From NCBI GenBank assembly GCA_016926755.1, contig JAFGNZ010000093.1, forward strand, positions 1 through 34,472: DNA of 34,472 nt. The letters are read 5' to 3'. This DNA is from Myxococcaceae bacterium (GTDB taxonomy: Bacteria > Myxococcota > Myxococcia > Myxococcales > Myxococcaceae). Of the stretch, positions 1 to 34,472 are shown piece by piece. Under the pieces are notes generated by a model. The model saw only the letters and a program-made list of their open reading frames with translations, made no database searches and had not been told where the DNA came from. Made by a program: the position numbers and the translations under genes. The first letter of the stretch is position 1; each line of letters begins with the position of its first letter.

Positions 1-330
1 GAGCAGCGACAGCGCCACGCGCGCCACGGGGATGCCCATCATCACCAGCAGGCCCACCATGGCAATGGCCCGCCCACGCGTAGCCAGCACGCCCTCCATG
101 ACGTCCGAGAGTCGGTGCGGCGTGTGAACCGGCCCCGTCACCCGCTGGAGCGCCTCGACGGAGGAGAAGTAGTCCGGATGGTGGAAGAACATCAGCCCCA
201 TGCCGCACACCACCAGCACCAGGCTCGCCAGCACGCCGTAGCGCAGCAGGTGGCTGATGAGCAGCTCCGGGCTCCCGGCCAGCGCTGTGGGGGCGGAGAC
301 CCTCGTCTCCAGCGTCGGCTGCATGCTCAT
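1..330 (-). CDS. DUF1634 family membrane protein (partial, C-terminus outside window)
   Basis: The minus-strand frame is open from an ATG at 330 down to position 1, giving 110 residues without a stop; the rest lies beyond the window edge. Two hydrophobic segments are visible at about residues 31-50 and 88-109, separated by a loop containing HHPDYF and HRLSD. This arrangement of short helices after a soluble N-terminus is what I recall for DUF1634 proteins, which are commonly encoded beside TauE/SafE permeases. The start overlaps the stop of the upstream permease in an ATGA, so translation is probably coupled and the two products may work together at the inner membrane. Function of the family is unknown. 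No other start with a better context is seen. Family assignment is from memory of the pattern, not from a search. Confidence 0.7.
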   Translation of the reverse strand, partial: MSMQPTLETRVSAPTALAGSPELLISHLLRYGVLASLVLVVCGMGLMFFHHPDYFSSVEALQRVTGPVHTPHRLSDVMEGVLATRGRAIAMVGLLVMMGIPVARVALSLL

Positions 331-1166
331 CCGGTCCACCCCTTGCGCAGCATCTCGAAAGCCACCCACAACAGCACGCCGACGAAGAGCACGCGCAGCC
401 ACCCGCTCCTGAGCTTCTTCAGGTAGCGCGAGCCGGCGAAGGCCCCCACCGTGACGCCCAGGCACACCGGGCTGGCGATGAACGGATCGATGTCGCCGCG
501 CGCGAAGTAGAGCCCCGCACTGGCCGCGGCCGTCACCCCGATCATGAAGTTGCTGGTCGCCGTGGACACCTTCAGGGGCAAGCGCATGGCCAGGTCCATG
601 GCCGGCACCTTCAGCGCGCCGGAGCCGATGCCCAGCAGCCCGCTCACCGTGCCCGCAACGTACATGAGGCCCAGGCCGGTGAGAGGACGGGTGACGCGGT
701 AGTCGACCTCGCCCCCGGAGTCCTCGTCGAAGTAGCTGCTGTGCAGCGCCAGCCGGTCGGCCAGGGCATCCGCTGGGACGGGAGCGTCCGCGCGTGCCCC
801 CAGCTTGCGCAGCATGGCCACGGCCGAGTACGCCATGACGGCGCCGAAGACGAGGTACAGCCCGCGCCCGCCCACGACTCCCGCGAGGAATGCCCCCGTG
901 AGCGCCCCCGCCGTGGTCGCCAGCTCCAGGAACATGGCCACGCGCAGGTTCGCCAGGCGCTCCCTCAGGTAGGCCGCAGCGGCGCCGCTGGACGTGGCGA
1001 TGACGGACACGATGGAGGCGCCCACCGCATAGCGGATGTCCACCTTGAGCAGCAGCGTGAGGACGGGGACCAGGATGAGCCCGCCCCCCAGCCCCAGCAG
1101 CGAGCCCAACAGCCCCGCGGCCACGGAGATGGCGAACACCACGGTGACGAAGAGGAAGGGAGTCAT
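327..1166 (-). CDS. TauE/SafE (TSUP) family anion permease
   Basis: 279 residues, close to the usual 250-280 of the TSUP family. It has the family's internal duplication: a glycine-rich first-helix motif near residues 18-36 (GLLGSLLGLGGGLILVPVL) and the equivalent GLLGIGSGALKVPAM in the second half (about 176-190), each followed by several hydrophobic helices. Members export or import small anions such as sulfite, sulfoacetate or other organosulfur compounds across the inner membrane; the substrate cannot be read from this sequence. The central loop (about 125-160) is acidic and cytoplasm-like. It is the first gene of a two-gene unit with the DUF1634 gene, overlapping it by 4 bp. I see no strong Shine-Dalgarno sequence before the ATG at 1166. 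Confidence 0.9.
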   Translation of the reverse strand: MTPFLFVTVVFAISVAAGLLGSLLGLGGGLILVPVLTLLLKVDIRYAVGASIVSVIATSSGAAAAYLRERLANLRVAMFLELATTAGALTGAFLAGVVGGRGLYLVFGAVMAYSAVAMLRKLGARADAPVPADALADRLALHSSYFDEDSGGEVDYRVTRPLTGLGLMYVAGTVSGLLGIGSGALKVPAMDLAMRLPLKVSTATSNFMIGVTAAASAGLYFARGDIDPFIASPVCLGVTVGAFAGSRYLKKLRSGWLRVLFVGVLLWVAFEMLRKGWTG

Positions 1167-1400
1167 CGCGAAAGGTGAAGTCGCCCCCTACCTTCCCTCT
1201 TTCTTCCTGGGGCTACAATCCATCAAGGTGCGCCTGAAGCATGGCCCCGCTCACCAGGACGAGGGCCGGGCGGGCCTCAGCTCCCGCGCTTGTCCTCACG
1301 CTCTTCCAGAGCTCCCATTGGCCTCCGAGGCGGGCGACCCTCTCGTCATCGCGAGCTGAATCGGAGATGCTACACCTGTCGCTAGGTCTCGCGAGGTGAC

Positions 1401-2573
1401 ATGAGCACGCCCAAGAGGGATGAGGCCGGGAACGTTCACCCTCGCCCGCAGGAGTCGAAAGTCCTCCCCGAGCAGGCCGTGGAGGAGCGCCTGCTGGTCA
1501 TCCTCGGGTTCACGGGGAGCATCCTGTTCGAGTTCGACGCGGAGGCCCGTTACACCGCGGTGTCAGCCCCCGCCGAGGAGCTCCTGGCCATTCCCCGCGA
1601 TCAGCTCCTGGGGCGCACCATCCCCGAGGTGGTTGGCCCCCAGGCGGCCGCCCCATTCCTCGAGCGCATCCAGAGCGTGCTGACCACGGGGCACGCCGAC
1701 CCCTTCGAGTACGACCTGGAGGTCCTCGGGGGACGCCGCTGGTTCCGGGCCAACGCGTTGATGGTGCCGCGGCGCCAGCACGTGCTCTTCCTGGTGCAGG
1801 ACATCACCCGGCAGAAAGGGCTGGAGCAGCACCTGCTGGAGTCGGACCGACTGGCGGCGCTGGGGACGCTGGCGGCGGGCGTAGCCCACGAGGTGAACAA
1901 CCCCCTCAGCTATGTCTCCTCCAACCTCAACTTCATCGCGGAGGGAATGGCGGAGATCCTCCGCCTCCTGGAGGAGACCGGCCGTGCACCTGACCCGGAC
2001 TGGCTGAAGCGCTCGGTGAAGGAGTGCGCGGAGGCGCTCTCCGAGGCGCAGGAGGGCACCGGGCGCATCCGGCGCGTCGTGGCAGATCTGAAGACCTTCG
2101 GGCGCGGCGAGGACCCGAGCGAGGGCGCGGCGAACGTGGTCCGGGCGCTCGAAGGAGCCATCAGCATCGCCAGACCCGAGCTCCGGTTCCGGGCACGACT
2201 GGTCAAGCAGCTGGGCGAGGTGCCGCGGGTGCGCGGCAGCGAGTCACGCCTGGGGCAGGTCTTCCTCAACCTGCTGATCAACGCGGCCCAGGCCATCCCC
2301 GAGGGGGCCCCGGACAAGAACCGGGTGGAGGTGCGCCTGCGCGAGGAGGAGGGGAGGGTGGTGGTCGAGATCGAGGACACCGGGGCGGGCATTCCTCCCG
2401 AGGTTCGCGAGCGCATCTTCGACCCCTTCTTCTCCACCAAGCCCTCGGGCATCGGGACGGGCCTGGGCCTCTCCATCTGCCACGGCATCGTCACCAGCCT
2501 CGGCGGAGAGATCTCCGTGGAGAGCACCGTGGGTCAGGGCTCCTGCTTCCGCATCCGGCTGCCGGTGAGCTGA
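1401..2573 (+). CDS. PAS-domain sensor histidine kinase (orphan)
   Basis: 390 residues with no transmembrane segment or signal peptide, so a cytoplasmic sensor. A PAS fold occupies about residues 30-140 (ends in the typical FLVQDITRQK), followed by a short coiled linker, a HisKA dimerisation/phosphoacceptor domain with the H-box HEVNNPLS (His163), and a HATPase_c domain with N-box (NLLINAAQAI), G1 (EDTGAGIP), F-box (FDPFFSTK) and G2 (GTGLGLSI). All residues needed for autophosphorylation appear intact. No response regulator gene is adjacent, which is common in myxobacteria. GAGGTG lies just before the ATG at 1401, supporting this start. The PAS ligand is not predictable. The downstream small membrane-protein gene is 84 bp away and may be co-transcribed. 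Confidence 0.93.
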   Translation: MSTPKRDEAGNVHPRPQESKVLPEQAVEERLLVILGFTGSILFEFDAEARYTAVSAPAEELLAIPRDQLLGRTIPEVVGPQAAAPFLERIQSVLTTGHADPFEYDLEVLGGRRWFRANALMVPRRQHVLFLVQDITRQKGLEQHLLESDRLAALGTLAAGVAHEVNNPLSYVSSNLNFIAEGMAEILRLLEETGRAPDPDWLKRSVKECAEALSEAQEGTGRIRRVVADLKTFGRGEDPSEGAANVVRALEGAISIARPELRFRARLVKQLGEVPRVRGSESRLGQVFLNLLINAAQAIPEGAPDKNRVEVRLREEEGRVVVEIEDTGAGIPPEVRERIFDPFFSTKPSGIGTGLGLSICHGIVTSLGGEISVESTVGQGSCFRIRLPVS

Positions 2574-2657
2574 TGGATCAGAGATCGGGATCGTCGGAGA
2601 ATGGCACGGTCCACCGGCCATGCGAGTGCCAGGTCGAGGGCATGATATTCTCCTCGC

Positions 2658-3059
2658 GTGCCCGAGAACGTTGCCCGCGGTATCGCCGGAGTCCTGCTGA
2701 TCGTCCACGCCGGGCTGGGGGCCTGGGCCCTCGTGGGCTTCATGGAGCTCGCGCTCCCGGAAGTCCCCTGGAAACGGGTGAGCAATCCCCTCTTCTCGCG
2801 ATCGATGCTGCTCCTGCAGTGGAGCTTGATCAGCGTGGCCGCGACGGCGTTCATCGCCGGCTACCTCGGTCGCTGGAAGCACACGCCCATGGCGATGCTG
2901 CTGGTCTACTCGGCCATGGCGCTGGTCTGCGCGTATCAGACGTTCTTCATCCTGACGAACGCCTCCCGCTTCCGCGCGATGGCCATCGAGTACACCGAGT
3001 ACGCGGTCATCTTGCTGTTCTTGTTCCTCTCCCACCCCATGCGCCTTCGCTTCTCGTGA
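2658..3059 (+). CDS. Small four-helix membrane protein of unknown function
   Basis: 133 residues starting at a GTG. Four hydrophobic stretches are visible at about residues 8-28, 48-68, 76-96 and 109-127, with short charged loops (PWKRVSN after helix 1, GRWKHTP after helix 2). I do not recognise the family; the size and topology resemble small DoxX-like or DUF-type inner-membrane proteins, but no diagnostic motif is present. It lies 84 bp behind the histidine kinase on the same strand and ends 27 bp before the stop of the convergent flavoprotein gene. The reading frame has coding-like third-position GC and no competing long frame that encodes a recognisable protein. Confidence 0.65.
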   Translation: MPENVARGIAGVLLIVHAGLGAWALVGFMELALPEVPWKRVSNPLFSRSMLLLQWSLISVAATAFIAGYLGRWKHTPMAMLLVYSAMALVCAYQTFFILTNASRFRAMAIEYTEYAVILLFLFLSHPMRLRFS

Positions 3060-3086
3060 CTGCTCGCAACGGTGTCCGCGCTGGGA

Positions 3087-4301
3087 TCAGGTGCGGCACG
3101 CCGCGGGATGCCCGGCGAAGAGCTCGCGCCCGTTCGCGAGGATGCGCTGGAAGATCAGCGCGTCTTCCTCATCGGGAGTGACCGACTCGTTTCCCGACTG
3201 CACGGTCCCGCCCACGACGATGTCGTCCTGGCGGCAGAACACGTATGAGATCACACGGTTCGCACACCCCCCACTGAAGAAATAGAACTGCTTGGGCAAG
3301 GTCTTCCGCAGGATCACCAGGTGCCCGCGCTGCGCGACGAGGTTCTCGTCGCCAAACAGCTTCTTCGCACCATACCCCGTGCAGTTGATGATGATGTTCT
3401 CGGGGAGGGACATGACATCCTTCCTCGACTCGAACAGCCTCTGCTTGAACTGCACCGAGGCCTTCACGAGGTCCGCGGTCAGCTTTGGAAGCAGGAGGGT
3501 CGGGTTCATCAGCCAGTTGCTGTACTCGCGGCCGACCGTGGTGAGCTTCTCGAAGGGGAGCGTTCCTCTTCTGTGCACGGGAACCACATCATGCGGCGTG
3601 AACTCGTCAAAGGCCTTGATCCCGTGGTCGAGCGTGTAGTTCTTCCGCTCCGCGACCCCGAAGAGGGTCCGTTGCCCCGAGTTCTGGATCTCGACGATCC
3701 GGTCGCGAGACCTTCGCAGATACAGCGCCAGGAGGCGCTTCTTCTCCTCGCTTCGATACTCATGGATGACCCCCGACGGTTCGAACTGCCCGCCGGCCAG
3801 GAACGACGTCGTCGACCGGACGTCGAGATCCCTCGCGTAGATACTCAGCGGCAGGGTCGGCCACTTGCGGCGCAGCTCGGTGGCCACGGTCAACCCGATC
3901 ACCCCAGTGCCCAGAACCGCGATGGATGGGGTCTCCCGAGCCTGCCGCAACCTCACCAACAGCTCCTCGACCATCTCGGTGACGATGCTGGCGCAGCCCC
4001 AGCTCAGGGTGATCCCGCCTCCTCCGTGGCCATAATTGTGGACCAGATACTTCTTCCCGGAGGAGGTCTCGATGGGCTGCTCTTCGAGCGCGAGGCGTAC
4101 CCCTCCTCTTCGATGGGGTCGAATGCCGATCAGGTGCGGCGCGGTCTCACGCAAGAGAGAGAAGTCCGGGCTCGGCAGGATCTCTCCATTGCGCAGGTGA
4201 CTGGGGCGCGCGGCGAATGCCGGAAAGGCCGCGCCGCCGGCCACGGCGAGGGTCCCCTGCAGGAAGCGGCGTCTCGAGAAGGGCAAGGTGGTATCGGTCA
4301 C
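3087..4301 (-). CDS. Tat-exported, circularly permuted D-amino-acid-oxidase-like FAD oxidoreductase
   Basis: 404 residues. A twin-arginine signal (SRRRFLQG, residues 9-16) precedes a hydrophobic stretch ending in AFA at about 30. The D-amino-acid oxidase signature LVHNYGHGGGGITLSWGCA sits at residues 86-104, preceded by IRPHRR (60-65), which matches the segment bearing the substrate-carboxylate Arg (Arg283 of pig DAAO). In known DAAOs both lie at the C-terminus. Here the FAD-binding Rossmann motif GTGVIG follows at 131-136, then INCTGYG at about 305, and the chain ends at VVGGTVQSGNES and a helix, which in DAAO immediately precedes the Arg segment. The order is therefore a circular permutation. 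The length minus signal (~374) fits one complete oxidase domain. Expected chemistry: oxidative deamination of an amino acid or amine to a 2-oxo acid with H2O2, probably in the periplasm. It starts 9 bp after the decarboxylase gene. Substrate unknown. Confidence 0.85.
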   Translation of the reverse strand: MTDTTLPFSRRRFLQGTLAVAGGAAFPAFAARPSHLRNGEILPSPDFSLLRETAPHLIGIRPHRRGGVRLALEEQPIETSSGKKYLVHNYGHGGGGITLSWGCASIVTEMVEELLVRLRQARETPSIAVLGTGVIGLTVATELRRKWPTLPLSIYARDLDVRSTTSFLAGGQFEPSGVIHEYRSEEKKRLLALYLRRSRDRIVEIQNSGQRTLFGVAERKNYTLDHGIKAFDEFTPHDVVPVHRRGTLPFEKLTTVGREYSNWLMNPTLLLPKLTADLVKASVQFKQRLFESRKDVMSLPENIIINCTGYGAKKLFGDENLVAQRGHLVILRKTLPKQFYFFSGGCANRVISYVFCRQDDIVVGGTVQSGNESVTPDEEDALIFQRILANGRELFAGHPAACRT

Positions 4302-4310
4302 GGTTCTCTC

Positions 4311-6116
4311 TCACGCCTCACGGAGCACGGATGGAACGTCGCGCGGCTGGATGAGCGCATGGATGAGGACGGGCCCGGGGGAGTCCTTCGCGTCTGCCAA
4401 CAACTGCCGGAGCTCGGGCAACGCGCCCACCGTCTTCGCAGCGCTGAAACCGAGGGACTTCGCCAGATCGGCATAGCTCCAGCGGTTCAATGCCAGGTAG
4501 GGCTTCAGCGGCGTCGCTGTGTCACGGAAGAAGCGAGGATCCAGGAGCCACTGCTCGATGCCGTAGGTGCCATTATCGAGGACGATGACAATGGCTCGTA
4601 GCTTGCGCCGCGCCATGGTCGACAGACTTTGCGCGGTCATCTGAAACCCGCCATCACCGCAGATGACCAGCGGGCGCCTGTCCTGGGCGAGGCCTACGCC
4701 AACGGCGGCCCCTACCGAGTAGCCAATGGCTTGCCAGACCGCATTGCACACGAAGCCTTTTCGGCCGGTGATGTTCAACTCCGCCGCCGGATACATGCTG
4801 AGGCTGGTATCGGTGATGGCGATGAAGCGCTCATCGAGGAAGCCGCTCACCTCCTCGAGCACCTCATCGTAGGTCAAGCCCTGCTCGGCCATCGCGCCCG
4901 GGGCCACCGGCGCCGCCGGGGCCGAGGCTCGCCTCTGGCGGAATGAGGGGCCGGGGAGCCGTGTCCGCTCGTGGTGCTCCGGCTTCGGCTGCCATGGCTG
5001 ACGTTGCAGCTCGGCCAGGAGTGGCGCCAGGGTCGCTTTGACCGCGGGCCCACGCCCCACCCGAGCGGACTGATTGGCGATCAGGATCAGCTTGTCACGC
5101 CCCTGGGTGACGAGCCCCCGGTATTGCCGCCCCATGACACAGCCGATGGCCAGCAGTGCATCCGCTCCCTCGATGATCTTCTTCACCGAGGGCACCGCCC
5201 GCGCCCCCCCGTAGACCCCGACGAACCCCGCCGTCTGCTCGGGGATCACCGATTTGGCCAACATCGTCGTCGCCCATGGGAGGCTGAATTTCTCGACCAA
5301 TGCGGCCACGGCATCCTCCAAGCCGTACCGCTGGTTCTCGATTCCAAGCAGCAGCGCCGGCCGTGATGCCGTGCGCAGCCTTTCGACGATCTCGGCCGCG
5401 AGCCGGCTCTCCTGGCCGGAGGGTGCAATGGTTACGTCCAGCGCGCTGCCCGGTGCTGGGCACCGCGCGTCCCAGATGTGCTTTGCGATCTCGATATAGA
5501 CCGGCCGCTGGGACTTCAGCGCGGTTCGAATGGCCGTGTCGACGACCCTCGGCACGTCTGACGCCTTCTCAGCGCGGTCTGCATACTCCGTTACCTCTCG
5601 GAAGATCGAGAGGTCCGTCTTCTCGCGACCGGTCGAGTGGCTGAAGAATGTGCCGAACTCTCTCTGAAGGCGAAGGTCCTCGGAGCTGGGCCCCCCGTTG
5701 ACGATCACCACCGGGCTGCGCTCGGCGTAGGCCCCGCCAATGGCGGGAAGCAGGCTCATGGTGCCGACGCCGTAGGTCACCGCGACCGCCCCCAGGCCGC
5801 GCATGCGCGCGAAACCATCGGCCGCGTAGCCCGCCTCGAGGTCGCTGCTGTTCACCACGACAGCCATCTCTGTGTCCCTGGCCGCGGCGAAGAGCGGATC
5901 ACAGGTCGCGCCCGGCACGCCAAACAGGATGTCCACGCCGTGCTGGCTCAGCCTGGTGAGGATGTACTTCGCGACCGTGGTGGGCGCAGTCCCGGGTTGA
6001 GCCGTGGCGGCATTGAGCGCGGTCCCTGTCAACACTCCCGCTGCGCCCGTCAGGGATACTGCGGAGACCTGGAGGAACTGCCGCCTCGAGATTGACCCCG
6101 GCTCATCGTCGCTCAT
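4311..6116 (-). CDS. Tat-exported thiamine-diphosphate-dependent 2-oxoacid decarboxylase-like enzyme
   Basis: 601 residues from the ATG at 6116, chosen over the ATG at 6128 because GGAGGCG lies at ideal spacing before it. A Tat signal (SRRQFLQ, 10-16, then a hydrophobic stretch to about 39) precedes a full pyruvate/indolepyruvate-decarboxylase-type enzyme: PYR domain with GVPGATCDPLF (67-76) and DLEAGYAADGFAR (92-104), a middle domain, and a PP domain with the ThDP-Mg motif GDGG (487-490) to LDNGTYG (513-519). The usual catalytic Glu of the PYR domain (in NELN in relatives) is Asp92 here, with Glu94 two residues on; of the HH pair of decarboxylases only the second, His160, remains. Likely reaction: decarboxylation of an aromatic or branched 2-oxo acid to an aldehyde. 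It sits between the CotH-like gene (24-bp gap) and the permuted oxidase, whose product would be its substrate class. Confidence 0.85.
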   Translation of the reverse strand: MSDDEPGSISRRQFLQVSAVSLTGAAGVLTGTALNAATAQPGTAPTTVAKYILTRLSQHGVDILFGVPGATCDPLFAAARDTEMAVVVNSSDLEAGYAADGFARMRGLGAVAVTYGVGTMSLLPAIGGAYAERSPVVIVNGGPSSEDLRLQREFGTFFSHSTGREKTDLSIFREVTEYADRAEKASDVPRVVDTAIRTALKSQRPVYIEIAKHIWDARCPAPGSALDVTIAPSGQESRLAAEIVERLRTASRPALLLGIENQRYGLEDAVAALVEKFSLPWATTMLAKSVIPEQTAGFVGVYGGARAVPSVKKIIEGADALLAIGCVMGRQYRGLVTQGRDKLILIANQSARVGRGPAVKATLAPLLAELQRQPWQPKPEHHERTRLPGPSFRQRRASAPAAPVAPGAMAEQGLTYDEVLEEVSGFLDERFIAITDTSLSMYPAAELNITGRKGFVCNAVWQAIGYSVGAAVGVGLAQDRRPLVICGDGGFQMTAQSLSTMARRKLRAIVIVLDNGTYGIEQWLLDPRFFRDTATPLKPYLALNRWSYADLAKSLGFSAAKTVGALPELRQLLADAKDSPGPVLIHALIQPRDVPSVLREA

Positions 6117-6140
6117 CTTCGCCTCCATCCGCCGAATCTT

Positions 6141-7427
6141 CTAGGGGAGCTGCTGCTCCAGCAGGCGCCACCGTGCATGGACCCACTGACGGAGGTACTC
6201 TATCTCCTCATCGTACGTCGTGAAGTCGGTGCGGCGGCGCCACCGCCTGAAGTCGCGGTAGGCCTTGCCCCAATGGGCCTCGTCGCGCCGCGCCGCGGCG
6301 GCCAGCTCCCGCGAGTACTGTTCGATGAGCCCAAGCACCTCCTCCTCGCGGAGCTCGCCGCGCAGCAAATCCCGGTAGCGCTCGCGCATCGGCCCGGCGA
6401 TGGAGGGGTCGGCCAGCATCCTCGCGAAGAGCAGATTGCGGTCCGAGAAGTCGGAGAGGAGCTCCGGAGCAATCCGCCAGGTGTTCCACGCCTGGCCGAA
6501 GCTGGTATCGAGATCCCAGGGGATGAAGCGCCACAGCCCTTCCGCTCCAGGGGCGCGGTAGTGGTAGGCGTTCTTCGACACCGAGTCGTTCGTATGGACC
6601 AGCGTCGCGAAGATCCACCAGTCCTCGTAGTCGCGCGTCTCCATCCATGAGCCCCGCTCCGCCCGAAAGGTCTCCGCGTCCGCATCGGCCACGAACTCCG
6701 TGAACGCGAGGATGCTCTCGTAGGCCCCACGCCCGCTCCTGGGCTGGCCCTCCTTCTTCTCGAAGCCGGCCGTCAGAGAGGACTTGAGCGAGCCCTCGAG
6801 GGTGTGACGTGAGAAGTTGGCCTCGAAACCGATGGCCTTGAAGAGCTCCCCCTCCGCGTCCAGCCCTTGCGCCGCCAGCAGCTCCCCGTCGACGTGGTCG
6901 GCGACCGTGTACAGGCCCCAGTACTTCCCGTTCAGGTAGAGGATCGCGCTCCCGGTCTTCACCTGGAGGTGCTCCGGCGACATGCGATTCCACAGCGTGA
7001 AGGCGAGCCTCGACCGCAAATACGAGTTGTCATTGAAGGGGCTGATGAGCACCAGCTTGCGCCGGCCGGTGAAGCCGGCGTCGAGCAGCGGATCTTCGAA
7101 GCGCGCGCTGGGGGGGAACGTGAGGGTGTAGCTGCGCTTTGGAAAGGCGCGGGAGGTGTGCCCGCGGAGCTTCGCCTCCACCGAGGAGCAGCGGCCCCAG
7201 GAGAAGAGCCGCGCCGGCTGGTCACCATCCTCCTCCGGCAAGGAGGGCGCGAAGAAGAGGTGGAAGACGGGCAGTCCGTCTTCCTCTGCGTGGAGGGCGC
7301 TGGACTCGAGCTCCTCGCACCCTGGCAGGGAGTCACTCCATCCGTTCATGACCTGGCAGGCCGAGAGCACCCCGCAAGCCATTCCCGTCAGCAGCCAGCT
7401 CGCGATGCGCCGGCCTCTCCATGCCAT
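6141..7427 (-). CDS. CotH-kinase family lipoprotein
   Basis: 428 residues with a classic lipoprotein signal: positively charged N-terminus, hydrophobic core, lipobox LSAC with Cys24 followed by Gln, so likely outer-membrane anchored. The mature part carries the CotH-family hallmarks: RGHTSRAFPKRSYTL (about 89-103), NGKYWGLYTVADHVDG (about 165-180) and the acidic motif FIPWDLDTSFG (about 297-307). Family members are atypical kinases first known from spore-coat proteins, phosphorylating extracytoplasmic proteins; many bacterial lipoprotein members are uncharacterised. GGGGAGGAG precedes the ATG at 7427. It leads a three-gene minus-strand unit with the exported decarboxylase and oxidase, but how the three relate functionally is not evident. 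All three products are predicted to leave the cytoplasm. Confidence 0.88.
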   Translation of the reverse strand: MAWRGRRIASWLLTGMACGVLSACQVMNGWSDSLPGCEELESSALHAEEDGLPVFHLFFAPSLPEEDGDQPARLFSWGRCSSVEAKLRGHTSRAFPKRSYTLTFPPSARFEDPLLDAGFTGRRKLVLISPFNDNSYLRSRLAFTLWNRMSPEHLQVKTGSAILYLNGKYWGLYTVADHVDGELLAAQGLDAEGELFKAIGFEANFSRHTLEGSLKSSLTAGFEKKEGQPRSGRGAYESILAFTEFVADADAETFRAERGSWMETRDYEDWWIFATLVHTNDSVSKNAYHYRAPGAEGLWRFIPWDLDTSFGQAWNTWRIAPELLSDFSDRNLLFARMLADPSIAGPMRERYRDLLRGELREEEVLGLIEQYSRELAAAARRDEAHWGKAYRDFRRWRRRTDFTTYDEEIEYLRQWVHARWRLLEQQLP

Positions 7428-7566
7428 GTCTCCTCCCCTGGCCGTGGAAGGTAGCCACCGCCGGGAGAGGCGTCAGCCCCCTCTCCGGGGCAGCGCTCTC
7501 CACGGGGGCCGCCGAGGAACGAGCAGGCAACCAGGCGCCTGGCCCCCGGCCCTGGAACGGACGGGG

Positions 7567-8154
7567 CTACACTTTCTGATGGGTGATCAGCGCCGTGATG
7601 TCGAACCAGACCTCCGAGCCGTCCTCGCAGGCCATGAGATCGAAGTGGCGCCCTTCCCTGCTGACCAGGCTCTGCAACTTGCGCGATTTGTTCAGGTGCC
7701 TGAGCACGTCGAATTCATCCTCGACGTGGGTCACGGGGTATGGCCGCTCCGGCGTGCCGTCACCGCTCGCGAGCAGCCCTTGGAGGCAGGCCTCCGCGAG
7801 CTGGAGCTCAAACTGGGCCGTCTTCTCGTCGCCGAGGTGCTTTGCCGTGAGGCACGCGAGCTGGTGCACGGCGGGGCTGAGCATCCAGTTGGGCATCATC
7901 TCGCGCAGCTTCTGTCGGATCTCCTCGTAGCGCTTCTCCTGGTAGAGCACCTCCAGCGACTTGAGATCGTCGGAGTATGGAGCGTATTCGGGGTGATCGG
8001 TGATGAGCGTGTGAAGCGCCCGGTACGTCGCCTCACCGGGTTTCACGACGAGTGCTAGGAGCGCCTGTTGCATCTTCCTGTCTTCCTCCTGGGGAGCAGC
8101 CAGCTCGAAGCCTACCGTCTCGCCGGGCTCGGGCTCCTGAAAATGCTCGATCAA
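7567..8154 (-). CDS. DUF4919-like protein, translationally coupled to sppA
   Basis: 195 residues if translation begins at the TTG at 8154, which overlaps the sppA stop as TTGA and has GAGGTGA 6 nt upstream inside the last sppA codons. A longer frame reaches 8454 but that extension is antisense-like, alternate-frame translation of sppA. An internal Met (codon in RKMQQ, residue ~28) is the other possible start. The N-terminal half is helical and TPR-like (ending near residue 125); the C-terminal half has SGDGTPERPY, HVEDEFDVLRHL, LQSLV and EVWFDIT, which resembles the ending of DUF4919 proteins as I remember them. No signal peptide is visible. Function unknown. Its coupling to sppA suggests co-expression, not necessarily joint function. 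Confidence 0.7.
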   Translation of the reverse strand: MIEHFQEPEPGETVGFELAAPQEEDRKMQQALLALVVKPGEATYRALHTLITDHPEYAPYSDDLKSLEVLYQEKRYEEIRQKLREMMPNWMLSPAVHQLACLTAKHLGDEKTAQFELQLAEACLQGLLASGDGTPERPYPVTHVEDEFDVLRHLNKSRKLQSLVSREGRHFDLMACEDGSEVWFDITALITHQKV

Positions 8155-9929
8155 TCGACCATCACCTCGAACGGCATCCGTGCGTAGACGCCGGCGGGAT
8201 CGTTGAGGGAGCGCAGGATCTCCAGCTGCCGCTGAACGTCGGACCACAGGCGGTCCACCGCCGAGTGGGCCTTGCGCTTGGGCTTCGTCTCCAGGGACTC
8301 CATCAGCTGCTCGAGGAAGGGCTTGGGGGCCTCTGGCAGATCCATCCGGTAGTCGCTGCCAACCCCCGCCCTCTCGGCCGCGAACCGGGCCGCCTCCTGC
8401 AGGCCGCCCAGCTCGTCCACCAGCCCCAGCTTGCGGGCCTCCTCTCCGGACCACACGCGGCCCTGGCCGATCTCATGGACCTTCTCCCGAGGCAGCTGCC
8501 GGCCCTCCGCCACCTTGTCCAGGAACTGCTCGTAGACGCGGTCCACCAGGTGCTGGATGCGCGCCAGCTCCTCCTCCGTCTTGGGCCGGGCGAGCGTTGC
8601 CGGGTTGGCCATCTTCGCGGTCTGCACGCTGTCAAAGGTGATCCCGTGATCGTTGGCCAGCTCCTGCACGTTGGGCAACAGGCCGAAGACGCCTATCGAG
8701 CCGGTGATGGTGGTGGGCTGGGCGAAGATCCGGTCGCCGTAGGCGCTGATCCAGTAGCCCCCCGAGGCGGCATAGCTGCCCATGGAGATCACCACCGGCT
8801 TCACCTTCCGGGTGATGATGACCTCCCGCTGGATGAGATCCGAAGCGCCCGCGCTGCCCCCGGGGCTGTTGACGCGCAGGACAACGGCCTTCACGTCCGG
8901 ATCCTGGCGGAGCTTGCGCAGCTCGCGGCTGACGCGATCGCCGCCGGCCTGCTCCGGGCGCCCCTCGCCGTTGACGATCTCGCCCTCGGCGTACACCACG
9001 CCGACGCGGTGCTTGCCGCCCTTGGGACGAACCTCCAGCTCGGCGTAGGTGTCCAGCGAGATCTGGTTGAAGGTCTTCTCCTGCTCGTCGGTGCCCGCCA
9101 GCGCCTTCAGCTCCTCCAGGATCTCGTCAAATGCCGCGATGCGGTCGACGAGCCCGGCGGCCTTTGCCTCGTCCGACAGCAGGAAGCCCTTCTCGTCCGC
9201 CACGGCCTGGACGGCCTCGGGGGGCTGCTTCCGGTCGCCGCCGACCGCGACCTTCCGCTCGGTCCAGAGATCATCCAGGAGCTTCTGGAGCTGCTCCCGG
9301 TTGGGATCGCTCATGCGGTTGAGCGTGAAGGGCTCGACCGCGGACTTGTACTTGCCCACCCGGGTGACCTGCACCTGGATGCCGTACTTCTGGAGGGCAT
9401 CCCCGAAGAACACCGGCTCCGCCGCGAGGCCGGCCACCTCCACGAGCCCCGCGGGGTTCACCACGAGCGTGGAGGCCACCGAGGCGAGGTAGTAGTCGTG
9501 CTTGCCCCAGTCGAGGTTGTAGGCCAGGACGGGCTTCTTCTCCTTGAAGCGCTGGATGGCGGCCCGCAGCTCCCGCAGGGCCGCGGGGCCCGAGCCGTAG
9601 CCCGCGGGGGTGAGGTTGCCGATCAGGAAGAGGCCCACGATCCGCTCGTCCTCGGCGGCCCGGTCCAGGGCCGCCACCGCGGTGGCCAGGGCGACGACGC
9701 GGGTCTCCTCGCCTCGAATGGCGCTCTGGAGCACCTCGCTCGGCCCGGCCTCATTGGTGTGATCGAGCAGGTTCATGTCCAGGTCCAGGACCAGCACGGC
9801 CTTGGAGGGCACCCTGGGACTGTCAGGCCCCGCCAGGGCCACCAGGCCCAGGAGCAGGACGAAGGCACCCGCGGTGAAGAGGGCGACAGCCAGCAGGCAG
9901 GCCAAGAGCATCTTGAGGAAGTCCTTCAT
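8151..9929 (-). CDS. sppA: Signal peptide peptidase SppA, 67-kDa type
   Basis: 592 residues from the ATG at 9929, chosen because GGGGGTG precedes it and the protein then begins with the expected single N-terminal membrane anchor (about residues 7-33); the open frame extends upstream to 10103 but without a sensible N-terminus. It is the double-domain form, as in E. coli (618 residues). The catalytic Lys is in VGKYKSAVEPF (Lys195, equivalent to E. coli Lys209) and the catalytic Ser in SMGSYAASGGYW (Ser389, equivalent to Ser409); NSPGGSA (354-360) and the TGSIGVFG strand are also present. Role: degradation of cleaved signal peptides at the periplasmic face of the inner membrane. The stop overlaps the next gene's TTG. 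Confidence 0.95.
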   Translation of the reverse strand: MKDFLKMLLACLLAVALFTAGAFVLLLGLVALAGPDSPRVPSKAVLVLDLDMNLLDHTNEAGPSEVLQSAIRGEETRVVALATAVAALDRAAEDERIVGLFLIGNLTPAGYGSGPAALRELRAAIQRFKEKKPVLAYNLDWGKHDYYLASVASTLVVNPAGLVEVAGLAAEPVFFGDALQKYGIQVQVTRVGKYKSAVEPFTLNRMSDPNREQLQKLLDDLWTERKVAVGGDRKQPPEAVQAVADEKGFLLSDEAKAAGLVDRIAAFDEILEELKALAGTDEQEKTFNQISLDTYAELEVRPKGGKHRVGVVYAEGEIVNGEGRPEQAGGDRVSRELRKLRQDPDVKAVVLRVNSPGGSAGASDLIQREVIITRKVKPVVISMGSYAASGGYWISAYGDRIFAQPTTITGSIGVFGLLPNVQELANDHGITFDSVQTAKMANPATLARPKTEEELARIQHLVDRVYEQFLDKVAEGRQLPREKVHEIGQGRVWSGEEARKLGLVDELGGLQEAARFAAERAGVGSDYRMDLPEAPKPFLEQLMESLETKPKRKAHSAVDRLWSDVQRQLEILRSLNDPAGVYARMPFEVMVD

Positions 9930-10307
9930 GCATGCACCCCCGGGAGCGGCCCGGGAGCATGCCATCCGGATCCTCGTGGCGCGGGGCGCCAACCTCCTCC
10001 GTGCCCTGCAGTCAACACCGCTCGCGAGTGCACAGCGGGCGCGTGCAGCATCACCAGACCTCAAGAATCCGAGAAGGGCCACGACGCCGGGGATGGTAAA
10101 CATTTAGCCTGAAATGTCGGAGGCCGGCCCCCTCGGGAGCGGTGGCACAGGGTGGAATACCCTAGGAAAAACGCCCACTTCGTCAAGCAGGCACACTTTC
10201 GCCTGAATTGTAGGATAAAAAATAATGAGCAGTACGCAACGGCGAGAGGCACGGGCAGAGAATGAAAGCACGGTGCTTTCGCAGCCCGCTCTCACCGGAG
10301 ATCGACG
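9930..10307. other. Intergenic region between divergent sppA and C39-like peptidase genes
   Basis: 378 bp without a convincing gene. The part from about 10195 to 10230 is strikingly A/T-rich for this genome (gaattgtaggataaaaaataat) and lies 80-110 bp before the plus-strand peptidase start, so it is the likely promoter zone; TAGGAT at 10211-10216 or AATAAT at 10221-10226 could serve as a -10 element, but no matching -35 is clear. An ATG at 10225 opens a frame that runs out of phase into the peptidase gene and is not credible. The half next to sppA (9930-10100) shows no clear motif. Confidence 0.5.
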
Positions 10308-11765
10308 ATGCGTATCAATGATGGCGGCTCCCACGCTCCCCGCGTCCAACCCTCTGCTCCCCAGGCTCCGAAGTCTTCTTCGAGCAAGCCCGCGCAGAGC
10401 CCCCCGAACACCGCGCGCCCCGCGCCGAAGCTCCACGCGGACTCGGTGGACACGCGCAGCCTGTCCACCATGCCCCCGGCGGCCGCGGCGCCCCGCCTGC
10501 CGGTGCCGGCCTCGGATCTGCGGCGCGGCCAGTCGGGCACCGAGGTGCGGCAGCTCCAGGAAGGGCTGGTGTCCACGGGCTACCTGAGCGCGCAGGACAT
10601 GGCCACGGGCCCCGGCCAGTTTGGCCCCAGGACGGAGGCGGCCCTCAAGCGGCTGCAGTCCGCCAACGGGCTGAGCCCCACGGGCGTGTTCGACGCCTCG
10701 GCCCGCGAGGCGCTGACCCGGGCGCTCACGCCCTCCACGCCCACGGATCCTTCCATCCCGGCCGCCGGCATGCGGCGGGGCAATGAGGGCGGCAACGTCC
10801 TGCAGCTCCAGAACAGCATGGTGCAGCTGGGCTACATGAGCCAGGAGCAGGTGAACACCGGCCCGGGCATCTTCGGTGCGCAGACGGAGCGCTCGGTCAA
10901 GGCGCTGCAGGTGCGCAACGGGCTGTCCGCCACGGGCGTGTTCGACGAGGCCACCCAGGCGGCGCTGGCGAAGGAGGTGGGCCAGTACAAGGATCCGTCG
11001 CAGATGGTGCAGGAGTCCTACCAGAAGCTCCTGGGCCGTGAGCCCTCCGCCGAGGAGCTGTCGGCGGCCACGGCCCGCGCCGAGGAGATCAAGCAGTTCG
11101 GGGGCAGCCTCTCGGCCATGCGCCAGGACACGGTGGGCGCCATCCGCCAGACCGACGAGTACCGGGCCGCGCACCCCATCGGCTCGGGCACGGTGTCCAC
11201 CACGGAGGACGCCAACGAGTACTTCCTCACCCAGTGGGGCGGCACGCCGTACAACTCGGCCAGCGGCGCTCCGTTCGGCTACAACGACTGCGGCCCCACC
11301 TCGGCGGTGATGGCGCTGTCGGCCATCGGCCTGATGGAGCGGCCCTCGCCGGAGAACGCCTCCGCCACCATCGACGCGGTGCGGGACGCGGCGCTCGGCC
11401 ACGACACGACGCAGTCGCAGCGGATGGGCTTCGGCTCGCTGCAGCGCGCGGTGCAGGAGTATGGCGGGCAGACGCAGATGATCAACGGCATCGACTCGAT
11501 CGACCAGGCGATCGAGCGCGGCAACCCGGTGGTCATCGGCGGCAACCCCTGGCAGGCCTGGGGCTCCGAGCAGCGCGCCAACGGCAACTACCTCAACAGC
11601 CGCGACCCGGGCGGGCACTTCGTCACCGTGCTCGGCAAGACCCAGGACGGCAAGTACATCGTCGGCGATCCGCTGGTGAAGAACGGCACCATCGCGGTGT
11701 CTCGCGAGCAGCTCCAGACCTTCTTCCAGAGTGGCTTCGGCGCGATGGAGGTCTACCGGCCGTAA
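10308..11765 (+). CDS. Peptidoglycan-binding C39-like cysteine peptidase
   Basis: 485 residues; GGAG sits 8 nt before the ATG. The first ~65 residues are Pro/Ser/Ala-rich and disordered-looking. Two PG_binding_1 repeats follow (about 66-140 and 155-225), each with the pattern LRRG..G.EVRQLQ...FG..TEAALK.LQ...GL...GVFD. A helical segment with YQKLLGREPSAEELSAA (about 235-251) to TDEYRA resembles the DUF4214 motif. The C-terminal domain is Peptidase_C39_2-like: Cys328 in YNDCGPTSA, His437 in GGHFVTVLG and Asp454 in VGDPL form a plausible catalytic triad. Together this suggests a wall-associated hydrolase or transglutaminase-fold protein. No Sec or Tat signal is recognisable, so export would have to use another route or the protein acts after lysis. 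Monocistronic, followed by a strong hairpin. Confidence 0.85.
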   Translation: MRINDGGSHAPRVQPSAPQAPKSSSSKPAQSPPNTARPAPKLHADSVDTRSLSTMPPAAAAPRLPVPASDLRRGQSGTEVRQLQEGLVSTGYLSAQDMATGPGQFGPRTEAALKRLQSANGLSPTGVFDASAREALTRALTPSTPTDPSIPAAGMRRGNEGGNVLQLQNSMVQLGYMSQEQVNTGPGIFGAQTERSVKALQVRNGLSATGVFDEATQAALAKEVGQYKDPSQMVQESYQKLLGREPSAEELSAATARAEEIKQFGGSLSAMRQDTVGAIRQTDEYRAAHPIGSGTVSTTEDANEYFLTQWGGTPYNSASGAPFGYNDCGPTSAVMALSAIGLMERPSPENASATIDAVRDAALGHDTTQSQRMGFGSLQRAVQEYGGQTQMINGIDSIDQAIERGNPVVIGGNPWQAWGSEQRANGNYLNSRDPGGHFVTVLGKTQDGKYIVGDPLVKNGTIAVSREQLQTFFQSGFGAMEVYRP

Positions 11766-11781
11766 CGGCGGCTCGCCGCGC

Positions 11782-11810
11782 CGTGGGGCCAGGGGATGCC
11801 CTGCCCCACG
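11782..11810. terminator. GC-rich hairpin between convergent genes
   Basis: CGTGGGGCCAGGG (11782-11794) pairs with CCCTGCCCCACG (11799-11810) through 12 base pairs with one bulged C and a 4-nt loop. It lies 17 bp after the C39-like peptidase stop and before the stop of the convergent cyclase gene, so it could end transcription from either side. No T-tract follows on either strand, so it is not a classical intrinsic terminator. Confidence 0.5.
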
Positions 11811-11893
11811 CGCGATCGCCTCGCGAGGTTTGCTAGAGAGCCTCGGGCACTCACTCAGCCCGGGTCTCGCTCTTGCTCCCGAGGGGTAAGGCT

Positions 11894-12550
11894 TCAGCCG
11901 ATGGCGGCAACCACATTCACCGGAGCCGCCTCCGCGTGGAGCCTGGGCGGGAACGCATGGACGCGAAAGGCGCTCACGGGCAGCAGCGCCTCCAGGTTCG
12001 TGAGGTTCTCGAACAACAGGATGTCCCGCCCCAGGAGGAGGTGGTGGACCTCGAACGGATAGCGGTCCGGTGAGGGCAGGTCCATGCCGAGCGCCTTGAT
12101 GCGCCGATCGCTCAGCGCCCGGGCGAAGCGCTCGGTGACGAGCGGGTGGTCTCGATAGTAGGCCTCACCGCCGAACAGCCGCGAGTGCCCGGTCAGCAGC
12201 AGGAGGATGTCCCCGGGCTCGAGGACTGCCCCCGCCAGGGTGTCCTCGTCGATGACGGAGCGCCCCCTCACGTCCAGCAGCCGGCCCGGCCCCGTGAAGG
12301 CCTCCGGTGGGAAGTCATCGATGTACTTCCCCCCGGGGACCATATGGATCGGGGCGTCCACGTGGGTACCGACGTGAAGGCCCGAGTGCATCCGATAGGC
12401 GGTGTAGCCCTCCCGCTCCACGGTGGCCAGGGGCGTGAGCTGGGGGGAGGGATCTCCAGGGAAGGCGGGCATCCCATCCGTGAACACGTGGCTCAGGCAG
12501 ACCAGGCGAGCCGGGCTGCTCCCCGAGCCCGTGTCGGCCGGGAGGCTCAA
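11894..12550 (-). CDS. Cyclase / kynurenine-formamidase-like metal hydrolase
   Basis: 218 residues, a normal length for the putative-cyclase (PF04199-type) family. Hallmarks are DGMPAFPGDPS (about 27-37) and the metal-binding signature HVGTHVDAPIHM (about 59-70), then GMDLPSPD and a late HHLLL segment that completes the site. Relatives include kynurenine formamidase, isatin hydrolase and polyketide-associated cyclases, all of which open or close amide/ester-like bonds with a divalent metal. The start is a TTG at 12550 overlapping the preceding deaminase stop as TTGA; no ATG or GTG gives a complete N-terminus, and GAGGG lies about 9 nt upstream. It is the last gene of the six-gene minus-strand operon. 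Confidence 0.9.
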   Translation of the reverse strand: MSLPADTGSGSSPARLVCLSHVFTDGMPAFPGDPSPQLTPLATVEREGYTAYRMHSGLHVGTHVDAPIHMVPGGKYIDDFPPEAFTGPGRLLDVRGRSVIDEDTLAGAVLEPGDILLLLTGHSRLFGGEAYYRDHPLVTERFARALSDRRIKALGMDLPSPDRYPFEVHHLLLGRDILLFENLTNLEALLPVSAFRVHAFPPRLHAEAAPVNVVAAIG

Positions 12551-13002
12551 GACCAGAAGCCCTCGTGTGCCTTCATCGCTTCCGCTTCGAGCATGGGCCC
12601 CTCGATCCGGATCCTGGCACTGGAGGTGGCCAGGATATCCCGGCAGGAGATGTACGGATCATCCGGGAAGTACGGGCGCAGCGCCTCGGCGGACAGGGCG
12701 TACACCACGTGACGGATCCCGCTGTTGAAGAGCGCGCCGGAGCACATGACGCACGGCTCCGCGCTGGCGTAGAGGGTGGCCTCCCGCAGCTGCTCGCGAC
12801 TGAAGCGCCGCACCGCCTCCGTCAGCAGGTTCAGCTCCGAGTGGCCGAGCGGGTTCTTGCCGGTGACCACCGTATTCTCGGCCTCCAGCACGATCTGCCC
12901 GTTGAGGAGCAGGAGCGCGCCGAATGGCCCGTTCCCCTTCTCCCGCGCCTGGTAGGAGAGCTCGATGCATCTCCGGATGAAGCCCTCGTGTCCTCGTTCC
13001 AT
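12547..13002 (-). CDS. Nucleoside/nucleobase deaminase-like zinc enzyme, copy 1
   Basis: 151 residues of the cytidine/deoxycytidylate deaminase superfamily (guanine-deaminase/TadA-like branch). Zinc ligands and catalytic Glu are present: HSE at 54-56 (normally HAE) and PCVMC at 83-87, supported by the PFGALL motif at 26-31. GGAGGAATC directly precedes the ATG. It is 45-50% alike by eye to the next upstream gene and shares its ending (EA..KAHEGFW), so the pair arose by tandem duplication. Substrate: possibly a purine/pyrimidine base, nucleoside or related amino-heterocycle; not predictable. The Ser in place of Ala in the HxE motif is shared by both copies and is notable. Confidence 0.88.
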   Translation of the reverse strand: MERGHEGFIRRCIELSYQAREKGNGPFGALLLLNGQIVLEAENTVVTGKNPLGHSELNLLTEAVRRFSREQLREATLYASAEPCVMCSGALFNSGIRHVVYALSAEALRPYFPDDPYISCRDILATSSARIRIEGPMLEAEAMKAHEGFWS

Positions 13003-13010
13003 GATTCCTC

Positions 13011-13502
13011 CTAGCTGTTCCAGAAGCCTTCATGCGCCTTGAGCACCTCGGCCTCCATGTCCAGCCACTCCAGGGTGACGCTCACGCCGAGCAGCTCGAA
13101 CACCCTCTGGCTTTCGATGAAGGGATAGGGCTGCGTGCGCTCCAGCAGCGCCTTCGTCGTGCAGCCGAACACCAGGTGGCGCACGCCGCTGTGGAGCATG
13201 GCGCCACAGCACATGAGGCAAGGCTCCACGGCGGTGTACAGCGCCGCCCGCTGGAGCTCCCCTGGAGACAGCCGCTGGCAGGCCTCTCTCAACACGTTCA
13301 TCTCCGAGTGGCCGAACGGGTGGCCTTCGCTCGAGTTCGTGTTCTCCCCCTCCAGCACGATCCGCCCATCCACGGCGAGGAGCGAGCCGAAGGGCATGTT
13401 GCCCTTCTCTCGCGCCCGGAGGGAAAGCTCGATGCACCTGCGGAGGTACGGCGCGTGTCGCTCCATGGGGCCTCTCGGATCCGACATTTCAGGGGAGCTC
13501 AT
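13011..13502 (-). CDS. Nucleoside/nucleobase deaminase-like zinc enzyme, copy 2
   Basis: 163 residues. Like its neighbour it has PFGSLL, the zinc/catalytic motif HSE (in FGHSEMNVL) and PCLMCCGAM, so it should be an active zinc deaminase. The ATG at 13502 overlaps the HDO gene's stop as ATGA, which argues for this start; an internal Met (MERHAPYLRRCIELS) aligns exactly with the start of copy 1 and is the alternative. C-terminal halves differ more than the N-terminal halves (copy 2 has an extra LEWLDME stretch), as expected if the two now act on different substrates or form a heteromer. Third or fourth step in the operon by position. Confidence 0.88.
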   Translation of the reverse strand: MSSPEMSDPRGPMERHAPYLRRCIELSLRAREKGNMPFGSLLAVDGRIVLEGENTNSSEGHPFGHSEMNVLREACQRLSPGELQRAALYTAVEPCLMCCGAMLHSGVRHLVFGCTTKALLERTQPYPFIESQRVFELLGVSVTLEWLDMEAEVLKAHEGFWNS

Positions 13503-14845
13503 GACAGCGGGAGGCTCCTCAGCTCACAGTCCTGTCCCTGCTCCGGGCGCATGCGGAACAGGCGGCCCTGGGGGATGGCGACCCGCGTGCCCGGGCGCAG
13601 GGTGACGAACCCACCCGTCCCCACGCCGAACTCGAGGCTCCCGCGCTGGAGCTCCAGGTGCAGCGCGGTCTCCGCGATCCGCGGGAAGAACGCCCGGTTG
13701 CCGCCATGCAGCACCAGGTGCCGCGCGGGCTGCGCCGCCGACGGCTCCGGAGGCTGCCGCCCGCCCAGCACGTCATCGGCGAAGCGAATCTGCCCCGCGA
13801 GATCCGCGGCCGCGCACCCAGCCAGGCGCCGGAAGCACTCGAAGCCCACGTAGATCTCCTGCAGGATGCTGTCGCCATACGCCTCGATGGCGGGGATGAT
13901 CAGCTCCTGGAGGACGATCTCCCGGTGGCGCTGGTCCACCTGGATGTGCTCCTCGAAGTAGCTCAGATCCATCTTCTCGGTTCCGAGGGCCTCCTTGAAG
14001 GCGGCCGTGAGCTTCTCGAAGAAGCACGTGGTGGTGGCCTCGGCGAAGTACATGGCCCCGAGGTACTGGAAGAAGTGCCTGGGGCTCTTGCAGATGAAGT
14101 GGAAGTAGTTCGCCATCATCAGCGAGCTGGGCAGGTAGTCCTCGAGGTAGCAGTGAGGATAGGTCTCCAACCCACAGGAGGCCATGGCCTGCTTGAAGAG
14201 GCTGGAGTGCTTCCGCTCCAGGCTCCCGTTGCCGTACTCGTCCATGAAGACGCGCAACAGGGAGCACTGCAGCGGGCCGGAGCTGCCGCCCAGGCTCCCC
14301 GTCATCGCGGCGCCCTCGGTGAGGAAGTCAGAGGCCTTGTGCAGCAGGTAGAGGCGGATGGCCTCCTTCTTGTGCTTCACCTGGCGCAGCAGCTCGCTCA
14401 GCCCCAGCGGGGCACGATCCTCCTCGGCGACGGCTTGCTTCAGGGTCTCGAGCAGTCCGGGGGCGGTCCACTCGCGGACCTCGATGCCGTTCTCCAGGAA
14501 GCCGAAGACGGCGTCCTCCAGCGGGATGCGCAGCGCCAGCCCCTGCGCGAGCCGCTCCCGAGCGAAGTACGCCTCATAATCCCGGCGGCAGATCGGGTTG
14601 ATGTTCATGTGGGGAAGGAAGACCCCCGACTGCTCGTGGAGGGTGTGGAGGAACTTGTTGAGCAGGTAGGCGTTGGGGGTGGTGACGTCGGCGAAGTCGT
14701 GCAGGGCGTGGGCCTGCTCGAGCTGCTCCTCCCCGAAGGCCAGCGGACGGTGCCAGGCGTTGCGCTGCATCCACTGTGCAGTCTTCCGGAAGCAGTGCGC
14801 GTGGGCGTACTGCTTCATCTGCTCTCGTACCTCGCGACTCAACAT
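13499..14845 (-). CDS. Heme-oxygenase-like diiron oxidase/oxygenase (HDO, Haem_oxygenas_2-like) with beta-rich tail
   Basis: 448 residues from the ATG at 14845 (AAAGGG upstream; a GTG two codons earlier is too close to it). All six diiron ligands of the HDO superfamily can be placed: Glu203 and His213 (in DEYGNGSLERKH), Glu269 (FAEATT), and His300, Asp304, His307 (in EHIQVDQRH, the H-x3-D-x2-H motif). Superfamily members include UndA, BesC, FlcD, CADD and the central domain of SznF, which perform O2-dependent C-C cleavage or N-oxygenation of amino-acid-derived substrates. The N-terminal ~150 residues are an additional helical region. The last ~75 residues (about 374-448) look like a small beta-sandwich with cupin flavour (VTLRPGTRVAIPQG) but without the usual three His ligands. 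It sits mid-operon between the HAD and deaminase genes; the stop overlaps the next start. Confidence 0.85.
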   Translation of the reverse strand: MLSREVREQMKQYAHAHCFRKTAQWMQRNAWHRPLAFGEEQLEQAHALHDFADVTTPNAYLLNKFLHTLHEQSGVFLPHMNINPICRRDYEAYFARERLAQGLALRIPLEDAVFGFLENGIEVREWTAPGLLETLKQAVAEEDRAPLGLSELLRQVKHKKEAIRLYLLHKASDFLTEGAAMTGSLGGSSGPLQCSLLRVFMDEYGNGSLERKHSSLFKQAMASCGLETYPHCYLEDYLPSSLMMANYFHFICKSPRHFFQYLGAMYFAEATTTCFFEKLTAAFKEALGTEKMDLSYFEEHIQVDQRHREIVLQELIIPAIEAYGDSILQEIYVGFECFRRLAGCAAADLAGQIRFADDVLGGRQPPEPSAAQPARHLVLHGGNRAFFPRIAETALHLELQRGSLEFGVGTGGFVTLRPGTRVAIPQGRLFRMRPEQGQDCELRSLPLS

Positions 14846-14858
14846 GGGCACTGCCCTT

Positions 14859-15596
14859 TCATTTCAAGGAGGAGATCACTTCGACGATGTGCCGCAGGCG
14901 CTCCGCGTGGTGGGCGCCGGAGACGGTGAGCGCCTCGTTCTCCAGGAAGTCGATGCTGCCGTTGATGCGCCGCTCCGGGCCCAGCATCACCGGCACCATT
15001 CCGGTGTTGAGGGCGAACTGGTAGTCATCCAACGAGTCCCCCACGTGGGCGCACTCGGAAGGGGCGATCGCGTGCCTGTCCCTCAACGGCGCGAAGAACG
15101 CCGCGTCCGGCTTCTTCACCCCATGCTCGCCGGAGATGAGGATGTCCTGGAAGAACCCCGTCAGCCCCTGCTCCTCCAGCAGCCGCCGCACGTGCCGCGG
15201 GTGATCGAAGTTGGAGACGAGGAAGAGCGCGTACCTCCCCGCCAGGGCCTCCAGCACCTCTCGGCACTCCGGATCCAGGGAGATGGACTGCTGCCAGGCC
15301 TGGCACGCGTCGTCCGCGATGCGCGCCAGCTCCGAGGCCGGGAGCGTGAGCCCCAGGCGCTCGGTCATCCGCAGCAGGCGGCTCTCGAAGACGGACAGCG
15401 CCTCCAGGCGAGCGGCGTTCCCGTGGAAGAAGCGCTGGCACACCCGGGAGAACTCCTCCTCGGCGAGCCCCAGGCCATGCCGCTTCAGGTGACCATGCAG
15501 CGCCGCATTCCAGTCCCGCCAGGACTGGTCCAGATCGTCATAGCGAAGCAGGGTGCCATACAGATCGAAGCTGATGGCGCGCAGGGAGCGGGGCAT
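14859..15596 (-). CDS. HAD-superfamily hydrolase
   Basis: 245 residues, typical length for a type I cap HAD phosphatase. Motif I is SFDLYGTLL (Asp nucleophile in the DLYGT context), motif II lies in LFLVSNFDH, motif III Lys in HGVKKPDAAFF and motif IV in VGDSLDDYQFA. The DLYGT form (Tyr instead of Asp as the +2 residue region DxYGT) is typical of haloacid-dehalogenase/phosphatase subgroups where the second Asp is absent; with Asp-Leu-Tyr, the general acid expected of phosphatases is replaced, so dehalogenase- or phosphonatase-like chemistry should be considered. It lies 21 bp after the radical SAM gene and 13 bp before the HDO start, so it belongs to the same transcript. Confidence 0.88.
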   Translation of the reverse strand: MPRSLRAISFDLYGTLLRYDDLDQSWRDWNAALHGHLKRHGLGLAEEEFSRVCQRFFHGNAARLEALSVFESRLLRMTERLGLTLPASELARIADDACQAWQQSISLDPECREVLEALAGRYALFLVSNFDHPRHVRRLLEEQGLTGFFQDILISGEHGVKKPDAAFFAPLRDRHAIAPSECAHVGDSLDDYQFALNTGMVPVMLGPERRINGSIDFLENEALTVSGAHHAERLRHIVEVISSLK

Positions 15597-15617
15597 GGGC
15601 GATGAGAGGAGAGCGGC

Positions 15618-17051
15618 TCAGGCGGCCGACACGGGGCTCCTCTCCTTCGGCGTGTCACTCGGAACGGGCAGAGCGGCCGTCTTGTCCTGGATCGTCTGGT
15701 AGAACTCGCGGTCGAGCGCCATCACTCGGTCCGAGTACAGGTGCCAGGACAGGATGTCGCGGTATTTGAAGCCCTTGGGCGTGAGCTGGTACTTGTCCTC
15801 GCCGAGCTTGACCATCATGCCGACCCGGACGGCCTCGGCGAGGATTCCCTCGAAGAGGTGCCGGTACTGGTTGACGTTGTAGCGCTCCAGATCGCGCAGG
15901 TTCAGGTCGAAGTTGTCCAGGACCAGGCGCTTGCGGATGCGCTCCTCGTCCGAATACACGAACCCGGCGGAGATGCTCAGGGTGCCGTCGTTGACGGCCT
16001 TGATGTAGTCCTCGACCTGGGAGACCTGGGGCTTGTGGCTCCCGCCAATCAGGTAGTCCACGGTGTTGGTGTACGTCCTCGCCCCCGCGCCAATGCCCAG
16101 GTAGGGGATGCCGCGGAACTGGAGCACCTTCTGCTGGTAGCCCCCGCGGCCCGGGATCTTGTAGCGGACGTTGGACTCCTGCACGTAGCCGGCGCCCAGG
16201 AAGATCGCGCGGGCGTACTCGTAGCGCTCATAGAGCCGCGGGTCGCGCATGTACTCGTACTTGCCCGTCTTGTGGAACCACGCGTCGGGGCGGATGGTGA
16301 GGAAGTAGGTGCTGATCGTCTCCGGACGCAGCGAGGCCAGCTCCTCCACCGACATGCGCCAGGTGCGATCGTCCTGACCGCTGAACCCCATGATGAGATC
16401 GGTGCTGAGGTTGGGCAGCCCGTGCCCCTTGACGATGCCGATGGCCTTGCGGATCTTGTCCTCGTTCGCGGAGCTCCGGCCGGCCTCGCGCAGCTCTTCA
16501 CGCTGGAGCGACTGGATGCCCATGTTCATGCGGGTCAGCCCGCAGGACATCAGGAAGGGCACCACCTCCGGATCATCCGTGATGGAGTCCGGCGAGGCCT
16601 CGATGGCCACCTCCTCCACCACGGTCCGCCAGTTGGGGTAGATGCTCGTGATGGTGTCGAAGAGCTGCTTGAAGTTCTGCTTGCTCAGCAGCGAGGGCGT
16701 CCCACCACCGATGTAGATGGTGCGCAGGTTGCGCTCCTGGATGATGCGCGCGGAGTCGAGCAACTGCTTGCAGAGCGCGTCCGTGTACCTGTCATAGAGG
16801 CTCCGGTCATGAGAGACCACCGCGTACAGGTTGCAGAAGCCGCACTTGTAACGGCAGAACGGCACATGGAGGTAGAGGTTCAGCCCGTTCGTGGGCGAGT
16901 GCTTCTTGTCCTCCTCCCAGATGCGCTCGATCGTCCACTGCTCGGGGAGATCCCGGTACGAGGAGCGCGGGGGGTAGCAATAGACGAAGGGGGGAATGGC
17001 GCCGGCTTCGACGAGTGGACTCAGTCCCGTGTTGAAGTCGTTGGTGTACAT
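15618..17051 (-). CDS. Radical SAM enzyme, HemN/HemW-like (coproporphyrinogen oxidase family)
   Basis: 477 residues from the ATG at 17051, chosen because GGAGG lies 4 nt before it; the frame opens further up to 17114 without a ribosome site. The [4Fe-4S] triad is Cys66, Cys70 and Cys73 (CRYKCGFC), after the family-typical LYLHVPF, with IYIGGGTPSLLS as SAM-contact motif and a HemN C-terminal domain (LTPKGFKYRDILS). The protein is not canonical HemN or HemW; such HemN-like enzymes in secondary metabolism do methylations, cyclopropanations and other radical reactions. As first gene of a tight six-gene operon it probably carries out a dedicated step rather than heme synthesis. The substrate is unknown. 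Confidence 0.9.
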   Translation of the reverse strand: MYTNDFNTGLSPLVEAGAIPPFVYCYPPRSSYRDLPEQWTIERIWEEDKKHSPTNGLNLYLHVPFCRYKCGFCNLYAVVSHDRSLYDRYTDALCKQLLDSARIIQERNLRTIYIGGGTPSLLSKQNFKQLFDTITSIYPNWRTVVEEVAIEASPDSITDDPEVVPFLMSCGLTRMNMGIQSLQREELREAGRSSANEDKIRKAIGIVKGHGLPNLSTDLIMGFSGQDDRTWRMSVEELASLRPETISTYFLTIRPDAWFHKTGKYEYMRDPRLYERYEYARAIFLGAGYVQESNVRYKIPGRGGYQQKVLQFRGIPYLGIGAGARTYTNTVDYLIGGSHKPQVSQVEDYIKAVNDGTLSISAGFVYSDEERIRKRLVLDNFDLNLRDLERYNVNQYRHLFEGILAEAVRVGMMVKLGEDKYQLTPKGFKYRDILSWHLYSDRVMALDREFYQTIQDKTAALPVPSDTPKERSPVSAA

Positions 17052-17201
17052 GGATCCTCCAGACTGCTGGAAAGGGGGGCCAAACACCTTTGCCACCCGG
17101 CGAAGCCTTAGCATTCTAGCCTGACACGTCTTTCCGAGAAGCCCCTTAAAGTAGATTTTGCGACTCGCAGTGCGTCAGGCGCATGTGGTACGCTGCTGCA
17201 C
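17052..17201. promoter_or_regulatory. Divergent promoter region of the candidate biosynthetic locus
   Basis: 150 bp separate the radical SAM start (minus) from the nucleotidyltransferase start (plus). It is locally A/T-richer (cttaaagtagattttgcg, about 17145-17162). On the minus strand TAGAAT (complement of 17113-17118) is a plausible -10 element about 62 nt before the radical SAM ATG; on the plus strand TAGATT (17151-17156 area) could serve the other direction. No convincing -35 boxes or operator palindrome are seen, and no regulator gene is present in the locus. Confidence 0.4.
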
Positions 17202-18068
17202 ATGCTGGACGGATATACGAGCTACGACATTGATCAGGCTGGAGTGGACGCGTGCATGGAGAGGACGCTGGTCGAGGCGCCTTCCGGAGCAGTCCGCATC
17301 GGGGATGTCATCAACCGGCTCCAGGAGGCCGGAGTCCGCGTCTTCATCTCCGGGGGAGCGCCTCGCGACTGGCTCAGCGGCGCGCGCGTCAAGGACATTG
17401 ATCTCTCCATCGACTGCCCCATCCAACGGTGCCACGCGATCCTGCAGGAGTCCTTTCCTGGCGTGGATCCGGTCCTCATCAAGCTCGAGGGCTTTGGCGT
17501 GCTCCGGTGGGGGCGCTCGGCCGACGAGAGCCTCGACATCAGCATCCTGCGCAGCCCCGAGGCGATCGAAGGGCGGCCGCTCTCGCAGACGCAGTTCCAG
17601 CCGAGCGGGAGCCTGCTCGCGGACTTCCAGATGAAGGACTTCTCCATCAACGTCTTCTACTACGACTGTCTGAAGAAGAAGGTGCTGGAGCCTTGCGAGG
17701 GCAGCCTGGAGGATCTCCGGGCGCGGCGGCTGCGGCTGATCTCCCATCCCAAGAAGCTGGCGGTCGACTTCCGGGCCTCGCTGCGCATCGCGCAGTTCTT
17801 CAGCCGCGGGTACACGCCTGTCCAGGCCACGTGGGACTACCTGGAACGCCACGCGGACCGGGACATCCTGGGGATGGAGCCGATGCTGGCAGGGTGGATC
17901 GGGGAGCACCTCCCGCCGGAGGTGCGCCAGAGCTTCCACGAGTGCGTCGGCCGCTTCCTGCGCGAGCCCCGCGCCCGCGAGGTGCTGAGCCTGGCCCTGG
18001 CGGAAGGTTCGCGGGGACAGGCCTGGTCGCCGCCTGGGCCGAGCCGGGAGCCGGGTCGCCGGGCATGA
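17202..18068 (+). CDS. Stand-alone CCA-adding/poly(A)-polymerase-like nucleotidyltransferase
   Basis: 288 residues. The head domain of class II tRNA nucleotidyltransferases/poly(A) polymerases is recognisable: GGAPRDWL (51-58), catalytic DID (Asp65, Asp67), the flexible-loop region, and MKDFSINVFYYD which matches the family's RRDFTINA motif; a neck-like DFRASLRIAQFFSRG follows. It stops there: the body and tail domains that give housekeeping CCA enzymes about 400 or more residues are missing. That, and its place beside an exporter and a biosynthesis-like operon, suggest a specialised role such as nucleotidylation of a small molecule or a particular RNA. No clear Shine-Dalgarno precedes the ATG at 17202; an ATG at 17256 is the alternative. 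The C-terminal 25 residues are Pro/Gly/Arg-rich and may be unstructured. Confidence 0.8.
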   Translation: MLDGYTSYDIDQAGVDACMERTLVEAPSGAVRIGDVINRLQEAGVRVFISGGAPRDWLSGARVKDIDLSIDCPIQRCHAILQESFPGVDPVLIKLEGFGVLRWGRSADESLDISILRSPEAIEGRPLSQTQFQPSGSLLADFQMKDFSINVFYYDCLKKKVLEPCEGSLEDLRARRLRLISHPKKLAVDFRASLRIAQFFSRGYTPVQATWDYLERHADRDILGMEPMLAGWIGEHLPPEVRQSFHECVGRFLREPRAREVLSLALAEGSRGQAWSPPGPSREPGRRA

Positions 18069-18117
18069 GGGAACGCGGTATCCTCCGGCCCCCTCCTGCC
18101 GCATCGTCACGAGCACC

Positions 18118-19674
18118 ATGTCCGCCGCCGCACCCACCAACAAGTGGCTGGTAGCCCTCTCGGTCACCTTCGGGACCCTGATGGGGGTCATCGACGCCAC
18201 GGTGGTGAACATCGCGCTGCCCCACATCCGGGGCAGCCTGGGGGCGACGATCCAGGAGATCGCCTGGATCGTCACGGCCTATACGACGGCCAACGTCTGC
18301 GTCATGCCGCTCACGGGCTTCCTGGGGAGGCGGTTCGGGCAGAAGCGGGTCTACATGGCCTCGCTCTGTCTGTTCCTGGTGAGCTCCGTGTTCTGCGGGC
18401 TGGCCGAGAGCCTGCCGCTGCTAGTGGCCATGCGCGTGCTACAGGGCGCGGGGGCCGGAGCGCTCCTGCCGACGGAGCAGGCCATCCTGCAGCATGCCTT
18501 CCCGCCTTCGGAGCAGGGCATGGCCATGGCCATCTTCTCCATGACGGTGATGCTGGGGCCCGCCATCGGGCCCACGCTGGGCGGGCTCCTGGTGGATCAC
18601 CTGAGCTGGCCCTGGGTCTTCTACGTCAACCTCCCCATCGGGCTGCTGGGGCTGGTGCTCGTCTCCCGCTACGTCCACATCCCCGCGGAGCTCCAGGCCT
18701 CGAAGGCGGCCCCGGGAGGAGCGCGCGCGGGGGTGGACTGGAGCGGAATCCTGCTGCTGCTGGTGAGCCTCATGGGGCTGCAGCTCCTGCTGGCGGAGGG
18801 CAACGAGTGGGGGTGGACGGAGCCGCTCACCCTCGCGCTCGCCCTGACGATCATGCTCGGGCTGCTGGCCTTTGCCTTCCGGGAGCTCACCACTCCCGGG
18901 CCGGCCGTCCATGTCGAGCTGTTCCGGGAGCCGGTCTTCTTCTTCGGCACGCTGATGGGCGGCGTCCTGTATGCCATGGTGACGGCCAACCTGTTCCTCG
19001 CGCCAGTGCTGATGCAGGAGACGCTCGGCTTCACCGCCACCGAGGCCGCCATGGCGCTCATTCCGCGCGTGGCCGTCTCGGCGGTGGCGACGCTGGTGCT
19101 CGGGCGCTACTACAACAAGCTGCCGCCCAAGGCGGTGCTCGCCATGGGCACCCTGGCCTTTGGCATGAGCTGCTTCTTCATGGGAGGCCTCAACCTGGAG
19201 GCCAGCTCCCTCCACATCGCCCTCATCCTGGCGGTCCAGGGAATTGGCTTCGGGGGCATCAACGTGACGCTGAATACGCTGGCGATCAGCCAGATCCCCA
19301 AGCACCAGAAGGTGGACGCCAACGGCTTGCACGCCCTCGTCCGGCAGACGAGCGGCTCGATCGGAGTGGCCTTCTTCGCGGCCCTGCTCACGCGCCAGTC
19401 CATCATCTCCCGGGCGGGGCTCATTCCCCAGGTGGTGCCGGGACGCACGGAGGTGATGCAGCACCTGGGGGGCCTGGAGACCCGCCTGAGCGCGCAAGGT
19501 GTCGGCCCCGGGGCGCTGAGCAGCATGTCCCTGGGAATGCTGGAGGACACCGTCCAACGCCACGCGTCGATGCTCGCCTTCAACACGATCTTCCTGATTG
19601 TCGGGGGGCTCTTCGTGGCGGCCTTGCCGCTGGCCCTGTTCCTCCGGCGGCAGCCCCCCTCTCCCACGACGTGA
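18118..19674 (+). CDS. MFS drug/metabolite exporter, DHA2 (EmrB/QacA) family
   Basis: 518 residues, the expected length for a 14-helix DHA2 antiporter. Helix 1 carries FGTLMGVIDATVVNIALP, typical of EmrB-type pumps, followed by the family motif A region GRRFGQKRVY and motif C-like GPAIGPTLGG (helix 5). It would expel a lipophilic or amphipathic compound from the cytoplasm using the proton gradient. The gene starts 49 bp after the nucleotidyltransferase and ends 7 bp before the membrane-fusion gene, so these three form an operon divergent from the radical SAM operon. In that context the exported compound may be the product of the locus, which would double as self-resistance. Confidence 0.93.
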   Translation: MSAAAPTNKWLVALSVTFGTLMGVIDATVVNIALPHIRGSLGATIQEIAWIVTAYTTANVCVMPLTGFLGRRFGQKRVYMASLCLFLVSSVFCGLAESLPLLVAMRVLQGAGAGALLPTEQAILQHAFPPSEQGMAMAIFSMTVMLGPAIGPTLGGLLVDHLSWPWVFYVNLPIGLLGLVLVSRYVHIPAELQASKAAPGGARAGVDWSGILLLLVSLMGLQLLLAEGNEWGWTEPLTLALALTIMLGLLAFAFRELTTPGPAVHVELFREPVFFFGTLMGGVLYAMVTANLFLAPVLMQETLGFTATEAAMALIPRVAVSAVATLVLGRYYNKLPPKAVLAMGTLAFGMSCFFMGGLNLEASSLHIALILAVQGIGFGGINVTLNTLAISQIPKHQKVDANGLHALVRQTSGSIGVAFFAALLTRQSIISRAGLIPQVVPGRTEVMQHLGGLETRLSAQGVGPGALSSMSLGMLEDTVQRHASMLAFNTIFLIVGGLFVAALPLALFLRRQPPSPTT

Positions 19675-19681
19675 CACGCCC

Positions 19682-20917
19682 ATGAAGGATCAGTCCAAGC
19701 CCGCGACGCCCCCGGAATCCACCGGGGCCCCCCAACAACCGGCCCCGGCTCCCGCGCCCCGCCAGCCGCCGAACCTCCTCCTGGTGGTGATGGGGATCCT
19801 CCTGGCGGCTGGCGCCGCGCTCGGGCTTCGAGAGCTGCTCCATGCGGGCACCGAGCGGACGGACGATGCCAGCATCTTCGCGGACATCATCCCCTTGAGC
19901 GCGCGCGCGAGCAGCCAGGTGGCGCGGGTGCTGGTCCGGGAGGATCAGCCCGTCAAGCAGGGGGAGGTGCTCCTCGAGCTGGATGATCGCGTCGCCTCCC
20001 TCCAGGAGGCCCAGGCGGAGACGGAGCTCGGCATTGCCCGGGCCCAGGCGCGGTCCGCCGCCGCCGAGGTGCAGGTGGTCAAGGCGCAGGCGTTTGGAGG
20101 GCTGCGCAGCGCGCAGGCCGCGCTGGTGGCCACGCGGGAGCAGAGCAGTCAGATGCTCTCCCGGATCGCGGCGGCGGAGGCGGACGTCCAGCGGGCGGAG
20201 AAGGAGATGCAGCGGGCCAGCAGCGAGCTGGCGCGGGTCGAGAAGCTCTTCGCCTCGGAGATGGTCTCCCAGTCCAACCTGGACGATGCAAGGGTGGGGC
20301 AGGAGGTGGCCCGGACGGCGCTGGCGCGTGCCCAGGCGGAGCTGCTGTCGGCCCATAGCCAGAAGCAGCTCTCGGAGAGCCGGGTGGTGGAGGCCCAGGG
20401 GCACCTCGACCAGAGCTCCGCGAGCGAGGCCCGCGTCCACATGGCCGAGGCCGCCGCCGAGCTGGCCACCACGCGCGTGGCCGCGGCCGAGCGAGCCCTG
20501 GAGATGGCGCGGCTGCAACGCTCCTTCCTGAAGGTGATTGCTCCTCGGGATGGCACGATCGCGAAGCTGATGGTGCGCGAGGGGCAGTTCGTCCAGACGG
20601 GACAGACGCTGGTGCAGCTCGTGCCGAGCCCCACGATCGTGGTGGCCAACTTCAAGGAGACGCAGATCCAGAAGATCCGGCCGGGCCAGCGCGCGACGCT
20701 GTATGTCGACGCCTATCCGGACCAGCCGCTGTCCGGGGAGGTGGTGAGCGTGGCGGGAGGCACCGGGGCCAGCTTCTCCCTCCTCCCACCGAACAACGCC
20801 TCGGGAAACTTCGTGAAGGTGGTCCAGCGGGTGCCGGTGCGGATCTCCTTGAAGGAGCCCGCGAAGCTCCCTCTCCAGGCGGGCCTGTCCGTGGAGGCGG
20901 TGATCGAAATCCGATGA
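19682..20917 (+). CDS. EmrA/HlyD-type membrane-fusion (adaptor) protein
   Basis: 411 residues from the ATG at 19682, seven bases after the MFS stop; an open frame reaching back to 19598 is only alternate-frame translation of the MFS 3' end. The protein has a Pro-rich cytoplasmic N-terminus, one membrane anchor (about 31-53), a biotinyl-lipoyl half motif (SARASSQVARVLVREDQPV...GEVLLELDD, 74-102), a long alpha-helical hairpin (about 105-285) and the second half-motif with RDGTIAKLMVREGQFV. It ends in a beta-barrel region. It would couple the DHA2 pump to an outer-membrane channel. No TolC-like gene is nearby, so a channel encoded elsewhere must be used. Confidence 0.92.
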   Translation: MKDQSKPATPPESTGAPQQPAPAPAPRQPPNLLLVVMGILLAAGAALGLRELLHAGTERTDDASIFADIIPLSARASSQVARVLVREDQPVKQGEVLLELDDRVASLQEAQAETELGIARAQARSAAAEVQVVKAQAFGGLRSAQAALVATREQSSQMLSRIAAAEADVQRAEKEMQRASSELARVEKLFASEMVSQSNLDDARVGQEVARTALARAQAELLSAHSQKQLSESRVVEAQGHLDQSSASEARVHMAEAAAELATTRVAAAERALEMARLQRSFLKVIAPRDGTIAKLMVREGQFVQTGQTLVQLVPSPTIVVANFKETQIQKIRPGQRATLYVDAYPDQPLSGEVVSVAGGTGASFSLLPPNNASGNFVKVVQRVPVRISLKEPAKLPLQAGLSVEAVIEIR

Positions 20918-21053
20918 GCGGAGCGGCCCGTTCGGCCGCGGCTGTTCGCGAGGCGATGAAAGGAACCCGTGGGGGCTTGAGCGACGGCGCGACGTGGGAC
21001 ACGTTTGGAATCTCGCGGCGACGTAGCTCTACCCGGTCGCCGGAGGAGGACTC

Positions 21054-21413
21054 ATGAGATACGTCGACGGCTTCGTCGTGCCCGTGCCCAAGAAGAACCT
21101 GCAGGCCTATCGCCGCATGGCCCAGAAGGCGGGGAAGATCTGGAAGGAGCACGGCGCGCTCGAGTACATCGAGTGCATCGGTGACGACGTGAAACCGGGA
21201 AAGCTCACGTCGTTCCCGCAGAGCGTCAAGCTCAAGCCGGACGAGATCGTGGTGTTCTCGTGGATCGTCTACAAGTCGCGCGCGCAGCGCGATCGCATCA
21301 ACAAGAAGGTCATGGCGGATCCGCGCCTTGCCTCCATGATGGACCCGAAGTCCGTGCCCTTCGACAGCAAGCGGATGTTCTACGGCGGCTTCAAGACGCT
21401 GGTTGAGCTTTGA
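21054..21413 (+). CDS. DUF1428 (YbaA-like) family protein
   Basis: 119 residues, the usual size for DUF1428. The start is fixed by GGAGGAGGACTC before the ATG. Typical family features are the opening MRYVDGFVVPVPKKN, the EYIECIGDDV core, VFSWIVYKSRAQRDRIN and the final MFYGGFKTLV. The fold is a ferredoxin-like dimeric alpha/beta barrel; no biochemical role is established. It is transcribed alone, 136 bp after the adaptor gene, and its last 23 bp overlap the 3' end of the convergent peptidase gene. Confidence 0.92.
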   Translation: MRYVDGFVVPVPKKNLQAYRRMAQKAGKIWKEHGALEYIECIGDDVKPGKLTSFPQSVKLKPDEIVVFSWIVYKSRAQRDRINKKVMADPRLASMMDPKSVPFDSKRMFYGGFKTLVEL

Positions 21414-22950
21414 GCGGCCCGTTGCCGGTGGCGTACCGTCCGCGCTCCTCGAGACGGTACAGTGGCTGGTACTTGCGCCATAGGTAGTCGAGGTACGGCT
21501 CGCTGGACATGTCCTTGCCCGTCGCGCGGCGGATCAGCTCGGCCGCCGTGAACCTGGCGCCGTGCTGGTAGAGGTTGTCGCGCAGCCAGCCGCGGAGCGT
21601 GCCGAACTCGCCCTTCGCGATCTGCCCCGGAATCTCGGGGTGCGCCGCGAGGGCGGCGGCGTGGAACTGCGCGCTCATCACGTTGCCGAGCGTGTAGCCC
21701 TGGAAGACGCCGCCGATGGGCCCCGAGTACCAATGCACATCCTGCAGGACGCCGAGGCGGTCGTCGGGCACGGGGATGCCGAGGTCGGCCTCGAAGCGCT
21801 CGCGCCAGGCGTGCGGGAGGTCCTTGACCGCGAGGCGGCCCTCGAGGAGGTCGAGCTCGAGGCCGAAGCGCAGCAGGATGTGCAGGTTGTACGTCACCTC
21901 GTCCGCGTGCCCGCGGCAGAGCGAGCGCTCGACGCGGTTGATGGCGCGATAGAACGTGTCGAGTTCGACCTCGCCCAGCTGCTTCGGGAAGGCTTGCTGC
22001 AGCTTGGGGTAGAAGTGCTCCCAGAACCCGCGGCTCCGGCCGACGAGGTTCTCCCAGAGGCGAGACTGGCTCTCGTCGACACCGAATGACGCGACGGCCG
22101 CGAGCGGCGTGCCTTCGAGCTCCCCGCGGATGCCCTGCTCGTAGAGCGCGTGACCGCACTCGTGGAGCGTCACGAACAGGGAGCCCGTGAGGACGTCCTC
22201 GCGGACGCGCGTCGTGATGCGGACATCGCCGAGCGAGAACCGGGTCGTGAACGGGTGGGGAGTCAGGTCCAGGCGTCCGCGCTCGGAGTCGAAGCCGAAG
22301 GCCTTGATGACCTGCGCCCCGAACGCGAGCTGCTCGGCGGCGGGGGCATGCTGCCGGAGGCACGAGTCGTCGGCCGGGGGCCGGGACGTGATCGCGTGCA
22401 CGAGGGGGACGAGGCGGGCGCGCAGCGCCGAGAACAGCTCGCGCACGCTCGAGGCCTTCATGCCGTGGTCATCCATGTCGATGAGCGGATCGGCGATGCT
22501 CTCGTAGCCGGGGAAGCAGTTCGCCTTGCGGCGGCTCAGCTCGAGCGTCTTCTCGAGCAGCGGGCGCATGGTGGCGAAGTCGTTGGCGGGCTGCGCCACG
22601 GTCCACGCCTGGTAGGTCGCCGCGTTGTGCTCGTCGAACTCGGAGACGAGCGATGCGGGGATGCGCACGGACCGCTCGTAGAGCCGGCGCGTCACCCGCA
22701 CCAGGGCGGCGCCGTCGGAGTCCGGGGGGAGCGAGGCCGTCTCGCGCTCGGCTCGGTCGAGCAAACGGCCCACCGCGGCGTCGGTGAACTTCTCGTGCGC
22801 GAGCCGGCTCAGCGTCGCCATCTGGCGGCCACGCGCGGCGGCGCCGCCGCGAGGCATGTACGTCTGCTGGTCCCAGCGCAGCAGCGCGGTGGAGCTGTTG
22901 AGATCACTCACTTCGAGCAGCCGGGTCTTGAGTTCGTCGAGGGCCTTCAT
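21391..22950 (-). CDS. M32 family metallocarboxypeptidase (carboxypeptidase Taq-like)
   Basis: 519 residues, the standard M32 length. The zinc site is HECGH (262-266) with the third ligand Glu292 in DESQSRLWEN; HPFTTRF (231-237) and DVRITTR are the other M32 signatures, and AXXRWDQ near the start (LLRWDQQTYMPRGG, 22-35) is intact. A cytoplasmic enzyme that releases C-terminal residues from peptides with broad specificity, probably in peptide turnover. There is no signal sequence. The downstream end overlaps DUF1428 tail to tail. The 141-bp gap to the next minus-strand gene could allow co-transcription with the beta-helix gene. Confidence 0.95.
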   Translation of the reverse strand: MKALDELKTRLLEVSDLNSSTALLRWDQQTYMPRGGAAARGRQMATLSRLAHEKFTDAAVGRLLDRAERETASLPPDSDGAALVRVTRRLYERSVRIPASLVSEFDEHNAATYQAWTVAQPANDFATMRPLLEKTLELSRRKANCFPGYESIADPLIDMDDHGMKASSVRELFSALRARLVPLVHAITSRPPADDSCLRQHAPAAEQLAFGAQVIKAFGFDSERGRLDLTPHPFTTRFSLGDVRITTRVREDVLTGSLFVTLHECGHALYEQGIRGELEGTPLAAVASFGVDESQSRLWENLVGRSRGFWEHFYPKLQQAFPKQLGEVELDTFYRAINRVERSLCRGHADEVTYNLHILLRFGLELDLLEGRLAVKDLPHAWRERFEADLGIPVPDDRLGVLQDVHWYSGPIGGVFQGYTLGNVMSAQFHAAALAAHPEIPGQIAKGEFGTLRGWLRDNLYQHGARFTAAELIRRATGKDMSSEPYLDYLWRKYQPLYRLEERGRYATGNGPLKAQPAS

Positions 22951-23091
22951 CCCTTGCTCCAGATCTGAGTTGCTCGAAGTTGAGTTCCTAGGGTGTCAGA
23001 GCCCCGCCACGCGCCGGAGCCGCGAGACGGCCGCGCGCAACTGTGCCGCGCCGGGCCCCCGTCCTGGGCTGCTGTTGTCCCGGAGGTCCTC

Positions 23092-24330
23092 TCAGCGGCG
23101 GACGCGCGTGCTGGGGGCCGGGGCCGGAGTCTCGGGCTCGCCCTCCCCTGTCACGGGGACGACCTGGGCCGGCCGGCGCAACGCGGCGCGCTCCTCGTCG
23201 CTCACCGCCGCGAGCGCCTCGGTCGTCGCGGCGAGCTCGCTCCGGATGCGCTCCAGGCCGTGCTCGAGCTCCGGCCCCGCGCCGGAGCCGCCCGCGTGAT
23301 GGACTTGAACCAGCTGGGCAATGACGCCCTCGATGGTCCAGCACAGCCGGGTCAGCTCCGCGTTGAGGCGGTCCGCGTTCCGTGCCAGGAGCTTGCGCTG
23401 GCTCCGCTGCTCGTCGATGGCCGCCGCGGCCAGCCGCAGCGACTCGCGGACCTGCTCGTCCTCGGCGGAGGCAATCCGCTGCTCGAGCGCGGCGCGCTCC
23501 GTCTCCAGCCGCCCCATCAACTCCGCTGACACCTCGCGGCGGAGCCTCCGCTCGCGCGCGAGGAGATCCCGGCACGTCGAGCGCAGGGAGGCCACGGAGC
23601 GCTCGGTCGCGCTGAGGAAGCTGCGCAGGGTGGGCGACCCCTTCTGGAGCTCCGCCTGGAGCCGGTCGCACAGCGCCTCGAGCTGCCGCTCGCGTGCGTC
23701 CGCGGCGTTGTCCGCGGCACCCCCGGGCACCGTCCTCAGCGCATGCTCGGCAGGAGGCTCCACCACGCTCGAAGCGCGAAGGACACCTCCGGCGCCCAGG
23801 TGCCCTCCCGCGCCCAGCACGGCGTTGCGCTGAACGGTGGCGCCCGCCCCGACGCTCGCCTCCCGCTGCACCGTCGCGCCACTCTCCACCGTGGCGCCCC
23901 AGCCGATGACCGCACCGCTCTCCACCGTGGCGTTGCTGCCGATGGTGGCGCCCATTCGGACCACGGCCCCTGACTTCACCACCGCGCCTGCCTCCACGGT
24001 GGCGCCCATCTCCACGACGGCTCCCGCCTCAATCCTCGCGGAAGCATGCACGTCCGCGCCCAGACCGATGCGCGCGGGCCCCCGGGAGCCCGGCTCCAGC
24101 TTCGCCACGTTGGAGAGGGCCGTGCGCACCAGGAAGACAACTCCGGAGGCCAGGCCCAGCGCGCCCGCTGGAATGAAGAGCCAGGGCGTCGTGAGCGCGC
24201 CCACGGCCGCGAAGGTGGCACCGCCAAGGAAGAGCCCACCGCTCACGGTCTCGAGGACGATCCGCGTCTTGCGGCGCTTCCGCTCGGCGAGGGTCAGGTG
24301 CTGCGGCAAGCCTTCATCCGTTTCGCTCAC
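23092..24330 (-). CDS. Membrane-anchored hexapeptide-repeat (left-handed beta-helix) protein with helical tail
   Basis: 412 residues from a GTG at 24330. Order: charged cytoplasmic N-terminus (1-22), two adjacent hydrophobic segments (about 25-47 and 50-71), a run of about 17 imperfect hexapeptides at 88-190 of the form [GA]A.V..[GA] (for example GADVHA, GAVVEM, GATVEA), and a long charged, Leu/Ala-rich helical region at about 205-370 that looks coiled-coil, then a short Pro-rich tail. Hexapeptide runs form left-handed beta-helices, usually in trimeric acyltransferases, but no catalytic His or acceptor-binding segment is visible here, so a structural/scaffold role akin to polymer-forming or bactofilin-like proteins is more likely. 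I do not recognise a named family for the whole architecture. Confidence 0.75.
   Translation of the reverse strand: MSETDEGLPQHLTLAERKRRKTRIVLETVSGGLFLGGATFAAVGALTTPWLFIPAGALGLASGVVFLVRTALSNVAKLEPGSRGPARIGLGADVHASARIEAGAVVEMGATVEAGAVVKSGAVVRMGATIGSNATVESGAVIGWGATVESGATVQREASVGAGATVQRNAVLGAGGHLGAGGVLRASSVVEPPAEHALRTVPGGAADNAADARERQLEALCDRLQAELQKGSPTLRSFLSATERSVASLRSTCRDLLARERRLRREVSAELMGRLETERAALEQRIASAEDEQVRESLRLAAAAIDEQRSQRKLLARNADRLNAELTRLCWTIEGVIAQLVQVHHAGGSGAGPELEHGLERIRSELAATTEALAAVSDEERAALRRPAQVVPVTGEGEPETPAPAPSTRVRR
23761..24069 (-). repeat. Degenerate 18-bp coding repeats encoding hexapeptide units
   Basis: The DNA shows repeated variants of accgtggcgcc spaced by 18 bp or its multiples. 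They encode the hexapeptide beta-helix units of the surrounding gene (residues about 88-190) and diverge at the nucleotide level, so this is protein-level repetition and not a CRISPR or satellite. Confidence 0.75.
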
Positions 24331-24590
24331 GCACCCTGTTGTACCTCATTTGCTCCACTGATTCGTTGCTCCCTGGCTGCTACAGGCCGAGGACAGCTTT
24401 CTACTCTCCGTGGCACGGGCACGGGCTCCTCGGGCTGGAGGGGCGTGCAGGGTTGCGGAGCGCAGCGGATGCGGATAAGGCCGACGGCTGGTTCCGAGCG
24501 GAGTGGCGGTGGCCATCAGGCCCAACCTGACGAAGCTCATCATGCTCGCGCAGTCCTGATTTTCCGACATCAACCGTTTGGAGGTCCCAT
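24331..24590. other. Intergenic region between divergent beta-helix and glutathione transferase genes
   Basis: 260 bp without a credible gene. GGAGG at the 3' end serves the transferase start at 24591. The stretch at about 24331-24400 is A/T-richer and is the likely promoter area for one or both flanking genes, but no consensus pair can be pointed out. Confidence 0.4.
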
Positions 24591-25205
24591 ATGAAGCTCT
24601 TCCATCACCCGTTCTCCTCTGCTGCCTTCAAGGTCCGCGCGCTCATCCACGAGCTGGGCCTTCCCTGTGAGCTGGTCACCGTCGACATGTCCAAGGGTGA
24701 ACACAAGACGCCCGAGTACGTCGCGAAGAACCCCAACGGGAAGGTCCCCGTGCTCGAGGACGAGGGATTCCACCTCTGGGAGTCCAACGCCATCCTCTGC
24801 TACCTGGCCGCGAAGAAGCCCGAGAGCGGGCTGTTGCTCACCGAGGCCCGGGGCATGGCGCTGATGCACCAGTGGCTGCAGTGGCACGCCACGACCCTCT
24901 CTCCCTCCGCCGGCGAGGTGATGATGCAGACCGTCTACCTGAGAATCATGGGCCAGCAGAAGGATGAGGCGAAGTACGCCGCGGGCCTGGAGAAGCTCCG
25001 GCGCGACCTCGGCGTCCTGGAGAAGGGCCTGGCCGGCAAGGAGTACCTCTGCGGCAAGCTCACCATCGCCGACTTCTCGCTCGTCTCCAACCTGCTGCTG
25101 CGCGGCCCCATGGGCTTCGATCTCGAGGCCTACCCGAACGTGAAGGCCTGGGTGGCCCGCATGGAAGATCGCGAGAGCGTGCGCAAGTCCCTGCCGCCCC
25201 TGTAA
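24591..25205 (+). CDS. Glutathione S-transferase family protein
   Basis: 204 residues. Thioredoxin-like N-domain with NPNGKVPVLEDEG (46-58), whose VP cis-proline and following LWESNAIL (about 61-68) form the glutathione site, and an all-helical C-domain with the N-capping box TIADFSLVSN. The start is set by TTGGAGGTCCCAT before the ATG. Likely conjugates or reduces electrophiles in the cytoplasm. The giant kinase gene begins 25 bp downstream on the same strand, so the two may be co-transcribed; no functional link is obvious. Confidence 0.93.
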   Translation: MKLFHHPFSSAAFKVRALIHELGLPCELVTVDMSKGEHKTPEYVAKNPNGKVPVLEDEGFHLWESNAILCYLAAKKPESGLLLTEARGMALMHQWLQWHATTLSPSAGEVMMQTVYLRIMGQQKDEAKYAAGLEKLRRDLGVLEKGLAGKEYLCGKLTIADFSLVSNLLLRGPMGFDLEAYPNVKAWVARMEDRESVRKSLPPL

Positions 25206-25230
25206 CGCAAGGGCGCGCCGCCACACGCGC

Positions 25231-28200
25231 ATGTTGAACATCCCAGGCTACACACTTCGCGGGGCGATCAAGGCCACCGGCACCAACCTCCTCTTCCACG
25301 CGGTGCGTGACGGGGATGGCCTGCCGCTCATCCTCAAGACGCCCATGGGCTCCTCCCCGGGCCCCCGCGAGTCCGAGCGCTACCGCCGCGAATTCGGGAT
25401 CCTCCAGCGCCTGCGTGACGTGCGCGGCGTCACCCGCGTCCACTCCTGCGAGCAGATCCACGATCGCCCTGTGCTGCTCTTGGAGTCGGTGGAGGGAGTG
25501 CCACTGTCCGAGCTGACGGGCGAGCCGCTCGAGGTGGCCCGCGCCCTGGAGCTGAGCATCTCCCTGGCCTCCACGCTGGCCGCGCTCCATCGCCGCGGCG
25601 TCATCCACAAGGATCTCAAGCCCTCCAACATCATCGTCACTCCCTCGGGCGAGACGTGCCTCATCGACTTCGGCATCGCCACCCTCCAGCTCGTCGAGCA
25701 CGTGGATGCGGCCCCAGCGCCCCTCATTGAAGGGACGCTGGCGTACATGTCCCCGGAGCAGACCGGGCGCATGAACCGCTCGGTGGACTACCGTACGGAC
25801 CTGTACTCGCTGGGAGTCACGCTCTACGAGCTGCTGGTGGGCAGCCGCCCTTTTCATGGGCGCGACGCGCTCGAGTGGTTCCACGCTCACATGGCCCAGG
25901 CTCCTCGGCCACCGCTGGCTCGCGTGCCGAGCCTTCCACCCGTCCTGTCCGCCATCGTCCTGAAGCTGCTGGCCAAGGTGGCCGAGGAGCGCTACCAGAG
26001 CGCCGAGGGGCTGAAGGCCGATCTCGAGCGGTGCCGGGACGCGCTGCGCCGAGGCAGCCCCGAGGACTTTCCGCTCGGCGTGCACGACTTTCCCACCCGC
26101 TTCCAGCTCCCCCAGCGGCTCTACGGGCGCGGCACGCAAGCCGCGGGCCTGCTCCAGGGCTTCGAGCGTGTCGCCCGCGGCGGCCGGCCCGAGCTCTTCC
26201 TGGTCCGTGGGTACTCCGGCATCGGGAAGTCCTCGGTGGTGCACGAGCTGCACAAGCCCGTGGTACGCCAGCGTGGGTTCTTCCTCAGTGGCAAGTTCGA
26301 CCAGTTCCAGCAGGCCACCCCCTATTCCACCCTGGCGCAGGCCTTTCGCGGGCTGACGCAGCAGCTGCTGGCGAGCACCGACGAGGAGCTGGCCCGCTGG
26401 CGCGCGAGCCTCCTCGAGGCGTGGGAGGGCCAGGGCCAGGTCCTCGTCAACGTGGTGCCTCCGCTGGAGCTCGTCGTCGGCAAGCAGCCCGCCGTCCAGG
26501 AGGTGCCGCCCTCCGAGGCCCAGCAGCGCATCAACCGCGTCTTCCGCAAGTCGCTCGGCGTCTTCGCCACCCCCGAGCACCCGCTCGTCATCTTCCTGGA
26601 TGATCTGCAGTGGGCCGATCTGGCCAGCCTCCAGCTCATCCGGGATCTGCTCAACCACCCGGAGACGCCGCCCGTGCTCTGGATCGGCGCCTACCGCGAC
26701 AACGAGGTCAGCCCCTCCCATCCGCTGCTGCAGGTGCTGGAGGAGATTCGCAAGGCTGGCACGCGGATGACGGGCCTCCAGCTCGAGCCGCTGAGCCTCG
26801 AGGAGGTGCGGCAGCTCGTCGCCGACACGCTGCCCGGAGCAGAGGCGCAGGTCGTCGAGCCGCTCTCGGCGCTCGCCCGAGAGAAGACGGGGGGCAACCC
26901 CTTCTTCCTGCTGCAGTTCATGCAGACGCTCCACCAGGATGGGCTCCTGGCGCGCACGCTCGAGGGCACCTGGAGGTGGGATGCGGAGGGTGTCCGGGCC
27001 AGGGGCTACTCCGACAACGTCGTCGACTTCCTGGCCGGCAAGCTGCGCCAGCTCCCCTCCGGGACGCAGCACCTGCTGCGGCTGGCCGCGTGCGCGGGCA
27101 ACACCGTCTCGCGGCAGATGCTGAGCATCATCTCCCATATGGAGGAGACCCCCGAGCTGGAGCAGGGACTCGAGCCCGCGCTCCAGGAGGGCCTGCTGGT
27201 CCGCGCCGGTCCGGAGCAGTACCGCTTCCTCCATGACCGCATCCAGCAGGCGGCCCACGCCCTCATCCCCGTGGAAGAGCGAAAGGCCGTCCACCTGCGC
27301 ATCGGCCGCCTGCTCCTGGCGAGCCTCTCGCCGGAGCAGGTGCACGAGAAGCTCTTCGACGTGGTGGGCCAGCTCAACGCGGGCGCGGAGCTGATCGAGG
27401 AGCCCGAGGAGCGCCACCGCGTGGCGCGCCTGAACGCCGAGGCTGGCTGGAAGGCCAGGGCCTCGACCGCCCTCCCAGCGGCCATCGCCTATCTCTCGGC
27501 GGCCTTCCAGCTGCTCCCCGGAGATCCCTGGGAGAGCGCCCCCGAGCTGGCCTTCAAGGTCCGGCTCGATCAGGCCAACTGCGAGTTCGTGAGCGGCAAC
27601 GCCACCGAGGCCCGCCGCCTGGTGGAGGAGCTCCGGCCCCGGGCGCGCACTCGCACGGAGATGGCGGCCGTCTACCGCGTGCAGTGCAACCTCCACGTGG
27701 CCGCCAGTGAGATGGAGGCTGCCGTCGCCTGCCTCCTGGAGTGTCTGGCGCTGATGGGCCTGCGCCTGTCACCACACCCCTCCTGGGAGGAGGTGGCGGC
27801 CGCCAATGACGAGGTCTGGGCCCTGCTGGGAGAGCGCTCCATCGAGAGCCTCATCGACCAGCCATGGATGAAGGACCCGGACATGGAGGCGATGATGAGC
27901 GTGCTCGCCCTCCTGTTCGGGGCAGCGCTCTACACCGATCAGCGCCTGCTCGCCCTCCAGGTGTGCCGGATGGTCTCCCTCCTCATCCGCCACGGCACCA
28001 CGGCCGCGGCCGCGAATGCCTATGTCTGGTACGGCGTGGTGCTGGGGAGCGTCTTCCATCGCTACCCTGAGGGCCACGCCTTCGGCCTGCTGGCCCGCGC
28101 GCTCGTCGAGCGCTACGAGCTGGCCGCCGCCCGGGCCAAGGTCTTCTACGTCCAGGAGCTCGTCGCCCACTGGGCCGAGCCTCTGCCCAGGACCCCGGAC

Positions 28201-30513
28201 TCCCTCCTCAGGGTCTTCCAGCACGCGCTCCAGACCGGGGATCTCCAGATCGCCTGCTACTGCTACTGCCAGATCGTCACGAACCGCCTCGCCCTGGGGG
28301 ATGATCTGGCGGAGGTCTACCAGGAGTCGGTCGCGCGCCTCGACTTCGTCCGCAAGGCGGGCGTTCGGGACCTGGAGCTGACCCTCCACCACGTCCAGTG
28401 CTACGTGCAGCAGCTGCGCGGGCTCACGCGCACGTTCGGTTCGCTGAGCGGGGGGGAGTACTCCGAGGAGGACTTCGAGTCCTGGCTGACGCCCCACCGC
28501 ATGAGCACCATGCGGTGCTGGTATTGGACCCTCAAGATGCAGGCGCGCTACTTGAGTGGCGCCTACATGGAGGCGCGCGAGGCGGGGGCCCGGGCGGCGG
28601 AGCTGACCTGGAGCACGATGAGCCGGCTCCAGCTCCTGGACTTCCACCTCTTCCGCGCGCTGACCCTGGCCGCGTGCTTCGGCGAGCTGCCCCCCGAGGA
28701 GCAGCGTCAGGCCCTCGAGGCCATCCAGGCGGACCAGCAGCAACTGGCCAGGTGGGCCAGCAACGTCCCGTCGACGTTCCGCGCGCCCGAGCGCATGGCC
28801 TCCGCGGAGCTCGCCCGCATCACCGGCCGCAAGGACGCGGCCATTGAGCTCTACGAGGAGGCCTTCCAGGCCGCGCGTGAGCAGGGCTTCATCCACAACG
28901 TCGCCCTGGCCAGCGAGCTCGCGGCCCGCTTCTGGCGCGAGCGGAAGGTGTCCTCCGTCGCCGAGTTCTACGCCCACAAGGCCCGGGAGGCCTGGCTGCG
29001 CTGGGGCGCCAAGGGGAAGGTCCAGCACCTGGAGGCGCAGTGGCCCCACCTGGGCGCCGCTGCCTCCGTGGCCGAGGGCAGCATCACGGACACGGACTCG
29101 ACGCAGATCGACGCGCTCACCCTCGTCAAGGCCCAGCAGGCCATCTCCAGCGAGATCGTCCTCGAGCGGCTGACGGCCACCCTGCTGCGAGTCGCCATCG
29201 AGAACGCGGGCGCCCAGCGCGGGGCCCTGCTGCTGCGGCGAGGTGCCGAGCTCTCGGTCGTGGCCGTCTCGGGCACCACGGTCGAGGGGCGCGACGCGGG
29301 CCCCGAGGAGGCCCAGCTGCCGTGGACCCTCATCTCCTACGTCAAGCGCACGCGCGAGCACGTGCTCATTGGAGATGCCGCCCAGCCGCACCCCTTCTCC
29401 GCGGACCCCTGGTTCTCCAGAGGCCAGGCCCGCTCCATTCTCTGCCTGCCGCTGCTGCGCCAGGAGGAGCTCCAAGGCGCGCTGTACCTGGAGAACAGCC
29501 TGGCCACCAACGCCTTCACCCCGGCGCGCCACTCGCTGCTGGGGCACCTGGCCTCCCAGGCGGCGATCTCCATCGAGAACGCCCGGCTCTACGCCGAGGT
29601 GCAGCGCGGGGAGAGCGCCTTGCGCCAGGCCAATGACGAGCTGGAGCGGAGGGTGGAGGAGCGCACCCGGGAGCTCAAGCAGGCCCAGGCCCGGCTGGTG
29701 GACACGGCCCGCTCGGCGGGCATGGCGGAGGTGGCGACCAGCGTGCTCCACAACGCCGGCAATGTCCTAACCAGCGCCGTCGTCAACCTGGAGACGATGA
29801 GCGCGACGGTGGGCGCCTCCCGCGTGGGCCGGCTCAAGCAGGTCGCTGGCATGCTCGAGGAGCACCAGGAGGATCTGGCCGGCTTCCTCACGCGGGATCC
29901 GCGCGGCGGCCTGCTGCCGAGCTACCTCTCCGCCCTGGCCGAGGAGTTCCTGCGCAATCAGGCCTTGCTGCAGTCGGACATGGAGGCGATGGGCAAACAC
30001 CTCGATCACCTCCGCGCCATCGTCCGGGTCCAGCAGCCCTATGTCCGAGAGACCCTGCTGCCCGAGGAGTGCGAGCTCCACCAGCTCGTCGAGGATGCGC
30101 TGAGCATCCAGCTGCCGGCCCTCCGGAGGCATGGCATCACCGTCACGCGGGAGCTGGCCACGCTGCCCAAGGTGTACCTGGACAAGCACAAGGTGCTGCA
30201 GATCCTCATCAACCTCATCAGCAACGCGAAGAACGCCACGAGCGGGCAGGCCGAGGGGCAGCGCCGCCTGCACGTGCGGCTGGAGGCGACGGGCACCACG
30301 GCGCGCATCCAGGTGGTGGACAACGGCAAGGGCGTTGCGCCGGAGCTGCGCCATCGGCTCTTCACCCAGGGCTTCACGACGCGCGAGGGAGGACATGGCC
30401 TGGGCCTGCACTCGAGCGCGCTGGCGGCCAAGATGCTGGGCGGCCAGCTCACCCTGGAGAGCGAAGGGCCGGGCCAGGGCGCCACGGCCACGCTGGAGCT
30501 TCCGCTCGCATGA
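25231..30513 (+). CDS. Trifunctional Ser/Thr kinase - AAA-type ATPase - GAF - sensor histidine kinase
   Basis: 1760 residues in one uninterrupted frame. Domain order: Hanks-type kinase (about 5-270) with Lys36, HKDLKPSN (His126-Asn133, HRD replaced by HKD) and DFG (Asp146), although the Gly-rich loop reads LRGAIKATGTN; AAA/STAND-type ATPase with Walker A GYSGIGKSS (about 327-335) and Walker B VIFLDDLQWAD (about 452); a long TPR-like helical region (about 660-1270); a GAF domain (about 1310-1450); a coiled linker; and a histidine kinase whose phosphoacceptor box is TSVLHNAGNVL (His1507), followed by HATPase motifs NLISNAKNA, DNGKGV and GHGLGLH. Such proteins are abundant in myxobacteria and some cyanobacteria and are thought to integrate Ser/Thr and two-component signalling. 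Cytoplasmic; no membrane segment. No partner response regulator is adjacent. Confidence 0.95.
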   Translation: MLNIPGYTLRGAIKATGTNLLFHAVRDGDGLPLILKTPMGSSPGPRESERYRREFGILQRLRDVRGVTRVHSCEQIHDRPVLLLESVEGVPLSELTGEPLEVARALELSISLASTLAALHRRGVIHKDLKPSNIIVTPSGETCLIDFGIATLQLVEHVDAAPAPLIEGTLAYMSPEQTGRMNRSVDYRTDLYSLGVTLYELLVGSRPFHGRDALEWFHAHMAQAPRPPLARVPSLPPVLSAIVLKLLAKVAEERYQSAEGLKADLERCRDALRRGSPEDFPLGVHDFPTRFQLPQRLYGRGTQAAGLLQGFERVARGGRPELFLVRGYSGIGKSSVVHELHKPVVRQRGFFLSGKFDQFQQATPYSTLAQAFRGLTQQLLASTDEELARWRASLLEAWEGQGQVLVNVVPPLELVVGKQPAVQEVPPSEAQQRINRVFRKSLGVFATPEHPLVIFLDDLQWADLASLQLIRDLLNHPETPPVLWIGAYRDNEVSPSHPLLQVLEEIRKAGTRMTGLQLEPLSLEEVRQLVADTLPGAEAQVVEPLSALAREKTGGNPFFLLQFMQTLHQDGLLARTLEGTWRWDAEGVRARGYSDNVVDFLAGKLRQLPSGTQHLLRLAACAGNTVSRQMLSIISHMEETPELEQGLEPALQEGLLVRAGPEQYRFLHDRIQQAAHALIPVEERKAVHLRIGRLLLASLSPEQVHEKLFDVVGQLNAGAELIEEPEERHRVARLNAEAGWKARASTALPAAIAYLSAAFQLLPGDPWESAPELAFKVRLDQANCEFVSGNATEARRLVEELRPRARTRTEMAAVYRVQCNLHVAASEMEAAVACLLECLALMGLRLSPHPSWEEVAAANDEVWALLGERSIESLIDQPWMKDPDMEAMMSVLALLFGAALYTDQRLLALQVCRMVSLLIRHGTTAAAANAYVWYGVVLGSVFHRYPEGHAFGLLARALVERYELAAARAKVFYVQELVAHWAEPLPRTPDSLLRVFQHALQTGDLQIACYCYCQIVTNRLALGDDLAEVYQESVARLDFVRKAGVRDLELTLHHVQCYVQQLRGLTRTFGSLSGGEYSEEDFESWLTPHRMSTMRCWYWTLKMQARYLSGAYMEAREAGARAAELTWSTMSRLQLLDFHLFRALTLAACFGELPPEEQRQALEAIQADQQQLARWASNVPSTFRAPERMASAELARITGRKDAAIELYEEAFQAAREQGFIHNVALASELAARFWRERKVSSVAEFYAHKAREAWLRWGAKGKVQHLEAQWPHLGAAASVAEGSITDTDSTQIDALTLVKAQQAISSEIVLERLTATLLRVAIENAGAQRGALLLRRGAELSVVAVSGTTVEGRDAGPEEAQLPWTLISYVKRTREHVLIGDAAQPHPFSADPWFSRGQARSILCLPLLRQEELQGALYLENSLATNAFTPARHSLLGHLASQAAISIENARLYAEVQRGESALRQANDELERRVEERTRELKQAQARLVDTARSAGMAEVATSVLHNAGNVLTSAVVNLETMSATVGASRVGRLKQVAGMLEEHQEDLAGFLTRDPRGGLLPSYLSALAEEFLRNQALLQSDMEAMGKHLDHLRAIVRVQQPYVRETLLPEECELHQLVEDALSIQLPALRRHGITVTRELATLPKVYLDKHKVLQILINLISNAKNATSGQAEGQRRLHVRLEATGTTARIQVVDNGKGVAPELRHRLFTQGFTTREGGHGLGLHSSALAAKMLGGQLTLESEGPGQGATATLELPLA

Positions 30514-30676
30514 GCTGATTCCATCGCCTCATGCGGCGACTCGGGAGCAACGCACAGATGGGATGAAGTGGAGGCGACCGATCACGACCGCATCGAGGTC
30601 GCTGATCTACTTTCAGCATTCGACCAGATGCTCTGCTCTTGGCAATGGGAACGAATCCGACGAGCGCACATAAATC

Positions 30677-31708
30677 TCACTGGGGAAGCTGGGATGCTGG
30701 TGTCGAAGCGGAGTCCGTGGCCCCCACACGTTGGAGTTCGACGCGCAGCCAATCCTTGAAGAAATACGTACTGGTGAAGGCAAGTTCCTGCTCGGAGCCG
30801 ACGCTGGCGATTCCCACGAGCCATCGCTGTCTCTTGTCTTCCCGAAAGCAAGGCCCACCCGTGTACCCGTTGTAGACGAAGGCACCCTGCTGCTCATAGC
30901 GGACTTTTCCGTCCGACCTTCCCTGGACCTGGGTGACCTTGTTGCGCCGGAAATAGCGAAGGTAGGGCTCGTCTCGGAAGCGCAGATCGTCGCCGTAGCC
31001 CGCCATGACGAGCATCTCTCCTTCCTGCACTTCTGTATCGGCGAATGGGACGAATGGCAGCGACTCCGCCACAGGGGCCTCCAGGATGATGAGGGCGAGA
31101 TCAGCTTCGGTGGACACGACAGCGCCCTTCTCATCAAGCTCAAGCTTGAAGGCAGGATGAACGCGGACCTTGCCCGCGAACCTTCGCATCTTGAGCGAAG
31201 CCGGCCTTTCCTTGGATCGTTGGCTCTCCCTGAAGCTGTACCAAACCCTCCCCATGAACGCCTCTTCAGCGCAAGCGGAAGGCCCCACAGGGCCCTTTGG
31301 AGCAATGCCCTGCTCATTTGCTCGCCGCGGTGGGCACACGCAGCTAGCCGCCGTAAGCGCCACCCGCGGGTTCAGGAGAACCCCGCTGCAATTCGCGTAG
31401 ACGTTCCGGGCAGCCTCCAGCAGCATGATGGTGGATGCGTACTGGTTGCTGAAGTCCACCTCCCCTGCCGCCGGCCCCCCTCTGAATGCCAGGGCAATAG
31501 CAGGCTCCCATCCCTCGGGGAGGGCTGTTGAACCCTCATCGTCCAAAGAGCTTGAGGGTGGGACATGAGCGAGAGGCACCGATCCATCGCTCCCTGCTCC
31601 TTCTCCGGTTGCTGGAACATCCGTGCTGCTCTGCTTGCATCCTTCTGCGAAGGACACTCCGACGACGCAGACGAAGATCACTCCGATGGGAGCCAGCGGA
31701 CGGCGCAC
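30677..31708 (-). CDS. Trypsin-fold lipoprotein, catalytically degenerate (pseudoprotease)
   Basis: 343 residues from a GTG at 31708 with GAGG upstream. The signal peptide ends in SFAEGC (Cys24), a passable lipobox, then a Gly/Ser-rich linker. The S1 trypsin fold is recognisable: SGVLLNPRVALTAASC (108-123), the Asp region EADLALIIL (201-209) and GYTGGPCF (281-288). The catalytic His of TAAHC is Ser122, and the GDSGGP nucleophile is Thr283 with the preceding Asp changed to Tyr; only Asp203 remains. An active serine protease is therefore unlikely. The fold may have kept a binding role at the outer membrane. The gene has no frameshift. Its GC looks slightly lower than in flanking genes, roughly 62% against 70-75% in sampled lines. 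Confidence 0.85.
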   Translation of the reverse strand: MRRPLAPIGVIFVCVVGVSFAEGCKQSSTDVPATGEGAGSDGSVPLAHVPPSSSLDDEGSTALPEGWEPAIALAFRGGPAAGEVDFSNQYASTIMLLEAARNVYANCSGVLLNPRVALTAASCVCPPRRANEQGIAPKGPVGPSACAEEAFMGRVWYSFRESQRSKERPASLKMRRFAGKVRVHPAFKLELDEKGAVVSTEADLALIILEAPVAESLPFVPFADTEVQEGEMLVMAGYGDDLRFRDEPYLRYFRRNKVTQVQGRSDGKVRYEQQGAFVYNGYTGGPCFREDKRQRWLVGIASVGSEQELAFTSTYFFKDWLRVELQRVGATDSASTPASQLPQ

Positions 31709-32044
31709 CTCAACCTCTCTCAGAGACCAGGGGGTACTCGCAGTGAGGATACTTCGTCCCGTCGGTCACCGCAGCACTGACCCTTTCTGTGCTGTAACTC
31801 CCTGATGTCACTGGGCTCCCGGATAGCACCGGAGCTTCTCACGACACGGGGCTACCGGCGTGGGACGAAGGCGCCTCTCCTTACGGGAACGTCACCTTGA
31901 GCCCTCGCGCGTGCGTCGGACGCCCGGCCGCTCGGCTCGGCCCGCCCGGCCTCCCAGGTTCCTTGGGGAACCCCTGTGTCCATGCCCTGCTCTTCGACCC
32001 CGGTGGGAGCGGCGTGCCGGTCCATACTTGATAGACTCTCGCCC
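31709..32044. other. Intergenic region between divergent pseudoprotease and zinc-ribbon genes
   Basis: 336 bp without a convincing gene. CATACT at 32023-32028 lies 17 nt before the zinc-ribbon ATG and could be a -10-like element, but no -35 is clear. The first 100 bp are relatively A/T-rich and probably hold the pseudoprotease promoter. I see no palindrome or repeat of note. Confidence 0.35.
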
Positions 32045-32719
32045 ATGAGTGCATGCCCTTTCTGCCAGGAGCCGATGCGCGCCACCTTCCTCGCGGGCTT
32101 GCCGCGCGAGGAGTGCACGGCCTGTGGCGCCGTCTGGATCGAGGGTGAGACCCTGGCGAACGTCATGGGTGGCTCCGTCGCGGACGAGCTGCTGCGGCGG
32201 GCGAAGAATCAGCCCGGGGTGTGCAAGGGCTGTGACACCCAGCTCCAGTATGTGCCGAGCTGTCCCGGGTGCGGCCGTAACGCCCCTACATGCTCTCGGT
32301 GCGGCACCGCGCCCCTGCCTGTCCTCGAGGCACTGGGCATCCTGGTGGACGTCTGTCCCAAGTGCAGCGGTGTGGGGTTGGATGCGGGCGAGCTGCAACA
32401 GCTCCACGAGGCAGCCGCGCTCTACCGCGACGAGGGGCTGGATCTGCACCCGCGGGTCCGGCCTGGCACGCCGCACCGGTGTGCCCACTGCCGGCGCAGG
32501 CTGAAGCCTGCGTACGCCTTCGTCTGGGATGAGAAGTTCTACTGCGGGAGCTGTGCCCCGAAGGGAGCAGCCCCCTACAGCGGGGAGCTGACAAAGGCCC
32601 GCCCCAGCGCCCAGCCGAGCATCGCCGGGGCCCGCCGGTTCAGCGTCCTCGGGGACAGGCTGGACGACACCCCTGCGGAGTCCGCCCTGGTGTGGTTGCT
32701 CAACAGGCTCTTCGGCTGA
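32045..32719 (+). CDS. zf-TFIIB-like zinc-ribbon protein
   Basis: 224 residues from the ATG at 32045; the frame opens at 31976 but only the shorter form starts with the domain. It contains several CxxC pairs: CPFC..ECTACGAVWIEGE (about 4-38), CKGC..CPGCG, CSRCG..VDVCPKCSGVGLDAGEL (about 80-116) and CAHC..CGSC (about 142-172). The second set matches the zf-TFIIB pattern (CxxC...CxxCxGxWLDxGEL). Such small zinc ribbons bind zinc and often act as nucleic-acid or protein-binding modules; function here is unknown. No Shine-Dalgarno sequence is obvious. Confidence 0.85.
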   Translation: MSACPFCQEPMRATFLAGLPREECTACGAVWIEGETLANVMGGSVADELLRRAKNQPGVCKGCDTQLQYVPSCPGCGRNAPTCSRCGTAPLPVLEALGILVDVCPKCSGVGLDAGELQQLHEAAALYRDEGLDLHPRVRPGTPHRCAHCRRRLKPAYAFVWDEKFYCGSCAPKGAAPYSGELTKARPSAQPSIAGARRFSVLGDRLDDTPAESALVWLLNRLFG

Positions 32720-32732
32720 ACCGGCTCAGCCG
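32713..32732. terminator. Small perfect hairpin over the stop codon of the zinc-ribbon gene
   Basis: CGGCTGA (32713-32719) and TCAGCCG (32726-32732) form a 7-bp stem with a 6-nt loop between two convergent genes. There is no T-tract, and short stems like this are common in GC-rich DNA, so it is only a possible terminator. Confidence 0.3.
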
Positions 32733-32778
32733 GGCCGTGCGGTGCGCCAACACCCGGCGCCTGCCCCTCCACCGCGCC

Positions 32779-33396
32779 TCACCCCGAGACGGCCTTCCGC
32801 ACCGCCGGACGTTGAGTGTGGCGCTTGACGTACTCCACCAGCCGCGGATGCCCGTCGAGCAGCTTCAGCGTGTTTGCCAGGTGAAGGAGGGACGCCATCA
32901 CCACATCGGCGGCGGTGAACGCCCCTCCAATGAGGAATTCACGGCCGACGAGGCCCACGTTGATGACGTCGAGCACGGCCGCGAGGCGGGTCCTGTGCTG
33001 CGCGAGCTCTTCATTCAAGTGCGCGCTGGCCTTCTTCTCCTCAGGCGACTGCGCGTGCCTGTAGAACGCCATCACCACGGGCTCGAGGCTCACCTCGGCG
33101 AAGGCCATCCATTGGTAATAGGGGCCGCGCTCCGCGGAGCCTATCAGCGGCGCCAGGTGCTTCTCCGGGAACCGGTCGGCCAGATAGAGGCAGATGGCCA
33201 GGGACTCGAGCAGCGTGACTTCTCCATCCACCAGGGCGGGGACTTCGCCCAGCGGATGCACCGCCAGGTATGCGGGGGTGCTGTTCTCCTGTCGAGCGAG
33301 GTCGAGCTTGACCAGCTCGTAGGGCACCCCGAGCTCCTCCAGCAGCCATCGGGCACGGGTCGCTCGGGTTCTGGGGGAAAAGTAGAGCTTCATCAT
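32779..33396 (-). CDS. Glutathione S-transferase family protein (LysR-linked)
   Basis: 205 residues from the ATG at 33396, with AGGAG 7 nt upstream; the open frame runs to 33432 but the extra residues precede the canonical start MMKLYFSP. Thioredoxin-like domain with HPLGEVPALVDGEVTLLESLAICLYL features (VP cis-proline then ESLAI) and a helical C-domain with FTAADVVMASLL. It may detoxify electrophiles. It is transcribed away from a LysR gene with 104 bp between the starts, and the inverted repeat in that gap suggests LysR control. It is only distantly similar to the other transferase in this window. Confidence 0.93.
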   Translation of the reverse strand: MMKLYFSPRTRATRARWLLEELGVPYELVKLDLARQENSTPAYLAVHPLGEVPALVDGEVTLLESLAICLYLADRFPEKHLAPLIGSAERGPYYQWMAFAEVSLEPVVMAFYRHAQSPEEKKASAHLNEELAQHRTRLAAVLDVINVGLVGREFLIGGAFTAADVVMASLLHLANTLKLLDGHPRLVEYVKRHTQRPAVRKAVSG

Positions 33397-33449
33397 GTGT
33401 GCGCTCCTGAAGGTGGCGGGAGGCGGCAACATGCGGCGGCCGGGGGTGC

Positions 33450-33485
33450 CCTGACAATGTGGCCACAGGCGAACTCATTGTCAGG
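33450..33485. promoter_or_regulatory. 10-bp perfect inverted repeat, candidate LysR operator
   Basis: CCTGACAATG (33450-33459) and CATTGTCAGG (33476-33485) are exact reverse complements separated by 16 bp. They lie in the 104-bp divergent interval between the transferase and LysR starts (54 bp and 16 bp from them). LysR regulators typically bind dyads in just this position and autoregulate. Confidence 0.65.
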
Positions 33486-33500
33486 CTAGGCTTGACGGTC

Positions 33501-34400
33501 ATGATCTCACCAGCCGACATGATGCTCTTCGCCGCGGTCGTTCGTGAGGAGAGCTTCACCCGGGCGGCGCGCCAGCTCGGCATCACCAAGCAGACCATCA
33601 GCGAGCGCATCAGCAAGCTGGAGGAGCGGCTCGGGGTGCGGCTTCTCGAGCGAACAACGCGGCGCCTGCGGGTCACCGGGGCCGGAGCGACGTACTACGA
33701 GCGCTGCTCCGCCATCGCCGCACAGATCGACGAGGCGAACAGTGAGGTGCAACAGCGGCAGGCGGAGCCCACCGGCCTGCTGCGGGTCTCCTCGCCGATG
33801 CTCTACGGCCGGCGGTACCTGACACCCGTGGTTTCGAAGTACCTCGCCCGCTATCCCCAGGCGCGGGTGGAGCTGGTGCTGGCAGACCGCCGTATCCACC
33901 TCATCGAAGAGGGGCTGGATGTCGCGATTCACATCGGCCCGCTCGACGACTCTTCGCTCGTGGCGCGAAAGCTCGGTGAGGGGCCGGTCTACTTCGTAGC
34001 GAGCCCCCGCTTCCTGTCGAAGTACGGCACGCCGAGCGCCAGGGAGCTCCGCTCCGCGCGCTGCATTGGCTTCAATGCGTTCGAGACGTGGGAGGCCGAG
34101 GGGGTGAAGTCTCGAATCGATCCGGTCCTGACCGTGAATGATCTCGAGCTCGCGTGCGAGGCGGCGATCGCCGGGGTCGGCATTGCGCGCGTCCCGGCCA
34201 TCCTCTGCCGAGACGCAGTCCGTGACGGCCGGCTGAAGATCCTCTTCGGCCCCAGGCCCGCGATGCTGCGGGCCATCCACGTCGTCTACCCGAGCCGGCT
34301 GAATCTTCCGGCAAAGGTCCGGCTCTTCGTGGATGCACTGGCAACGCTGGCCGAGCCGATGTTGCCGCTGCACAGCGGCTCGCGGCGAAAGCGCTCGTGA
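33501..34400 (+). CDS. LysR-family transcriptional regulator
   Basis: 299 residues from the ATG at 33501; a longer GTG start at 33459 would fall inside the operator candidate and adds residues unlike the family. The N-terminal winged helix-turn-helix is classic: FAAVVREESFTRAARQLGIT then QTISERISKLEERLGVRLLERTTR. The rest is a LysR substrate-binding domain (RVSSPMLYGRRYLTPVV, GLDVAIHIGPL, ASPRFLSKYG). It fits the subgroup related to CrgA/DhaR-type regulators. Probably controls the divergent glutathione transferase gene and itself. Inducer unknown. Confidence 0.95.
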   Translation: MISPADMMLFAAVVREESFTRAARQLGITKQTISERISKLEERLGVRLLERTTRRLRVTGAGATYYERCSAIAAQIDEANSEVQQRQAEPTGLLRVSSPMLYGRRYLTPVVSKYLARYPQARVELVLADRRIHLIEEGLDVAIHIGPLDDSSLVARKLGEGPVYFVASPRFLSKYGTPSARELRSARCIGFNAFETWEAEGVKSRIDPVLTVNDLELACEAAIAGVGIARVPAILCRDAVRDGRLKILFGPRPAMLRAIHVVYPSRLNLPAKVRLFVDALATLAEPMLPLHSGSRRKRS

Positions 34401-34472
34401 TGGGGCGCCGCCCCTCCCCGGGGAAGCAGCGGGTATGCTCGGGTCCGCGAGCGCGGCTACGATTCGCTCACC
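34401..34472. other. Window end after the LysR gene
   Basis: The last 72 bp hold no recognisable gene or signal. Confidence 0.4.

Follow-up and report, generated by a model that had tools for sequence, protein, structure and literature searches.

A predicted circular permutant of the D-amino-acid oxidase fold, encoded beside a thiamine-diphosphate enzyme gene in a Myxococcaceae genome and found in many other bacteria

D-Amino-acid oxidase (DAAO) is a textbook flavoenzyme that also serves industry as a biocatalyst. In canonical DAAO and DASPO, the Rossmann strand comes first in the chain and the DAAO signature comes last. The stretch of Myxococcaceae DNA that we analyzed (34,472 nucleotides; hereafter "the window") carries a gene in which this order is reversed, and it raises the question of whether a DAAO can exist in nature as a circular permutant and, if so, what the protein might do. 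A preliminary description of the locus had proposed a cyclic rearrangement in which the C-terminus is the element that ordinarily precedes the substrate-Arg segment. The features on which the argument depends are these:

3087..4301, minus strand: putative permuted DAAO-type flavoprotein, 404 aa, GTG start, Tat signal
4182..4301, minus strand: N-terminal 40 residues, Tat signal (SRRRFLQGTLAVAGG), scoring 26.8 bits with PF10518 (cut-off 22.7)
3963..4136, minus strand: moved block, residues 56-113, with the substrate-Arg segment (R61), the DAAO signature (86-104), and the start of the signature helix
3090..3926, minus strand: residues 126-404, with the GTGVIG FAD Rossmann motif and the remaining DAAO chain to the helix before the Arg segment, including Y353
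4311..6128, minus strand: thiamine-diphosphate (TPP) enzyme of the pyruvate/indolepyruvate decarboxylase type (P0002), 9 bases upstream of the DAAO gene

When the sequence was re-read, the open reading frame (ORF) at 3087-4301 proved to be real, with 404 aa from the GTG, and the motifs lay where they had been reported, the signature and substrate-Arg block (56-113) preceding the Rossmann motif (131-136). Within the ORF, IRPHRR occupies residues 60-65, LVHNYGHGGGGITLSWGCA residues 86-104, and GTGVIG residues 131-136. The DAAO signature, whose pattern we take to be H-N-Y-G-x-G-G-x-G-x5-G-x-A, is present at residues 88-104 (HNYGHGGGGITLSWGCA), and GTGVIG supplies the GxGxxG of the FAD Rossmann motif and aligns with the first strand of DAAO. 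The assignment of residues 126-404 is based upon phmmer alignments to the PDB, a Pfam DAO match to residues 127-396, and a VIA-align superposition of the predicted model.

A phmmer comparison of the window protein with the PDB matched 17 DAAO/DASPO sequences, each in two stretches, together with one further entry (E 0.81) that was taken as a chance match. The stretches are in swapped order in all five of the DAAO/DASPO alignments shown, of the 17 matched. With human DASPO, query residues 122-382 correspond to chain residues 10-261 (i-E 2.1e-9) and query residues 57-119 to chain residues 283-342 (i-E 9.1e-6); residues 281-345 of human DAAO align with query residues 59-126. Pfam DAO (PF01266) also matches the window protein in two stretches, at 75 bits against a cut-off of 27.9, with the best one covering profile positions 2-298 of 353. 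The same genome encodes a canonical paralogue, P0014, which served as an internal control and gave a single Pfam DAO stretch spanning profile positions 1-353.

The position of the breakpoint came from a rotation scan, in which the leader was removed where present (mature starts were picked by eye), the chain was rotated in 6-residue steps, and each rotation was scored by Smith-Waterman local alignment. The queries were 11 of the 34 permuted proteins described below, with that of Kozakia left out, and the targets were 8 of 29 canonical DAAOs, among them the control P0014 itself. All 11 permuted proteins gained about 67-102 points at one cut relative to their natural order, and in all 11 the best cut fell between the signature helix and the start of the first Rossmann strand. 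This cut lies before residue 116-122 in the window protein, for which rotation raised the mean score from 161 to 251. Shuffling the moved head (10 shuffles each) brought the scores down to approximately the natural-order score or lower (mean 148 and maximum 149 for the window protein), and P0014 scored best unrotated. The chain of P0014 starts at its Rossmann strand, and the rotated window protein (P0001) aligns to it in order, from the first Rossmann strand through the signature helix, so that the alignment runs through the C-terminal element and the Arg segment just as the preliminary description had it. An equivalent scan with HMMER profiles (10 permuted proteins and one control) was discarded; its best single-domain score was nearly constant across cuts, and because the program reports the protein as separate local domains, the scan is uninformative.

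A block-order test applied to 98 loci classified 45 ORFs as permuted and 48 as canonical, repeats of one gene included, and removal of identical sequences left 34 permuted ORFs. Only one block was present in three ORFs (L021, L069, and the second ORF of L071), and three loci (L024, L034, and L064) are fragments of insufficient length to be classified. The proposed rearrangement would have been refuted by a second, C-terminal signature. Such a copy was looked for and was absent: each two-block ORF has one signature block, and none of the ORFs at the 98 loci has two.

The PDB alignments, the order of the Pfam segments, the block-order test, the rotation scan with its controls, and the existence of homologues with the same order all support the cyclic rearrangement, and we consider it close to certain, as far as sequence can establish it, that the window gene is a natural circular permutant of the DAAO fold. 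The alignments show that the N- and C-termini of the canonical chain are joined, the signature helix leading into the first Rossmann strand, and that the new termini fall in the stretch bounded by the substrate-Arg strand and the helix that follows the GGTxxxGN strand.

In the phmmer alignments, R61 and Y353 of the window protein correspond to R283 and Y228, respectively, of human DAAO, residues that we take to be the substrate-carboxylate ligands. Both residues are invariant in eight aligned members from the window clade and the cytosolic proteins. A Y228L/R283G variant is named in a PDB title. Y224, the lid tyrosine of human DAAO, falls in a three-residue deletion of the window protein. The predicted protein thus retains, according to the alignments, the FAD motif and DAAO signature as well as the equivalents of R283 and Y228.

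Set beside DAAO and DASPO (EC 1.4.3.3 and 1.4.3.1; PDB 6rkf, 1kif, and 2du8), the window protein is alike in its Rossmann FAD motif, its signature, and its R283 and Y228 equivalents, and matches both halves of the chain; it differs in its rotated chain, its Tat signal, and its shortened Y224 lid loop. In comparison with Pfam DAO, glycine oxidase ThiO, and D-amino acid dehydrogenase, it is above the Pfam cut-off, with the order rotated, but far below the NCBIfam cut-offs of the listed enzyme models, and no NCBIfam enzyme model fits it. By its sequence, the protein would be grouped with the DAAOs and probably acts as they do, yet in the order of its chain it lacks one of their defining features.

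Structure prediction gave a less complete picture. An AlphaFold2 model of the window protein, made with an alignment of six sequences, had a mean pLDDT of 59.6 and a pTM of 0.64, and a model of the mature chain was no better (mean pLDDT 59.3). Two additional scans of viral_contigs for further sequences to model with yielded no contigs beyond those already found. The FAD domain was modelled with confidence, residues 71-160, which cover the Rossmann part and the last residues of the moved block, having ten-residue pLDDT means of 70-97. The substrate domain and the R61 region remained unresolved, with pLDDT below 50 for 190 of the 404 residues, including most of 1-66 (with R61), 220-260, and 322-404. 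Foldseek returned 29 PDB matches at E≤0.001, 25 of them titled DAAO or DASPO; the other four are two matches to 4qfd (human DAAO by its title) and two to 4qfc (title incomplete). Superpositions of the whole model on DAAO by Foldseek were poor (TM ~0.3, rmsd 11-14). VIA-align placed model residues 125-366 on DAAO residues 1-242 (Z 12.5, rmsd 3.5, 207 residues). We infer, without coordinates or an order-independent superposition, that the remaining hundred canonical residues would come from the tail and the moved block of the window protein; the AlphaFold output came without inter-domain error. The earlier suggestion that the chain still folds into one FAD domain thus has only partial support, from the confidently modelled 71-160 region, nearly half of the chain being poorly predicted.

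The permutation is widespread and is not confined to the window. A search for homologues with the same motif order, which had been recommended as a check, found them in unrelated genomes and replicons: the 34 non-identical ORFs come from the genomes of two phyla, from plasmid-collection records, and from viral-collection contigs. Of 195 genomes from the window's phylum, 29 match the permuted profile at E≤1e-15; seven of these (G000, G011, G031, G080, G113, G126, and G189) have a permuted gene, and the other 22 have canonical matches. The window's genome has both forms, its canonical-order DAAO being P0014 (G000:C314; L003 1352-2296). In a second phylum, taken as Pseudomonadota, 20 of 398 sampled genomes match, and all 20 are permuted; this sample represents the phylum of the Alphaproteobacteria MAG holding L032, which is itself counted among the 20. 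Canonical DAAOs are under-counted in such searches because the query profile is itself permuted. Intact permuted genes were found in the plasmid collection in records from Rhizobium ruizarguesonis (pRlX1), Bradyrhizobium elkanii (pK03D-1), Nonomuraea gerenzanensis, Niveispirillum cyanobacteriorum, and Kozakia baliensis; one of these five records is from an actinomycete. Plasmid records annotate the permuted proteins as "FAD-dependent oxidoreductase". The Mesorhizobium onobrychidis copy (L069 5974-7037) looks broken because its annotation divides it between two overlapping CDS that are not in one frame; its TPP neighbour is an open frame. Only one of the partial plasmid-collection matches, from a Streptomyces, was classified, and it is canonical. 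The virus collection contributed three contigs with a permuted gene, representing two distinct sequences. The permuted genes at L094 (2983-4071) and L095 (1420-2454) lie near terminase genes, in the former case with a resolvase gene and in the latter with a phage portal gene.

This distribution bears on whether the reversed order could be an assembly chimera, or a decaying gene, confined to the window's genome. The assembly is in 409 contigs, and the gene is patchy, given that only one of the seven genomes of the window's genus, the window's own, has it. Against such an artifact, homologues with the same order and open frames occur at 57-66% identity in G031, G011, and L032, and at about 37% identity in complete plasmid-collection records. 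These independent homologues refute the artifact, to which we attach almost no credence.

To place the permuted proteins relative to the canonical ones, 34 permuted and 29 canonical sequences were put into a common order and a tree was inferred under LG+G4. The two sets form separate groups, divided by a branch of 0.70 with a UFBoot support of 100, from which we infer that the permutation arose once; the data would fit one old event. This reading is provisional, because the canonical side of the tree comes from the window's phylum (28 of 29) except for one Streptomyces sequence. Repeated origins in different lineages could be concealed by a canonical sample that is so small and was collected with a permuted query, and the divergence within the permuted set is large. 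All 34 permuted sequences nevertheless fall on one side of the fully supported split, and all 11 scanned proteins have the same cut region, so we consider repeated origins improbable.

The Tat signal attributed to the window protein was borne out when residues 1-40 were scanned alone (26.8 bits with PF10518, against a cut-off of 22.7); a scan of the whole protein gave 22.3, just below the cut-off. By a crude rule, 27 of the 34 permuted ORFs have a Tat-like leader, and 16 of 34 have a lipobox-like motif. The seven without a Tat-like leader by this rule are those of Rhizobium, Bradyrhizobium, and Nonomuraea, and L090, L093, L092, and L078; the L092 frame opens just before the block, and L078 does show a leader by eye. 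With these seven exceptions, we rejected the idea that permutation is tied to export as a rule, and the two seem, from the sequences, to go together often but not always. Among canonical proteins (28 distinct ORFs), a Met lies a few residues before the first strand in 19 of the 21 N-termini viewed; no signal search was made of these N-termini.

In the window's clade, the permuted gene has a conserved partner in the neighbouring TPP gene. P0002 contains all three Pfam TPP_enzyme domains (N, M, and C) and finds PDC-type enzymes as its best PDB matches, features that it shares with the pyruvate/indolepyruvate decarboxylase family. It differs from that family in its scores, which are below the NCBIfam equivalog cut-offs, in a Tat-like leader in the window clade, and in having Asp for the catalytic Glu. 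The leader was recognized by eye as RR-x-F-L, and those of two partners score 14.0 and 17.5 bits against the Pfam Tat cut-off of 22.7. Asp96 of P0002 (motif SDLEAGYAADG) stands in the PDC-type catalytic Glu column and is invariant in six partners (P0002, P0010, P0018, P0023, P0024, and P0025). We take this column to be that of the catalytic Glu contacting the pyrimidine ring, and Asp27, likewise, to be in PDC numbering. At the Asp27-equivalent position, P0002 has Ala.

A TPP gene adjoins the permuted gene in the window and in G031, G011, and G189, and in G126 the two are separated by about 3 kb. The TPP gene lies directly downstream of the permuted gene in the Rhizobium, Bradyrhizobium, Mesorhizobium, and Nonomuraea records, and because the gene order is thus reversed, the pairing has outlived a rearrangement. 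A partner profile matched 7 of the 195 genomes of the phylum at E≤1e-100, and the five best matches (E<1e-200) are exactly the five genomes with a permutant of the window's clade; two of those five, G000 and G031, had contributed rows to the profile. No permuted gene was found in the other two matching genomes (E about 1e-108 and 1e-114). There was no TPP match at E≤1e-30 in G195, G354, and G306, which have related permuted genes, nor at E≤1e-100 in G080 and G113, whose permuted genes belong to other subfamilies, and none of the lipoprotein-type loci examined has a TPP gene nearby. G354 has a much more distant TPP enzyme (E 2e-16), possibly a non-orthologous partner, about 750 bases away on the other strand (L102 3638-5227).

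Our working proposal, which we hold with somewhat more confidence than doubt, is that the permuted, exported DAAO-type flavoenzyme deaminates an amino acid and that its partner decarboxylates the resulting 2-oxo acid, both the chemistry and the substrate being inferred. The folded, FAD-loaded enzyme would be carried across the membrane by Tat and would abstract a hydride from its amino-acid substrate, which is most likely of the D form. The products would be a 2-oxo acid and ammonia, plus H2O2 if oxygen is the acceptor, and the neighbouring TPP enzyme would decarboxylate the 2-oxo acid to an aldehyde. Activity, substrate, stereochemistry, and electron acceptor have not been shown for any of these proteins.

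The protein might instead have the permuted DAAO fold and be a dehydrogenase, or another amine or imino-acid oxidase, that passes electrons to a periplasmic quinone or cytochrome c and acts on something other than an ordinary D-amino acid. The crude-rule counts of Tat-like and lipobox-like leaders (27 and 16 of 34) are compatible with this, as is the cytochrome c gene directly 3' of the permuted gene in Kozakia baliensis (L071 5884-7544). In addition, P0013 has Thr at the Y228 column, and the Niveispirillum and Kozakia proteins look similar by eye. The Kozakia arrangement is however the only case of an adjoining CxxCH protein in 31 neighbourhoods, once an antisense overlap in L069 is discounted, so that we rejected cytochrome c as a general partner; moreover, both carboxylate ligands are kept in the window clade. 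We regard this alternative as unlikely, without dismissing it. It is similarly unlikely, in our estimate, that the TPP gene is an incidental neighbour of a flavoenzyme that acts without it, for instance in the catabolism of D-amino acids. The related permuted genes of G195, G354, and G306 that have no close TPP relative, and the lipoprotein-type loci, none of which has a TPP gene nearby among those examined, speak for independence; the co-occurrence of the two genes across the 195 genomes, and the preservation of the pairing in either order on unrelated replicons, speak against it.

That a rearranged form of a soil bacterium's gene occurs in many other bacteria suggests an old, unnoticed branch of the DAAO family. 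The most inclusive version of our interpretation is correspondingly tentative, and we would give it slightly less than an even chance: an old, unrecognized branch with a permuted DAAO fold, in at least three phyla, mostly Tat-exported and with many lipoproteins, one clade of which acts with a decarboxylase to convert an amino acid to an aldehyde, in the periplasm in the window's group. Literature searches limited to open-access PMC pointed to no report of a permuted DAAO; print that is not open access is not excluded. The string "permut" is absent from the available portions of PMC4699246 and PMC12452685. A permutant with its active-site residues kept would show that new termini can be accommodated by the DAAO fold at a defined position, and would provide ready-made scaffolds with free ends in new positions. 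Annotation that is blind to motif order would conceal a considerable number of amino-acid-oxidising enzymes, many of which appear to be exported. With these enzymes one could ask whether export accompanied the displacement of the N-terminus from the Rossmann core.

Several other neighbouring genes were observed. At two loci on rhizobial conjugative plasmids (L066 4527-5960 and L067 4417-5946), the permuted and TPP genes are immediately preceded by one annotated as "FAD-binding oxidoreductase" (a berberine-bridge type according to Pfam at L066), and this position suggests a three-enzyme cassette. At L104, L106, L107, and L108, the gene adjoining the permuted one is HslU-like, by eye only. Within the window itself, the TPP gene is closely preceded, on its own strand, by a CotH-kinase-family gene (6141-7427), a gene for a haem-oxygenase-like iron enzyme lies near a radical SAM gene (13499-14851 and 15618-17114, minus strand), and positions 25231-30513 encode a 1760-aa protein with kinase, AAA, GAF, and HATPase domains.
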